DNA of 64,000 bases, from contig NZ_JARXYR010000002.1 in assembly GCF_029893635.1 (NCBI RefSeq), forward strand, positions 3,819,001 through 3,883,000, written 5' to 3'. The notes beneath the pieces are model-generated. The model worked only from the letters and a program-made list of their open reading frames with translations, was not told the DNA's origin and ran no database searches. This document shows, in pieces, positions 1 through 64,000 of the stretch. The translations under genes were made by a program, and so were the position numbers. Position 1 is the stretch's first letter; each line of letters opens with the position of its first letter. The DNA is from Variovorax sp. TBS-050B (GTDB lineage: Bacteria > Pseudomonadota > Gammaproteobacteria > Burkholderiales > Burkholderiaceae_C).

Positions 1-7
1 TGGCGAA

Positions 8-1192
8 GTGGCCGGTGCGCATGGGCGGGCGGGGCATCGTCTGATGTTGCGCGAAGCCGCTCCCGTCGATGCGGGCCTGGCCGATTTCCTCGCGCGGCTG
101 CGCGCGGCGCCATGGAAGTTCGGCTTCATCGCGCTGATGCGGCGCTTCAGTGCGGCTTACCCGCGGCTGCCGCGCATCGGACTGGCCGGCCGTCCGCAGC
201 AGGAGGCCTTTCGCCTCGGACAGACAGCCGCGCTGGCCTTCGCGCCGCGCGAGATCGCCGAAGTGGTGCTGGCGGGCGAGGGCGTGCGATCGCCGGGCTT
301 CGCGCCGTCCGTGCGCGGCGGCAACAACCCGGAGCTGCCGACCGTGCGGCTGTATGGCCTGGGCATGCTCGGCCCCAATGGGCCGTTGCCGCTGCATTAC
401 ACCGAACTCGTCCGCGAGCGCACCGAGAACTTCAACGACGGCACGCTCGCCGACTTCCTCGACATCTTCCATCACCGTTACTTCACGCACATGTACCGGG
501 CCTGGGCGCAGGCACAGGCAGCCGCGGGGCTGGACCGGCCCGACGACGAGACCTTCAGCCGCTACGTCGCGCAGCTCACCGGCCATGACCCGCTGGAAAT
601 CTGCGACTCGGTGCTGCCGGCGCATGCCCGGCTCGCGGCTTCGACGCACCTCGCACGCGAGGCGCGCAATCCCGATGGGCTCGCGCAGACGCTCGGCCGC
701 TTCTTCGCGGTGCCGGTGCAGTTGCAGGAGTTCGTCATGCATTGGATCCGCATCGATCCCGAAGACCAGACGCATCTGCACCGGCCCTCCATGTCGAGCG
801 TGCTCGGGGTGGGAGCCGTGGCGGGTGAGGTCATGCCGGACCGGCAGAACAAGTTCCGGCTCGTGCTCGGACCGCTGACCCTCGAGCAGTACCTGCGCTT
901 CACGCCGCAGGGCAAGGACCTGCCGCTGCTCGTCGAATGGGTGCGCGGCTTTGTCGGCTATGAGTTCATCTGGGATCTGGAATTGCGCGTGCGCAACGAC
1001 AACGCGCCCCCCGCTCGGCTCGTGGACACCGATCGGCTCGGATGGTCGACCTGGCTCGGCGGCTCCGGCACCGTCGACCCATCTTCTGTTTCGGAGGCGG
1101 CCGATGTTCCCTGCGGCTACGCGATCGGAATGGTCTTCGAGCCCGAACAGTACATCGGCCAGCGCACGACGGCGGCCGCGGCGCCGGCCTGA
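8..1192 (+). CDS. tssG: Type VI secretion baseplate protein TssG (ImpH/VasB family)
   Basis: TssG is a wedge component of the cytoplasmic type VI secretion baseplate and works with TssE, TssF and TssK. The family shows in the N-terminal stretch PWKFGFIALMRRFSAAYPR and in the downstream block LPTVRLYGLGMLGPNGPLP, followed by a helical segment with HHRYFTHMYRAWAQ; the length (about 382-394 residues) fits the family. The frame is open to the left edge, so the start is uncertain: GTG at 8 gives 394 residues, ATG at 44 gives 382 and looks closer to usual TssG starts. tssA follows after 39 bp (counting to its ATG), so both probably belong to one cluster whose remaining genes lie to the left. Confidence 0.9.
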   Translation: MAGAHGRAGHRLMLREAAPVDAGLADFLARLRAAPWKFGFIALMRRFSAAYPRLPRIGLAGRPQQEAFRLGQTAALAFAPREIAEVVLAGEGVRSPGFAPSVRGGNNPELPTVRLYGLGMLGPNGPLPLHYTELVRERTENFNDGTLADFLDIFHHRYFTHMYRAWAQAQAAAGLDRPDDETFSRYVAQLTGHDPLEICDSVLPAHARLAASTHLAREARNPDGLAQTLGRFFAVPVQLQEFVMHWIRIDPEDQTHLHRPSMSSVLGVGAVAGEVMPDRQNKFRLVLGPLTLEQYLRFTPQGKDLPLLVEWVRGFVGYEFIWDLELRVRNDNAPPARLVDTDRLGWSTWLGGSGTVDPSSVSEAADVPCGYAIGMVFEPEQYIGQRTTAAAAPA

Positions 1193-1231
1193 GCGGCGTT
1201 CGCTCTTCTTTTCTGCTTCCTCACCTTGCGC

Positions 1232-2239
1232 ATGACCAGCAATGCCATCCTCTCTCCCATCAGCGCGGTCGAACCTTGCGGTCCGAGCCTCGAATACGAC
1301 CACGAGTTCGCCATGCTGCGTGCGCGCCTGGTGCCGCGCGAGGATGCGCAGTACGGCAGCTTCGTCGGTGCGCCCGAGGCGCTGAACTGGGCCGAGATCG
1401 AACGCGACTGCCAGCGCCTGCTGCTGCGCACCAAGGACATCAACCTGCTGGTGTGGCTGTGCCGGGCGCGCACGCGGCAGGGTCAGGCGGCAGGCCTCGC
1501 GCAGATGCTGGGCACGATGGGCGCGGTGCTGCAGACCTGGCCCGACCAAGTGCATCCGCAGATCGTGATCGAAGGCGAGCGCGACCCGGCCGTGCGCGCC
1601 AATGCCATCGCGGGGCTGGTCGATCCCGAGGGGCTGCTCGGCGACGTGGGCGACCTCGTGGTGTCGGCAAGCACCGCCTTGCGGCTCACCGTGCACGACG
1701 TGGAGCGTGCGTTTGCGATACCCCGCCCGGCGGATGCATCGGACCCGGTAGCCGTGACGCAGCAACTGGTGGCATTGCGCGCGGCCGCGGAGGGCGATCC
1801 GCTGGCGCCCGTTCAGTGCCTCGCGCAGGCGGCAGGGCACCTGCGTGCCATCGACGACTGGACGAGGGAACAGCTTGGCGACGATGCACCGTCGCTGCGG
1901 CCGCTGCGCCGGGTGCTGGAGCTGTTCCTCGCCCCGCAGGGGCAGCAAGCGGGTTCCGGCGCCGCGGCAGATTCTTCGGCGGACCCTGGTGTCGGTGCCG
2001 GCTGGCCGGACGTTCCACTGCGCGCAGTGCCTGGCGGCACGCGCTCCGAGGTGCAGCTGGCCATCCGTTCCACCCGTCAGTGGTTCGAATCGCACGAACC
2101 CAGCAGCCCCGTCGCCGTGCTGTTGAAGCAGGCGGAGCGCATGGTCGGCAAGCGCTTCTCGCAAGTGGCCGATGCGATCCCGCTGGATCTGCTGCGCCGA
2201 TGGGATAGCGACGAAGGTGACGAGCGGGGTGCCGCATGA
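1232..2239 (+). CDS. tssA: Type VI secretion protein TssA (short ImpA-N type)
   Basis: TssA caps the growing type VI sheath and tube or helps assemble the baseplate, depending on subclass. The N-terminal third carries the ImpA-N pattern: SAVEPCGPSLEYDHEF near the start, then LRTKDINLLVWLCRAR and LGTMGAVLQTWPDQVHP. The C-terminal part ends with VAVLLKQAERMVGKRF, as in short TssA proteins of about 335 residues. A TTG at 1226 would add two residues; the ATG at 1232 is preferred. The stop overlaps the next start by four bases (ATGA), which indicates translational coupling to the unknown gene at 2236. Confidence 0.9.
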   Translation: MTSNAILSPISAVEPCGPSLEYDHEFAMLRARLVPREDAQYGSFVGAPEALNWAEIERDCQRLLLRTKDINLLVWLCRARTRQGQAAGLAQMLGTMGAVLQTWPDQVHPQIVIEGERDPAVRANAIAGLVDPEGLLGDVGDLVVSASTALRLTVHDVERAFAIPRPADASDPVAVTQQLVALRAAAEGDPLAPVQCLAQAAGHLRAIDDWTREQLGDDAPSLRPLRRVLELFLAPQGQQAGSGAAADSSADPGVGAGWPDVPLRAVPGGTRSEVQLAIRSTRQWFESHEPSSPVAVLLKQAERMVGKRFSQVADAIPLDLLRRWDSDEGDERGAA

Positions 2240-2943
2240 ACGAACTTCTGATCTTTGGCCTGGCGTGTTTCGGTGCCGCCCTGACGGGCACGGTCGGCGG
2301 TTTGGTGCTCGCCTGGCAGGTCGGCCGTGGCCGGCTCGGCGCATGGCTGCAGGCGCAGTGGCGCGGCAATGCGCCTGCGCCCGATCGGCATTCCGAGCCC
2401 GGAGAGATCGCGCGCCTGCGACAGGCGCTCGAAGCACGGACCGAGGCCGAACTCGCGTTGCAGCAGATGCCGCAACTGCTGCAGCAGCTGATCGACGACA
2501 AGCTGGAACTGCTGGCGACACAGCAGATGGTGCAGGAACAGGTCCGGTCCGAATACCAGTCGCGCTGGCTCGCGGGTCAGGCCGCGTTGGCCGCCCAGAG
2601 CGAGGAACACCACGCGGCGGACCTGCAGGCGATCCTGCGAGCGATCGCCGCAGCACCCCTGTGCGGCCCGGAGCGCCAGCGCACCGAGCACGCGCCGCCG
2701 CCGCGCCCGCGGCCGCCCGACGCGCCACCGCCGAGTGCCCCGTCGTCCGCCTCGGCCCGTCCTCCTGAACTGCTGCTCACGCCGATCGTTCCCGCCGAGC
2801 CGGTGCCTGAACCCGAGGCGGCGCCGGCGCGCGAACTCACGGACGAAGAGATCGACGCCTTGCCGCCCGAACTGCCGCCGGCGGGCCCGCCCCGCAAACG
2901 CATCCTGCCCAGGCCGCCGAAGCCCACCTTGCGCAGCCTGTAG
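2236..2943 (+). CDS. Unknown type VI-linked membrane/coiled-coil protein
   Basis: I do not recognise this 235-residue protein. What can be seen: an N-terminal hydrophobic segment (about residues 4-28, rich in Leu, Ala and Gly) that should act as a signal anchor; a glutamine- and leucine-rich helical stretch at about 55-125 likely to form a coiled coil; then a long proline-rich tail with repeated PPP/PRP runs, an acidic patch ELTDEEIDALPPELPP and a basic end. Its start overlaps the tssA stop (ATGA), so it is very probably made with TssA. The architecture is that of a single-pass inner-membrane protein with a flexible tail, and a structural or scaffolding role in the secretion machine is only an inference. 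Confidence 0.75.
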   Translation: MNELLIFGLACFGAALTGTVGGLVLAWQVGRGRLGAWLQAQWRGNAPAPDRHSEPGEIARLRQALEARTEAELALQQMPQLLQQLIDDKLELLATQQMVQEQVRSEYQSRWLAGQAALAAQSEEHHAADLQAILRAIAAAPLCGPERQRTEHAPPPRPRPPDAPPPSAPSSASARPPELLLTPIVPAEPVPEPEAAPARELTDEEIDALPPELPPAGPPRKRILPRPPKPTLRSL

Positions 2944-2977
2944 CAGTCTTTGTCCGGCCTTCCACTCACTCGCCCGC

Positions 2978-4267
2978 CTACTTCCCCCGCTTCACCATCC
3001 CCCGCACCAGCCCATGCGCCTCCAGGCGCTGTAGAAGCCTCTTCTTCCACGCCGAAGGCAACGCCGACCCCGCGATCATCTCGGGCCACGCATCCCGTGC
3101 GCGCCGCGCAGTCTCCGCGATCACGCGGCGCGCCAGCGGCTCGTGCAGCCCGGCGGAGAAGCAGAAGGCGCGCATGTTCGCGGGCGTGAACAAGGCAGTG
3201 CGCTTGGGTGACGAACCGCCGGGCAGCAGCGGCAGTGCGTGGCCCTCGACGCCTTGGAGCGCGGCGTAGGCGACGATGTCGTAGGCCGGGGCCAGGCGCG
3301 GGGCGATGCCGTCGGGGTAGAGGATGCCGAAGTTCTTCAGGTGCGCGTCGGGATTGCCGAGCAGGTCGTTCACGGCCAGGCGGCGCAGCAGTTCGAGGAC
3401 GGCTTCTTCGCCGAGGGACGGGAAGGCGCGCATCGCGAGCGCCATGTCGAGGTAGCTGGCGCCGTACTTGTGCATCGGATCGATCGCGAGCACCTGCGCG
3501 AAATCCTCGAAGTGGATGCGGCGCGCGCCGTCGCGGTCGAAGCGCGTGACGGCCAGGAATTCGGGCTCGTCGGGCAGCGCATAACTGTGTTCGGCCGCGA
3601 TCGCCGACAGCGGCGCGAGTTCGGCGTGGCAGACCTCGACGCCAGCCGCGCCCGCGAGTTGCAGCGACAGCATCTCCAGCTGCGGCATGTGCGGCCGCCC
3701 GACCATCGGGAGCTTGGCGATCACGCGCGTGCTCGCGCCGGCGCGCGTGCGGGCCACGTAGCGCCCGCCCTGCCGGCGCAGGCCGAGCTTGGGTTGCACG
3801 CCCGAGACCGAGATGCCCTGCGGCATCGGCAGTTCGACCACCGACATTTCCAGCGCATCTTGGTCCTGGGTGATGAGCCGCTGCAGCGTGCCGCGGTCGA
3901 CCGAGACCGGCCGCGCGCTCACGGCGCCGGGCAGGTCGCCGCCGCAGGCCGCCAGCAGTTCGAAGTGATCGTTGTCGCGGCAGCCGCGCAGCTGCGCGAT
4001 GTGGCTGCGCAGCACGCCTTCGGGCAGCAGGTTCTGGAAGAAGGGAGGCAACTGGCCGCCCTGGGCATTGAACAGCGGGTTCTTCACGTCGCTCCACAAG
4101 GCCGACTGGGTCGAGGCATCGCTCGCGACCATCGAGAGCGACAGCACTTCGGGCGGCGGGTTGGCGACGAGCTCGGGCTCCGCGACGAAGCGGCACAGGT
4201 CGGCGTACTGGAAGAGCTTGCCGAAGCGGCGTGCGCCGAGCGAGATCTCGAGGATCTTGACGTTCAT
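2978..4267 (-). CDS. hipA: HipA-family Ser/Thr kinase (toxin)
   Basis: HipA-like kinases phosphorylate a target, in E. coli the glutamyl-tRNA synthetase, and stop growth unless bound by HipB. The 429 residues carry the family marks: the couple_hipA-type N-terminus, the loop VSGVQPKLGL at 154-163, a candidate ATP-binding lysine in VIAKLP (K185), the catalytic block GNPDAHLKNFG with D307 and N312, and the metal-binding PAYDIV with D330. All key residues are present, so the kinase should be active. It starts inside the stop of the upstream antitoxin gene (ATGA, 4264-4267), the usual antitoxin-first order. The natural substrate cannot be read from sequence. Confidence 0.88.
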   Translation of the reverse strand: MNVKILEISLGARRFGKLFQYADLCRFVAEPELVANPPPEVLSLSMVASDASTQSALWSDVKNPLFNAQGGQLPPFFQNLLPEGVLRSHIAQLRGCRDNDHFELLAACGGDLPGAVSARPVSVDRGTLQRLITQDQDALEMSVVELPMPQGISVSGVQPKLGLRRQGGRYVARTRAGASTRVIAKLPMVGRPHMPQLEMLSLQLAGAAGVEVCHAELAPLSAIAAEHSYALPDEPEFLAVTRFDRDGARRIHFEDFAQVLAIDPMHKYGASYLDMALAMRAFPSLGEEAVLELLRRLAVNDLLGNPDAHLKNFGILYPDGIAPRLAPAYDIVAYAALQGVEGHALPLLPGGSSPKRTALFTPANMRAFCFSAGLHEPLARRVIAETARRARDAWPEMIAGSALPSAWKKRLLQRLEAHGLVRGMVKRGK

Positions 4268-4614
4268 GGCGAACGCTTCGTCGACGACGAGACCGTGGAG
4301 GACGAAGAAGAAGCCGGCGCAGCGGCGGGGGCCGCCTCCGCCCGGCCGACCGCCGTGCCGACGCGCGTCGGCACGGGTCGGTAGCCGGTGTCGGCTTCGG
4401 CCGGTGCGCCAAAGCCCTTGGGCGCGAGCTGCAGTTCGAGCCCCAGCGCATCCACCAGCGCCAGCAGCGACGACAGCTGCGGATTGCCCCTCAGGCTCAG
4501 CGCATTGCGCACCGAGCGCTCGGTCAGCCCCGAGCGCTGCGCGAGCGCCGCGTGGCTGAGCCCGGTGGCGTCACGGCGGGCGGAGAGGGCGGTGATGAGT
4601 TCCTGCTTGGTCAC
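4264..4614 (-). CDS. hipB: HipB-like XRE antitoxin with extended low-complexity tail
   Basis: Residues 1-65 form a lambda-repressor-like helix-turn-helix: ALSARRDATGLSHAALAQRSGLTERSVRNAL, split here by the turn at about 27-31, followed by a typical dimerisation helix with LSSLLALVDALGLELQL. Such proteins neutralise the HipA partner and repress their own operon. The first 75 residues match normal HipB size; the remaining ~40 are low complexity (Ala, Ser, Thr, Pro) and are encoded across a perfect 24-bp palindrome at 4353-4376, so the tail may have been added by a repeat. The gene overlaps hipA by four bases. Confidence 0.82.
   Translation of the reverse strand: MTKQELITALSARRDATGLSHAALAQRSGLTERSVRNALSLRGNPQLSSLLALVDALGLELQLAPKGFGAPAEADTGYRPVPTRVGTAVGRAEAAPAAAPASSSSSTVSSSTKRSP
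4353..4376. repeat. Perfect 24-bp palindrome inside the hipB tail
   Basis: The sequence reads ccgtgccgacgc followed directly by its exact reverse complement gcgtcggcacgg, with no loop. It lies within codons for the low-complexity C-terminus of the antitoxin, not in the promoter. It could be a small REP-type element or a recoded protein-binding site. Confidence 0.8.
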
Positions 4615-4680
4615 AGAAAGATATTACCGGGAATCGCGAAATCGGAAATATGTTTCCAAATGCCCCGCGGGCCGGAGTGC

Positions 4681-5439
4681 CTATCGCGGCACCAGCGTGA
4701 AGAAGGGCATCACGACCCCCATGACCCAGTTCTGTCCGAAGTCGAGCGCCGCGCGCCGGTATTTCTCGTCGGCCTGCGCTGCCAGCAGGTCGAGCCGCGC
4801 CACCACCTTCGAGAGCTCGCGGTCGGCCACGAGGTTGCGTCCGCGCTCGCTGATCTCGGTGGCCAGCAGCAGCGGCTGGCCGTCGGGGCCGGTCTTGGAG
4901 GCGATGAGCCAGAGCGAGATCTCGAAGTTGCGCGCGGCGCGGTAGCTGTTCTCCGCATTGATGCCGTCGAGCATGGTCTGGTCCCAGGTGTCGCCGTTGG
5001 CCTGCTTGAGCATCGTGGCCCAGCCGACGACGAGCGCCGCCACCCGGTCGCCCTGGTAGCCCTGGGGCCCGGTGTCGAAGGCCAGGCGGATCGCCTCGAT
5101 GCCGGTGGCGCCGCGCAGTTCGGGCAGGGCGGGGCCGGTCATCACCGCATCCCAGGCGCGCTGGGCGGCCGCCTCCATGCTCGCGGCCGATTTGCGCCAT
5201 TCGCGGGGGTTGCGGCGGTAGAGCGTGGTCTGCACGCGCCGGATCGACTGCAGGTTGTCGCGCAGCGACAGGTTCGCGATGCGGTTGGCGCTGGACTGCA
5301 GCCATTCCTGGTTGCTGTAGGGCTCGGCGCGCTCGGTGGAGCGCGTCGCCGCGCAACCGCCCAGGCCCAGCAACGACGCCGCGCCCGCCAGCAGACAGGC
5401 GCGCCGCGCCGCGAAGGTTGAAAGGAGGGATTCGCTCAT
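4681..5439 (-). CDS. Predicted lipoprotein of unknown function
   Basis: The 252-residue product begins with a charged n-region, a hydrophobic stretch and the lipobox LLGLGGC (Cys near residue 29), so it should be exported and lipidated. The mature part is mostly helical, with no motif I can assign; it includes the stretch RVQTTLYRRNPREW and ends in a hydrophobic WVMGVVMPFFTLVPR. It stands alone, divergent from smc. A GATAAC hexamer on the minus strand (5448-5453) ends eight bases before the ATG, so the 5' leader is very short or absent. Confidence 0.7.
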   Translation of the reverse strand: MSESLLSTFAARRACLLAGAASLLGLGGCAATRSTERAEPYSNQEWLQSSANRIANLSLRDNLQSIRRVQTTLYRRNPREWRKSAASMEAAAQRAWDAVMTGPALPELRGATGIEAIRLAFDTGPQGYQGDRVAALVVGWATMLKQANGDTWDQTMLDGINAENSYRAARNFEISLWLIASKTGPDGQPLLLATEISERGRNLVADRELSKVVARLDLLAAQADEKYRRAALDFGQNWVMGVVMPFFTLVPR

Positions 5440-5553
5440 GCCCTGACGTTATCATCCACGGCTGGGGCGGCGGCCTGCCTCGAGCGGCGGGCCGCGTGCA
5501 ATTTTCCTTACAAATCAACACCTTGGCGCTGCGTCAGGGCAGGCCGACAAGTC

Positions 5554-8500
5554 GTGCGTCTCAATTCCATCAAGCTTTCGGGCTTCAAGTCGTTCGCCGA
5601 ACCCACCAACTTCCTGCTGCCGGGCCAACTGGTCGGCGTTGTCGGGCCCAACGGTTGCGGCAAGTCGAACATCATGGATGCGGTGCGCTGGGTGCTGGGC
5701 GAGTCGCGGGCGTCGGAACTGCGCGGCGAGTCGATGCAGGACGTGATCTTCAACGGCACGACCACCCGCAAGCAGGCCAGCCGTTCGAGCGTGGAACTGG
5801 TGTTCGACAACGCCGACCACCGCGCCGGCGGCCAGTGGAACCAGTTCGCCGAGATCGCCGTGCGGCGCGTGCTCACGCGCGACGGCACCAGCAGCTACTA
5901 CATCAACAACCAGCCGGTGCGCCGCCGCGACGTGCAGGACGTGTTCCTGGGCACCGGCCTCGGCCCGCGCGCCTACGCCATCATCGGCCAGGGCACGATC
6001 AGCCGGATCATCGAATCCAAACCCGAGGAACTGCGCCTGTTCCTCGAAGAAGCCGCCGGCGTCTCGAAGTACAAGGAGCGCCGCCGCGAGACCGAGAACC
6101 GCCTCGGCGACACGCGCGAGAACCTCACGCGGGTCGAGGACATCCTTCGCGAGCTCAACGCGAACCTCGAAAAGCTCGAGAAGCAGGCCGAGGTGGCGGC
6201 GCGCTACAACACGCTGCAGGGCGAGGCCACGAAGAAGCAGCACCAGCTGTGGTTCCTGAAGCGCAGCGAGAGCGACGCCGACCAAGCGAAGATCAAGGCC
6301 GAGTCCGAACGCGCCATCAACGACCTCGAATCGCGCACGGCCGACCTGCGCCGCGTCGAGTCCGAGCTCGAGACGGTGCGCCAGGCCCACTACGCCGCCG
6401 GCGACCAGGTCAACCAGGCGCAGGGCCGGCTCTACGAGGCCAGCGCCGAGGTCGGCCGCCTCGAGGGCGAGATCCGCTTCGTGGTCGAAGGCCGCCAGCG
6501 CGTGGAGCAGCGCCTGGTGCAGCTGCGCGAACAGATCGGCCAGTGGGACACCCGCCGCGCCGACGCCGAAGCCGAGATCGAGACCCTGGCCGGGCAGGGC
6601 GTCGATGCCGAGGAGCAGGCCGTGCTGCTGGCCGCGCAGCTCGAAGAGCACGACGCGCGCATGCCCGAGCTCGAAGAGGCGCAGCAGCGCGCCCAGGACG
6701 AGGCCAACGCGCAGCGCGCGGCCGTGGTGCAGATCCAGCAGCAGATCCAGGTGCTGGCCGCCGACCAGCGCAACATCGAGGACCAGACCCGCCAGCTCAC
6801 GCAGCGCGGCGAGCGCCTGCGCGCCGACCAGAACGCGCTGGCCGCACCCGACGAGGCCCGCCTGCAGGCCATGCAGGAAGAGCACGCGGCGGCCGCGGAA
6901 GCCGCGAGCGAGGCCGAGGCCCGCCTGCACGAACTGCAGGAATCGGTGCCGCAGCTCGACGAGGATCGCCGCGCCAAGCAGCAGGCGGTCAACACCGAGG
7001 GTGCGCGCCATGCGGAACTGTCGGCGCGGCTCGAGGCGCTGCGTGCGCTGCAGGAGCGCGTCAAGACCGACGGCAAGCTCGCGCCCTGGCTCGCCAAGCA
7101 CGGCCTCGAAGGCCTGCAGGGCCTCTGGAGCCGCATCCACATCGAGCAGGGCTGGGAGAACGCCCTCGAAGCCGCCTTGCGCGAACGCCTCGGCGCGCTC
7201 GAGGTCAGCCGGCTCGACATGGTGCGCGCCTTCGGCAACGACGCACCGCCCGCCAAGCTGGCGTTCTACAGCCCGCCCACGGCCGGTGCACCCCCGGAGG
7301 CCGGGACCACGTTGCCCCGCCTGTCGAGCCTGCTGCGCCTCAACGACGCGGGCCTGCAGGGCCTGCTGACCGACTGGCTGCGCGGCTGCTACACCGCGCA
7401 GAGCTTCGAGGAGGCGCTCGCCCAGCGCGGCACCCTGCAGCCCGGCGAAGTCATCTACGTGCAGAGCGGCCACGCGGTGTTCTCGCACAGCGTGAACTTC
7501 TACGCCCCCGACTCCGAGCAGGCCGGCCTGCTGGCGCGCCAGCAGGAAATGGAAAACCTCGAGCGCCAGCTGCGTGCGCAGACGCTCATCAGCGAAGAGG
7601 CGCGCACCGCGCTGGTCCGCGCCGAAGCCGCCTATGCCGATGCGGCGCAGCGCCTCGTCAGCGCACGGCGCGAAGCGGCCGAAACGCAATCGCGCGCCCA
7701 TGGGCTGCAGGTCGAGACGCTGCGCATGACGCAGCTCGCCGAGCAGACGCGCGCGCGCAGCGAGCAGCTCGCCGCCGACCTGGCCGAAGTCGATGCCCAG
7801 CTCGAGGAACTGCAGGAAAAGCGCATGGCCGCCGAAGGCCGCTTCGAAGAGCTCGACATGCAGCTCGCCGACAGCCAGGAGCGCCACGCCCAGCTCGACG
7901 AGCGCGTGATCGAGGCCGGCCGCGCGCTGACCGCGAGCCGCGAGCAGCACCGCAGCCTCGAGCGCCAGGCGCAGGAGGCCACCTTCTCGCAACGCACGCT
8001 CGAAGCGCGCCGCGCCGAACTCAACCGCGCGATCGAGACCGCCGCGCAGCAGATCGTCGCGCTCACCGACGAGGAAGAGCGCGCCCGCGCCGAACTCGGC
8101 CGCCTTTCCGACGCGGCGGCGCAGGCCGGACTGCAGGACGCGCTCGCGCTCAAGCTCGAACGCGAGGGCGCGCTCGGCGCGGCGCGCAGCCAGTACGACG
8201 ACCTCACGCTCAAGCTGCGCGCGAGCGACGAGCGCCGGCTCCAGCTCGAGCGCGAACTCGATCCGCTGCGCCAGCGCATCACCGAGTTCCAGCTCAAGGA
8301 GCAGGCCGCGCGGCTCGGCGTGGAGCAGTACCAGCAACTGCTCGACGATGCCGGCGCCGACCTCGAAGCCGTCGCGCAGTCGATCGAGGCCGACAAGGTC
8401 CGCCTCACCGGCCTGCAGGGCGAGATCGACCGCCTGAACCGCGAAGTCGTGGCACTGGGCGCCGTCAACCTCGCGGCGCTCGACGAGCTCGCCGTGGCGC

Positions 8501-9072
8501 GCGAGCGCAAGACCTTCCTCGATGCCCAGTCGACCGACCTGAACGAAGCCATCGGCACGCTGGAAGACGCCATCCGCAAGATCGACGCGGAGACGCGCGA
8601 CCTGCTCGGCGGCACCTTCAAGATCGTCAACGAGCACTTCAGCCGCATGTTCCCCGAGCTCTTCGGCGGCGGCAACGCCAAGCTCATGATGACCGGCGAC
8701 GAGATCCTCGATTCGGGCGTGCAGGTGATGGCGCAGCCGCCCGGCAAGAAGAACCAGACCATCCACCTGCTCTCGGGCGGGGAAAAGGCGCTCACGGCGA
8801 TCGCGCTCGTGTTCGCGATCTTCCAGCTCAACCCCGCGCCCTTCTGCCTGCTCGACGAGGTGGACGCGCCGCTCGACGACGCCAACACCGAGCGCTATGC
8901 CAAACTCGTGACCGCCATGAGCCGCGAAACCCAGTTCCTCTTCATCAGCCACAACAAGATCGCGATGGAGATGGCCGAACAGCTGATCGGCGTGACCATG
9001 CAGGAGCAGGGCGTCTCGCGCATCGTGGCGGTCGACATGGAAGCGGCCGTGTCGATGGTCGAAGCTGCTTGA
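5554..9072 (+). CDS. smc: Chromosome segregation ATPase SMC
   Basis: SMC is the core of bacterial condensin: with ScpA/ScpB it loops and compacts DNA from the origin. The protein (1172 residues) shows the full plan: Walker A GPNGCGKSNIMDAVRW near residue 32, two long coiled-coil arms very rich in Glu, Ala, Arg and Gln, a hinge around 510-660 (KTDGKLAPWLAKHGLEGLQG onward), the ABC signature LLSGGEKALTAIAL near 1070 and Walker B FCLLDEVDAPLDD. The start is GTG at 5554, in the sequence RLNSIKLSGFKSFA typical of SMC N-termini. zipA follows after 12 bp and ligA after that, so the three are likely one operon. Confidence 0.97.
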   Translation: MRLNSIKLSGFKSFAEPTNFLLPGQLVGVVGPNGCGKSNIMDAVRWVLGESRASELRGESMQDVIFNGTTTRKQASRSSVELVFDNADHRAGGQWNQFAEIAVRRVLTRDGTSSYYINNQPVRRRDVQDVFLGTGLGPRAYAIIGQGTISRIIESKPEELRLFLEEAAGVSKYKERRRETENRLGDTRENLTRVEDILRELNANLEKLEKQAEVAARYNTLQGEATKKQHQLWFLKRSESDADQAKIKAESERAINDLESRTADLRRVESELETVRQAHYAAGDQVNQAQGRLYEASAEVGRLEGEIRFVVEGRQRVEQRLVQLREQIGQWDTRRADAEAEIETLAGQGVDAEEQAVLLAAQLEEHDARMPELEEAQQRAQDEANAQRAAVVQIQQQIQVLAADQRNIEDQTRQLTQRGERLRADQNALAAPDEARLQAMQEEHAAAAEAASEAEARLHELQESVPQLDEDRRAKQQAVNTEGARHAELSARLEALRALQERVKTDGKLAPWLAKHGLEGLQGLWSRIHIEQGWENALEAALRERLGALEVSRLDMVRAFGNDAPPAKLAFYSPPTAGAPPEAGTTLPRLSSLLRLNDAGLQGLLTDWLRGCYTAQSFEEALAQRGTLQPGEVIYVQSGHAVFSHSVNFYAPDSEQAGLLARQQEMENLERQLRAQTLISEEARTALVRAEAAYADAAQRLVSARREAAETQSRAHGLQVETLRMTQLAEQTRARSEQLAADLAEVDAQLEELQEKRMAAEGRFEELDMQLADSQERHAQLDERVIEAGRALTASREQHRSLERQAQEATFSQRTLEARRAELNRAIETAAQQIVALTDEEERARAELGRLSDAAAQAGLQDALALKLEREGALGAARSQYDDLTLKLRASDERRLQLERELDPLRQRITEFQLKEQAARLGVEQYQQLLDDAGADLEAVAQSIEADKVRLTGLQGEIDRLNREVVALGAVNLAALDELAVARERKTFLDAQSTDLNEAIGTLEDAIRKIDAETRDLLGGTFKIVNEHFSRMFPELFGGGNAKLMMTGDEILDSGVQVMAQPPGKKNQTIHLLSGGEKALTAIALVFAIFQLNPAPFCLLDEVDAPLDDANTERYAKLVTAMSRETQFLFISHNKIAMEMAEQLIGVTMQEQGVSRIVAVDMEAAVSMVEAA

Positions 9073-9084
9073 GCCGGGCAGCGC

Positions 9085-10185
9085 ATGAGCAACCTCACTC
9101 TCGCCCTGGCCATCCTCGGCGGCCTCGTTCTCGCGGCCGTCGTTGCCTACAACACCATCACCTCGCGCCGCCACGCGCCGCGCCAGCCCGACGCGTCAGG
9201 CGCTGATGCGCCCGACGCCGAGCAGCGGCGTGCCGGCGCGGGCGAGCTGGAGCCGGTGCTGCACGTCGACCCGCACCAGGTGCCGAACCATGAGCGCCAC
9301 GAGCCGCTGTTCGACCCCGACCTGCCGCCGCCGAGCGCCATGCCGGTGCCCGTGGCCGAACGCCGCGGCGGGCTCGATCCGCTGATCGACGTGATCGCCT
9401 CCGTCTCGCTCGAAGGCCTGGCCTCGGGCGATGCCGCGATCGCCGCCATGCCGCCCACGCGCCGCGCGGGCAGCAAGCCGGTGGCCATCGAGGGCCTGAA
9501 CGAGCACACCGGCCAGTGGGAGCCCCCGGTTGCCGGCCAGCGCTACAGCGCGTTCCAGGTCGGCGTGCAGCTGGCCAACCGCACCGGCGCGCTCAACGAG
9601 ATCGAATATTCGGAGTTCGTCGTCAAGGCGCAGGCCTTTGCCGATGCGCTCAACGGCGCGCTCGAGATTCCCGAGATGCTCGACGAGGTGGCCCGCGCGC
9701 GCGAGCTCGACCAGTTCGCGAGCGCGCACGACGCGCAGCTCGGCTTCGTGCTGCGCGCGCTGCATGCGGCCTGGAGCCCGGGCTACGTGCAGCAGAACGC
9801 CGCGCGGCTCGGCTTCGTGGCCGGCATCATTCCAGGGCGCATGGTGCTGCCCACGAGCGAGGCGGGGCTGCCGCCGATCCTCGGGCTTTCGTTCGACACC
9901 CAGGCCGCGCTGGCCGACGATCCGGCGCAGTCGGCCATCCGCGAGCTCAGCCTGAGCCTCGACGTGCCCCAGGTGGACCGTGCCGAGCAGCCGTTCCGCC
10001 GCATGCGCGAGGCCGCGGCCACGCTCGCGCGCGAGATGGACGGCGTGGTGACCGACAGCGACGGCCAGCTGCTGCGCGAGGAAACCATGGACGTGATCGG
10101 CGCCGACCTCGAGCAGCTCTACGACACGCTCGAGTCGCGCGACCTCGCCGCCGGTTCGCCTTTGGCGCGGCGCCTTTTCAGCTGA
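9085..10185 (+). CDS. zipA: Cell division protein ZipA-like (FtsZ-binding)
   Basis: ZipA anchors FtsZ polymers to the inner membrane early in division. The 366-residue protein has the expected form: an N-terminal membrane anchor (LTLALAILGGLVLAAVVAYN), a variable proline-rich linker to about residue 140, and a C-terminal globular domain with QVGVQLANRTGALNEIEYSEF and ILGLSFDTQAALADD that matches ZipA FtsZ-binding domains of this bacterial group. Its place between smc and ligA is the usual one in Burkholderiales and supports the call. Confidence 0.88.
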   Translation: MSNLTLALAILGGLVLAAVVAYNTITSRRHAPRQPDASGADAPDAEQRRAGAGELEPVLHVDPHQVPNHERHEPLFDPDLPPPSAMPVPVAERRGGLDPLIDVIASVSLEGLASGDAAIAAMPPTRRAGSKPVAIEGLNEHTGQWEPPVAGQRYSAFQVGVQLANRTGALNEIEYSEFVVKAQAFADALNGALEIPEMLDEVARARELDQFASAHDAQLGFVLRALHAAWSPGYVQQNAARLGFVAGIIPGRMVLPTSEAGLPPILGLSFDTQAALADDPAQSAIRELSLSLDVPQVDRAEQPFRRMREAAATLAREMDGVVTDSDGQLLREETMDVIGADLEQLYDTLESRDLAAGSPLARRLFS

Positions 10186-12300
<2,115 letters not shown>

Positions 12301-12408
12301 GAAGGGTCTCGCCGCCAGGCGCTTACCGATCGTTACCTGACTTCACATCCGGGCAGTCGGCAAGGGTTACAAGCAGGCGTTGAGACCAAAGTTGACAAAG
12401 GAGTCACT

Positions 12409-12837
12409 ATGCAAAAGATTCGCGCTATCGGCATGGCCGCCGTCGTGGGCGGCGTCGCGCTGCTCAGCGGCTGCGTGGCCGTGCCGGGTGACCCGTACTA
12501 CTCGGGCGGGTACTACTCCGACGGGCCCTACTATTCCGATCCCGTGGTGGTCTCGCCGACCCCGGTGTACATCGACGGCTACTACAGCGGCGGCCGCCGT
12601 TACTACGACCGCAGGTACTACGACCGTCCCTACTATCCCGGCGTGCGTCCCGGCTACCCGGCGGTGCGCCCGGGCTGGGGTGGCGGTGGCCGCCCCCCAC
12701 CGCCGGTGGTGGGCGGTGGTGGCGGTGGGCGACCGGGCACGGGCGTGTCGCCGCTGCCGCAATACCGTCCGGCACCGAGCACGCCGAGTTCGCGCCTGTA
12801 CAGCTCGCCCGACTCCAAGACCCAGACGCCTCCCTGA
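12409..12837 (+). CDS. Small Tyr/Gly-rich lipoprotein
   Basis: A 142-residue predicted outer- or inner-membrane lipoprotein of unknown function. The signal peptide ends in the lipobox VALLSGC (Cys 22). The mature part is low complexity: repeated YYSGG, YYSD and YYDRR units, then a glycine/proline-rich segment. A good ribosome site (aaggag) lies just before the ATG, and the 108-bp gap from ligA suggests its own promoter. Such Tyr-rich short lipoproteins are common in Burkholderiales, and I know of no assigned role. Confidence 0.78.
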   Translation: MQKIRAIGMAAVVGGVALLSGCVAVPGDPYYSGGYYSDGPYYSDPVVVSPTPVYIDGYYSGGRRYYDRRYYDRPYYPGVRPGYPAVRPGWGGGGRPPPPVVGGGGGGRPGTGVSPLPQYRPAPSTPSSRLYSSPDSKTQTPP

Positions 12838-12870
12838 TCCCCGGGGGACGCAAGACGGCGGGGCCGTCGC

Positions 12871-12876
12871 GATAAT
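12871..12876 (+). promoter_or_regulatory. -10 element of def; predicts a leaderless mRNA
   Basis: GATAAT is followed by six bases (cccgcc) and then the def ATG at 12883. With transcription starting six to seven bases after a -10 box, the mRNA would begin at the start codon. No ribosome-binding sequence is present in between. Confidence 0.6.
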
Positions 12877-12882
12877 CCCGCC

Positions 12883-13422
12883 ATGGCCATCCGCGACATC
12901 CTGAAAATGGGCGATCCCCGGCTGCTGCGCGTCGCGCAGCCCGTGGCCGCCTTCGACACCGACGAGCTGCACCTGCTGGTGCGCGACATGTTCGAGACCA
13001 TGCGTGCCGTCAATGGCGCCGGTCTCGCGGCGCCGCAGATCGGCGTCGACCAGCAGCTCGTCATCTTCGGCACCGATGCCGTCAACCCCCGCTATCCCGA
13101 TGCACCGCCGGTGCCGCGCACGGTGCTGCTCAACCCCGTCATCACGCCGATCGGCGACGAGGAAGAAGAGGACTGGGAGGGCTGCCTGTCGGTCCCCGGC
13201 CTGCGCGGCGTGGTGCCGCGCTTCGCGAAGATCCGCTACACGGGTTTCGATCCCTACGGCGATGCGATCGATCGCGTCGCCAGCGGCTTCCATGCGCGCG
13301 TGGTGCAACACGAAGTCGATCACCTGCTCGGCAAGCTCTATCCGATGCGGGTGCGCGATTTCTCGCGCTTCGGCTTCACGGACGTCCTGTTTCCGGGACT
13401 GCATGCCGCCGACGACGACTGA
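12883..13422 (+). CDS. def: Peptide deformylase
   Basis: Def removes the formyl group from the initiator methionine of new proteins, using a metal bound by one Cys and two His. All three motifs are present in the 179 residues: [10 protein letters not shown] (46-55), EGCLSV with metal ligand C101, and QHEVDH with H143, E144 and H147. The acidic insertion [10 protein letters not shown] precedes motif 2. There is no fmt gene next to it, so this may be a second, stand-alone def copy; many members of this group have more than one. Confidence 0.95.
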
Positions 13423-13435
13423 GCCGCTGCGACTC

Positions 13436-13461
13436 AAAAAAAAGCCGGCTCGCGGCCGGCT
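13436..13461 (-). terminator. Intrinsic terminator of the DoxX gene
   Basis: Read on the minus strand, the stem agccggc/gccggct (13443-13449 with 13455-13461, five-base loop) is followed by a run of eight T. It lies eight bases past the DoxX stop codon. Confidence 0.85.
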
Positions 13462-13469
13462 GGATGGCT

Positions 13470-13865
13470 TCAGTTGTACCGGCCGCCGAGCCCGAAGCGG
13501 CCGCCGCCGAAAAGGGCGATCGCGAGCGCGGAGAACAGGAACATGCCCTGCAGCTCGAGCGCCCAGCCGCCCTGGCCATTGAGCGCGCCCAGGTCCTTCA
13601 TGTGCACGAGCCAGATCGCGACGACCATGTTGACGGCCACGACCAGCGCGGCCGGCCGGGTGAACAGGCCGACGATCAGCAGCACCGGCGCGATGATCTC
13701 GCCCACGTAGACCCCGTAGGCGAGCACGGAAGGCAGGCCGTGGGACGCCAGCATGCCGCCGATGCCGTCGACCCCCTTGCCGACTTTCGCAATGCCGTGC
13801 AGCAGGATGAGAACGCCGAGCGCAACGCGCAGAACGAGCTTGCCGGTGTCGTCGGATTTGGTCAT
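13470..13865 (-). CDS. DoxX family membrane protein
   Basis: A 131-residue protein with four predicted membrane helices: VLRVALGVLILLHGIAKVGKG, YVGEIIAPVLLIVGLFTRPAAL, VVAVNMVVAIWLVHM and MFLFSALAIALFGGGRFGLG. This is the DoxX/DoxD fold; characterised relatives are linked to oxidative-stress membrane complexes or thiosulfate:quinone oxidoreductase, but most members have no known role. It is a single-gene unit with its own terminator, divergent from the amino-acid transporter genes. Confidence 0.85.
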   Translation of the reverse strand: MTKSDDTGKLVLRVALGVLILLHGIAKVGKGVDGIGGMLASHGLPSVLAYGVYVGEIIAPVLLIVGLFTRPAALVVAVNMVVAIWLVHMKDLGALNGQGGWALELQGMFLFSALAIALFGGGRFGLGGRYN

Positions 13866-13967
13866 GTGCAGAATCCCAGGTCAGAGTTGTTGGAGGCCCG
13901 TATGTTAGTGAATGCAGCGGACAAACCGAAGTCCGCGCCACGGCATATGCAACCAACCACGCGTTCT

Positions 13968-14022
13968 TTGGCGGCGCGTTGCAGGCGCCCGTACACTGGC
14001 TTTTGCCTACCGATTTGAGGAG
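13968..14022 (+). promoter_or_regulatory. Promoter and ribosome site of the amino-acid ABC operon
   Basis: TTGGCG (13968-13973), an 18-base spacer and TACACT (13992-13997) resemble a sigma-70 promoter. A strong gaggag ribosome site (14017-14022) stands nine bases before the ATG at 14032 and decides the start of the binding protein. Confidence 0.5.
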
Positions 14023-14031
14023 AACACATCC

Positions 14032-15066
14032 ATGAAGAGCCGATTCCGTCCCGCACTGGCGCTCGCCGCGTCCGTTGTCGCGCTGGCCGCCGCCACGCCG
14101 GCGTTCGCAGGCAAGACCCTCGATGCGGTCAAGCAGCGCGGCAGCGTCAAGTGCGGCGTGACCAACGGCGTGGCGGGCTTCTCCGCACCGGACACGCAGG
14201 GCAACTGGTCGGGACTCGACGTCGACACCTGCCGCGCCATCGCCGCGGCCGTGCTCGGCGACGGCAAGAAGGTCGAGTTCGTGCCGCTCAATTCGCAGCA
14301 GCGCTTCTCGGCCCTGCAGGCCGGCGAGATCGACATCCTCGCGCGCAACACCACCTGGACGCTCACGCGCGACGCGTCGCTCGGCTTCAACTTCACCACC
14401 ATCACCTACTACGACGGCCAGGGCTTCCTGGTGCCGAAGAAGCTCAAGGTCACGAGCGCCAAGCAGCTGAAGAACGCCACCATCTGCACCCAGTCGGGCA
14501 CCACCAACGAGAAGAACGTCTCCGACTACTTCCGGGCCCAGAACATCCCGGTCAAGACGGTGGTGTTCGAGAGCTTCGAGGCCTCGTTCAAGGCCTTCTT
14601 CTCGGGCCGCTGCCAAGCCTTCACCACCGACGCCTCGGCGCTCGCGGGCCTGCGCAACAAGGAGGCGCAGAACCCCGACGACTACTTGATCCTGCCCGAA
14701 CTCATCTCCAAGGAACCGCTGGCGCCGCTGGTGCGCCGCGGCGACGACGAATGGTTCGCGATCGCCAAGTGGGTGCCCAACGCGCTCATCGAGGCCGAGG
14801 AATACGGCATCACGCAGGCCAACGTCGACGAACTCAAGGCCAGCAGCAAGGACCCGGCGCAGCAGCGCCTCGTGGGCACCGGCGAGGACCTCGGCAAGCT
14901 GCTCGGCCTCGACAAGGAATGGTCGTACCGCGCGATCAAGGCCGTGGGCAACTATGGCGAGATCTTCGAGCGCAACGTCGGACCGAAGTCGGTGCTCAAG
15001 CTGCCGCGCGGCGCCAACAACCTCTGGAGCAAGGGCGGCCTGATCTACGCACCTCCGGTTCGATGA
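14032..15066 (+). CDS. Amino-acid ABC transporter, periplasmic binding protein (AapJ-like)
   Basis: A 344-residue periplasmic protein that captures a polar amino acid and delivers it to the membrane permeases. The signal peptide (MKSRFRPALALAASVVALAA, cleavage after TPAFA) is followed by GKTLDAVKQRGSVKCGVTNG and GLDVDTCRAIAAAVLGDGKK, typical of the general L-amino-acid (AapJ/BztA) group, whose length is also about 340. The start at 14032 is set by a strong ribosome site; a longer in-frame reading to 13912 has no signal peptide and is rejected. It overlaps the first permease by four bases (ATGA). Confidence 0.92.
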   Translation: MKSRFRPALALAASVVALAAATPAFAGKTLDAVKQRGSVKCGVTNGVAGFSAPDTQGNWSGLDVDTCRAIAAAVLGDGKKVEFVPLNSQQRFSALQAGEIDILARNTTWTLTRDASLGFNFTTITYYDGQGFLVPKKLKVTSAKQLKNATICTQSGTTNEKNVSDYFRAQNIPVKTVVFESFEASFKAFFSGRCQAFTTDASALAGLRNKEAQNPDDYLILPELISKEPLAPLVRRGDDEWFAIAKWVPNALIEAEEYGITQANVDELKASSKDPAQQRLVGTGEDLGKLLGLDKEWSYRAIKAVGNYGEIFERNVGPKSVLKLPRGANNLWSKGGLIYAPPVR

Positions 15067-16064
15067 ACGGCGGGACGTCGCGCCGCGGCGTCTGGCTGGC
15101 CTGGGCAGTGCAGGCACTGCTGGTGCTGGCGGTGGTGGCCGGCGCGGTCTGGGTGGTGCACCACGCGCTCGAGGTGCTGCGCGCCCGGGGCGTGCGCTCG
15201 GGCTTCGACTTTCTCACCGAGCCCGCGGGCTTCTCCATCAGCGAGGGCTGGCTCGATTTCGATGCGGGGCAGCCGTTCTGGCGCGCCTTCCTCGCGGGCC
15301 TGATCAACACCGTGCGCGCGGCCGTGCCCGCGGCCGTCTTCTCGGTGGTGCTGGGCACGCTGATCGGCATCGGCCGGCTCGCGCCGCACGTGCTGCTGCG
15401 CGGCATCTGCACCGCGTACGTCGAACTGCTGCGCAATGTGCCGCTGCTGGTGCAACTGCTGATGCTGGCCTTCGCCATCGCCAACCTGCTGCCCGATCCG
15501 ACCGAACCCGTGCGGCTGCTGCCCGGCGTGTGGCTCAGCAAGGGCGGTCTGAGCGTGCCGTGGCCGGTGGCGGGCGAGGGCGGCGGCGGGTGGCCCACGC
15601 ACCTGGAATGGCCCGAGCGCGGTGATTTCGGCGTCAGCGGCGGCGCCGCGCTGAGCCCCGAGTACGTGACCATCGTCGCCGGCCTCTCGCTGTACTCGGC
15701 CGCCTTCGTGGCCGAGATCGTGCGCGCGGGCATCCAGTCGGTGTCGCAGGGGCAGGTGCTCGCGGCGCAGGCGCTCGGCCTCGGGCCCGGGCAGCAGCTT
15801 CGCATCGTGGTGCTGCCGCAGGCGCTGCGCGTGATCGTGCCCTCGCTCACCAACCAGTTGCTGAGCCTGACCAAGAACTCGTCGCTCGCGGTCGCCGTGG
15901 GCTATCCGGAACTGGTGTCGGTGGCCAACACCACCATCGGCTCGAACGGGCGCGCCTTCGAATGCATCGCGATCATCATGGCGGTGTACCTGCTGCTGTC
16001 GCTCGTGATCTCCTTCGGCATGAACCGCTACAACGCGCGGGTGGCGCTGCGGGGCTGGCAATGA
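15063..16064 (+). CDS. Amino-acid ABC transporter permease 1 (AapQ-like)
   Basis: An inner-membrane permease of 333 residues with several hydrophobic helices. The first (WLAWAVQALLVLAVVAGAVWVV) is followed by a large extracytoplasmic part, as in AapQ/BztB. The cytoplasmic coupling loop EIVRAGIQSVSQGQVLAAQAL is the EAA motif that contacts the ATPase. It begins inside the stop of the binding-protein gene and overlaps the second permease by four bases, so all three are translated together. Confidence 0.92.
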   Translation: MNGGTSRRGVWLAWAVQALLVLAVVAGAVWVVHHALEVLRARGVRSGFDFLTEPAGFSISEGWLDFDAGQPFWRAFLAGLINTVRAAVPAAVFSVVLGTLIGIGRLAPHVLLRGICTAYVELLRNVPLLVQLLMLAFAIANLLPDPTEPVRLLPGVWLSKGGLSVPWPVAGEGGGGWPTHLEWPERGDFGVSGGAALSPEYVTIVAGLSLYSAAFVAEIVRAGIQSVSQGQVLAAQALGLGPGQQLRIVVLPQALRVIVPSLTNQLLSLTKNSSLAVAVGYPELVSVANTTIGSNGRAFECIAIIMAVYLLLSLVISFGMNRYNARVALRGWQ

Positions 16065-17128
16065 GGAACGACAGCCGCGCCGCGCGTGCGCCGATCGCCT
16101 GGCGCAGCGAACTCTGGGGTTCGCCGCTGCGGGCGCTCGCCACGGCGGTGCTGCTCGGCCTGCTGGCGTGGGCCGGCTGGCACGTCGTCGAATGGGGCGT
16201 GGTGCACGCGGTGTTCCGGCCCGATGCCGAGGCCTGCCGTGCCGCGCAGCACGGCGCCTGCTGGGGCGTGGTGGCCGAGAAGTGGCGGCCGATGCTGTTC
16301 GGCCGCTTCCCCTACGAAGACCAGTGGCGCCCCGCGATCGCGGTGCTGCTGCTGTCGGCCGTCACCATGCTGAGCGCCTGGCCGCGCACCTGGCGCTGGT
16401 GGCTCGCGCCGCTGTGGGTCGCGGCATTGCTGCTGTTCGTGCTGCTGATGCGCGGCGGCGTGGCGGGCCTGAGCCATGTGCCGACCAGCCGCTGGGGCGG
16501 CCTGCCGCTGACCATCGGCCTGGCGGTGGTCGGGCTCGCGCTGGCCTTTCCGCTCGCGCTGCTGCTCGCGCTCGGTCGGCGCTCGCAGTGGCCGGTGTTC
16601 CGCACGCTGAGCGCGAGCTACGTCGAGCTGGTGCGCGGCGTGCCGCTGATCTCGGTGCTGTTCATGGCCTCCTTCCTGCTGCCGCTGCTGTGGCCCGCGG
16701 GCTGGCAGCCCGACGTGCTGGTGCGCGTGCTCGCGGGGCTGGTGCTGTTCGTGGCGGCCTACATGGCCGAGATCATCCGCGGCGGCCTGCAGGCGGTGCC
16801 GCGCGGACAGACCGACGCCGCCATGGCGCTGGGCTTCGGCCGCTGGCCGGTGCAGCGCGACATCGTGCTGCCGCAGGCGCTGCGGCTGGTGGTGCCGGCG
16901 CTGACCAACAACGTGGTGGGCACGCTCAAGGACACCTCGCTGGTCACGGTGGTGGGCCTGTTCGAACTGACCGGCGCCCTGGGCCTGGCGCTGGGCGGCG
17001 ATCCGACCTGGCGGCCGTTCTACCTCGAGGGCTATCTTTTCATCGCGGCGATCTACTGGGTGCTGTGCTTCGGCCTCTCGCGCTACAGCGTGTGGCTCGA
17101 AGGACGGCTCGGCCAAGGCCGGCGCTGA
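16061..17128 (+). CDS. Amino-acid ABC transporter permease 2 (AapM-like)
   Basis: The second permease (355 residues) pairs with the first to form the channel. It has the EAA coupling loop EIIRGGLQAVPRGQTDAAMA and the conserved LPQALRLVVPALTNNVVG segment, with a long, poorly conserved N-terminal part carrying RFPYEDQWRPAI as in AapM/BztC. In related operons an ATPase gene (aapP) comes next; here the next gene, six bases away, is pgm on the opposite strand. The ATPase must be encoded elsewhere or shared with another transporter. Confidence 0.92.
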   Translation: MRNDSRAARAPIAWRSELWGSPLRALATAVLLGLLAWAGWHVVEWGVVHAVFRPDAEACRAAQHGACWGVVAEKWRPMLFGRFPYEDQWRPAIAVLLLSAVTMLSAWPRTWRWWLAPLWVAALLLFVLLMRGGVAGLSHVPTSRWGGLPLTIGLAVVGLALAFPLALLLALGRRSQWPVFRTLSASYVELVRGVPLISVLFMASFLLPLLWPAGWQPDVLVRVLAGLVLFVAAYMAEIIRGGLQAVPRGQTDAAMALGFGRWPVQRDIVLPQALRLVVPALTNNVVGTLKDTSLVTVVGLFELTGALGLALGGDPTWRPFYLEGYLFIAAIYWVLCFGLSRYSVWLEGRLGQGRR

Positions 17129-17134
17129 GCAGGC

Positions 17135-18796
17135 TCAGGCCGCCAGCGCCTTGTCGACGAGCTGCTGCGCCTCTTCGAGGATGCGGCCGAGGTGCTCCGG
17201 CCCCTTGAAGCTCTCGCCGTAGATCTTGTAGATGTCCTCGGTGCCCGAGGGCCGCGCGGCGAACCAGCCGTTCTCCGTGACCACCTTCACGCCGCCGATC
17301 GCCGCGCCGTTGCCGGGCGAATGGCTCAGCACCTGCTCGATCTTCTCGCCCGCGAGTTCGGTGGACTGCACCTGTGCAGGCGAAAGGCTCGACAGCTTCT
17401 TCTTCTGCGCGACGGTGGCCGCCGCGTCCACGCGGTTGGCCACCGGCCGGCCCAGCGCCTGCGCGAGCTCGGCAAAGCGCTCGCCCGGGTCGCGCCCGGT
17501 GCGCGCCGCGATCTCGGCCGAGAGCAGCGCCGGCACGATGCCGTCCTTGTCGGTGGTCCACACCGTGCCGTCGCGCCGCAGGAAGGTGGCGCCCGCGCTT
17601 TCCTCGCCGCCGAAGCCCAGCGAGGCATCGACCAGGCCGTCGACGAACCACTTGAAGCCGACCGGAACCTCGTACAGCTTGCGCCCCAGGCGCGCGGCCA
17701 CGCGGTCGATCATGCGGCTGCTGACCACCGTCTTGCCGACCGCGGCGGCCTCGGGCCACTGCGGCCGGTGCGTGAACAGGTAGTCGACCATCACCGCGAG
17801 GTAGTTGTTCGGCTGCATCAGCCCGGCGCTGCGCGTGACGACGCCGTGGCGGTCATGGTCGGTGTCGCAGGCGAAGGCGATGCCGAAGCGGTCCTTCAGG
17901 CCGATGAGCTGGTGCATCGCATCGGGCGACGAGGGGTCCATGCGGATGCGGCCGTCCCAGTCGAGCGACATGAAGCGGAAGGTCGGGTCGACCTCCTGGC
18001 TCAGCACCTCGAGCCGCTCGAGGCGGTAGCGTTCGGCGATCGCCGGCCAGTAGCGCACGCCGGCGCCGCCGAGCGGATCGACGCCGAGCGCGACCGGCAC
18101 GCCGCGGATCGCATCCATGTCGAGCACCTGCGCCAGGTCTTCGACGTAGGTGTTCAGGTAGTCGTGGCGGTGCGTGGTCGATGCGCGCAGCGCGCGCTCG
18201 AGCGGCATGCGCTTCACGCCTTGGAGGCCGTTGGCGAGAAAGCCGTTGGCCGCGGCCTCGACCGCCGAGGTGATGTCGGTGCCCGCCGGTCCGCCGTGCG
18301 GCGGGTTGTACTTGAAGCCGCCGCTCTCGGGCGGGTTGTGCGAGGGCGTGATCACGATGCCGTCGGCCAGGCCGCTGGTGCGTCCGCGGTTGTGGCAGAG
18401 GATGGCGTGCGACACGGCCGGGGTCGGCGTGTACTCGTCGTCCTTCGAGAGCATCAGCTCGACCCCGTTGGCCGCGAGCACTTCGACCGCGCTCGCGAAG
18501 GCCGGCGTGGACAGCGCATGGGTGTCGATGCCGAGGAACAGCGGCCCGTCGATGCCCTGCTGCCGCCGGTGGTCGGCGATGGCCTGGCTCATCGCGAGCA
18601 CATGCCACTCGTTGAACGCATTGTCGAAGGACGACCCACGGTGCCCCGAGGTGCCGAAGGCCACGCGCTGCGTGGCCACCGAGGGATCGGGCCGGCCCGT
18701 GAAATAGGCCGACACGAGCCGCGGCACGTTCACCAGCAGGTCGAGCGGCGCGCGCTGGCCGGGGAGGGCGGCGGAAGGCTTGGAGGCAGTGCTCAT
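17135..18796 (-). CDS. pgm: Phosphoglucomutase
   Basis: Pgm interconverts glucose 1-phosphate and glucose 6-phosphate, linking glycolysis to glycogen and surface polysaccharide synthesis. The 553 residues include the phosphoserine loop [11 protein letters not shown] (S152), the metal loop DTDHDRHG (D311, D313, D315), the sugar-binding region GGEESAGA, and the C-terminal phosphate-binding [15 protein letters not shown]. The length matches the Pgm (alpha-glucose-specific) family. The ATG at 18796 overlaps the stop of the upstream cyclase frame (ATGA), so the two genes were built as a coupled pair. Confidence 0.95.
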
Positions 18797-19843
18797 CGAT
18801 GGGATTCCTGTGTGGACGTGTTGCGGGAGGACTGCGGCAGGCCGCTGCGCGCACGCTTGACCGCGTACATGGCGGCATCGGCCAGGCGCAGCGCTTCTTC
18901 GGCGGTGCCGAGCGGATCGACGGCGACCGCGCCGACGCTCGCGCCACCGTAGTTCAGGCGGATCTGGCCGAGCTGGAATTCGCCGACCGTGGCCGGCGGC
19001 CAGGCGCTGGCCGAGCGCCTCGGCCGCGTCCAGCGCCTCGTGGCCGGCCGGCGCGGGGCCCGGTCCCACCACCACGAATTCGTCGCCGCCGAGCCGGGCC
19101 AGGAGGTCGCCGGCACGCAGCGTGCCTTCGAGCCGCCGGGCCATGGCGACGAGGAAGTCGTCGCCGGCCTCGTGGCCGTGCCGGTCGTTGATCTGCTTGA
19201 AGCCGTCGAGGTCGACGAAGGCGACCAGCACGCCGCGGCCATCGCGCTCGCTGCGCGCGAGCATGCGCCGGAGTTCGTCGAGAAAGGCGCGGCGGTTGGG
19301 CAGGCCGGTCAGTGCGTCGGTCGCGGCATAGGCGGCGAGTTCGGCATTGGCCTGGCGCAGGCGGTGGAGCAGTTGCTCGCGTTCGACCTGGTGCGCGATG
19401 AGGCGGGCGAACATGCCGAGCAGGTCGAAGGCCTGCGGCGGCAGCGGCCGGCTCTCGGCGCTGGCGGCGCAGAGCGTGCCGTAGAGGCCGCCGCTGTCGG
19501 TGCGCACCGGCGTGCTCACATAGGTCTGGATGCCGAGCGCGCGGGCGGCCTCGGAGTCGCCCCAGCATTCGGCCACGTTGTCGGTGTAGACGCGGCCCTC
19601 GTCGATCGCACGCTTGCAGAGCGTGTCGCCCCACGGCACCGCCAGCCCTTCGGGAATCTGCAATTGCCGCACGTTGCGTGCATACAGGATGTGCTGCAGG
19701 CCCTGCTCGACGTCGATCCGGGTGAGGTAGGTGGATTCGAGCCCGGTCACGGCCTCGAGCATCTCGAGCATCGGGCGGGTCAGGTCCTCGAGGGTCCTGG
19801 CCGAGGTGACAGAGGTCGAGAGTTGATTCAGCAGCGGATCCAT
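18793..19843 (-). pseudogene. GAF-GGDEF diguanylate cyclase, broken by a one-base frameshift
   Basis: The intact frame from 19843 encodes a GAF domain (residues ~10-165, with [18 protein letters not shown]) and most of a GGDEF domain ([16 protein letters not shown], then [14 protein letters not shown] with both the inhibitory RxxD site and the active site). After residue 283 the frame goes wrong; the true C-terminus ([20 protein letters not shown], then [14 protein letters not shown]) continues in another frame to a stop at 18793-18795. Removing one G from the GG at 18993-18994 restores a 349-residue cyclase ending exactly on the pgm ATG. As read, translation runs on in frame into pgm. It may be a real mutation or a base-calling error in a GC run. 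Confidence 0.85.
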
Positions 19844-19850
19844 GGCCCCG

Positions 19851-19856
19851 ATTCTG
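19851..19856 (-). promoter_or_regulatory. Candidate -10 of the cyclase gene
   Basis: CAGAAT on the minus strand ends seven bases before the cyclase ATG at 19843, again predicting an mRNA with almost no leader. Confidence 0.45.
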
Positions 19857-19906
19857 CCGCCCGGCCGCGGAACCCGGACCTCTGCTTCATTTTGTTGCGC
19901 GTGGGC

Positions 19907-22513
19907 TCAGGCCTCGAGCGCTTCCATGAGCTCGGTCTCGATCGCGAGCTGCGTGCGCTGGCCCTGCAGTTCCGGGCCGCTGATCAGGAAGGTGTCCTCC
20001 ACGCGCTCGCCGAGCGTGGTGATCTTCGCGAGCTGCAGGTTCAGGTGGTGCCGCGCCAGCACGCGCGCGACCGAATAGAGCAGCCCCGCGCGGTCGCTGG
20101 CCGAGATGTTGAGCAGCCAGCGCTGCGCCTTGTCGTCGGGCAGCAGGCTGATGCGCGGCTTGATCGGAAAGCTGCGCACGCGCCGCGAGACCCGTCCCAC
20201 GCTCGGCGCGGGCAGGGCCCCGGCTTCGGTGAGCGTGCGCGCGAGGCCGGTCTCGACCATGTTGATCAGGTCGCGGTAGTGGTCGGGCACGAAGGTGGTC
20301 ACGACCTGGAAGGTGTCGAGCGCGTAGCCGTTGGTCGTGGTGTGGACCTTCGCATCGAGGATGCTGAACGAGGCCTGGTCGAAATAGCCGCAGATGCGCG
20401 CGAACAGGTCGGCCTGGTCGGGCGTGTAGACCACCACCTGCAGGCCTTCGCCCACGGGCGAGAGGCGCGCCCGCACGATCGGCGGCGCCTTCGGGTCGAC
20501 CTGCACCTTGGGCGGCGGCACGAAGCGCGAGAGCTGCTTGGCGTGCCAGGCGATCTCGGCGGCGTCGTGGCGCATGAAGTAGCGCACGTCGAGCGTGTCC
20601 CACAGCGCCTTGTGCGCCTCGAAGGGCTGGGCGTGCAGCGCCAGCTGCACCAGCGCCTCGCGCTTGCGGGCTTCCACCTCGGCATCGGGGTCGGGCATGC
20701 GGCCGCCGAGCGCGCGCAGCGTGTAGCGGTAGAGGTCTTCGAGCAGCTTGCCCTTCCAGGCATTCCACACGCGCGGCGAGGTGCCGCGGATGTCCGCCAC
20801 CGTCAGCAGGTACAGCGCGGTGAGGTAGCGCTCGTTGCCCACGCGGCGCGCGAAGGCGCCGATCACCTCGGGGTCGCCGAGGTCCTGCTTCTGCGCCACC
20901 TGGCTCATCACCAGGTGCTCGGCCACCAGGAACTCGATCAGCTTCGCGTCCTCGCGGGCGATGCCGTGCTGCTTGCAGAAGCGCTGCACGTCGCGCGCGC
21001 CGAGCGTCGAATGGTCGCCGCCGCGGCCCTTGGCGATGTCGTGGAACAGCGCCGCGACGTAGAGGATCCACGGCTTGTCCCAGCCGGCCGCGAGCTGCGA
21101 GCAGAACGGGTATTCGTGCGCATGCTCGGCGATGAAGAAGCGCCGCACGTTGCGCAGCACCATCAGGATGTGCTGGTCGACCGTGTACACATGGAACAGG
21201 TCGTGCTGCATCTGCCCGACGATGCTGCGAAACACCCGCAGGTAGCGCCCGAGCACCGAGGTCTGGTTCATCAGCCGGAACGCATGCGTGATGCCGTAGG
21301 GCTGCTGCAGGATGCGCATGAAGGTCTGGTGGTTGACCGGGTCGTTGCGGAACCTGCTGTCCATCACGTGGCGCGCGTTGTAGAGCGCCCGCAGCGTGCG
21401 CGCCGAGAGGCCCTTCACGCCGATGGTCTTCTGGTAGAGAAGGAAGGTCTCGAGGATCGCGTGCGGCGTGTTCTCGTACAGGTCGTCGCTCGCGATCTCG
21501 ATCAGGCCGGCGCGTTCGTAGAAGCGCTCGTTGATCGGCGTGGGCTGCTCTTCCGACGGCTGCAGCCGCTCGGCGATGTTGAGCAGCAGGATCTGGTTGA
21601 GCTGCGACACCGCCTTGGCGGCCCAGTAGTAGCGCCGCATCAGCGCTTCGCTCGACTTGCGCTTCGATTCGCTCTCGTAGCCGAAGCTCGCGGCCACGGC
21701 GGTCTGCAGGTCGAACACCAGGCGGTCTTCGCGCCGGTTGGCAATGACGTGCAGCCGCGCGCGGATCAGCGAGAGCAGGGCTTCGTTGCGCTTGATCTGC
21801 TGCGCCTCGAAAGGCGTTGCCAGGCCGTTCCTCGCCAGGTCGTCCCAGCGGCTGCCGAAGCCCGCCGCGCGCGTCATCCAGAGGATGGTCTGCAGGTCGC
21901 GCAGGCCGCCCGGCGATTCCTTGCAGTTGGGCTCGAGCGCGTAGGGCGTGTTCTCGTATTTCTGATGCCGGTGCCGCATCTCCTGCGACTTGGCGACGAA
22001 GAAGGCCTGCGGGTCGATGGCGCGGGTGAAGCGGCTGCAGAAGGCGGCGAAGAGCTTCTTGTCGCCGGTGATCAGCCGGGCTTCGAGCAGCGAGGTCTGG
22101 ACGGTGACGTCCTTCTCGGCTTCGGCCAGGCATTCGTCCAGCGTGCGCACGCTGGAGCCGATCTCGAGGCCGGCGTCCCAGCAATGGCCGATGAAAGCCT
22201 CGATGCGTGCCGGGTCGAGCTCGCCGGCCTGGCCTTCGGGCGGCAGCAGCAGCAGCACGTCGACGTCGGAATACGGAAACAGCTCGCCGCGGCCGAAGCC
22301 GCCCACGGCCACCAGCGCCAGCGCATTGCCGAAGCCGGCTTCGGACCAGAGCGTGCACAGCGTCTGGTCGGCCAGCGCCGACAGCTGCCGCAGCACCGTG
22401 TGCACGCTGCGCGTGGGCGCGCGCGCGAAGCGCAGGGTGTCGAACAGCGCCAGCTTCTTCGCGCGGTATTGCTCGCGCAGCGAGGCGACGTCGATCTTGG
22501 CCGGTTCGATCAC
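19907..22513 (-). CDS. glnD: PII uridylyltransferase / uridylyl-removing enzyme
   Basis: GlnD senses glutamine and adds or removes UMP on PII proteins, setting nitrogen control. The 868 residues show all parts: the nucleotidyltransferase site [19 protein letters not shown] (71-89), the HD hydrolase block [15 protein letters not shown] near 475, and two C-terminal ACT domains (from about residue 690, the last with [20 protein letters not shown]). The start is GTG at 22513. It lies 37 bp after map on the same strand, the same map-glnD order found in many proteobacteria. Confidence 0.96.
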
Positions 22514-22550
22514 GATGGTGTCCTCGCCCGCGCGCCGCGCGCGCGGCTTC

Positions 22551-23375
22551 TCAGGTCTTGGTGGAGGCGACGAAGGAGGGCAGCGGCGGGCTGCCTTCGG
22601 AGAGGGTCAGCACTTCGTAGCCGGTCTCGGTGACCAGCACCGTGTGCTCCCACTGCGCCGAGAGCGAATGATCGCGCGTGACGATGGTCCAGCCGTCGTA
22701 CTGGCCGCCCTTGAAGTCTTCCTTCACATCGCGCTTGCCGGCGTTGATCATCGGCTCGATGGTGAAGATCATGCCGGGCTTGAGCTCTTCGAGCGTGCCC
22801 GGGCGGCCGTAGTGCAGCACCTGCGGCTCCTCGTGGAAGCGCTGGCCCACGCCGTGGCCGCAGAACTCGCGCACCACCGAGTAGCCGTGCCCTTCGGCGA
22901 ACTTCTGGATCGCATGGCCGATGTCGCCGAGGTGGGCACCCGGCCGCACCTGCAGGATGCCGTGCCACATCGCCTCGAAGGTGATGGCGCAGAGCCGCTT
23001 GGCCGCGATCGAGGCGTCGCCGACGATGAACATGCGGCTGTTGTCGCCGAACCAGCCGTCCTTCACCACCGTGACGTCGATGTTCATGATGTCGCCCTTC
23101 TTCAAGGGCTTGTCATTGGGAATGCCGTGGCAGACGACGTGGTTGACCGAGGTGCAGAGCGACTTCGGGAAAGGCACGCTGCTCGCGCCCATGTAGCCCA
23201 CCGTGGCCGAGGTGGTGCCCTGCTTGACCATGTACTCGGCGGCCAGCCGGTCGATCTCGTTCGTGGTGACGCCGGGCTTGACGAAGGGGGTGAGGTAGTC
23301 GAGAACCTCGGAAGCCAGACGGCAGGCGACGCGCATGGCTTCGATGCCTGCGGCGTCCTTGTAGGTAATGCTCAT
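22551..23375 (-). CDS. map: Methionine aminopeptidase, type I
   Basis: Map removes the initiator methionine from proteins whose second residue is small. The 274 residues carry the type I pattern: [20 protein letters not shown] with H83, the metal ligands D100 ([14 protein letters not shown]) and D111, and the later His/Glu ligands in [12 protein letters not shown] and IFTIEPM. The ATG at 23375 gives the normal N-terminus [14 protein letters not shown]; a reading from 23399 would add eight non-conserved residues. GATAAT ends six bases before this ATG. Confidence 0.96.
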
Positions 23376-23381
23376 GCCGGA

Positions 23382-23407
23382 ATTATCCCATCGAGGCAAG
23401 CTAAAAT
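23382..23407. promoter_or_regulatory. Back-to-back promoters of map (minus) and purL (plus)
   Basis: On the minus strand GATAAT (23387-23382) stands six bases before the map ATG at 23375, predicting a leaderless mRNA. On the plus strand TAAAAT (23402-23407) is the likely -10 of purL. The two hexamers are only 14 bp apart, so the two polymerases should compete. Confidence 0.55.
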
Positions 23408-23489
23408 TCCGGGTTAACGCGGATGACCCCAGTCAGCGGCCGTCCGCCCCGATTCCTTGATCCCAACGCGGCCTCCAGGCCCTTCGACC

Positions 23490-26400
23490 GTGACGCAGCA
23501 CGCATCCCAAGCCCTTCCCGTCGTAACCATGTTCGAGGGCGGCAGCGCGCTCAGCGACTTCCGCGCGCGGCAGCTGCTGCCCCGGCTGCAGGCCATCGAG
23601 CCGCGCATCGAGGGCCTCTCGGCGCGCTTCGTGCACCTCGTGGTCACCGACGCCGCGCTCGATGCGGCCGGGCGCGAGCGCTTCGCCGCGCTGCTGACCT
23701 ACGGCGAGCCCTTCGAGGCGCCCGCCGCCAAGGCGGCCGCGTCGGTCGTCGTCACGCCGCGCCTCGGCACGGTCTCGCCCTGGGCCTCCAAGGCCACCGA
23801 CATCGCCCACAACTGCGGCCTCGCGCTGCGCCGCGTCGAGCGGGTCACGCAATACCATCTGAAGCTCAAGGCGCCGCTGATCGGCAAGGCGCCGGTGCTC
23901 GAGGGCGACGCGCTCGCCGCGGTGGCCGGCCCGCTGCACGACCGCATGACCGAATCGGTGCTCGCCACGGTCGAGCAGGCCGCGAGCCTGTTCAGCGAAC
24001 TGCCGGCCCAGCCGATGGCGCAGGTCGACGTGCAGGGCGGCGGCCGCGCGGCGCTGGTGGCGGCGAACACCGGCTTCGGCCTCGCGCTGGCCGAGGACGA
24101 GATCGATTACCTGGTCGACGCCTTCACGCGCCTCGGGCGCAATCCGAGCGACGTCGAGCTGATGATGTTCGCCCAGGCCAACAGCGAGCACTGCCGCCAC
24201 AAGATCTTCAACGCCGACTTCACCATCGACGGCGTGGCGCAGCCGCAGAGCCTGTTCTCGATGATCCGCCACACCGAGCGGCAGAACCCGCAGCACACGG
24301 TGGTGGCCTATGCCGACAACGCCTCGATCATGGAAGGCACGATCATCGAGCGCTTCATCCCCCGGCCCGACGCGCAGAGCTATCAAAAAGATAGCGCGCT
24401 GAGCCATGTGCTGATGAAGGTCGAGACGCACAACCATCCGACCGCGATCTCGCCGTTCCCGGGCGCCTCGACCGGCGCCGGTGGCGAGATCCGCGACGAG
24501 GGCGCCACCGGCCGCGGCTCCAAGCCCAAGGCCGGCCTGACCGGCTTCACGGTCTCCAAGCTCTGGCCAGAAGAAGGCCACTACGGCAAGCCCGAGCACA
24601 TCGCGAGCCCGCTGCAGATCATGACCGAGGGACCGCTCGGCGGCGCCGCCTTCAACAACGAATTCGGCCGGCCCAACCTGCTCGGCTATTTCCGCGAGTA
24701 CGAACAGGCCGTCGCGAGCGACGTCGACACGGTGCAGCGCGGCTACCACAAGCCGATCATGATCGCGGGCGGCCTCGGCAGCATCGACGCGACGCAGACG
24801 AAGAAGATCCAGTTCCCGGCCGGCTCGCTGCTGATCCAGCTCGGCGGCCCCGGCATGCGCATCGGCATGGGCGGCAGCGCCGCCAGCTCGATGGCCACCG
24901 GCGCCAACGCGGCCGAGCTCGACTTCGACTCGGTGCAGCGCGGCAACCCCGAGATCGAGCGCCGCGCGCAGGAGGTCATCAACCACTGCTGGCAGCAGGG
25001 CGCGGCCAACCCGATCCTCGCGATCCACGACGTGGGCGCGGGCGGCCTGAGCAACGCCTTCCCCGAGCTCACCAACGACGCCGGCCGCGGCGCGCGCTTC
25101 GACCTGCGCGCGGTGCCGCTCGAGGAATCGGGCATGGCGCCGAAGGAGATCTGGTGCAACGAGAGCCAGGAGCGCTACGTGCTGGCCATCGCGCCCGAGT
25201 CGCTGGAACAGTTCAAGGCCTTCTGCGAGCGCGAGCGCTGCCCCTTCGCGGTGGTGGGCGTGGCGACGGAGGAGCGCCAGCTGCTCGTGGCGGACGAAGG
25301 CGCCGAGGTGCAGCCGGTCGACATGCCGATGGACGTGCTGCTCGGCAAGCCGCCGAAGATGCACCGCGACGTTCGAACGGTCGCGCGCAGCTTCCAGCCG
25401 CTCGACCTCACGGGCGTCGATCTGCAGAAGGCCGCGATCGACGTGCTCTCGCACCCGACCGTGGCCTCTAAGCGCTTCCTCATCACCATCGGCGACCGCA
25501 CCGTGGGCGGCCTGAGCCACCGCGACCAGATGGTGGGCCCGTGGCAGGTGCCCGTGGCCGACTGCGCCGTGACCCTGGCCGACTACCGCGGCTTCGCCGG
25601 CGAGGCGATGAGCATGGGCGAGCGCACGCCGCTGGCCGCGCTCGACGCGCCGGCCTCGGGCCGCATGGCGGTGGCCGAGGCCATCACCAACCTGCTGGCG
25701 GCGCCGATCGAACTTTCGCGCGTCAAGCTCTCGGCCAACTGGATGGCCGCCTGCGGCGAGCCCGGCGAGGACGCCGCCCTCTACGAAACGGTCAAGGCCG
25801 TGGGCCTCGAACTCTGCCCGGCGCTGGGCGTGTCGATCCCGGTCGGCAAGGATTCGCTGTCGATGCGCACGCAATGGCGCGACAACGGCGAAGCGAAGAA
25901 GGTCACCTCGCCCGTGAGCCTGATCGTGAGCGCCTTCGCCACGCTCGAAGACGTGCGCGGCACGCTCACGCCGCAGCTCGATGCCGAGGAGGCCGACACC
26001 ACGCTCGTGCTGATCGACCTCGGCCGCGGCCAGCACCGCATGGCCGGCAGCATCCTGGCGCAGACGCTGGGCCAGAGCGGCGACCGCGTGCCCGACCTCG
26101 ACGACCCGGCGCAGCTCGTGGCGCTGGTCGATGCGGTGAACGCACTGCGCGCCCAGGGCAGGATCCTCGCGATGCACGACCGCAGCGACGGCGGCCTGTT
26201 CGCCGCCGCCTGCGAGATGGCCTTTGCCGGCCACGTCGGCGTGGCGCTCAACGTCGACATGCTCGTGACCGAGGGCGACGGCATCTCCGACAGCCGCATG
26301 GAGACCGGCGACGCCAAGAACTGGGCCCAGCAGGTCAGCGCAAGGCGCGAGGAGCTCACGCTCAAGGCGCTGTTCAACGAGGAACTCGGCATGCTGCTGC

Positions 26401-27500
26401 AGGTGCGCACCGCCGAGCGCAACGACGTGATGCAGGTGCTGCGCGCCCACGGCCTCAGCGCCCACAGCCATTTCGTCGGCAAGACGCGGCCTGCGAGTTC
26501 CACGATGGAAGCGGGCAAGGGCAAGCTCGAGGTCTGGCGCGATGCCAAGTCGGTGTTCAGCGCCACCCTGCAGGACCTGCACCAGGTCTGGGATTCGGTC
26601 AGCTGGAAGATCGCGCGCGAGCGCGACAACCCGGCCTGCGCCGACGCCGAGCACGCCGCGGCCGGCGACCCCGCCGATCCGGGCCTGCACGTGTTCCTGC
26701 CGAATGCGCAGCCCGCGGCCCCGGCCGTGCTGCAGTCGCGGCCCAAGGTCGCGATCCTGCGCGAGCAGGGCGTCAACTCGCACGTCGAGATGGCCTATGC
26801 CTTCACCGAGGCCGGCTTCGAGGCCTTCGACGTGCACATGACCGACCTGCAGACGGGCAGGGCGGACCTGGCCCAGTTCAAGGGCGTGGTGGCCTGCGGC
26901 GGCTTCAGCTACGGCGACACGCTGGGCGCCGGCATCGGCTGGGCACGCAGCATCACCTTCAACCCGCGGCTCGCCGAGCAGTTCAAGGCCTTCTTCGGCC
27001 GCGCCGACACCTTCGGCCTGGGCGTGTGCAACGGCTGCCAGATGTTCGCCGAGCTGGCCGACATCATCCCGGGCGCGGAAGCCTGGCCGCGCTTCACCAC
27101 CAACCAGAGCGAGCGCTTCGAGGCGCGGCTGTCGATGGTCGAGGTGCTCGACTCGCCGAGCATCTTCTTCGCGGGCATGGCCGGCAGCCGGCTGCCGATC
27201 GCGGTGGCGCACGGCGAGGGCTATGCCAACTTCAAGCACCGCGGCGATGCGGCCAAGGCCATTGCCGCGATGCGCTTCGTCGACAACCACGGCCAGCCGA
27301 CCGAGCAATACCCGTTCAACCCGAACGGCAGCGCCGGCGGCCTGACCTCGGTGACCACGGCCGACGGCCGCTTCACCGCGGTGATGCCGCATCCGGAGCG
27401 CGTGTTCCGCAACATCCAGATGAGCTGGACCCCGGGCGACCGCAGCGAACTCAGCCCCTGGATGCAGATCTGGCGCAACGCGCGCCGCTGGGTGGGCTGA
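23490..27500 (+). CDS. purL: Phosphoribosylformylglycinamidine synthase
   Basis: PurL makes FGAM from FGAR, ATP and glutamine in purine synthesis. This is the large single-chain type (1336 residues from GTG 23490): N-terminal domain from [19 protein letters not shown], the ATP-binding core with [18 protein letters not shown] and [11 protein letters not shown], and a C-terminal glutamine amidotransferase with catalytic Cys in [11 protein letters not shown] and the His/Glu in MPHPERVFR. The start is uncertain: TTG 23457, GTG 23490 and ATG 23529 are all in frame. A small AT-rich hairpin (24379-24395) sits in frame within the coding region. Confidence 0.95.
24379..24395. repeat. AT-rich hairpin inserted in frame in purL
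   Basis: gctatc-aaaaa-gatagc is a perfect six-base stem with an A5 loop, coding for residues in [12 protein letters not shown]. Its base composition contrasts sharply with the surrounding GC-rich codons. It lies just before the ETHNHPTA motif, in a stretch that varies between PurL proteins. Confidence 0.65.
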
Positions 27501-27866
27501 GGCCGGCGGCGCGGGGGCCGCCAATCCGGCAACGGCGGTGGGGCCATTCGCCGCCGGCCTTCGCCGAGGGTGGTCTAGACTCGCGGCATGTCCCGCCTCT
27601 TTCCGATCCTGCGTCCCGTGCCGGCCCTGCCGCGCGCACCGGTGCGCGGCGGGCATCGCGCGGCGCAAATGACGGCGCTCAAGCGCCGATCGCCCTGGCA
27701 TTCCTGAGCCCGGCGATCTTTCCTTCCTCCTCTTTCTTCGCGCACCACCGATCGCCGGGCCGCCCTCAAGCCCGCGCACTGGCATGTCCGTAACGCCCCG
27801 GTCCGATCGACGGCCGGGCGCGCAGCGGCATGCCGCGATCCCTCTTCTTCCTGGAGCGAACCCATC
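27501..27866. other. Intergenic region purL-rnk with a short ORF and a hairpin
   Basis: No conserved gene is seen. TAGACT (27576-27581) stands six bases before an ATG (27588) that opens a 39-codon frame ending at 27707 (starts MSRLFPILRPVPALPRAP, proline- and arginine-rich). Directly after its stop an 11-bp inverted repeat (27708-27718 with 27750-27760) encloses a pyrimidine-rich loop of 31 bases. The arrangement could be an untranslated or peptide-coding leader of the rnk-like gene. Confidence 0.4.
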
Positions 27867-28304
27867 ATGCAAACCGCCACCCCTTCGATCGGACTCGAAC
27901 GGACCCTCACCCAACTGGACCACGCCCGCCTGCGCAAGCTCGCGGCCCATGCATTGCAGTCGCGCGGCGCCGCCGATCCGATCGCGCAGGCGCTCGACGA
28001 GGTGCTGGACTGCAGCGAAGTCGTGCCCCCGCAGGAGGCTGCGCCCGACCTCGTGACGATGAATTCCCGCGTCGAGCTCGAAGATCCCGCGAGCCGCACG
28101 CGCTCGACCGTCACGCTGCGCTATCCGCACGATGCCAAGCCGGCCGAAGGGGAGGTGTCGGTGATGTCGCCGGTCGGCGCGAGCCTGCTCGGCGCCCGCG
28201 TGGGACAGACGGTGCAGTGGCGCGGGCCGGGCGGCAGCCAGGGCGCGGCGCGCGTGGTGGCGCTGCCCTACCAGCCCGAGGCGGCGGGCGAATACCTGCG
28301 CTGA
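27867..28304 (+). CDS. rnk: Rnk-like GreA/GreB-family factor
   Basis: A 145-residue protein with the C-terminal fold shared by GreA, GreB and Rnk: VTMNSRVELEDPASR, then GEVSVMSPVGASLLGARVGQ and WRGPGG. Rnk (regulator of nucleoside diphosphate kinase) lacks the long GreA coiled coil and binds RNA polymerase near the secondary channel. The N-terminus here is a short helical pair (LERTLTQLDHARLRKLAAHA) as in Rnk, not the Gre coiled coil. The gene ends just before a bidirectional terminator. Confidence 0.8.
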   Translation: MQTATPSIGLERTLTQLDHARLRKLAAHALQSRGAADPIAQALDEVLDCSEVVPPQEAAPDLVTMNSRVELEDPASRTRSTVTLRYPHDAKPAEGEVSVMSPVGASLLGARVGQTVQWRGPGGSQGAARVVALPYQPEAAGEYLR

Positions 28305-28320
28305 ACGGTCCCCCCCAAAC

Positions 28321-28350
28321 AAAAAAACGGCCCCGAGGGCCGTTTCTTTT
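28321..28350. terminator. Bidirectional intrinsic terminator
   Basis: A nine-base stem aaacggccc/gggccgttt (28325-28333 and 28337-28345, three-base loop) has a T-rich tail on the plus strand and a run of A (T on the minus strand) on the other side. It ends both the rnk-like gene and the convergent ppiC-like gene. Confidence 0.9.
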
Positions 28351-28374
28351 TGCTTTGCGAGCCCAGCGAGCCGC

Positions 28375-29160
28375 TTACTCGATCTTCGCCTTGGCGCGCA
28401 GATCTTCCTGGTACTTCTGCAGGCGCTGCTGCTGGAGCTGCTGCGTGATCTGCGGCTTGACCTCTTCCATCGCCGGCAGCTGGGCCTGGCGGATGTCGTC
28501 CACGCGGATGATGTGGTAGCCGAACTGGGTCTTGACGGGAGCCGCGGTGGTCTCGCCCTTCTTGAGCTTGATCATCGCTTCGGAGAACTCGGGCACGAAG
28601 CTCGCGGGGTTGGCCCAGTCGAGGTCGCCGCCGTTGGCGCCCGATCCGGGGTCCTTGCTCTGCTTCTTGGCGATGTCCTCGAACTTGCCGCCCTTCTTGA
28701 GGTCGGCCAGGATCTTCTTGGCCTGGTCCTCGGTCTCGACCAGGATGTGGCGGGCCTTGAACTCCTTGCCGCCGTTGGCCGCGACGAACTTGTCGTACTC
28801 GGCCTTCACGTCGGCGTCGGACACCGCGTTGGTCTTGCGGTAGTTCTCGAACAGCGCGCGGATCAGGATGGCCTGGCGGGCGAGTTCGAGCTGGTTCTTG
28901 TAGTCCTCGGTGGCGTCGAGGCCCTGCTTCTGCGCTTCCTGCATGAACACTTCGCGCGCGACGACTTCCTCGCGCAGCTGGCCCTGCATCTCGGGCGTCA
29001 CCGGGCGGCCGGCCGCTGCCAGCTGCTGCGCCAGCACGTCCATGCGCGCCTTGGGCACCGGCTTGCCGTTGACGATGGCTGCGTTCTGTGCCATTGCCGC
29101 CATGGGGATGGCACCGATCAGCGCTGCGGCCGCGACGGCCTGCAAGAGTTGTTTTTTCAT
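28375..29160 (-). CDS. Periplasmic peptidyl-prolyl isomerase, parvulin type
   Basis: A 261-residue exported foldase. The signal peptide (KKQLLQAVAAAALIGAIPMAAMAQ) is followed by a SurA/PrsA-like helical N-domain and one rotamase (parvulin) domain from about residue 120: EFKARHILVETEDQAKKILA, GGDLDWANPASFVPEF and VKTQFGYHIIRVDD. Such proteins help outer-membrane and periplasmic proteins fold. The ATG at 29160 is chosen because it begins a clean signal peptide; the in-frame extension to 29265 does not. It is the last gene of the selO-msrB-yciB-bolA run. Confidence 0.92.
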   Translation of the reverse strand: MKKQLLQAVAAAALIGAIPMAAMAQNAAIVNGKPVPKARMDVLAQQLAAAGRPVTPEMQGQLREEVVAREVFMQEAQKQGLDATEDYKNQLELARQAILIRALFENYRKTNAVSDADVKAEYDKFVAANGGKEFKARHILVETEDQAKKILADLKKGGKFEDIAKKQSKDPGSGANGGDLDWANPASFVPEFSEAMIKLKKGETTAAPVKTQFGYHIIRVDDIRQAQLPAMEEVKPQITQQLQQQRLQKYQEDLRAKAKIE

Positions 29161-29285
29161 GGAATGAATATCAGCTGGAAGGAAATGCGCTCGGAAAAAG
29201 GGCGCGTGAAGGGAAAGGCAGGACGGAAGGAAAGGAAGGAAGGGAGCCGGCCGCGACCGCGGCATGACCGGTGAAATCGGACGAC

Positions 29286-29561
29286 TCAGAGCACCTCGAT
29301 GGCGATGGCGTGCAGACCCTGGGCGATAAAAACTTGGAGGGCATCATACACAAGGCGATGGCGCACGACCCGGGGCTTTCCTTCGAAGCGCGGGGAGGCG
29401 ATGCGGACGCGGAAATGCGTGCCGTAGCCCTCCGCGTTGGCGCCCGCATGGCCCGCATGGGCGGCGCTTTCGTCGATCACCTCGAGCACGGTGGGTGCAA
29501 GCGCTTCGCGCAGCGCCGCTTCGAGCGCCTGCGCGGTCGGCGGGGTGTTCGTCGTCGTCAT
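29286..29561 (-). CDS. BolA family protein
   Basis: A 91-residue BolA-like protein. The family has a KH-like fold and, with monothiol glutaredoxins, handles iron-sulfur clusters or regulates morphology genes. The conserved part [29 protein letters not shown] is split over residues 47-75, with the helix [17 protein letters not shown] at the end. It starts inside the stop of yciB (ATGA at 29558-29561), so translation is coupled. It is 125 bp from the ppiC-like gene. Confidence 0.9.
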
Positions 29562-30100
29562 GCGGCGGGCGTGTCGTCGTTCTTCAGGTGCGGCGAGATG
29601 TAGAGCCCCTGTGCCACCAGGAACACCACCGGGAAGACGTAGCCCCAGAGCTTGAAGTCGACCCAGGCCTCGGTGCTGAAGTAGGCCGCCACGTAGCCGT
29701 TGATCACCGCCATGAAGACGCAATAGCCGATCCATGCCACGTTGAGCCGCTGCCAGATGCGGTCCGGCAGCTGCAGCTGCGTGCCCAGCAGCATCTTGAG
29801 GAAGTTCTTCTTGAGCGCCCAGAGCGCCACTGCCAGCGCGACGGCCATCGCCCCGTAGAGCACCGTCGGCTTCCACTTGATGAAGCGGTCGTCGTGCAGC
29901 ACCAGCGTGAGCGTGCCGAACAGCAGGATCAGCACCAGCGTGGCCTTCTGCATCGCCTGCAGCTTGCGCTCGGTGGCATAGATGACGGCCATCTGCACCA
30001 CCGTGGCGGCCATCAGCACGCCGGTGGCGGTGTAGATGTCGGCGAGCTTGTAGGCGCCGAAGAACAGCAGGATCGGAAAGAAGTCGAGCAGCAGTTTCAT
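29558..30100 (-). CDS. yciB: Inner membrane septation protein A (YciB/IspZ)
   Basis: A 180-residue membrane protein with five to six helices, recognised by the start [20 protein letters not shown], the [15 protein letters not shown] loop and the end segment [21 protein letters not shown]. The family is linked to cell-envelope synthesis and septation, and interacts with division and elongation proteins in E. coli. It overlaps both neighbours: the msrB stop covers its start by one base, and bolA starts in its stop. Confidence 0.93.
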
Positions 30101-30510
30101 TATTTCTTCTGGAAATCGAGCGAGGCCGAGTTCATGCAGTAGCGCAGTCCGGTCTCGGTGGGACCGTCGGGGAACACATGGCCCAGGTGGGCGCCGCAAT
30201 TCGCGCACACGTTCTCGGTGCGCACCATGCCGTGCGAGCGGTCGACGATGTTGCGGATGGCGCCCGGCACGGCCGCTTCCGAGAAGCTGGGCCAGCCGCA
30301 GCCGGCGTCGAACTTGGCCGAGGACTCGAAGAGCTTCGCGCCGCAGCAGATGCAGTGGTAGGTGCCGTCCTCCCAGTGCGCCTCGTACTTGCCGGTGAAG
30401 GGGCGTTCGGTGGCCGCATGGCGCGTGACTTCGAAGGCCGCGGGCTCGGCGCCCTTTTCGGCGAGCAGCGCCTTCCATTCGGCGTCGGACTTGGCAATGG
30501 GAGTGGTCAT
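30100..30510 (-). CDS. msrB: Peptide-methionine (R)-S-oxide reductase MsrB
   Basis: MsrB repairs the R-sulfoxide of methionine in oxidised proteins using thioredoxin. The 136 residues include the structural zinc pairs C53/C56 and C102/C105, the block GWPSF at 72-76, GHVFPDGP, and the catalytic Cys in RYCMNSASL (C125). It begins four bases inside the end of selO, which places an oxidised-protein repair enzyme in translational coupling with the SelO AMPylase. Confidence 0.96.
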
Positions 30511-32021
30511 GATGAGCAGCTGATTTCGATCGTGGAGGCCCAGTCGGGCGGGAACCCGGCATAGGCATCGGCGCCGGGATGTTCTTCAAATGGGGTCTCG
30601 AGCAGGGCCAGCAAGGTTGCCACACCCGAGAAGTCGCCCCCGGCTGCCGCTTCGATGGCCTGCTGGCCCAGGTGGTTCCGCAGCACGAACTTCGGATTCG
30701 AGAGGCGCATCTTGTCGGCCGCTTCCGCACGCGGAACCTGCGCATGGCGCTCCCAAAAAGAGAGCAGCCAGGCATCGAAGCCGGCACGGTCGAGGAACAG
30801 GTCGCGCACCGGCTCGGCGTTGCCGTCGGCCAGGCAGTGCGAGAGCCGGCGCCAGAAGATCGTGTAGTCGACCTTCTCGGCCGCGAGCAGCTTCAGCACG
30901 CCCTCGATCAGCGCGCGGTCGCCCTCGTCGGGGCTGGTCAGCCCGAGCTTGGCGCGCATGCGGCCCTCGAACGCGGCCGGGAACACCGTCTTGTACGACG
31001 CCAGCGCGGCGACGGCGAGCTCCTCGTCGCCGATCAGCGGCAGCAGCGCCTGGGCGAGGCAGAACAGGTTCCAGTAGGCGACGTTGGGCTGCTGGTTGAA
31101 GGCATAGCGGCCGGAAGTGTCGCTGTGGTTGCAGATGTGGCGCGGATCGAAGCCGTCGAGGAACTGGAACGGCCCGTAGTCGATGGTGAGCCCCAGGATG
31201 CTCATGTTGTCGGTGTTCATCACGCCATGGCAGAAGCCCACCGCCTGCCATTGCGCCAGCAGCGCGGCCGTGCGCTCGCTCACGGCTTCGAGCAGGGCCG
31301 CGTAGGCATTGCCGCCGAAGCGCTCCGTCGCGCGGCAGGCGGGGTAGTAGCGGTCGATCACGTAGTCGGCCAGGGCGCGCAGCGCATCCTCCTGGCCGTT
31401 GGCCGCGAAATGCTCGAAATGGCCGAAGCGGATGAAGCTCGGCGCCACCCGCGTGACCACGGCCGCGGTCTCGATCTCCTCGCGGCGCACGCGCGCGTCG
31501 GAGCCGGTCACGCAGAGTGCGCGCGTGGTCGGGATGCCCAGGCCGTGCATGGCCTCGCTGCAGAGGAATTCGCGGATGCTCGAACGCAGCACCGCGCGGC
31601 CGTCGCCCATGCGCGAATACGGCGTGCGGCCCGCGCCCTTGAGCTGCACTTCGAGCCCGCCCGCGGTCTCGCCAAGCAGGATGGCGCGGCCGTCGCCGAG
31701 CTGGCCCGCCCACACGCCGAACTGGTGGCCGCTGTAGACCGTGGCCAGGGGCGTGGTGCCCGCGACCGGGATGTTGCCGCTCAGCGCCTCGAGCACCGCA
31801 TCGGTGCGCCAGTCCGCGGGCAATCCCAGTTCGCGCGCGACGCGCTCGCTGTGGCCGACCCAGTACGGCGGCGTGGGCGAACTCAGCGGGGTGGGGCGCA
31901 GTTCGGTGAAGAAGCGGGGACCCAGCGTCGAGAAGCCGGGCACCCATGCCAGGCCCAGGTCGGCGATGTCGGCGGAGGTCTCGGTGCCGGTCTCGTCGGC
32001 GGGCAGGCTCGTGGGCGTCAT
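30507..32021 (-). CDS. selO: Protein adenylyltransferase SelO (YdiU/UPF0061)
   Basis: SelO is a pseudokinase-fold enzyme that transfers AMP from ATP to Ser, Thr or Tyr of target proteins and is tied to redox homeostasis in bacteria and mitochondria. The 504 residues show the family signatures [55 protein letters not shown] and the metal-binding [17 protein letters not shown]. Nothing is missing; this bacterial form lacks the selenocysteine tail. GACAAT ends six bases before the ATG, predicting a leaderless mRNA for the whole selO-msrB-yciB-bolA-ppiC run. Confidence 0.95.
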
Positions 32022-32027
32022 GCACCG

Positions 32028-32033
32028 ATTGTC
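32028..32033 (-). promoter_or_regulatory. -10 element of the selO operon; leaderless start
   Basis: GACAAT on the minus strand is followed by cggtgc and then the selO ATG at 32021. No ribosome-binding sequence is visible, as for def and map. Confidence 0.5.
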
Positions 32034-32075
32034 CGGCAGAGTGCGAGACCCCTTCTGCCGGGGGGCCTCGGCCCG

Positions 32076-33131
32076 CTAGGCGGCGGCGGGGAGCCGCGGT
32101 ACGGCCGCGGAGTCCGCGCGCCAGAGCCGGGTGCGGTATTGCGCCGGCGGCACGCCGAACCAGCGCTTGCAGGCGCGGAAGAAGTTGCTGCTGTCGACGA
32201 AGCCGAGCAGGTCGGCCACGTCGGTCAGCGTGTGGCGCTGCTGGGCGAGGTACTGCTGCGCGAGTTCGCGCCGGGTGCGGTCGAGCAGCGCCTGGAAGGA
32301 CACCGACTCCTCCTGCAGCCGGCGCTGCAGCGTGCGTTCGGCGAGGCCCAGGCCCGCGGCCACGTCCTGGCGCCGTGGTTCGCCCTGCGGCAGGCGGCGC
32401 GCGATCTCGGCGCACACCAGCGAACTGGTGGTGGTCTGGCCGAGCCGGTCGAGCTGGCTGTCGAGCAGTTGTTCCTGCATGCCGCCGAGTTCGGGATGGT
32501 GCGTCGGCAGCGGCGTCCCGAGGTCGGCGGCGGCGATCAGCATGCGGTTGGCCGGCGCGTCGAAGCGCACCTCGCAGCCGAAGGCCTCGCGATGCAGGCG
32601 CGCGTCGGCGGGCGCGGGATAGGCGAATTCCATCGCGAGCGGCTGCAGCGCCCGGCGCGTGAGCCACCGGCACTGCATCAGCATGGTCAGGAGGGCGTAT
32701 TCGACGCGCTGGCGCGGAATGGGCAGCCGGCCGCCGGTGTGTTCCATCACCATCCAGGCGCCGCGCGCCTCGGGCTGCACTGAGAAGCCGGTCGCATCGG
32801 AGATCACCGGCATGTAGCGCGCGAGCCGCGCGAGCGCGGCGCCCAGGTCGGCGCTGCAGGCCATCGCATGGCCGACGGTGCCGAGCTTGCTGTGGGTGGC
32901 GGCAAGGTCGCGGTGCAGGCCCAGCGTCGGCCGGCCGGCGCGCGCCACCGCGAGCTGCCAGAGCACGCTGACCTCGTCCACCGGGATGCGGGCGTTCTGC
33001 CGGTGCAGCGAGTCGGGATCGAAACCGGCGTCCCGCAGCAGCGAGGGAACGTCCAGCCCCTCGGCCTCGAACATCGAGAGCACGCCTTCGAGCCAGGCGG
33101 CCGAACTGGTGCGCAGTTCGGGTTGCGGCAT
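32076..33131 (-). CDS. AraC family transcription regulator
   Basis: A 351-residue regulator. The N-terminal part (residues ~15-200) matches the 'arabinose-binding AraC N' type found in OruR/ArgR-like regulators, with SMFEAEGLDVPSLLRDAGFD and HRDLAATHSKLGTVGHAM. The C-terminal part is the AraC DNA-binding domain with two helix-turn-helix units: DVAAGLGLAERTLQRRLQEE and TDVADLLGFVDSSNFFRACK. It is divergent from the acyl-CoA ligase, 346 bp away, across a near-perfect 34-bp palindrome, so it is the first candidate for controlling that gene. An upstream ATG at 33191 is possible. Confidence 0.88.
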   Translation of the reverse strand: MPQPELRTSSAAWLEGVLSMFEAEGLDVPSLLRDAGFDPDSLHRQNARIPVDEVSVLWQLAVARAGRPTLGLHRDLAATHSKLGTVGHAMACSADLGAALARLARYMPVISDATGFSVQPEARGAWMVMEHTGGRLPIPRQRVEYALLTMLMQCRWLTRRALQPLAMEFAYPAPADARLHREAFGCEVRFDAPANRMLIAAADLGTPLPTHHPELGGMQEQLLDSQLDRLGQTTTSSLVCAEIARRLPQGEPRRQDVAAGLGLAERTLQRRLQEESVSFQALLDRTRRELAQQYLAQQRHTLTDVADLLGFVDSSNFFRACKRWFGVPPAQYRTRLWRADSAAVPRLPAAA

Positions 33132-33342
33132 GCAGCCCGGGCGGCGCAGCGGCCGGCGCAGGGGTCGAGGGTGGGAGGCTCCTGAAGTCATTCGATTGGC
33201 TCGCTTGCGATAGCTGGGAATGGGCCACCCGTTCCTAGAATTTTTCCTCGGGTTCGGCGCGCCGCAGTATGGGCGCCGGGAACAGACCCAGGAATTCCGG
33301 TTAACCCGGTGCGGAGGAGGGCAGGTGCAGGCAACGACGCTC

Positions 33343-33376
33343 CGCCGCGGCTGTCGTGCGCATGACAGCCGCGGCG
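33343..33376. promoter_or_regulatory. 34-bp near-perfect palindrome in the araC-type/acyl-CoA ligase gap
   Basis: Two 17-base halves centred at 33359/33360 are reverse complements except at one position; the outer 13 bases (cgccgcggctgtc / gacagccgcggcg) pair exactly. The ten-base unit gacagccgcg recurs as a second inverted pair at the far end of the ligase gene (35112-35139). It may be an operator or a structural repeat. Confidence 0.7.
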
Positions 33377-33477
33377 CCGGCCAGTGCGGGTTTCTGTCAT
33401 TGTGCGAACCCACGAACATTGCGTGAATCGCCGTACTGTTCGAAACCGCTGAAATCGTTGAAAGAAGGAGCCGCCAG

Positions 33478-35127
<1,650 letters not shown>

Positions 35128-35138
35128 GCCGCGGCTGT

Positions 35139-35177
35139 CGCGCAGGCGATAGGAAGGCCGCCTGCGCGGTCTTTCTT
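35139..35177 (+). terminator. Probable intrinsic terminator of the acyl-CoA ligase
   Basis: A ten-base stem cgcgcaggcg/cgcctgcgcg (35139-35148 and 35159-35168) is followed by ggtctttctt, a modest T-rich tail. It shares bases with the preceding inverted repeat, so the two stems exclude each other. Confidence 0.6.
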
Positions 35178-35179
35178 GC

Positions 35180-35220
35180 GGGCATTCCCTGTGCGGCGAA
35201 GAAATGGGCGCTTGTACGCT
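35180..35220 (+). promoter_or_regulatory. Promoter region of binding protein 1 with conserved box
   Basis: gggcattccctg (35180-35191), 18 bases, then gcttgtac (35210-35217) with a TACGCT -10 candidate (35215-35220). The same two words with exactly the same spacing precede binding protein 2 at 36597-36634. The box would lie about 36-47 bases before the transcription start, a usual activator position. Confidence 0.55.
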
Positions 35221-35248
35221 GCGGCTCAACCCAACCGGAGACCTCCTC

Positions 35249-36478
35249 ATGCATGCTGTGATCAAGTCAGTCGCCTCCTGTGCCATGCTGCTCGGCGCCG
35301 CGGCGTCCTTCGCCCAGAAGGGCGAGACCGTGAAGATCGCCTGGCTCGATCCGCTCTCCGGGCTCATGGCCGCGGTCGGCACCAACCAGCTCAAGACCAC
35401 GCAGGTGCTGCTCGAGGAATTCAACAGGAAGAACGCCTCGGGCGTGAAGTTCGAGCTCATCGCCATCGACAACAAGCTGAGCCCGCAGGAGACCAGCAGC
35501 GCGCTGCGCTCGGCGATGGACCAGGGCGCGCGCTACGTGATCCAGGGCAACGGCTCCGGCCCCGCGCTCGCGATCATCGATGCGCTCGAGAAGCACAACG
35601 CCCGCAATCCCGGCAAGGAACTGGTCTACATCAACTACGCGGCCGTCGATCCGGACCTGACCAACAGCAAGTGCAGCTACTGGCACTTCCGCCTCGATGC
35701 CGACACCTCGATGAAGATGGAGGTGCTGACCACCTTCATGAAGGAGCAGCCCGAGATCAAGAAGGTCTACATCCTGGGACAGAACTATTCGCACGGCCAG
35801 CAGGTCTCTAAGTTCGCGAAGGACAACCTCAAGGCCAAGCGCCCCGACATCGAGATCGTCGGCGACGACCTGCATCCGCTCGCCCAGGTGCGCGACTTCT
35901 CGCCCTACATCGCGAAGATCAAGGCCTCGGGCGCCGACTCGGTCATCACCGGCAACTGGGGCTCCGACCTCGCGCTGCTCATCAAGTCGGCCAACGACGC
36001 AGGGCTTAACGTCAAGTTCTTCACCTACTACGCCTACGGCACCGGCGCGCCGACCGCCATGGGCACCGGCGCCGACGGCCGCGTCTACACCGTCGGCTAC
36101 GGCCACTACAACATGGGCGGCGACATCCAGCGGATCATGGGCGAGTACAAGAAGAAGATGGGCGACGACATGGTGCAGACCTCGATCTATACCGTCTTCG
36201 CCATGCTCGACACCGCCTTCGCGAGAACCCGCTCGACCGACCCCGTGAAGGTCGCGGCTGCGATGGAAGGCATGAAGTTCAAGAGCTTCAACGGCGACGT
36301 CGAGATGCGCAAGTCCGATCACCAGCTCCAGCAGGGCCTCTTCATCACCAAGTGGCAGAAGGCGGGCGGCAAGTTTCCCTACGACGCCGAGAACACGGGC
36401 TACACGCTCGCGCCCGTGAAGTACTACGAATCGTATGTGGCCAGCACGCCCACCACCTGCCAGATGAAGCGTCCGTGA
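35249..36478 (+). CDS. Branched-chain-type ABC binding protein, copy 1 (LivK-like)
   Basis: A 409-residue periplasmic binding protein of the Leu/Ile/Val family (type I fold). The signal peptide (HAVIKSVASCAMLLGAAASFA) is followed by QKGETVKIAWLDPLSGLMAA and later TSKCSYWHF-like and GDDLHPLAQVRDFSPYIAKI segments. The ATG at 35249 follows a ribosome site (ccggagacc). It is a close paralogue of the next gene; long stretches are identical at protein level, with differences concentrated in the second half around the ligand cleft (TYYAYGTGAPTAMG against TYYAVTNGTPTAMG). The real ligand need not be leucine. Confidence 0.92.
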   Translation: MHAVIKSVASCAMLLGAAASFAQKGETVKIAWLDPLSGLMAAVGTNQLKTTQVLLEEFNRKNASGVKFELIAIDNKLSPQETSSALRSAMDQGARYVIQGNGSGPALAIIDALEKHNARNPGKELVYINYAAVDPDLTNSKCSYWHFRLDADTSMKMEVLTTFMKEQPEIKKVYILGQNYSHGQQVSKFAKDNLKAKRPDIEIVGDDLHPLAQVRDFSPYIAKIKASGADSVITGNWGSDLALLIKSANDAGLNVKFFTYYAYGTGAPTAMGTGADGRVYTVGYGHYNMGGDIQRIMGEYKKKMGDDMVQTSIYTVFAMLDTAFARTRSTDPVKVAAAMEGMKFKSFNGDVEMRKSDHQLQQGLFITKWQKAGGKFPYDAENTGYTLAPVKYYESYVASTPTTCQMKRP

Positions 36479-36499
36479 GCTTCATGCGCAATGCGTTTC

Positions 36500-36535
36500 C
36501 TACCGGCGGGTAGAAAGAAGCCTACCCGCCGGTAG
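36500..36535. terminator. Strong hairpin after binding protein 1
   Basis: A perfect 14-base stem (ctaccggcgggtag / ctacccgccggtag, 36500-36513 and 36522-36535) with an eight-base loop. The T-tail is weak (a short gggtttt follows some bases later), so it may slow or process the transcript more than end it. Confidence 0.65.
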
Positions 36536-36596
36536 CAACCTGGGTTTTCCAGTGTCACCTGCGCGATAGAAACGGGCCCTGCGGCCGCCTCCTTAC

Positions 36597-36637
36597 GGGC
36601 ATTCCCTGAGGGGAGGGGGTCTAAACGCTTGTACTCT
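36597..36637 (+). promoter_or_regulatory. Promoter region of binding protein 2 with the same conserved box
   Basis: gggcattccctg (36597-36608), 18 bases, gcttgtac (36627-36634), with TACTCT (36632-36637) as -10 candidate. The rest of the two upstream regions has diverged, so the conserved words are probably under selection. Confidence 0.55.
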
Positions 36638-36677
36638 CGTGCGGCCTTTGAATCGGTTTGATCAGGAGAAATAGATC

Positions 36678-37913
36678 GTGAAGTTCGCTCTCAAAATCGC
36701 TACTGCAGCCATTCTTTCCGCCGCCGCCACTGGCGCCCTGGCCCAGAAGGGTGAAACCGTGAAGATCGCCTGGCTCGATCCGCTCTCGGGCCTGATGGCC
36801 GCGGTCGGCACCAACCAGCTCAAGACCTTCCAGTTCCTGGCCGAGGAGTTCAACAAGAAGAACGCGGCCGGCGTGAAGTTCGAGATCATCGGCATCGACA
36901 ACAAGCTCAGCCCGCAGGAGACCACCGCCGCACTGCGCTCGGCCATGGACCAGGGCGCGCGCTACGTGGTGCAGGGCAACGGCTCCGGCCCCGCACTCGC
37001 GATCATCGATGCGCTCGAGAAGCACAACGCGCGCAATCCCGGCAAGGAAGTGGTCTACATCAACTACGCGGCCGTCGATCCCGACCTGACCAACAGCAAG
37101 TGCAGCTACTGGCACTTCCGCCTCGATGCCGACACCTCGATGAAGATGGAGGCGCTGACCACCTTCATGAAGGACCAGCCCGAGATCAAGAAGGTCTACC
37201 TGATCAACCAGAACTACTCGCACGGCCAGCAGGTCTCGAAGTTCGCGAAGGACAACCTCAAGGCCAAGCGCCCCGACGTCGAGATCGTCGGCGACGACCT
37301 GCATCCGCTCGCCCAGGTGCGCGACTTCTCGCCGTACATCGCCAAGATCAAGGCCTCGGGCGCCGACTCGGTCATCACCGGCAACTGGGGTTCCGACCTC
37401 GCGCTGCTCATCAAGTCGGCCAACGACTCGGGGCTGAACGTCAAGTTCTACACCTACTACGCGGTCACCAACGGCACGCCCACCGCCATGGGCGCGGCCT
37501 CCGACGGCAAGGTCTACCAGGTGGGCTACAGCCACTACAACGCCCCGGGCCCCGTGCAGCCGCTCATGAACGAGTTCAAGAAGAAGTTCAACGACGACAT
37601 GTACACCACCGACATCTACACGGTGTACGCCATGCTGAGCGAAGCCTTCGTGCGCACCAAGTCGACCGATCCGGTCAAGGTCGCGGCCGCGATGGAAGGC
37701 ATGAAGTTCAAGAGCTTCAACGGCGACGTCGAGATGCGCAAGGCCGACCACCAGCTGCAGCAGGGCCTGTGGATCACGCGCTGGCAGAAGGCCGATGCCA
37801 AGAACCCCTACAGCCCCGAGAACACCGGCTACACCCTGGCACCGGTGAAGTTCTACGAGGCCTACGTGGCGAGCACGCCCACGACCTGCCAGATGAAGCG
37901 GCCGAACTCCTGA
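36678..37913 (+). CDS. Branched-chain-type ABC binding protein, copy 2 (LivK-like)
   Basis: The second binding protein (411 residues, GTG start at 36678, nine bases after an aggag site). The signal peptide is different from copy 1 (KFALKIATAAILSAAATGALA) but the mature sequence is nearly the same, including DQGARYVVQGNGSGPALAII and VASTPTTCQMKRP at the end. It probably feeds the same LivHMGF complex. A strong terminator lies between it and livH, which would keep binding protein in excess over permease. Confidence 0.93.
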   Translation: MKFALKIATAAILSAAATGALAQKGETVKIAWLDPLSGLMAAVGTNQLKTFQFLAEEFNKKNAAGVKFEIIGIDNKLSPQETTAALRSAMDQGARYVVQGNGSGPALAIIDALEKHNARNPGKEVVYINYAAVDPDLTNSKCSYWHFRLDADTSMKMEALTTFMKDQPEIKKVYLINQNYSHGQQVSKFAKDNLKAKRPDVEIVGDDLHPLAQVRDFSPYIAKIKASGADSVITGNWGSDLALLIKSANDSGLNVKFYTYYAVTNGTPTAMGAASDGKVYQVGYSHYNAPGPVQPLMNEFKKKFNDDMYTTDIYTVYAMLSEAFVRTKSTDPVKVAAAMEGMKFKSFNGDVEMRKADHQLQQGLWITRWQKADAKNPYSPENTGYTLAPVKFYEAYVASTPTTCQMKRPNS

Positions 37914-37931
37914 TTCGAGCCCTGACTGGTC

Positions 37932-37965
37932 AAGGCCCGACTTCACCGCTCGGGCCTTTTTCTTT
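37932..37965 (+). terminator. Intrinsic terminator/attenuator between binding protein 2 and livH
   Basis: A nine-base stem aaggcccga/tcgggcctt (37932-37940 and 37950-37958) followed by tttctttt. livH starts only 22 bases later, so this element must allow partial read-through unless livH has its own promoter. Confidence 0.85.
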
Positions 37966-37986
37966 TCCCCCTGCCACGAAAGACCG

Positions 37987-38940
37987 ATGAACGTCGAATT
38001 CTTCGTCATCTCGCTGCTCAACGGCGTCAGCTACGGGCTGCTGCTGTTCATGCTGAGCTCCGGCCTCACGCTGATCTTCAGCATGATGGGCGTGCTGAAC
38101 TTCGCGCACGCGAGCTTCTACATGCTCGGTGCCTACATCGCCTACACGCTGTCGGGCATCGTGGGCTTCTGGCCCGCGCTCTTCATCGCGCCGCTGCTGG
38201 TGGGCCTGCTCGGCGCCGCCTTCGAGCGCTACAGCCTGCGCCGCGTGCACAAGTTCGGCCACGTGCCCGAACTGCTCGTGACCTTCGGCCTTTCGTACCT
38301 GATCCTCGAACTGGTCCAGCTCGCCTGGGGCCGCTCGACGGTGCCCTACGGCCTGCCGACGCAGCTGCAGGGGCCGCTCTTCACGCTCTACGGCACGCAG
38401 TTCCCGAAGTCGCGCTCCTTCATCATGCTGGTGGCGGTGCTGATGCTGATCTCGGTGTGGTTGCTGCTCACGCGCACGCGCATCGGCCTGGTGATCCAGG
38501 CGGCGCTCAAGCATCCCGAGATGGTGGAGGCGCTGGGCCACAACGTGCCGCGCGTCTTCATGCTCGTCTTCGGCGGCGGCGCGGCGCTCGCGGGCCTCGC
38601 GGGCGTGGTCGGCGGCAACACCTACGTCACCGAGCCCGCGATGGCGGCCTCGGTCGGCTCGATCATCTTCGTGGTCGTGGTGGTCGGCGGCATGGGGTCG
38701 CTGGCCGGGGCCTTCCTCGCGTCGCTGCTGATCGGGATCATCCAGACCTTCGCGGTCGCGATGGACAACTCGTTCGCGGGCGGGCTGCAGATGCTCGGCG
38801 TCCAGGTGACCGATCAGACCTTCGGCTACGAACTGCTCAAGCTCACGATCTCGCAGGTGGCGCCCATCCTGCCGTACCTGTTCCTGGTGCTGATCCTCAT
38901 CTTCCGGCCCAAGGGCCTTCTCGGCACGCGGGAGGACTGA
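37987..38940 (+). CDS. livH: Branched-chain-type ABC permease LivH
   Basis: An inner-membrane permease of 317 residues with about eight hydrophobic helices. Family marks are SLLNGVSYGLLLFMLSSGLT at the N-terminus, SMMGVLNFAHASFYMLGAY, and the coupling-loop/transmembrane region GLAGVVGGNTYVTEPAMA. Together with LivM it forms the channel. Three bases separate it from livM. Confidence 0.94.
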   Translation: MNVEFFVISLLNGVSYGLLLFMLSSGLTLIFSMMGVLNFAHASFYMLGAYIAYTLSGIVGFWPALFIAPLLVGLLGAAFERYSLRRVHKFGHVPELLVTFGLSYLILELVQLAWGRSTVPYGLPTQLQGPLFTLYGTQFPKSRSFIMLVAVLMLISVWLLLTRTRIGLVIQAALKHPEMVEALGHNVPRVFMLVFGGGAALAGLAGVVGGNTYVTEPAMAASVGSIIFVVVVVGGMGSLAGAFLASLLIGIIQTFAVAMDNSFAGGLQMLGVQVTDQTFGYELLKLTISQVAPILPYLFLVLILIFRPKGLLGTRED

Positions 38941-38943
38941 CGC

Positions 38944-40260
38944 ATGACCGCCACCACCGTGCCCACCACCACCCGCTACTACCGCTTCAAGCCCTGGAAC
39001 ATCGGGCGCTTCCTGATCTGGTCGCTGTTCGCGATCGCGCTGATCGTCTCGCCGCACCTGTTCAAGAGCAGCCTGGCGCTGACCATGCTCTCGCAGATGG
39101 GCTATCTCATCATCATCTGCCTGAGCTACAACATCCTGCTCGGCCAGGGCGGCATGCTGAGCTTCGGCCATGCGGTGTACGTCGGCCTCGGCTCGTTCAT
39201 CGCGATCCATGCGATGAACCTCGCGGGCAAGGGCGCGCTGCCGGTGCCGCTGGTGCTGATCCCGCTCGTGGGCGGCCTGGCCGGCATGTTCTTCGCGATC
39301 CTGTTCGGCTTCGTCACCACCAAGAAGTCGGGCACCACCTTCGCGATGATCACGCTCGGCATCGGCGAGCTCGTCGCCGCGATGGCGTTGATGTTCCCGA
39401 GCTTCTTCGGCGGCGAGGGCGGCATCACCACCAACCGCGTCTACGGCGGCAAGTTCTTCGGCTTCGATTTCGGTCCGCAGATCCAGGTCTACTACCTGAT
39501 CGCCGCCTATTGCTTCGTCTGCACGGCGCTGATGTTCGCCTTCACCGGCACGCCGCTGGGTCGCATGCTCAACGCGGTGCGCGACAACCCGGAGCGGGTG
39601 GAGTTCGTCGGCTACAACACGCAGCGCGTGCGCTACTTCGCCTTCATCATCGCGGGCTTCTTCGCGGGCATCGGCGGCGGGCTGGCGGCCATCAACTTCG
39701 AGATCGTGAACGCGGCCGACAGCCTGAGCGCCATCCGCTCGGGCGGCTACCTGCTGTTCACCTTCCTCGGCGGGGCGGTGTTCTTCTTCGGTCCGATCAT
39801 CGGCGCGGTGCTGCTGGTGTTCGCCTCGATCCTGCTCTCTGAACTGTCCAAAGCCTGGCAGCTCTACTTCGGCCTCGTGTTCGTCTTCATGGTGATGTTC
39901 GCGCCCGGCGGCATCGCGAGCCTGGTGATGATGAACCTGCGCGTCGCGAAGTTCGGCAAGTTCAACCGGCTCTGGCTGCTGTACGTCGCGCTCGCCGTCG
40001 CACTGGTGCCGGTGGTGATCGGCGCCGCGGCGCTGATCGAGATGATCTACCACATCCAGCTCAATGCGGCGCTCGGCCCGCAGCTCAATTTCTTCGGCGT
40101 GGCGCTCGACACCTCGACGGCCACGAGCTGGATCGGCGCCGCCGCGATCCTCGCCGTGGGCGTGGCCGCGCTCGAAGTGGCGCGGCGCCGCTTCGTCCGC
40201 GTCTGGGGACAGGCCCAGGAAGAGATCGAAGCCGAAATCAAGCGCCGGGAGGCCGCATAA
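38944..40260 (+). CDS. livM: Branched-chain-type ABC permease LivM
   Basis: The second permease, 438 residues, with LSYNILLGQGGMLSFGHAVY, FAMITLGIGELVAAMALMFP and GRMLNAVRDNPERVEFVGYN, all typical LivM segments. It has an additional hydrophobic C-terminal part (about residues 335-425) beyond the usual length, followed by a charged tail. The livG start lies directly after its stop (40260/40261). Confidence 0.93.
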   Translation: MTATTVPTTTRYYRFKPWNIGRFLIWSLFAIALIVSPHLFKSSLALTMLSQMGYLIIICLSYNILLGQGGMLSFGHAVYVGLGSFIAIHAMNLAGKGALPVPLVLIPLVGGLAGMFFAILFGFVTTKKSGTTFAMITLGIGELVAAMALMFPSFFGGEGGITTNRVYGGKFFGFDFGPQIQVYYLIAAYCFVCTALMFAFTGTPLGRMLNAVRDNPERVEFVGYNTQRVRYFAFIIAGFFAGIGGGLAAINFEIVNAADSLSAIRSGGYLLFTFLGGAVFFFGPIIGAVLLVFASILLSELSKAWQLYFGLVFVFMVMFAPGGIASLVMMNLRVAKFGKFNRLWLLYVALAVALVPVVIGAAALIEMIYHIQLNAALGPQLNFFGVALDTSTATSWIGAAAILAVGVAALEVARRRFVRVWGQAQEEIEAEIKRREAA

Positions 40261-41034
40261 ATGAGCGCGCAATACGCACTGGAACTGAAGGCGCTGCGCA
40301 AGGCCTTCGGCAAGACCGAGATCATCCGCGGCGTCGACCTGGCCGTGAAGGCCGGCGAGCGCATCGCCATCATCGGCCCCAACGGCGCGGGCAAGTCGAC
40401 GCTGTTCAACCTGATCAGCGGGCGCCTTGCGCCATCGAGCGGCGAGGTGCTGCTGAACGGCCAGCGCATCGACGGCAAGAAGCCCTACGAGATCAACCGG
40501 CTGGGCCTTTCGCGCAGCTTCCAGATCACCAACATCTTCCCCAAGCTCAGCGTGTTCGAGAACCTGCGCTGCGGCGTGCTCTGGAGCCTGGGCTACAAGT
40601 ACACCTTCCTGCGCTTCCTCTCGAACCTCGACGACGCCAATGCGCGCACCGAGGAGCTGCTGCGCCAGATCGGCCTGGAGCGCAAGCGCGACGTGCAGGC
40701 GGTGAACCTCACCTACGCCGAGCAGCGCGCGCTCGAGATCGGCGTGACGATCGCGGGCGGCGCGGGCGTGATCCTGCTCGACGAGCCCACGGCCGGCATG
40801 AGCAAGACCGAGACCGCCCACTTCATCGCGCTGATCAAGCAGGTCACCACCGGCAAGACGCTGCTCACGGTGGAGCACGACATGGGCGTGGTCTTCGGCC
40901 TGGCCGACAAGATCGCGGTGGTGGTCTACGGCGAGGTGATCGCGTTCGACACCCCCGCGGCCGTGCGCTCGAACGCGCGCGTGCAGGAAGCCTACCTGGG
41001 CTCCACCGTCGCCGACGCGCAGGCGGGGCATTGA
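40261..41034 (+). CDS. livG: Branched-chain-type ABC ATPase LivG
   Basis: One of the two nucleotide-binding subunits (257 residues). Walker A GPNGAGKSTLFNLISG, Q-loop in SRSFQITNIFPKLSVFENL, a divergent signature NLTYAEQRALEIG, Walker B VILLDEPTAGMS and the H-loop TVEHDMGVV are all present. It ends just before copy 1 of the palindromic intergenic repeat, which separates it from livF. Confidence 0.95.
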   Translation: MSAQYALELKALRKAFGKTEIIRGVDLAVKAGERIAIIGPNGAGKSTLFNLISGRLAPSSGEVLLNGQRIDGKKPYEINRLGLSRSFQITNIFPKLSVFENLRCGVLWSLGYKYTFLRFLSNLDDANARTEELLRQIGLERKRDVQAVNLTYAEQRALEIGVTIAGGAGVILLDEPTAGMSKTETAHFIALIKQVTTGKTLLTVEHDMGVVFGLADKIAVVVYGEVIAFDTPAAVRSNARVQEAYLGSTVADAQAGH

Positions 41035-41037
41035 AAC

Positions 41038-41164
41038 CGGACAGCCGAACGCAGAAGAAAGACAAAAGCGACGCAGAGGTCGCAGAAAAAGACATGGAAC
41101 ATTTCTGGTTCTCCCTTCTGCGACTTCTGCGAAACCTTCGCGTCCTCTGCGTTCGGACGTCCGA
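41038..41164. repeat. Palindromic intergenic repeat, copy 1 (livG-livF gap)
   Basis: About 127 bp bounded by ccggacagccgaacgcagaa at the left and its imperfect inverse (ctgcgttcggacgtccga) at the right. The arms are built from alternating cgcagaag/gtcgcaga words on one side and ttctgcgac/cttctgcg on the other, so the whole unit folds into a long imperfect hairpin around an AT-rich centre. It encodes no protein. Confidence 0.85.
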
Positions 41165-41178
41165 ATTGGGTATTTGAC

Positions 41179-41874
41179 ATGCTGAAGCTTCACGACATCC
41201 ACGCCTACTACGGCAAGAGCCATGTGCTGCATGGCGTTTCGTTCACCGTCGGACCCGGCGAGATCGTCGCGCTGCTCGGGCGCAACGGCTCGGGCCGTTC
41301 GACCACGGCCAAGGCCATCATGGGCCTGGTCCATGCCGAGGGCACGCTGCGCTGGAAGGACGAGGACATCCTGCGCCGCAAGGCCTACGAGATCGCGCAC
41401 CTGGGCATCGGCTACGTGCCCGAGAACCGCGACATCTTCCCCAAGCTCACGGTGCACCAGAACCTGCTGCTGGGGCAGAAGGGATCGGGCAAGGACAGCC
41501 GCTGGTCCTTCGACGACATGTACGGCATGTTCCCGCGCCTCAAGGAGCGTCAGCACACCGAGGCCGGCGTGCTCTCGGGCGGCGAGCAGCAGATGCTGAC
41601 GCTGTGCCGCACGCTGATGGGCGACCCCGACCTGATCATCATCGACGAGCCCACCGAGGGCCTCGCGCCGAAGATCGTCGAACTCGTGGGCCAGTACCTC
41701 AAGACGCTCAAGGACAAGGGCATCTCGGTGCTGCTGATCGAGCAGAAGCTCACCATCGCGATGCAGATCTCCGACCGCGCGCTCGTCATGGGCCACGGCA
41801 GCATCGTCTTCGACGGCACGCCCGACAGCCTGCGCGCCGATGCGGGCACGCGCAAGGAGTGGCTGGAGGTTTGA
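41179..41874 (+). CDS. livF: Branched-chain-type ABC ATPase LivF (Walker A Lys replaced by Arg)
   Basis: The second nucleotide-binding subunit (231 residues): signature VLSGGEQQMLTLCRTLMG, Walker B LIIIDEPTEGLAP and H-loop IEQKL region are normal. In the P-loop, however, the sequence is GRNGSGRSTT: the invariant ATP-binding lysine is arginine (R40). That would weaken hydrolysis at one of the two sites unless this subfamily tolerates it. LivG keeps its lysine. Repeat copies 1 and 2 flank the gene on both sides. Confidence 0.93.
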   Translation: MLKLHDIHAYYGKSHVLHGVSFTVGPGEIVALLGRNGSGRSTTAKAIMGLVHAEGTLRWKDEDILRRKAYEIAHLGIGYVPENRDIFPKLTVHQNLLLGQKGSGKDSRWSFDDMYGMFPRLKERQHTEAGVLSGGEQQMLTLCRTLMGDPDLIIIDEPTEGLAPKIVELVGQYLKTLKDKGISVLLIEQKLTIAMQISDRALVMGHGSIVFDGTPDSLRADAGTRKEWLEV

Positions 41875-41885
41875 GGCCGTAGAAG

Positions 41886-42010
41886 CCGGACAGCCGAACG
41901 CAGAAGGAAGACAAAAGTTACGCAGAAGTCGCAGAACAGACCCAGAACAATTTTTTTTGGTTTTCCCTTCTGCGACCTCTGCGGAACCTTCGCGCCCTCT
42001 GCGTTCTGAA
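41886..42010. repeat. Palindromic intergenic repeat, copy 2 (livF-fadB gap)
   Basis: Same element as at 41038: left end ccggacagccgaacgcagaa, right end ctgcgttctga, with arms of cgcagaagtcgcagaa and ttctgcgacctctgcg around a T-rich centre. The right terminus is less well preserved than in the other copies. Confidence 0.85.
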
Positions 42011-42049
42011 CCCGCTTCCACCCCTTGTCTCTACAGCGACTGCGTGCCA

Positions 42050-42077
42050 TTGTTGCGGTGCGCCAAACGCCTAGAAT
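42050..42077 (+). promoter_or_regulatory. Candidate promoter of the fadB-like gene
   Basis: TTGTTG (42050-42055), a 16-base spacer and TAGAAT (42072-42077) lie about 60 bases before the ATG at 42138. Repeat copy 2 ends 40 bases upstream of it. Confidence 0.5.
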
Positions 42078-42137
42078 CCGCCGGAAAAGAACACTCGTGC
42101 TTTTTCGTATCTTTCTTCATCCACCAAGGAATGCAGC

Positions 42138-44240
42138 ATGACGGCTGAATACAAAGTGCTCGGCGATGTCGCCGTGATCACCATGACCAATCCCCCGGTC
42201 AACGGTCTCGGTTTCTCGACCCGCATCGGCATCACCGATGGGCTGTCGAAGGCCAATGCCGACGATGCCGTCAAGGCCATCGTCATCACCGGTGCCGGCA
42301 AGGCGTTCTCGGGCGGTGCGGACATCAAGGAATTCGGCACGCCCAAGGCGCTGCAGGAGCCCAACCTGCTGAGCGTGATCCTCGCGCTCGAAGCCTCGGC
42401 CAAGCCCATCGTGGCGGCCATCCATTCGGTGTGCATGGGCGGCGGGCTCGAACTCGCGCTCGGCTGCCATTACCGCGTGGCCGCGCCCGGCACCAACGTC
42501 GCGCTGCCCGAGGTCAAGCTCGGCCTGATCCCGGGCGCCGGCGGCACGCAGCGGCTGCCGCGCGTGCTGGGCGTGGAAACCGCGCTCAACATGATCGTGA
42601 GCGGCGAACCGGTGAAGAGCGAACTGCTGGCCTCGCTGCCGGGCCAGAAGCTGTTCGACCGCCTCGCGGCCTCGCCCGAATCGGTGTTCGAGGAGGCTGT
42701 GGCCTTCGCGAAGTCGGTTGCCGGCAAGGAAGGCGAACTGCCGCTGGTGCGCAACCTGCCGTGCAAGCATCCGCAGGGCGACGCCTACTTCCAGTTCGCG
42801 CGCAACATGGTCGGCGGCATGTCGAAGAACTATCCGGCGCCGTTGCAGTGCGTCGACGCGGTGCAGGCCGCCACCAGGATGAAGTTCGACGACGGCATGG
42901 CCGAGGAGCGCCGCATCTTCACCGCGCTGATGTTCACGCCCGAATCGCTGGCGCTGCGCCACCTGTTCATGGCCGAGCGCGCCGCCTCCAAGATTCCCGA
43001 CGTGCCCGAGGACACGCCCAAGCGCGAGATCAGGTCGGTCGGCGTGATCGGCGCCGGCACCATGGGCGGCGGCATCTCGATGAACTTCCTCAACGCCGGG
43101 ATCCCGGTGAAGATCCTCGAGATGAAGCAGGAGGCGCTCGACCGCGGCATCGCCACCATCCGCAAGAACTACGAAGGCCAGATCAAGAAGGGCAAGCTCA
43201 AGCAGGACAAGTACGAGCAGCGCATGGCGCTCTTGAGCACCACGCTGGACTACAACGACCTGAAGGACGCCGACCTGATCATCGAGGCCGTGTTCGAGGA
43301 ACTCGGCGTGAAGGAGAAGGTGTTCAAGCAGCTCGACGAAGTCGCGAAGCAGGGTGCGATCCTGGCCTCGAACACCTCCACGCTCGACGTGGACAAGATC
43401 GCCGCCTTCACGAAGCGTCCGCAGGACGTGGTCGGCATGCACTTCTTCAGCCCGGCCAACGTGATGAAGCTGCTCGAGGTGGTGCGCGGCAAGCAGACCG
43501 GCAAGGACGTGCTGGCGACCGTGATGGACATCGCCAAGAAGATCAAGAAGACGGCCGTGGTGTCGGGCGTGTGCGACGGCTTCATCGGCAACCGCATGAT
43601 CGAGCAGTACAGCCGCCAGGCCGGCTTCCTGCTCGACGAAGGCGCGACGCCGCAGCAGGTCGACAAGGCGATCGAGAAGTTCGGCTTCGCGATGGGCCCG
43701 TTCCGCATGGGCGACCTCGCGGGCAACGACATCGGCTGGGCGATCCGCAAGCGCCGCGCGGTCGAGCACCCCGACATGAAGTACAGCCGCACCGCCGACA
43801 AGCTCTGCGAGCTCGGCCGCTTCGGCCAGAAGACCGGGGCAGGGTGGTACGACTACCAGGCCGGCAAGCGCGATGCGATCCCGTCGGAACTGGTCAACAA
43901 GATGATCGAGGACCACCGCAAGGAACTCGGCATCACGCCGCGCAAGATCTCGGACGAGGAGATCGTGCAGCGCCTGGTCTACGCGCTGGTGAACGAAGGC
44001 GCGCACATCCTCGAGGACGGCATCGCTTCGAAGGCCGGCGACATCGACATGGTCTACCTCACGGGCTACGGCTTCCCGGTGTGGCGCGGCGGCCCGATGC
44101 ACTACGCCTCGCAGGTCGGCCTCTACAACGTGGCCGAGACCATGAAGCGCTTCGCGAAGAACCCGCGCGACGACGCGGCCTTCTGGCAGCCCGCGCCGCT
44201 GATCCAGAAGCTCGTGGCCGAAGGTAAGTCCTTCAGCTGA
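42138..44240 (+). CDS. FadB/FadJ-like enoyl-CoA hydratase / 3-hydroxyacyl-CoA dehydrogenase
   Basis: A two-function beta-oxidation enzyme of 700 residues. The N-terminal crotonase domain has the oxyanion-hole region SGGADIKEF and the glutamates E105 (GGLELALG) and E125 ([19 protein letters not shown]) that match catalytic Glu119/Glu139 of E. coli FadB. The dehydrogenase half has the NAD loop [11 protein letters not shown] (302-312), [15 protein letters not shown] with catalytic His, and the C-terminal duplicate domain. It probably acts with the thiolase encoded 1.5 kb downstream. Confidence 0.95.
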
Positions 44241-44262
44241 CCGACCGGAGCCACGGCCGCCC

Positions 44263-45738
44263 ATGTTGAAACGCATCCTCCTGGGGCTGCTGCTGGTGCT
44301 CGTCGCGCTGGTGGCGGCCGTGGCGGTCAAGACCTGGACCACGCCCTCGCGCCAGCTCGCGGTGGCGCCCGCGCCGAAGCCCGAGATCGACCTGCAGGCC
44401 GCCGCGAAACGGCTCGCAGGCGCGATCCCGATCCGCACCGTCTCGAGCCTCGACGATCCGGCCGCCAACCTGGCCGAGTTCGACAAGCTGCACGCCTACC
44501 TGCAGCAGCAGTTCCCTAAGCTCCATGCCACGCTCCAGCGCGAGGTGGTGGGCCAGAAGGCGCTGCTCTACACCTGGACCGGCAGCGACCCCAAGGCGAT
44601 GCCGATCGCACTGATGGCGCACCAGGACATGGTGCCGATCGCGCCGGGCACCGAGAAGGCCTGGAGCGTCGACCCGTTCTCGGGCGAGATCAAGGACGGC
44701 TTCGTCTGGGGCCGCGGCACGCTCGACAACAAGGGCAACCTGTTCGCGCAGATGGAAGCCGTCGAGCTGCTGGTTACGAGCGGCTTCCAGCCGCGGCAGA
44801 CCGTCTACCTCGTGATGGGCGACGACGAGGAAGTCAGCGGCCTGCGCGGCGCGCAGCCGATCGCCGAGCTGCTCAAGTCGCGCGGCGTGCGGCTCGAATG
44901 GGTGCTCGACGAGGGCCTGCTCGTGCTCGACGGCGTGCTGCCCGGGCTCGGCAAGCCCGCGGCGCTGATCGGCCTGGCCGAGAAGGGCTATGCGACCTTC
45001 TTCCTCTCGCTCGACACCGCGCCCGGCCATTCGTCGATGCCGCCCGCGAAGAGCGCCATCGGCCGCCTGAGCGCCGCGCTCGCACGGCTGGAGGCGAACC
45101 CGATGCCCGGCGGCATCCGCGGCGTGGCCGGCGAGATGTTCGGCACGCTCGCGCCCGAGATGAGCGGCGTCAACCGCGTGATGCTGTCCAACCTCTGGCT
45201 CACCGAGCCGCTGGTGCGCGCCCAGCTCGAGAAGAGCCCGAGCAGCAACGCGATGCTGCGCACCACCACCGCGCTGACCATCGTGCGCGCCGGCAACAAG
45301 GACAACGTGCTGCCCGGCCGCGCCGAGGCGGCGGTCAATTTCCGCGTGCTGCCGGGCGACACCATCGACAGCGTCGAGGCGCACCTGCGAAAGCAGCTCG
45401 GCGACGACGAGATCAAGATCAAGCGCTACCCAGGCAACTCCGAGGCCTCGCCGGTCTCGCCGACCGACAGCACCGGCTACCGCGCGATCGCGCAGGCGGT
45501 GCGGCAGTCGTTCCCCGACGTGCTCGTGGCGCCCGGCCTGATGACCGCGGCCACCGACTCGCGCCACTTCAGCCTCGTGAGCGACGCGGTGTTCCGCTTC
45601 TCGCCCTACCGCATGAAGAGCGAGGACCTCGCGCGCTTCCACGGCAACAACGAGCGCCTCGCGATCGCCAACTACGGCGAGATGATCGGCTTCTACCACC
45701 AGCTCCTGCGCAACACCCACGCTGCGCCGGCGCAATGA
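44263..45738 (+). CDS. Membrane-anchored M20 family peptidase
   Basis: A 491-residue zinc hydrolase. An N-terminal signal anchor ([20 protein letters not shown]) suggests it acts in the periplasm. Metal ligands of the M20 family are seen in MAHQDMVP (His), [10 protein letters not shown] (bridging Asp) and MGDDEEVSG (Glu), and the dimerisation insert includes [16 protein letters not shown]. Relatives are carboxypeptidase Ss1-like or aminoacylase/amidohydrolase enzymes. Its place between fadB and thiolase suggests it cleaves an amide to release an acid for oxidation, but this is inference. Confidence 0.88.
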
Positions 45739-45778
45739 CGACACCACCGTTTCCCTTCCATCTTCAAAGGACTTCACC

Positions 45779-46954
<1,176 letters not shown>

Positions 46955-46971
46955 TCTCCTGAGCCGCTGAA

Positions 46972-47099
46972 GTCGGACTTCCGAACGCAGAAGTCGCGAA
47001 GATTACGCAGAAGTCGCAGAAGGGAAACCAGAATCCTTGTTGGTTTTTCTCTGCGACTTTTGCGTCGCTTTTGTATTTCTTCTGCGTTCGGCTGTCCGA
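46972..47099. repeat. Palindromic intergenic repeat, copy 3 (thiolase-acyl-CoA dehydrogenase gap)
   Basis: Left end tcggacttccgaacgcagaa, right end cttctgcgttcggctgtccga, which is the best preserved terminal inverted pair of the three copies; its right end is the exact inverse of the left ends of copies 1 and 2. The centre is again T-rich. Confidence 0.85.
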
Positions 47100-47121
47100 T
47101 CCCGATTCCTCGGAGAACCCC

Positions 47122-48981
47122 ATGAGCCTTCGTTCCACCCTCGACTTCCTGCTCTACGACTGGCTCGACGCCGAGTCGCTCAACCAGCGCACGCGCTTTG
47201 CCGACCATTCGCGCGAGACCTTCGATGCGGTGCTCGACACCTGCGAGCGCATCGCGCGCGAGAAGTACGCGCCGTTCAACCGCACCGTCGACACCCAGGA
47301 GCCGCACTTCGACGGCGAGAAGGTGATCCTGCCGCAGGCCACGCATGACGCCCACAAGGCCTTCGTCGAGTCCGGCATGATGAGCGCCGCGCAGGACTAC
47401 GAGATCGGCGGCATGCAGCTGCCCTACACGCTGCAGGCCGCGGCCAACAGCTTCTTCGCGATGGCCTCGGTCAGCATCGGCTCGAACATGCTCACGAGCG
47501 GCAACGCCAACCTGCTGATGGTGCACGGCACCGAGATGCAGAAGGAGGTGTTCGCGAAGAACGAGTTTTCCGGCCGCTGGGCCGGCACCATGTGCCTGTC
47601 GGAGCCGCAGGCCGGCTCCTCGCTCAGCGACGTGGCGACGCGCGCGGTGCCCGACGGCGACGATTTCCAGAGCGATCCGCTCGGGCCGCGCTACCGGCTC
47701 ACCGGCAACAAGATGTGGATCTCCTCGGGCGACCATGAGCTCACCGAGAACATCGTGCACATCGTGCTCGCGAAGATCCCCGACGAGAACGGCCGGCTCG
47801 TGCCCGGCACGCGCGGCATCTCGCTCTTCATCGTGCCCAAGCGCATGGTGAACACCCAGGGCGAGCTCACCGGCCAGCGCAACGACGTGGCGCTCGCGGG
47901 CCTCAACCACAAGCTCGGCTGGCGCGGCACCACCAATACGCTGCTCAATTTCGGCGAGGGCCGCTATCCGGTGGACGGCAAGGCCGGCGCGGTCGGCTAC
48001 CTGGTCGGCGCGCCGGGCAAGGGGCTGCACTGCATGTTCCACATGATGAACGAGGCGCGCATCGGCGTCGGCACGGCGGCGACCATGCTCGGCATGGCCG
48101 GCTACCACGCCTCGCTCGAGTATGCGAAGACGCGGCCGCAGGGCCGTCTGGTGAAGAAGCCCGACAGCGCGGCCGGCGATGCCAAGGTGGTCAAGGACTC
48201 GGCCGGCCCGCAGGTGCGCATCATCGAACATGCCGACGTGCGCCGCATGCTGCTCGCGCAGAAGGCCTATTGCGAAGGCGCGCTCGCGCTCGAGCTGTAC
48301 TGCGCGCGACTGGTCGACGAGCAGAAGACCGGCGACGCGCAGGCCGCCGACGACGCGCGCCTGCTGCTGGAAGTGCTCACGCCGATCGCCAAGAGCTGGC
48401 CCAGCGAATGGTGCCTGGAGGCCAATTCGCTCGCGATCCAGGTGCACGGCGGCTACGGCTACACGCGCGACTTCCCGGTCGAGCAGTACTGGCGCGACAA
48501 CCGCCTGAACATGATCCACGAGGGCACGCACGGCATCCAGGCGGCCGACCTGCTGGGGCGCAAGGTGCTGATGGAAAAGGGCCGCGGCCTGCAGCTGCTG
48601 GCCGGCCGCATGGGCGAGACCATCGGCCGCGCGGGCAAGGTGCCGGCGCTCGCGCCGCATGCCCGGGCGCTCGGCGCCGCGCTGCAGCGCATCGGCAGCG
48701 CCACCGAGGCCGCGTGGTCCACCGGCGACCCCGCCGAGGCGCTCGCCAATGCCGTGCCGTACATGCAGGCCTTCGGCCACACGGTGCTGGCCTGGATTTG
48801 GCTCGACGTGGCCGTGCGCGCGCTCGAAATCGACGCGCTGAAGGCGAGGGCGGTCACTGCTGGCAAGATAGGCGCCACGGATTACTTCTTCCACTACGAG
48901 CTGCCGAAGATCGGCGCCTGGCTCAACGTGGTCGAAAGCCGCGACCCCACCTGTACCGCTTTGCCCGAGGACGCTTTCTGA
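47122..48981 (+). CDS. Acyl-CoA dehydrogenase with extra C-terminal domain
   Basis: A 619-residue flavoprotein of the large acyl-CoA dehydrogenase group that introduces the first double bond in beta-oxidation. Visible are the FAD/substrate motif CLSEPQAGSSLSDV, the MWISSGDHEL block, the long middle GTRGISLFIVPK, VHGGYGYTRDFPVEQYWRD and the C-terminal extension with HTVLAWIWLDVAV typical of the 600-residue subgroup. The ATG at 47122 follows cggag and a run-in from the repeat. It acts upstream of the FadB-like enzyme. Confidence 0.94.
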   Translation: MSLRSTLDFLLYDWLDAESLNQRTRFADHSRETFDAVLDTCERIAREKYAPFNRTVDTQEPHFDGEKVILPQATHDAHKAFVESGMMSAAQDYEIGGMQLPYTLQAAANSFFAMASVSIGSNMLTSGNANLLMVHGTEMQKEVFAKNEFSGRWAGTMCLSEPQAGSSLSDVATRAVPDGDDFQSDPLGPRYRLTGNKMWISSGDHELTENIVHIVLAKIPDENGRLVPGTRGISLFIVPKRMVNTQGELTGQRNDVALAGLNHKLGWRGTTNTLLNFGEGRYPVDGKAGAVGYLVGAPGKGLHCMFHMMNEARIGVGTAATMLGMAGYHASLEYAKTRPQGRLVKKPDSAAGDAKVVKDSAGPQVRIIEHADVRRMLLAQKAYCEGALALELYCARLVDEQKTGDAQAADDARLLLEVLTPIAKSWPSEWCLEANSLAIQVHGGYGYTRDFPVEQYWRDNRLNMIHEGTHGIQAADLLGRKVLMEKGRGLQLLAGRMGETIGRAGKVPALAPHARALGAALQRIGSATEAAWSTGDPAEALANAVPYMQAFGHTVLAWIWLDVAVRALEIDALKARAVTAGKIGATDYFFHYELPKIGAWLNVVESRDPTCTALPEDAF

Positions 48982-48983
48982 CA

Positions 48984-49217
48984 ATGGCCGACGCCAACCC
49001 CGACACCCCCAGCAACCCTTCCGCCGATACGCCCAAGCCGCATGCGCGGCTCGAGAAATGGATCTGGATCCTGATCTACGGCGGCCTGTTCGCCGTGATC
49101 CTCGGCATCGCCACCGGCCGCACCGAACCGGCGCTCGGCTGGTCGATCGCCACGCCCGGCGGCGTGGCCGCGCTGGTGGGCTTCGTGCTCATCTACGTGC
49201 GTTCCCGACTCAAGTAG
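48984..49217 (+). CDS. Small two-helix membrane protein
   Basis: A 77-residue protein: a Pro/Asp-rich N-terminal 20 residues, then two hydrophobic segments (WIWILIYGGLFAVILGIATG and GGVAALVGFVLIYVRSRLK). The start is two bases after the stop of the acyl-CoA dehydrogenase, so it is probably co-translated. Small proteins of this kind are common beside metabolic genes in the group; I know no function for it. Confidence 0.7.
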   Translation: MADANPDTPSNPSADTPKPHARLEKWIWILIYGGLFAVILGIATGRTEPALGWSIATPGGVAALVGFVLIYVRSRLK

Positions 49218-49239
49218 GCCAGACGCCAGGAGACCGACC

Positions 49240-49542
49240 ATGCTCAAGCACATCGTGATGTGGAAGTTCAAGGAACATGCCGAGGGCGCCGACAAGGCCA
49301 CCAACCTGCGCAAGGCCAAGGCGCTACTCGACGCCTGCGCGAAGCTCTCGCCCGGCACGCTGAAGTTCGAGGTCGCCATCGCCCAGCCCGGGCTGGAGGC
49401 CACCTACGACCTGGTGCTCTATTCGGAATTCACCGACGCCGCCGCGCTCGCGGACTATGCCGACCATCCGCAGCACGTCGCGCTCAAGCCCTTCATCGGC
49501 GCCGTCCGCGAAGCGCGCCAGTGCATGGACTACGTGGCATGA
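49240..49542 (+). CDS. Dabb (stress-responsive A/B barrel) family protein
   Basis: A 100-residue protein with the Dabb pattern: MLKHIVMWKFKEHAEG at the start and TYDLVLYSEFTDAAALADYADHPQH, split by a helix, near the end. These dimeric barrels include small ligand-binding and catalytic proteins; in catabolic clusters their substrate is usually unknown. A dispersed repeat begins right after its stop. Confidence 0.85.
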   Translation: MLKHIVMWKFKEHAEGADKATNLRKAKALLDACAKLSPGTLKFEVAIAQPGLEATYDLVLYSEFTDAAALADYADHPQHVALKPFIGAVREARQCMDYVA

Positions 49543-49544
49543 CT

Positions 49545-49640
49545 CACCCCCAGGCTGCGCGCACTTCGTGTCGCTTCGCCAACCCCCTTGCAGGGGGCAA
49601 CGCCTGCGGCCCGGCAAAGCCGGTTCCGCGGCATTCCCCG
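49545..49640. repeat. Dispersed hairpin-rich repeat after the Dabb gene
   Basis: About 96 bp of non-coding sequence with two small hairpins (ccccc-ttgca-ggggg and ccggc-aaa-gccgg) set between caggctgcgcgcacttcgtg and ggttccgcggcattcc. I remember this wording as a frequent intergenic repeat of Comamonadaceae genomes, but no second copy lies in this window. Confidence 0.6.
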
Positions 49641-49676
49641 ACCTGAAAAACCAGCGCCCACAGGAGACCTCTCGCC

Positions 49677-50474
49677 ATGACCGCACGCACCGTCCAGCAA
49701 CTCTTCGACCTCAAGGGCAAGACCGCCCTGATCACCGGCGGCTCGCGCGGCCTCGGCCTGCAGATGGCGCATGCGCTCGGCGAGGCGGGCGCGAAGATCA
49801 TGCTGAGTTCGCGCAAGGCCGAAGACCTCGAGCAGGCCGCGGCCGAACTGCAGGCCGCGGGCATCGACGCGCGCTGGATCGCGGCCGACTGCGCCAGGGA
49901 GGAAGAGACGCGCCGCCTCGCCGACGAAACGCTGGCGCGCATGGGCGCGATCGACATCCTCGTGAACAACGCAGGCGCGAGCTGGGGCGCACCGGCCGAG
50001 AGCCATCCGGTCGAGGCCTGGGACAAGGTGATGAACCTCAACGTGCGCGGCTACTTCATCCTGTCGCAGCAGGTGGCCAACAAGTACATGATCCCGAAGA
50101 AAGCCGGCCGCATCATCAACATCGCCTCGATCGCAGGCCTGAACGGCAACCCGCCCGAGATGCGCACGCTGGCCTACAACACCTCCAAGACCGCGGTGAT
50201 CGGCTTCACGCGCACGCTCGCGGCCGAATGGGGCCGCCACGGCATCAACGTGAACGCGATCTGCCCCGGCTTCTTCATGACGAAGATGGCCGCCGGGCTC
50301 ATCAAGTCGCTCGGCGAGGACAAGATGGCCGCGCAGGCGCCGCTCGGCCGCCTCGGCGACGACGAAGACCTCAAGGGCGTGGCGCTGCTCTACGCGAGCG
50401 ATGCCGGCAAGCACATCACGGGCCAGTGGCTCGCGGTGGACGGCGGCGTGAGCGTCGTACTCGGCGCGGCCTGA
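49677..50474 (+). CDS. SDR family oxidoreductase
   Basis: A 265-residue short-chain dehydrogenase. The NAD(P) loop is TGGSRGLGLQMAHALG, the structural motif NNAGASWG, and the active-site pair Y and K in LAYNTSKTAVIGF, with the Ser in NIASIAG. The sequence resembles gluconate/3-ketoacyl reductase-like SDRs. Eight bases separate it from the thioesterase gene, so the two are likely co-expressed in the acyl-CoA block; the substrate is unknown. Confidence 0.9.
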   Translation: MTARTVQQLFDLKGKTALITGGSRGLGLQMAHALGEAGAKIMLSSRKAEDLEQAAAELQAAGIDARWIAADCAREEETRRLADETLARMGAIDILVNNAGASWGAPAESHPVEAWDKVMNLNVRGYFILSQQVANKYMIPKKAGRIINIASIAGLNGNPPEMRTLAYNTSKTAVIGFTRTLAAEWGRHGINVNAICPGFFMTKMAAGLIKSLGEDKMAAQAPLGRLGDDEDLKGVALLYASDAGKHITGQWLAVDGGVSVVLGAA

Positions 50475-50481
50475 ACCACCT

Positions 50482-50943
50482 ATGACCGAACCTTCCGACG
50501 ACATCAACATCCGCTCCTACACGAGCCAGATTCCCTTCGCGCGCCACCTCGGCTTCGAGCTCACGAAGTTCGAGGGTGGCGAGTCCGAGATCCGCTACAC
50601 CGCGAAGCCCGAGCACCTCAACACCTTCGACGTGACGCACGGCGGCGCCTGCATGACGCTGCTCGACATCACCATGGCCGCGGCCGCACGCAGCGTGGCG
50701 CCCGAGACCGGCGTGGTGACCATCGAGATGAAGACCAGCTTCATGCAGCCCTCGGTCGGCCCGCTGCATGCGCGCGGCACGCTGATCCACCGCACCGCCA
50801 CGCTGGCCTTCACCGAGGCGAAGATCTACGACGAACAGGAGCGCGTCTGCGCCCATGCCACCGGCACCTTCAAGTACGTGAAGCGCCGCCTGCCCACCGG
50901 CCCCGCCAGCGCCAACGCGATGCGGCCGCCGTCCACCGACTGA
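50482..50943 (+). CDS. PaaI-type hotdog thioesterase
   Basis: A 153-residue hotdog-fold protein. The family motif is NTFDVTHGGACMTLLDITMA (Asp and Gly of the catalytic helix), with the later strand VTIEMKTSFMQPSVGPLHARG split between two strands. PaaI-type enzymes hydrolyse dead-end acyl-CoAs and recycle CoA. It is spaced seven bases from the SDR gene and 16 bases from the next oxidoreductase. Confidence 0.9.
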   Translation: MTEPSDDINIRSYTSQIPFARHLGFELTKFEGGESEIRYTAKPEHLNTFDVTHGGACMTLLDITMAAAARSVAPETGVVTIEMKTSFMQPSVGPLHARGTLIHRTATLAFTEAKIYDEQERVCAHATGTFKYVKRRLPTGPASANAMRPPSTD

Positions 50944-50959
50944 TCCCACGGAGATCCCC

Positions 50960-51976
50960 ATGCCCGTCAACAAGCAGATCCACCTCGACAACCGCCCCGA
51001 GGGCGAAGCCGTCGCGAGCAACTTCAAGCTCGTGAGCGCCGAGACGCCGCCGCTGGCCGAGAACCAGGTGCTGGTGCGCCACCACTACATGAGCCTCGAC
51101 CCCTACATGCGCGGGCGCATGAACGACGCCAAGAGCTACGCCCAGCCGCAGCCGCTGGGCCAGGTGATGCAGGGCGGCACGGCCGGCGAGGTGGTCGAGA
51201 GCCGCCATCCCAAGTACGCCGTGGGCGACAAGGTGGTGGGCTTCGGCGGCTGGCAGGAGTACAGCGTGGTCGATGCCTCGCAGCCCGGCGCGCTCAAGAA
51301 GGTCGACACCACGCAGGTGCCGCTGTCGCACTACCTGGGCGCCGTCGGCATGCCGGGCGTGACCGCCTGGTACGGCCTGGTGAAGATCATCGCGCCGAAG
51401 GCCGGCGAGACCCTGGTCGTCACCGCCGCGAGCGGTGCCGTGGGCAGCGCCTTCGGCGCGCTCGCCAAGGCGCGCGGCTGCCGCGTGGTCGGCATCGCGG
51501 GCGGCGCCGAGAAGTGCCGCTACGTGACCGAGGAGCTCGGCTTCGACGCCTGCATCGACTACCGCGCCCATCCCGACGTGAAGAGCATGAGCGCGGCGCT
51601 CAAGGAAGCCTGCCCGAAGGGCATCGACGGCTACTTCGAGAACGTCGGCGGCTACATCTTCGACGCGGTGCTGCTGCGCGCCAACGCCTTCGCGCGCGTC
51701 GCGCTGTGCGGCATGATCGCGGGCTACGACGGCCAGCCGCTGCCGCTTGCGAACCCCGCGCTGATCCTCATCAACCGCATGAAGATCGAGGGCTTCATCG
51801 TCAGCGAGCACATGGAGGTCTGGCCCGAGGCGCTGGCCGAGCTCGGCGCGCTGGTCGCGAGCGGCAAGCTGCGGCCGCGCGAATCGGTGGCGCAGGGCAT
51901 CGAGTCCGCCCCTGAAGCCTTCCTGGGTTTGCTCAAGGGCAAGAATTTCGGCAAGCAGCTCGTCAAGCTCGTCTGA
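50960..51976 (+). CDS. NADP-dependent MDR oxidoreductase (CurA/leukotriene-dehydrogenase type)
   Basis: A 338-residue zinc-free medium-chain reductase that usually reduces activated carbon-carbon double bonds with NADPH. The family start is NKQIHLDNRPEGEAVASNF, then MSLDPYMRGRMNDAKSY and the cofactor loop TAASGAVGSAFGALAKARGC, with FENVGGYIFDAVL later. It lacks the zinc ligands of alcohol dehydrogenases, as expected. It may saturate enoyl intermediates within the surrounding pathway. Confidence 0.92.
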   Translation: MPVNKQIHLDNRPEGEAVASNFKLVSAETPPLAENQVLVRHHYMSLDPYMRGRMNDAKSYAQPQPLGQVMQGGTAGEVVESRHPKYAVGDKVVGFGGWQEYSVVDASQPGALKKVDTTQVPLSHYLGAVGMPGVTAWYGLVKIIAPKAGETLVVTAASGAVGSAFGALAKARGCRVVGIAGGAEKCRYVTEELGFDACIDYRAHPDVKSMSAALKEACPKGIDGYFENVGGYIFDAVLLRANAFARVALCGMIAGYDGQPLPLANPALILINRMKIEGFIVSEHMEVWPEALAELGALVASGKLRPRESVAQGIESAPEAFLGLLKGKNFGKQLVKLV

Positions 51977-52016
51977 ACCCGCGCGGCAAGGCGGCCGCGA
52001 CATACGGAGGTACCGA

Positions 52017-53657
52017 ATGGATGCGACCCACGAGGTGTTCAACCAGCCCGCACCCCTCACGGGCTACAACCTCTTCGAAACCCACCGGCCGCTGCGCGAC
52101 GCGCTGACCTTCAACGCGCCCGCGCTCGACACCGCGCCGCTGCAGGCGCTGGGCGCCATCGCCGGCACGGCCGACATGCAGGCCCATGCGCGGCTCGCGA
52201 ACACGCACACGCCCGCGCTCCACACGCACGACCGCTACGGCCGCCGCATCGACGAGGTCGAGTTCCATCCGAGCTACCACGCGCTGATGGCCGCGGCCGT
52301 GGGCGCCGGGCTGCACGGCACGCCGTGGCTCGGCGGATCGGCCTCGCCGCACGTGCTGCGCGCCGCGGGCTTCATGCTCTTCACCGAGCTCGAGCCTTCG
52401 ATCCTGTGCCCGATCTCGATGACCTACGCCGCCACGCCCGCGCTGCGCGGCAATGCGGCCGTGTACGCCGACTGGGGCGCGAAGCTCGGCAGCCGCGACT
52501 ACGACCCGGTGCTGCGCTTCGTCGCCGACAAGCCCGGCGTGACCATGGGCATGGGCATGACCGAGAAGCAGGGCGGCTCCGACGTGCGCGCGAACACCAC
52601 GCAGGCGGTGCGCGACGGCAGCGATGCCTGGGGCGGGCGCTATGCGCTCACCGGCCACAAGTGGTTCTTCTCGGCGCCGATGTGCGACGCCTTCCTGGTG
52701 CTCGCGCAGGCGCCCGCGGGCCTGAGCTGCTTCTTCCTGCCGCGCGTGCGGCCCGACGGCAGCCGCAACGCAATCCGCATCCAGCGCCTGAAGGACAAGC
52801 TCGGCAACAAGGCCAACGCGAGCTCCGAGGTCGAGTTCCACGGCGCCACCGCATGGCTCGTGGGCGAGGAGGGCCGCGGCATCCCGCAGATCCTCGAGAT
52901 GGGCACGATGACGCGGCTCGACTGCGCGCTCGGCACCAGCGGCCTGATGCGCCAGGCGCTCGCGCTCGCCATCGACCACACCGCGCAGCGCAGCGCCTTC
53001 GGCAAGCCGCTGATCGCGCAGCCGCTGATGAAGAACGTGCTGGCCGACCTCGCGCTCGAGAGCGAGGCCGCCACGGCGCTCGCGGTCCGCCTCGCGCGCG
53101 CCTTCGACCGGCCGCACGACGAACACGAGCGCCTGATGGCGCGCCTGCTCACGCCGGTCGCCAAGTTCTGGATCTGCAAGCGCGGCAGCCACCTGGCGCA
53201 GGAGGCGATGGAATGCCTTGGCGGCAACGGCTACGTGGAGGAGGGCGGCGAGGGCACGATGGCGCGCATCTACCGCGAGATGCCGCTCAACTCGATCTGG
53301 GAGGGCGCGGGCAACATCATGGCGCTCGACCTGCTGCGCGGCCTGCGCAAGGGCGACGCGGTGGCCGCGCTCGCGGCCGAGCTCGCGCCGGCGCGCGGCC
53401 AGCATGCCGCGCTCGACCGCCTGGCCGATGCGCTGCCCGCGCGCGTCGAGGCAATGGCCTCCGAGGCCGAGGCGCGCCGTCTGGCACAGGACGTCGCGCT
53501 CGCGGTCCAGGCTGCGCTCCTGGTGCAGACCGCACCGCCCGAGGTGGCCGGCGCCTTCTGCAATTCGCGGCTCGGCGGCGACTGGGGGCATGCCTTCGGC
53601 ACGCTGGGCGCGGGCACCGGCTTCGACGCGATCATCGAACGCGCCCGCCCGCGCTGA
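52017..53657 (+). CDS. AidB-like acyl-CoA dehydrogenase
   Basis: A 546-residue flavoprotein. The N-terminus NQPAPLTGYNLFETHRPL and the motif GMGMTEKQGGSDVRANTTQA identify the AidB branch of acyl-CoA dehydrogenases, followed by GHKWFFSAPMCDAFLVLAQA and EAMECLGGNGYVEE. In E. coli AidB belongs to the adaptive response to alkylation and binds DNA through a basic C-terminal domain. Here no ada or alk gene is near and the neighbours are CoA enzymes, so a metabolic role is at least as likely. Confidence 0.9.
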   Translation: MDATHEVFNQPAPLTGYNLFETHRPLRDALTFNAPALDTAPLQALGAIAGTADMQAHARLANTHTPALHTHDRYGRRIDEVEFHPSYHALMAAAVGAGLHGTPWLGGSASPHVLRAAGFMLFTELEPSILCPISMTYAATPALRGNAAVYADWGAKLGSRDYDPVLRFVADKPGVTMGMGMTEKQGGSDVRANTTQAVRDGSDAWGGRYALTGHKWFFSAPMCDAFLVLAQAPAGLSCFFLPRVRPDGSRNAIRIQRLKDKLGNKANASSEVEFHGATAWLVGEEGRGIPQILEMGTMTRLDCALGTSGLMRQALALAIDHTAQRSAFGKPLIAQPLMKNVLADLALESEAATALAVRLARAFDRPHDEHERLMARLLTPVAKFWICKRGSHLAQEAMECLGGNGYVEEGGEGTMARIYREMPLNSIWEGAGNIMALDLLRGLRKGDAVAALAAELAPARGQHAALDRLADALPARVEAMASEAEARRLAQDVALAVQAALLVQTAPPEVAGAFCNSRLGGDWGHAFGTLGAGTGFDAIIERARPR

Positions 53658-53698
53658 GCGCGGCACGCCCCCTTCAACCAGGAACCACAAGGACGCCA

Positions 53699-54640
53699 AT
53701 GGCCGAACTCATCCTTCATCACTACAACACCTCGCCGTTCTCCGAGAAGGTGCGGCTCATCCTCGGCGCCAAGAAGCTGCCGTGGAAGTCGGTGCTGATC
53801 CCGGCCATCATGCCCAAGCCCGAGGTGGAGGCGCTCACGGGCGGCTACCGCAAGACGCCGTTCCTGCAGATCGGCGCCGACGTGTACTGCGACAGCGCGC
53901 TGATCGCCGACGTGCTCGAGCACCTGCAGCCCGAGGCGACGCTCTATCCCGAGCCCGAGAAGGGCATGTCGCGCATCCTCGCGCAGTGGGCCGACACCAC
54001 GCTGTTCTGGGCCGCGATGGCCTGGAACCTGCAGCCGCGCGGCGCGGCCGAGGTGTTCGCCAAGGCGCCGCCCGAGGCCGCCAAGGCCTTCGGCGAGGAC
54101 CGCGCCAAGATGAGCGCAGGCAACATGACGCGGCTGCGCCCGGCCGATGCCACCAGCGCCTACAAGTCGTACCTGCGCCGGCTCTCGGACATGCTCGACG
54201 ACAAGCCCTTCCTGCTCGGCGAGGTGCCGTGCATCGCCGACTTCTCCGTCTACCACCCGCTCTGGTACACGCGCCGCGTCGAGTCGGTCCGCACCATCCT
54301 CGACCTGACGCCCGCGGTGCTCGACTGGATGGACCGCATGGCCGCCATCGGCCACGGCGAGATCGAGAAGTTCAGCGCCGAGGAGGCGATTGCCGTCGCC
54401 AAGGCCGCCGTCCCGCACACGCTGCTGACCGACAGCACCTTCCAGGACGACCACGGCATTCCGCTCGGCAGCGCCGTCACCATCCGCGCCGAGAGCTTCG
54501 GCGTCGAGGAAACGCCCGGCACGCTGGTGGCCGCCACGCGCACCCACTACACGCTCGAACGCAGCAGCGAGCGCGTGGGCACGGTGCACGTGCACTTCCC
54601 GCGCATCGGCTACGTGCTGAAGAAGGCCGAGGGCGGCTGA
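53699..54640 (+). CDS. Glutathione S-transferase-like protein
   Basis: A 313-residue protein with a thioredoxin-fold N-terminus (LILHHYNTSPFSEKVRLILG, TPFLQIGADVYCDSALIADV) and a helical GST C-domain (KPFLLGEVPCIADFSVYHPL). It is longer than a plain GST: a further ~80-residue segment (from TLLTDSTFQDDHGIPLGSA) forms a small beta-rich tail. Ser in the SPFSEK loop is the likely thiol-activating residue. It closes the plus-strand block, 28 bp from the convergent nuclease gene. Confidence 0.85.
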   Translation: MAELILHHYNTSPFSEKVRLILGAKKLPWKSVLIPAIMPKPEVEALTGGYRKTPFLQIGADVYCDSALIADVLEHLQPEATLYPEPEKGMSRILAQWADTTLFWAAMAWNLQPRGAAEVFAKAPPEAAKAFGEDRAKMSAGNMTRLRPADATSAYKSYLRRLSDMLDDKPFLLGEVPCIADFSVYHPLWYTRRVESVRTILDLTPAVLDWMDRMAAIGHGEIEKFSAEEAIAVAKAAVPHTLLTDSTFQDDHGIPLGSAVTIRAESFGVEETPGTLVAATRTHYTLERSSERVGTVHVHFPRIGYVLKKAEGG

Positions 54641-54668
54641 GGCCGCTGCTGCGCCCCCGGCGCGGCGG

Positions 54669-57515
54669 TCAGTGGACCGCGTGCATGCCCAGCCCGTCGG
54701 CGGTGTCGATCGGGAAGCCGTCCCACTGCACCGACGGATCGAAGGCCGCGTCGGCGTCCGCGTCGCCCGAGGTGATGCCCGCCTTGCGGCGCAGCGTCTG
54801 GTCCTGGGTGCGGATGCTGCCGCCGGACCAGTAGCTGCCCGGGTCCACGCCGCGCTGGCCGAAGCGGTCGATCACCACCCCCGATTTCTCGAGCGTCAGC
54901 GCATCGTCGCCGTTGAAGTTGGCAACGCCGCTCACGACGCTGCCCGCAGGCCGGAACGCCGCGGCAGCGCTGCCGTTCGCGAGCACCACCACCTCGCCGG
55001 GCGCCAGCGTGCCGCTGAGCACCTGCGTCGCCGTCGCCGTGGCCGCGCCGTTGGCATACAGTCGCACGGTGTAGAGGCCCAGATCCACCGCCGACGCGGT
55101 CGGGTTGTAGATCTCGATCGCCTTGTTGTTCGAGCTGCCTTCGATGTATTCGCTGAAGAACAGCTCCGGGCCGCCCGGCGGCACCACCACCACGGGGCCG
55201 CCGACGTTCACGCTGCCTGATTCCGCCGCGGTCTGGCCGCTGGAGTTGGTCAGCGTGACCACCACCTGGAAGCTGCCCGCCGCGGCATAGGTGTGCATGA
55301 CCGGACCGGTGCCCGAGGCCGAGGTCGGCGGCGTGCCGTCGCCCCAGTCGACCGAGAGCGAGGCCACCGTGGTCGAGCCGCCCGGCTCGGCTTCGACGAT
55401 CTCCACGCTGTAGCTTTCGCCCGCCTTCGCGCTCGCGGGGATCGTCGCGTTGACGATCGGCATCGTCACGGCGGCATCGGCCGCGAGCGTGAGGCCGACC
55501 AGCACCGGGTCGTGGTCCGAGGCGCGGAACGGCGTCGGCGCATAGCGGTCGTCGGTCGTGAAGTCGGTGTTGTAGTCGAGGGCGGTGGGTTCGTCGGCGT
55601 TGATGTGCCACACGCCCACGCCGCCGACCTGTGCGGCCAGCGTCGAGGAGGCATAGGCATGGTCGAGCGCGCCGGTCTCGCCGCCGAACACGTAGGTGTA
55701 GCGGTCGCCGGCGGGCATGCGCTTGAGCAGGCTCTCGTTGCCCGCGCTTTCGAGTTCCTTGGTCGGGTCTTCGAGCAGGTAGCTGTTGAAGTCGCCCATC
55801 ATCAGCACGTCCGGCTCGCCCGTCTGCTTGAGCTTGGCCACGAAGCTGTTCAGCGCCTTCGCCTGCTGGGTGCGCGCGAGGTTGAAGCAGCCCTGGCCCA
55901 TGTCCACGTCACCCGACGTGGGGCAGCTGCCCTTGCTCTTGAAATGGTTGACCACGAACCAGAAGCCGCCGTTGTTGCCGACCGCGCTGAAGCGCTGGGC
56001 CAGCGGCGGGCGCCCGCTCGCGGCGGTGTAGTCGCTCAGGTCGCTGCCGGTCGGGAGCACCGTGTTGCCCACGCGCTGGACCTTCGCGGGCTTGTAGAGG
56101 ATGTCGACCTTGATCGCGTCGGTGCCGAACACGCCGCTGTGGACGGCGGCATAGGTGTTGGCGCCGAGCCTGGCGTTGAGCGCCGCCACGAGGTTTTGCG
56201 TCGCGATGTCGGTGTTCTGGATCTCCATCAGCCCCACCACGTCGGCATCGAGGCCAGCGATCGCGGCCACGATCTTGGCCTGCTGGCGATCGAACTCCGC
56301 GCGGTTGTTCGCGCCGCGGCAGTTGGCCGCCGATGCGGGGCCGGTGCCGAACGAGCAGCCCTGGCCGGTCTGGCCCGCGGCGTTGGTGCCGTCCTGGAAG
56401 GTGGTGAAGTAGTTGAGCACGTTGAAGCTCGCCACCTTCAGCGACCCGGCCACCGCCGGCGCGGCGGGCTGGCGCGGATTGGCCTGCGCGAACATGGGCG
56501 CCACCGTCGGCTGGATGCGGTAGGCGCCGAAGTTGTGGCTCAGCACGCCGGTGAGCTTCTGCGTCGTGTCGCCCATGCGCCGCGTGCCCTCGGTGCCGGC
56601 GGCGCTCAGGTAGGGGATCGGGTTGGGGTTCTGGCGCGAGGAACCGTCGTCGAGCACGATGCGCGAGAGCAGGTTCTGCGCATGCGTGGCCGCCGCGTTG
56701 CCGTTGGTGGGGTTGAACTGGCGGCCGTTGAGCGCGAGCACCATCTGGCCGTAGCGCCCGAGCTCGAACAGCTCGGTCACCGCGAGCGGCTGCGCGATCT
56801 CGACCAGCATGCCTTCGTAACGCTCGAGCGTCGATGCGTCGGCCACCGGCAGCGAGATCGGCGTCGGCGCGAGCGCGATGCCGCTGCCGCAGATGGAGAT
56901 GGCGACGGGCTCGCCGGTCTTGCCGGTGATCTGCGTGAGGCTGTCGGGCGCGGCGCCGGCACCGGCGGTCTGGCCGAACTCGCTCACCGTGCCCGTGACC
57001 TGGACGAAGTCGCCGACCGACACGCGGGTGGCGTTGTCCGGCGCATAGACGAAGATGCCTTCGGAGGTCATCGGATCGGCATCGGGCACGGGTTCCTGCA
57101 CGAAGAAGCCGTTGAGCTTCACGCTCGTGGTGCCCGTGTTCTGGAAATCGCCGACCACCACGCCGCGCACCGTCACGGCCTGCGTGGCCATCGGGCTCAG
57201 ATGGCCCGTGCCCTGGATCGCCGGGATCGCGGTCAGCGGCGCCAGGGCCGGCACGGCGGTGGTGCAGGTGGGCAGCGGCTGCGTCACGGGCGGGGTGACG
57301 GGTGGGGTCTCCGGTGGCGTGGCGGGCGGCGTCGTCTCCGGTGGCGTGGCGGCAGGTGGCGTGGGTTCCGGCGACGCGGTGCCGGCGACGGGCGGGACGA
57401 GCGCAAAGCCGCCGCCGCCGCCGTTGCCGCCACCGCCGCAGGCTGACAGCGCGACGACCATGGCCAGCGCCAGGGTCTGGGGGAGCCGGAGAGGCTTCGA
57501 TGCCGGATGGATCAT
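54669..57515 (-). CDS. ExeM/NucH-type surface endonuclease lipoprotein
   Basis: A 948-residue exported nuclease. The signal ends in a lipobox (VALSACGGGG), then a Pro/Thr linker, an OB-fold domain (~85-215, QAVTVRGVVVGDFQNTG), and an endonuclease/exonuclease/phosphatase domain (~350-690) with metal and catalytic residues in ADVVGLMEIQNTD, MGDFNSYL and ASDHDPVLVGL. A PKD-like domain (~700-770) and a lamin-tail domain (from PGGPELFFSEYIEGSSNN) follow. ExeM relatives degrade extracellular DNA and shape biofilms. The lamin-tail domain is at the C-terminus here, against its more usual N-terminal position. Confidence 0.9.
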   Translation of the reverse strand: MIHPASKPLRLPQTLALAMVVALSACGGGGNGGGGGFALVPPVAGTASPEPTPPAATPPETTPPATPPETPPVTPPVTQPLPTCTTAVPALAPLTAIPAIQGTGHLSPMATQAVTVRGVVVGDFQNTGTTSVKLNGFFVQEPVPDADPMTSEGIFVYAPDNATRVSVGDFVQVTGTVSEFGQTAGAGAAPDSLTQITGKTGEPVAISICGSGIALAPTPISLPVADASTLERYEGMLVEIAQPLAVTELFELGRYGQMVLALNGRQFNPTNGNAAATHAQNLLSRIVLDDGSSRQNPNPIPYLSAAGTEGTRRMGDTTQKLTGVLSHNFGAYRIQPTVAPMFAQANPRQPAAPAVAGSLKVASFNVLNYFTTFQDGTNAAGQTGQGCSFGTGPASAANCRGANNRAEFDRQQAKIVAAIAGLDADVVGLMEIQNTDIATQNLVAALNARLGANTYAAVHSGVFGTDAIKVDILYKPAKVQRVGNTVLPTGSDLSDYTAASGRPPLAQRFSAVGNNGGFWFVVNHFKSKGSCPTSGDVDMGQGCFNLARTQQAKALNSFVAKLKQTGEPDVLMMGDFNSYLLEDPTKELESAGNESLLKRMPAGDRYTYVFGGETGALDHAYASSTLAAQVGGVGVWHINADEPTALDYNTDFTTDDRYAPTPFRASDHDPVLVGLTLAADAAVTMPIVNATIPASAKAGESYSVEIVEAEPGGSTTVASLSVDWGDGTPPTSASGTGPVMHTYAAAGSFQVVVTLTNSSGQTAAESGSVNVGGPVVVVPPGGPELFFSEYIEGSSNNKAIEIYNPTASAVDLGLYTVRLYANGAATATATQVLSGTLAPGEVVVLANGSAAAAFRPAGSVVSGVANFNGDDALTLEKSGVVIDRFGQRGVDPGSYWSGGSIRTQDQTLRRKAGITSGDADADAAFDPSVQWDGFPIDTADGLGMHAVH

Positions 57516-57706
57516 GCGTGGCTTCCTGAAATGTGTAAGAACAAAAGCTCAACGGGACGGATCGACAGCCGGCGTTTATAGGGAGCTTGTGTGTAGCGTC
57601 GGAGACAGCGGCGCGACGGTTTCGCCGCGCGTCGCGCGAACGACAGACCGCCTCCGCGCAAGGCGCTCTAATGGCGGCGCAGAGCCAACCCAAAGGAAAG
57701 CATTCG

Positions 57707-58612
57707 ATGATTCAGGACTTCAAGGGCAAGACCGCCGTTCTCACCGGCGCGGGTTCGGGCTTCGGCCTCGAATGCGCGCGCATCGGCGCCGCGCGCGGCA
57801 TGAACCTCGTGCTGGTCGACGTGCAGCAGGACGCGCTCGACCGCGCGCAGGCCGAGATGGAAGCCGCCGGCGCGCAGGTGATGGCGCGCAAGGTCGACGT
57901 GTCCGATGCCGCGCAGATGGAGGCCCTCGCAGCCGCCGTGAAGGAACGCTTCGGCGCGCCGCACTTCGTGTTCAACAACGCCGGCGTGGGCGCGGGCGGC
58001 CTGGTGTGGGAGAACACCGTGGCCGACTGGGAATGGGTGCTCGGCGTCGACCTCTGGGGCGTGATCCACGGCGTGCGCCTGTTCACGCCGATGATGCTCG
58101 AGGCCGCCGCCAAGGACCCGGCCTGGCGCGGCCACATCACCAACACCGCCAGCATGGCCGGCCTGCTCACGCCGCCCAACATGGGCATCTACAACGCCGC
58201 CAAGGCGGCGGTCGTGAGCCTGACCGAAACGCTCTACCAGGACCTGAACCTCGTGACCGACCAGATCGGCGCGAGCCTGCTATGCCCGTACTTCGTGCCC
58301 ACCGGCATCACCAGCAGCGAGCGCAACCGCCCCAACGCGCCCAAGGAGAGCGAACTCACCAAGAGCCAGCTGATCGGCCAGGCCATGAGCAACAAGGCCG
58401 TGAGCAGCGGCAAGATCAGCGCCGCCGAAGTCGCCGCGATGGTGTTCGACGCGATCAGCGCCAACCAGTTCTACGTCTTCAGCCACCCGAAGGCGCTGGG
58501 CAACGTGAAGAGCCGCATGGAGAACATCGTCTCCATCACGAACCCGGCCGATCCCTTTCTCGAACGGCCCGAGATCGGGCAGAAGCTGCGCGAGCAGCTG
58601 CGCGCGGGCTGA
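57707..58612 (+). CDS. SDR family NAD(P)-dependent oxidoreductase
   Basis: A 301-residue short-chain dehydrogenase with the loop TGAGSGFGLECARIGAARG, NNAGVGAGG, the Ser in NTASMAGLL and the Y/K pair in IYNAAKAAVVSLTE. The C-terminal ~70 residues are a helical extension with KALGNVKSRMENIVSI, seen in a large SDR subgroup of unknown substrate. It starts at ATG 57707 after aaaggaaag; a candidate -10 (TCTAAT, 57667-57672) lies close upstream. It is divergent from the nuclease gene. Confidence 0.9.
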   Translation: MIQDFKGKTAVLTGAGSGFGLECARIGAARGMNLVLVDVQQDALDRAQAEMEAAGAQVMARKVDVSDAAQMEALAAAVKERFGAPHFVFNNAGVGAGGLVWENTVADWEWVLGVDLWGVIHGVRLFTPMMLEAAAKDPAWRGHITNTASMAGLLTPPNMGIYNAAKAAVVSLTETLYQDLNLVTDQIGASLLCPYFVPTGITSSERNRPNAPKESELTKSQLIGQAMSNKAVSSGKISAAEVAAMVFDAISANQFYVFSHPKALGNVKSRMENIVSITNPADPFLERPEIGQKLREQLRAG

Positions 58613-58647
58613 GCCTCGAAGCGCTGCGCCGACCGCCGCGCAGGCGC

Positions 58648-60306
58648 CTAGCGGATCGGCTGCAACTGCGCATCGGCCATGCCCACCAGCAGGGCCGCGC
58701 CGTTGGGCAGGATGCGGAACTCGCCGTACCGCGCATGCGAAAACTTCTGCGCGTCGCCTTCCTTGAAGAACCAGGCATCGGTGACGAAGACCCAGCCGCC
58801 GTCCTTAGCGCTGAGCGGGACTTCGAGTTCGCCGGCGCGGCGTGCTTCGCCGGCCGAGGGCAGATGCAAGGTGTAGGTCGAGGGGCGAGCCGGATCGGGG
58901 CGCACCAGCACGGTCGGGCGGGGCCCGCGATCCGCTGAGTCCTCTCGGCAGCATGCGTCCGGCAGCGCGAAGTCGAGCCGCATGTAGTCGCCCTGCATGA
59001 GCGATCGCGGATCGACCGGCGCCAGCCGCACGAAGACCGGCTGGCCATGGCGAATGACGTTCTCCTTGTCGTAGATCGCGCCGTTGGCCACCATCAACGC
59101 GGCCACGCCCGTCAGCACGATGCCGGCGCGCTGCCAGTTCTTCTTCGCGCGGCCGGCAGCCGACGGATCGGGCGCGTCGGAGGCATGCGCCGCCGATGCC
59201 TTGCGTGAAGCCACCCAGGCCAGCGCGCCCAGCGCCGCACCGATGGCAACCAGCAGCAGTGCCTTGTCCGCCAGCGGCCACGCGAGCTGGTAATAAAAGC
59301 TGCCCACGATCCACAGGCTCGCCGCGCATCCCAGGCCGGCGAGTCGCCAGCGCCGCGTCACGGCCAGTGCCGCGGTGCAGAGGCAGGCCGCGCCGAGGGT
59401 GGGCACGAATGCGCACAGCAGCACCAGCAGCAGCGCCACACCCAGGCCGAGGACGGGTGACTGGCGCAGTGCGGGCCAGCAGCGGCCCAGCAGCACGGCC
59501 GCGCCCACCGCGCCCAGCGCCGACACAACGGTCCGGAGCCTGTCGACGGTGCCTGGGCCCGCAGTTGCGAAGTCCTGTCCGATGTCGCTGCCTGGCACCA
59601 TGCCGCCCAGCATGAAGGTGGCGCCCGACACCAGCACCAGCGTCATCAGCAATTGCACGCACCAGCCGTCGGCCAGGGCCGTCAGCAGGCTGCCGATGCG
59701 CGCGCCCGGCAGCCGCGGCAGCAGATACAGCAGCGCGAGCCACACGGCCATGCCGGCATGGGCGTAGAGCCACCAGGTCGAGTGCATGCGCGGGAGCCAG
59801 AACAGGTCCCAGAACGCCTTGTCGCCGTTCGACCCGCCGATCGTGGCGACGAGCAGGAACAGGCCCAGCGTCAGGCCCATCAGTGCGCGCAACCAGTGCA
59901 AGGGCACGAGCCCGGCCAGCGCGACGCTGACGACGCACATCGCGAGGGCGGCCGTCACCATCGATGCGTCGCGGAACAGCGCCCACCCCGGGCAGCAAAG
60001 ACCCAGCGCCATGACCGGCAGGCACAGCTGCTCGAAGAACGGCCCCATGGCGCGCTGGCGCAGGACGAGCACGCTCACCGCCAACAGGCCGAGGCCGAGA
60101 ACGTACAGCGCAAGTCCCTCGCGCAGCAGCGCTTCGCCGAAGGCCAGGCCCACCACGATGAGCAGCGGCAGCACGGCGAGCCAGGCACCCAGCGCGGTCA
60201 GCAGCAGCACGGGCCAGGGGCGGGCCGCTTCGGCCGGCCATTGGGCATCCGGCGGCAGCAGCCCCTGGTCGACCGCGCGGCGCATCAGTTGCGACGGGGT
60301 GCTCAC
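58648..60306 (-). CDS. DUF4401 / GDYXXLXY fusion membrane protein
   Basis: A 552-residue protein starting at GTG 60306. The N-terminal ~360 residues form ten or more membrane helices in the DUF4401 pattern (starting PWPVLLLTALGAWLAVLPLL). After a basic linker and one more helix comes a soluble domain with the eponymous GDYMRLDF motif and RYGEFRILPNGAALLVGMAD, which belongs to the GDYXXLXY family. In many bacteria these are two separate genes. Its start overlaps the stop of the DUF2157 gene (GTGA). Confidence 0.82.
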   Translation of the reverse strand: MSTPSQLMRRAVDQGLLPPDAQWPAEAARPWPVLLLTALGAWLAVLPLLIVVGLAFGEALLREGLALYVLGLGLLAVSVLVLRQRAMGPFFEQLCLPVMALGLCCPGWALFRDASMVTAALAMCVVSVALAGLVPLHWLRALMGLTLGLFLLVATIGGSNGDKAFWDLFWLPRMHSTWWLYAHAGMAVWLALLYLLPRLPGARIGSLLTALADGWCVQLLMTLVLVSGATFMLGGMVPGSDIGQDFATAGPGTVDRLRTVVSALGAVGAAVLLGRCWPALRQSPVLGLGVALLLVLLCAFVPTLGAACLCTAALAVTRRWRLAGLGCAASLWIVGSFYYQLAWPLADKALLLVAIGAALGALAWVASRKASAAHASDAPDPSAAGRAKKNWQRAGIVLTGVAALMVANGAIYDKENVIRHGQPVFVRLAPVDPRSLMQGDYMRLDFALPDACCREDSADRGPRPTVLVRPDPARPSTYTLHLPSAGEARRAGELEVPLSAKDGGWVFVTDAWFFKEGDAQKFSHARYGEFRILPNGAALLVGMADAQLQPIR

Positions 60307-61289
60307 GCGCCTTCTCCGCGCGGCGCAGCCGCGAGCACTGCGGTCTGGCGCCGCATGACCCAGGCCACGGAGGCCGCCAGTATTCCGGCCGCCACCAGGC
60401 CGATTAGCAGCAGGCGGCCGATCGCGTCGCCGGAGCTCTCGAAAAGAAGGCGCGCCAGGCCAGCCACGAGCAGGGTGTCGACGCACAGCATCACGATGCT
60501 CAAGCCCACGATGTCGAACCAGCGCCGCTGCATCAGCAGGCCGCTCGCGGCGCCGAGCAGTGCGAGCGCGAGGACGTAATGCGGCATGCCGCCGGTGCCC
60601 AGGAAGAGGCCGCCGAGTGCGGCCAGCGTCACGCTCGTGGCCATCACCAGGAGCGCGAGCCGGCGCGCCCAGTGCGCGGTTCCGACCCATCGCTGGGTCC
60701 ACGGGCTCAACGCGAGCACGAGCAATGCGCCCAAGGCCCAGCTCGCCAGGTGGACCGGCAGGTCGCGGCTGTCCGCCGCCCAGCGGTATCCCGCATGCGC
60801 ATGGGCCCAAAGGCCGATCGCGCTGCTGGCCACCATCACCCACGGGAACCACAACACGTCGCTGCGCACCCCCAGGCACAGGGGCAGGGTGAGCAACGCC
60901 CACAGCGCGAAGAGCTGCCACGCATCCGCGCCGGTCTGGTAGGTCTGGCCGTAGAAGGCGAACAACGCACCCGTGCCCATCAGGCACAGCAGGCCCATCG
61001 GTGCCCGCAGGGCCGCGCTGCGCCAGGCCGCGAGCGCCGTGAGCAGCACCCAGCCCTGCAGCAGCGCAAACTTTCCCGCGCGGCCCAGGTCGTCCCAGTT
61101 GGCCGCGATCCACATCACGATGCCGAAGCCGCCCAGCCCTGCGGCCAGCAGCGCGACGATGCGCCAGAAGCGCTGCGGCAGGTGCTGCGGCGGTGCATCC
61201 AGTTCAACAAGGGCGAACAGCGCCCGCATGCGTGGTGGGGGCAGGTGGTGGGCACGCGCCAGGTCGTAGAGTGCAAGTCGGAGGTTCAT
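60303..61289 (-). CDS. DUF2157 membrane protein
   Basis: A 328-residue protein with a short cytoplasmic N-terminus (ARAHHLPPPRMRALFALVEL) and about nine membrane helices. The segment WRIVALLAAGLGGFGIVMWI followed by NWDDLGRAGKFALLQGWVLL is the DUF2157 signature. It is translationally coupled to the DUF4401/GDYXXLXY gene downstream. The function of this pair is not known. Confidence 0.82.
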   Translation of the reverse strand: MNLRLALYDLARAHHLPPPRMRALFALVELDAPPQHLPQRFWRIVALLAAGLGGFGIVMWIAANWDDLGRAGKFALLQGWVLLTALAAWRSAALRAPMGLLCLMGTGALFAFYGQTYQTGADAWQLFALWALLTLPLCLGVRSDVLWFPWVMVASSAIGLWAHAHAGYRWAADSRDLPVHLASWALGALLVLALSPWTQRWVGTAHWARRLALLVMATSVTLAALGGLFLGTGGMPHYVLALALLGAASGLLMQRRWFDIVGLSIVMLCVDTLLVAGLARLLFESSGDAIGRLLLIGLVAAGILAASVAWVMRRQTAVLAAAPRGEGA

Positions 61290-61420
61290 GAGATGGAAGA
61301 AGGATTGCGGCGGGCGCCATTCTCCGCGCTGGTCGTGCGTTCATCGGAACCGAAATCGTGCGTGGTAGCCGCATTCGCTACCGCGGGGGCGGCAGGCGGT
61401 ACGCGCGACGCGCCGCCGCC

Positions 61421-62347
61421 TCAACCGGCAACTGCTTGCGCCGCGATCCACGCCCACACCGCGCGGATCGCCGGCTCGTTCTCGCGCCCTTCGGCCACCG
61501 CGAGGAAATAGCTGCCCGTGTCGAGCGCCGGCCCGAAGGGCTGCACCAGCGCGCCGCTGGCGATCTCCTCGGCCGCGAGCGTGAGGCTCAGCAGCGCGAC
61601 GCCGTGGCCGCCCAGCGCGGCGAGCATCGCGTGCGTCTCGTCGGAGAACGACAGGCCCGGCGACTTCATCGCGCGGCCGCGCGGCGGCGCGATGCCGGCC
61701 TCGCGGAACCAGCGCGGCCACACCGCGGGCGCGAGCGCATGCGGCTGCCAGTCGCAGTGGATGAGCTGGTGCTTCGGCAGGTCGGCGACGCGCTTCAGGC
61801 CCAGCATCGGGCTGCACAGCGGCGCGTAGCGCTCGCGCATCAGCTCGCGCGTCACCAGCCCGGGCCATTCGCCGCGGCCCGAACGAATGGCGATGTCGGC
61901 ATCACCGCGCGCGAGATCGACCAGCCTGTCGCCCGCATGCAGCCGCAGCTCGACGTCGGGGCAGGCCTTGCGGAAGGCCTCCATGCGCGGCAGCACCCAG
62001 CGCGCGGCGAAGGCGGTGTTGGTGGTCAGCGTCACGGCCTTGGAGGCGGCGGGCCGGCGCAGCCGGTCGACGCCGGCCTCGATCAGGTCGAAGCCCATGC
62101 GCAGGTCGTCGAAGAGGCGGTGCCCCGCGGGCGTGAGCACCAGTTGCCGCGTGAGGCGGCGGAACAGCGGCTGGCCCAGCGCGTCCTCGAGTGCGCGCAC
62201 CTGATGGCTGATCGCCGACGGGGTGACCGAGAGTTCCGACGCGGCGCGCTGGAAGCTCAGGTGCGCGGCGGCGGCCTCGAAGGCGCGCAGGCCGAGCAGC
62301 GGCGGCAGCCGGCGGGCAGGGCGGACGGATGAGCCAGGCTCTTGCAT
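61421..62347 (-). CDS. LysR family transcription regulator (GcvA-like)
   Basis: A 308-residue regulator with an N-terminal winged helix (LGLRAFEAAAAHLSFQRAAS, ELSVTPSAISHQVRALEDAL) and a C-terminal effector domain (VTLTTNTAFAARWVLPRMEA onward). The sequence is closest in style to the GcvA subgroup. It is divergent from the azoreductase gene with a 100-bp gap, so it probably controls that gene, as is common for LysR/enzyme pairs. Confidence 0.92.
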   Translation of the reverse strand: MQEPGSSVRPARRLPPLLGLRAFEAAAAHLSFQRAASELSVTPSAISHQVRALEDALGQPLFRRLTRQLVLTPAGHRLFDDLRMGFDLIEAGVDRLRRPAASKAVTLTTNTAFAARWVLPRMEAFRKACPDVELRLHAGDRLVDLARGDADIAIRSGRGEWPGLVTRELMRERYAPLCSPMLGLKRVADLPKHQLIHCDWQPHALAPAVWPRWFREAGIAPPRGRAMKSPGLSFSDETHAMLAALGGHGVALLSLTLAAEEIASGALVQPFGPALDTGSYFLAVAEGRENEPAIRAVWAWIAAQAVAG

Positions 62348-62447
62348 GAAAGGAGAAATGATCGTTTGTGGGCAGCGGCCTTCATCCCTAGATTCAAGGC
62401 CTGCGCAGCCATTGTGGCAGCGCCCGACGAATCAGGAAATCTCATCC

Positions 62448-63191
62448 ATGAACAAGCCGACATTGAACCTTCTCCACATCGACGCCAGCGCCCGTCCGGG
62501 CCGCTCGGGCATCGACCCGCACGGCTCCCACACGCGCCGCCTCTCGGCGCGTTTCGTCGAACGCTGGCGCGCGGCCCGGCCCGACGACCGCATCGACCAC
62601 CTCGACGTGGGACAGCATCCGCCCGCGCACGTGGATGCGCGCTGGATCCATGCCGCCTTCACGCCGCCCGCCGCGCGCGAACCCTGGATGGCCGAGGCGC
62701 TGGCCGAAAGCGACCGGCTGGTCGACCAGCTCGTGGCCGCGGACCTGATCGTGGTGGGTCTGCCGATGTACAACTTCAGCGTGCCCGCGCAGTTCAAGGC
62801 GTACATCGACAACATCGTGCGCGTGGGCCGCACCTTCGGCTTCGACCGTGCGCGCGGCGCGGTGCCGTACTGGCCGATGCTCGCCGATGCGGGCAAGCGC
62901 ATGGTGCTGCTGGGCGCGCGCGGCGACCACGGCTACGACCCCGGCGGCCGCATCGCCCACCTCAACCACACCGAAAGCAGCGTGCGCGCCGTGTTCGGCT
63001 ACATCGGCATCACCGAGGTGCACGAAGCCGCCGTGGAGTGCGACGAATTCGGCGGCGAGCAGCTCGCGCAGTCGCTCGCGCGTGCGGAGCAGGCGGTCGA
63101 CCGGCTGGTGGATGAACTCAGCGGTACGACAGCACCAGCCCGTGCACCAGCCGCGTCCAGCCGTCCAGCATCACGAACAGCAGCAGCTTGA
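62448..63191 (+). CDS. FMN-dependent azoreductase / NAD(P)H quinone reductase
   Basis: A 247-residue flavodoxin-fold enzyme of the AzoR type. The phosphate-binding start is LLHIDASARPGRS, followed by HTRRLSARFVERWRAARP, the flavin motif GLPMYNFSVPAQFKAYIDNI and the GARGDHGYDPGG loop. Such enzymes reduce quinones and azo compounds by two electrons. The ATG at 62448 gives a normal N-terminus. The last 25 codons (TTAPARAPAASSRP and on) are low complexity and lie antisense to the end of sctR, so this tail looks like read-out into the neighbour. Confidence 0.9.
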   Translation: MNKPTLNLLHIDASARPGRSGIDPHGSHTRRLSARFVERWRAARPDDRIDHLDVGQHPPAHVDARWIHAAFTPPAAREPWMAEALAESDRLVDQLVAADLIVVGLPMYNFSVPAQFKAYIDNIVRVGRTFGFDRARGAVPYWPMLADAGKRMVLLGARGDHGYDPGGRIAHLNHTESSVRAVFGYIGITEVHEAAVECDEFGGEQLAQSLARAEQAVDRLVDELSGTTAPARAPAASSRPASRTAAA

Positions 63192-63777
63192 ACGGCAGCG
63201 AGATGGTGGTGGGCGCGATCATCGACATGCCGAGCGCCAGCAGCACGGTGGCGACGATCAGGTCCACCACCACGAACACCAGGTAGATGATGAAGCCGAT
63301 CTGGAACGCGCGCGTGAGCTCGGTCAGCGTGAAGCTCGGCACCAGCACCATGAAGTCGTCGTCGCGCAGCTGCTCGGCGCGTGCCTTGGGCCAGATGTTG
63401 GAGGCCGACTTCAGAAAGAACTGCCGCTCGCGCTCGTGCGTGTGCTTCTGCAGGAACTCCTTCACCGGCACCTTGGCGGCATCGATCACCGCCATGATGT
63501 CGCCCATGCTCTCGCCCTTGGCGCCGAAGCTGCGGTTGCGCAGCGTGTCGCCGATGTCCATGCCCACGGGCGCCATGATGTAGACCGTGAGGATCACCGC
63601 GATGCCGTTGAGCACCATGTTCGGCGGCGTCTGCTGCAGGCCGAGCGCGGTGCGCAGCAGGCCGAACACGATGACCAGCTTGGTGTAGCTCGTGACCATC
63701 AGCGCCGCGAAGGTCGCGAAGCCGAACGCGACCATGACCGCGACGAGTGTGAGTGGCTCCGGTATGCCGCCTTGCAT
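63118..63777 (-). CDS. sctR: Type III secretion export apparatus protein SctR
   Basis: SctR forms the core of the inner-membrane export gate with SctS and SctT. The 219 residues fit SctR and not the longer, signal-peptide-bearing FliP: TSYTKLVIVFGLLRTALGLQ with QTPPNMVLNGIA, then YIMAPVGMDIG, and the C-terminal helix pair IGFIIYLVFVVVDLIVATVL and ISLPFKLLLFVMLDGW. It follows the sctQ end by 41 bp. The usual next gene, sctS, is absent; sctR ends inside the azoreductase gene (74-bp tail-to-tail overlap). Confidence 0.9.
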   Translation of the reverse strand: MQGGIPEPLTLVAVMVAFGFATFAALMVTSYTKLVIVFGLLRTALGLQQTPPNMVLNGIAVILTVYIMAPVGMDIGDTLRNRSFGAKGESMGDIMAVIDAAKVPVKEFLQKHTHERERQFFLKSASNIWPKARAEQLRDDDFMVLVPSFTLTELTRAFQIGFIIYLVFVVVDLIVATVLLALGMSMIAPTTISLPFKLLLFVMLDGWTRLVHGLVLSYR

Positions 63778-63818
63778 GTGCTGCTCGCTTGTCTGCTGCT
63801 TGCTTGCGTGGTCGCGGC

Positions 63819-64000
63819 TCAGACTTCGCCCGGGGCGAACTCCGACACGCGCACGCCGAGGCGGTCGCCCACCGCCACCAGGTAGCCCTTGCCGAGCACG
63901 TTGCCGTGCGCCAGGATGCGCACCGGACTGCGGTTGAGCGGCTGCGCCAGGTCGAACACATGGCCCGCGCGGATGCTCTTGAGCTCGCCGAGCGAGAGCG
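63819..64000 (-). CDS. sctQ: C-terminus of type III secretion C-ring protein SctQ (partial)
   Basis: The last 59 codons of a gene that begins beyond the right edge. Read on the minus strand they give LSLGELKSIRAGHVFDL, QPLNRSPVRILAHGNVLGKG and YLVAVGDRLGVRVSEFAPGEV (stop at 63819-63821). This is the SPOA (FliN/SctQ C-terminal) domain, which builds the cytoplasmic sorting platform. Being directly before sctR supports a type III secretion cluster continuing to the right. Confidence 0.8.
   Translation of the reverse strand, partial: LSLGELKSIRAGHVFDLAQPLNRSPVRILAHGNVLGKGYLVAVGDRLGVRVSEFAPGEV

Follow-up and report, generated by a model that had tools for sequence, protein, structure and literature searches.

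The diguanylate cyclase gene that abuts pgm in Variovorax sp. TBS-050B is, in our view, probably an orphan left behind by the loss of a cellulose operon, and the base that throws its C-terminus out of frame was probably introduced during assembly. The window referred to throughout is the whole stretch of 64,000 nucleotides that was analysed (G000:C2:3819001-3883000), which belongs to an assembly of two contigs and 5.5 Mb. The c-di-GMP that GGDEF proteins make activates the cellulose synthase BcsA by way of the PilZ domain of that enzyme; the glucose-1-phosphate needed for UDP-glucose comes from phosphoglucomutase. The arrangement of the locus is as follows.

17135-18796, minus strand: pgm, phosphoglucomutase, intact, 553 amino acids; TIGR01132 matches at 846.9 bits, above its equivalog cut-off of 778.
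18793-18993, minus strand: out-of-frame remainder of the GGDEF domain, 66 codons, with a TGA over the pgm start (ATGA), from the sequence and the homologue alignment.
18995-19843, minus strand: in-frame part of the GAF-GGDEF gene, residues 1-283, 84% identical to the homologue in the relative G091.
19025-19327, minus strand: first two thirds of the GGDEF domain (Pfam match, PF00990), residues 173-273, profile positions 1-102 of 161.
19076-19117, minus strand: RxxD (residues 243-246) and GGDEF (residues 252-256) motifs, read in translation.
19394-19801, minus strand: GAF domain (Pfam match, PF13185), residues 15-150.
17135-19843, minus strand: cyclase-pgm read-through frame as written, 902 amino acids, an open reading frame.
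19907-22513, minus strand: upstream neighbour, which we take to be glnD; it is conserved in relatives whether or not they have the cyclase.

As written, the ATG at 19843 opens a minus-strand frame of 902 codons (923 from stop to stop) that continues in frame through pgm to 17135. The cyclase leaves its own frame after residue 283 because of one net extra base, and its C-terminus is intact in the next frame, where the 66 codons at 18993-18796 are free of stops and the TGA at 18795-18793 overlaps the pgm ATG at 18796. Together the two pieces (283 + 66) give 349 residues for the frame-corrected cyclase. The RxxD and GGDEF motifs, the functional meaning of which we take from general knowledge, both lie in the in-frame part, but the GGDEF domain as written is incomplete, only the first 102 of its 161 profile positions being in frame. 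The original prediction had described the broken frame, the two motifs, the corrected ending on the ATGA and the 902-residue reading, and all of these are borne out by the reading frames and alignments. No promoter or terminator was found in a scan of positions 18700-20000.

A search of 101 genomes of the genus, in which weaker rows were excluded as other GGDEF proteins, returned near full-length homologues of the cyclase from 27 other genomes (33 rows, 57-84% identity). Six genomes (G002, G018, G020, G050, G056 and G080) each carry two copies. We fetched the surroundings of pgm from 20 relatives, as well as 20 stretches around the cyclase. In seven of the 20 relatives (G034, G070, G026, G022, G082, G024 and G004) glnD is followed directly by pgm and there is no cyclase; in the other 13, glnD is followed by the cyclase, and pgm lies farther on, between 2.9 kb (G038, G040) and 17.7 kb (G079) from the matched end of the cyclase. 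The order of the locus in relatives is map-glnD-cyclase-(PAS-GGDEF)-bcsD-bcsQ-bcsA-bcsB-bcsZ-bcsC-(GGDEF-EAL)-(HAD)-pgm; of the 13 relatives with the glnD-cyclase-pgm order, 12 have a HAD hydrolase gene ahead of pgm. The exception is G091, in which the 16.7 kb between the cyclase stop and pgm encode a PAS-GGDEF protein, BcsD, BcsQ, BcsA, BcsB, BcsZ, BcsC and a small protein, as well as a GGDEF-EAL protein on the opposite strand. The G091 BcsA scores above the equivalog cut-off and carries a PilZ domain. With bcsD, bcsQ, bcsA, bcsB, bcsZ and bcsC, this insert resembles a Type I bcs operon, which is defined by bcsD (PMC11470070); such an operon is missing from the window genome, where BcsB and BcsA were searched for. 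As separate observations on genomes of the genus, purL of G070 lies in two pieces, one with two stops (G070:C2:4672382-4676429), which is either a break or an assembly error, and a BcsA gene in G044 has one in-frame TAG (G044:C1:4196127-4198154).

In 12 of the 20 fetched cyclase stretches the cyclase lies directly upstream of bcs genes, and in ten of these glnD stands in front of it. The stretches from G085 and G059 are free of bcs genes and come from genomes without BcsB, and in G002, G080, G020, G050, G057 and G007 the cyclase copy that was fetched has no bcs genes nearby. A second cyclase copy, the less similar of the two, is found near bcsA in G002, G020 and G080. Across the genus BcsB was found in 36 of 101 genomes, namely in 23 of the 28 with an orthologue of the cyclase against 13 of the 73 without one (Fisher p = 2.9e-9, with kinship ignored). 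From its position and this co-occurrence we infer that the cyclase is a source of c-di-GMP for the bcs operon. The five genomes that have the cyclase and no BcsB are the window genome, G038, G040, G059 and G085. In the last four the bcs-free locus holds EAL and HAD genes and the cyclase is intact, so that loss of the operon does not by itself kill the cyclase; this suggests that the enzyme can be of use where no cellulose is made.

The cyclase shares a GGDEF domain with RxxD with the cyclases that are tied to cellulose elsewhere (e.g. AdrA and DgcQ), and its relatives head a bcs operon. It differs from those enzymes in having a GAF sensor, in scoring below every listed NCBIfam equivalog cut-off, in its out-of-frame C-terminus and in the absence of bcs. 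A search of the literature on Variovorax and betaproteobacterial cellulose operons and cyclases gave no title on this locus among the matches listed, and Variovorax is unmentioned in the main text of PMC4646962.

In the window genome pgm follows the cyclase at once and no bcs genes lie beside it. BcsB has no match anywhere in this genome, no BcsA match exceeds the cut-off (the best reaches 344 bits, compared with a cut-off of 699) and there is no close copy of the GGDEF-EAL neighbour of G091, the best identity being 35%. Two features mark the boundary with pgm.

18797-18832, minus strand: join zone; the match to the cyclase of G091 stops at 18833 and pgm starts at 18796.
18806-18809, minus strand: AGGA, possible ribosome-binding site of pgm from the sequence, 9 nt before the ATG.

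The cyclase can be aligned with that of G091 as far as 18833, two codons short of the G091 stop, and no farther. Over its first 48 nt pgm resembles the G091 gene (score 55, compared with 12-27 for 19 other relatives); the 45-nt pgm leader scores 17 against G091, within the maximum of 23 for shuffled sequences and so not significant alone. The end of the cyclase homology and the G091-like start of pgm place the join somewhere within 18832-18797.

The phylogenetic picture of the locus is mixed. In the tree built from Map, GlnD and Pgm the window genome falls nearer to the cyclase-free relatives, and among 76 genes with matches in both genomes compared, only 20 have G091 as the closer one, a count into which some distant paralogues enter. 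The cyclase tree, on the other hand, joins the window copy to G091 with a support of 100. The locus has probably passed from one lineage to another, or else has disappeared more than once. Thirteen genomes carry BcsB without this cyclase. There is some encouragement for the idea that the cyclase was inserted beside pgm alone and that bcs genes never lay between the two in this lineage, since the core genes are nearer to those of relatives in which glnD and pgm are directly adjacent. We consider this history rather improbable: the cyclase lacks its own stop, with its homology ending at the join, and the first codons of pgm are of the kind found in G091, in which pgm lies behind the bcs operon. 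Nor is there much to recommend a selected translational coupling, matching c-di-GMP to the supply of sugar phosphate, as a reading of the coupling that the original prediction called meaningful; we judge it very unlikely despite the exact ATGA overlap in the proper frame. The cyclase adjoins pgm in none of the 20 relatives with fetched neighbourhoods, and pgm was found beside the cyclase in none of 53 other loci (L010-L062, with flanks of 1.5 or 3 kb, some ended by the contig; two are distant paralogues and several come from genomes among the 20 relatives) and in none of 29 loci of the wider family (1.5 kb flanks). The pgm gene has its own AGGA, and the ATGA is part of its own Met-Ser start, which reads ATGAGC or ATGAGT in the relatives inspected and there overlaps an unrelated HAD hydrolase gene; in G085, for example, the HAD gene ends at 15501 and pgm starts at 15498, giving the same ATGA-type overlap. 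Any upstream frame in the register of the pgm start will end at the TGA of this ATGA, and the overlap is therefore weak evidence for coupling. The suggested link to polysaccharide survives indirectly, as the cyclase and pgm of relatives flank a cellulose operon, but the operon is missing here and a direct coupling is not supported. A second pgm-like gene in G043 (G043:C1:718833-719968) lies in three pieces and is probably a decayed copy.

Returning to the cyclase as an orphan of the operon, its coding sequence appears well preserved. All 33 homologue rows are free of stops, with 338-496 codons from stop to stop. We aligned 22 fetched homologue proteins of 337-355 amino acids with both pieces of the window gene. 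The out-of-frame piece of 66 codons aligns with the C-termini of all 22 intact homologues, and the G(A/P)SVG and AD.AM motifs that it shares with every one of them indicate more than a chance resemblance. After VDP, at about 18912-18913 on the minus strand, this piece has one residue fewer than all 22 intact homologues, a minor in-frame difference that is separate from the frame break. The two pieces retain 111 of the 113 residues that are invariant among the homologues, and the first piece compared with G091 gives dN 0.095 and dS 0.51 (dN/dS about 0.19). These values suggest that selection has acted on the reading frame up to the present or the very recent past. For residues 1-283 the changes inferred on the window branch number 12 compared with 5 for G091 (18 and 9 with near outgroups only), and the control genes give 68 and 61; in the out-of-frame piece the balance is 1 to 3. 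Neither the branch changes nor dN/dS give a clear sign of relaxed selection on the cyclase.

The break itself is confined to a few nucleotides.

18991-18996, minus strand: frame break, one base more than G091 by DNA alignment; none of 22 homologues is broken here.
18991-19049, no strand assigned: GC-rich inverted repeat, one edge of which falls at the frame break; arms 18991-19013 and 19027-19049, 83% complementary, 13 nt apart.

In the alignment with G091 the position of the extra base is ambiguous within GGCCGCCGGCC. A phase-variable switch, which had been offered as one explanation, or a programmed frameshift yielding both the 349-residue cyclase and the 902-residue cyclase-Pgm fusion would benefit from the fact that both frames are open across the site. 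The site has no tract of more than two identical bases, no slippery heptamer and no stop codon, there are no direct repeats in 18600-19100, and the RNA fold of 18940-19040 is no better than expected from composition (z -0.87). The alignment with relatives, a check that the original prediction had proposed, shows no shift at this place in any of the 22 intact homologues. Both phase variation and programmed shifting were accordingly rejected, and we give them almost no credence.

To place the extra base in context, proteins from G034 (600 kb) and G091 (220 kb) were compared with 1.26 Mb of the window genome. The 460 queries with orthologues at at least 70% identity correspond to 356 distinct stretches and 392 kb, and four frame breaks were found in them, all net +1. 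Besides the cyclase, the broken genes encode a RelA/SpoT-family GTP diphosphokinase (relA), the permease GsiC and homoserine dehydrogenase.

G000:C2, about 4218003 (locus L173): RelA/SpoT-family gene, extra A in the C-terminal ACT region compared with G034.
G000:C2, about 4298500 (locus L243): gsiC-type permease gene, broken in two by a single extra base compared with G034.
G000:C2, about 4549000 (locus L275): homoserine dehydrogenase gene, net +1 break near codon 51 compared with G091.

No -1 lesion was found in this census, and a stop was seen in one of 352 G034 queries, at its extreme end, and in none of 109 G091 queries. By sign alone the chance that four of four breaks are +1 is 1 in 16, or 1 in 8 for any single sign. 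When G034 was used as the target, 385 genes (397 kb) gave one candidate, which is the same relA site viewed from the other side, so G034 has no frame break of its own in these genes; its four stops all lie near match ends. With G091 as the target, one candidate was found in 77 genes and none in 62. In the part of the window genome examined, single-base insertions thus occur in conserved coding DNA at a rate of about one per 100 kb (4 in 392 kb). In an earlier and smaller census of 81 genes the cyclase was the sole broken gene, a result that would point to a true mutation in a gene no longer needed; the three further +1 breaks of the wider census overturned it.

Isolated insertions are typical of some long-read chemistries. 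That they recur across this assembly, in conserved genes unrelated to one another, makes residual base-calling error likely, and the extra base in the cyclase is, on this sequence evidence, most likely an insertion error remaining in the assembly, as the original prediction had allowed among its options. The pattern is like the gene-fragmenting indel errors described for long-read assemblies in PMC12007338, which likewise are isolated single-base insertions in otherwise conserved genes, although the platform used for the window genome may differ. The main competitor is that the base is real, and that, after loss of the cellulose operon, a one-base insertion has only just disabled the orphan cyclase. 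This is unlikely, though we do take it seriously: the bcs operon is gone, the cyclase is present in a single copy (the next match has an E value of 2e-24), residues 1-283 show the slight excess of window-branch changes given above, and the GC-rich inverted repeat could promote slippage. The repeat could favour a read error or a real slip alike, however, and the excess of changes is reversed in the out-of-frame piece. Similar breaks in relA, gsiC and the homoserine dehydrogenase gene, none of which has an evident reason to decay, the lack of -1 lesions and internal nonsense, and the intact cyclase of the bcs-free relatives all argue against a real lesion. Were the base real, translation behind map and glnD might also produce the 902-residue fusion of GAF, partial GGDEF and phosphoglucomutase, in which Pgm would gain a sensory N-terminus; we regard this outcome as highly improbable.

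The most consistent interpretation, and in our view the probable one, is therefore that of an orphaned cyclase left as the scar of operon loss, with an added assembly error. In many related Variovorax this GAF-GGDEF cyclase heads the bcs operon, usually between glnD and pgm; it would supply c-di-GMP to the PilZ-bearing synthase BcsA, and pgm would supply glucose-1-phosphate. By comparison with these relatives, the stretch from the last codons of the cyclase to just before pgm, the whole bcs operon included, is gone from the window lineage, and we infer a deletion rather than a separate assembly of the locus. With the operon missing, the cyclase abuts pgm. The loss would have taken the cyclase's own stop, so that its proper frame now ends at the TGA inside the ATGAGC of pgm and the ATGA overlap would be a by-product of the join. 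If the base near 18994 is a residual assembly insertion, the cell probably holds an intact orphan cyclase of 349 amino acids; if it is real, the cell has no working copy of this cyclase, and translation of pgm probably continues from the gene's own start codon. Given the rate of insertions, the other broken genes of this assembly need checking before they are called pseudogenes. For Variovorax, the analysis would link a GAF-GGDEF cyclase of unassigned role to the making of cellulose, and the locus suggests that what looks like functional coupling between two genes can be a scar left where an operon was lost.
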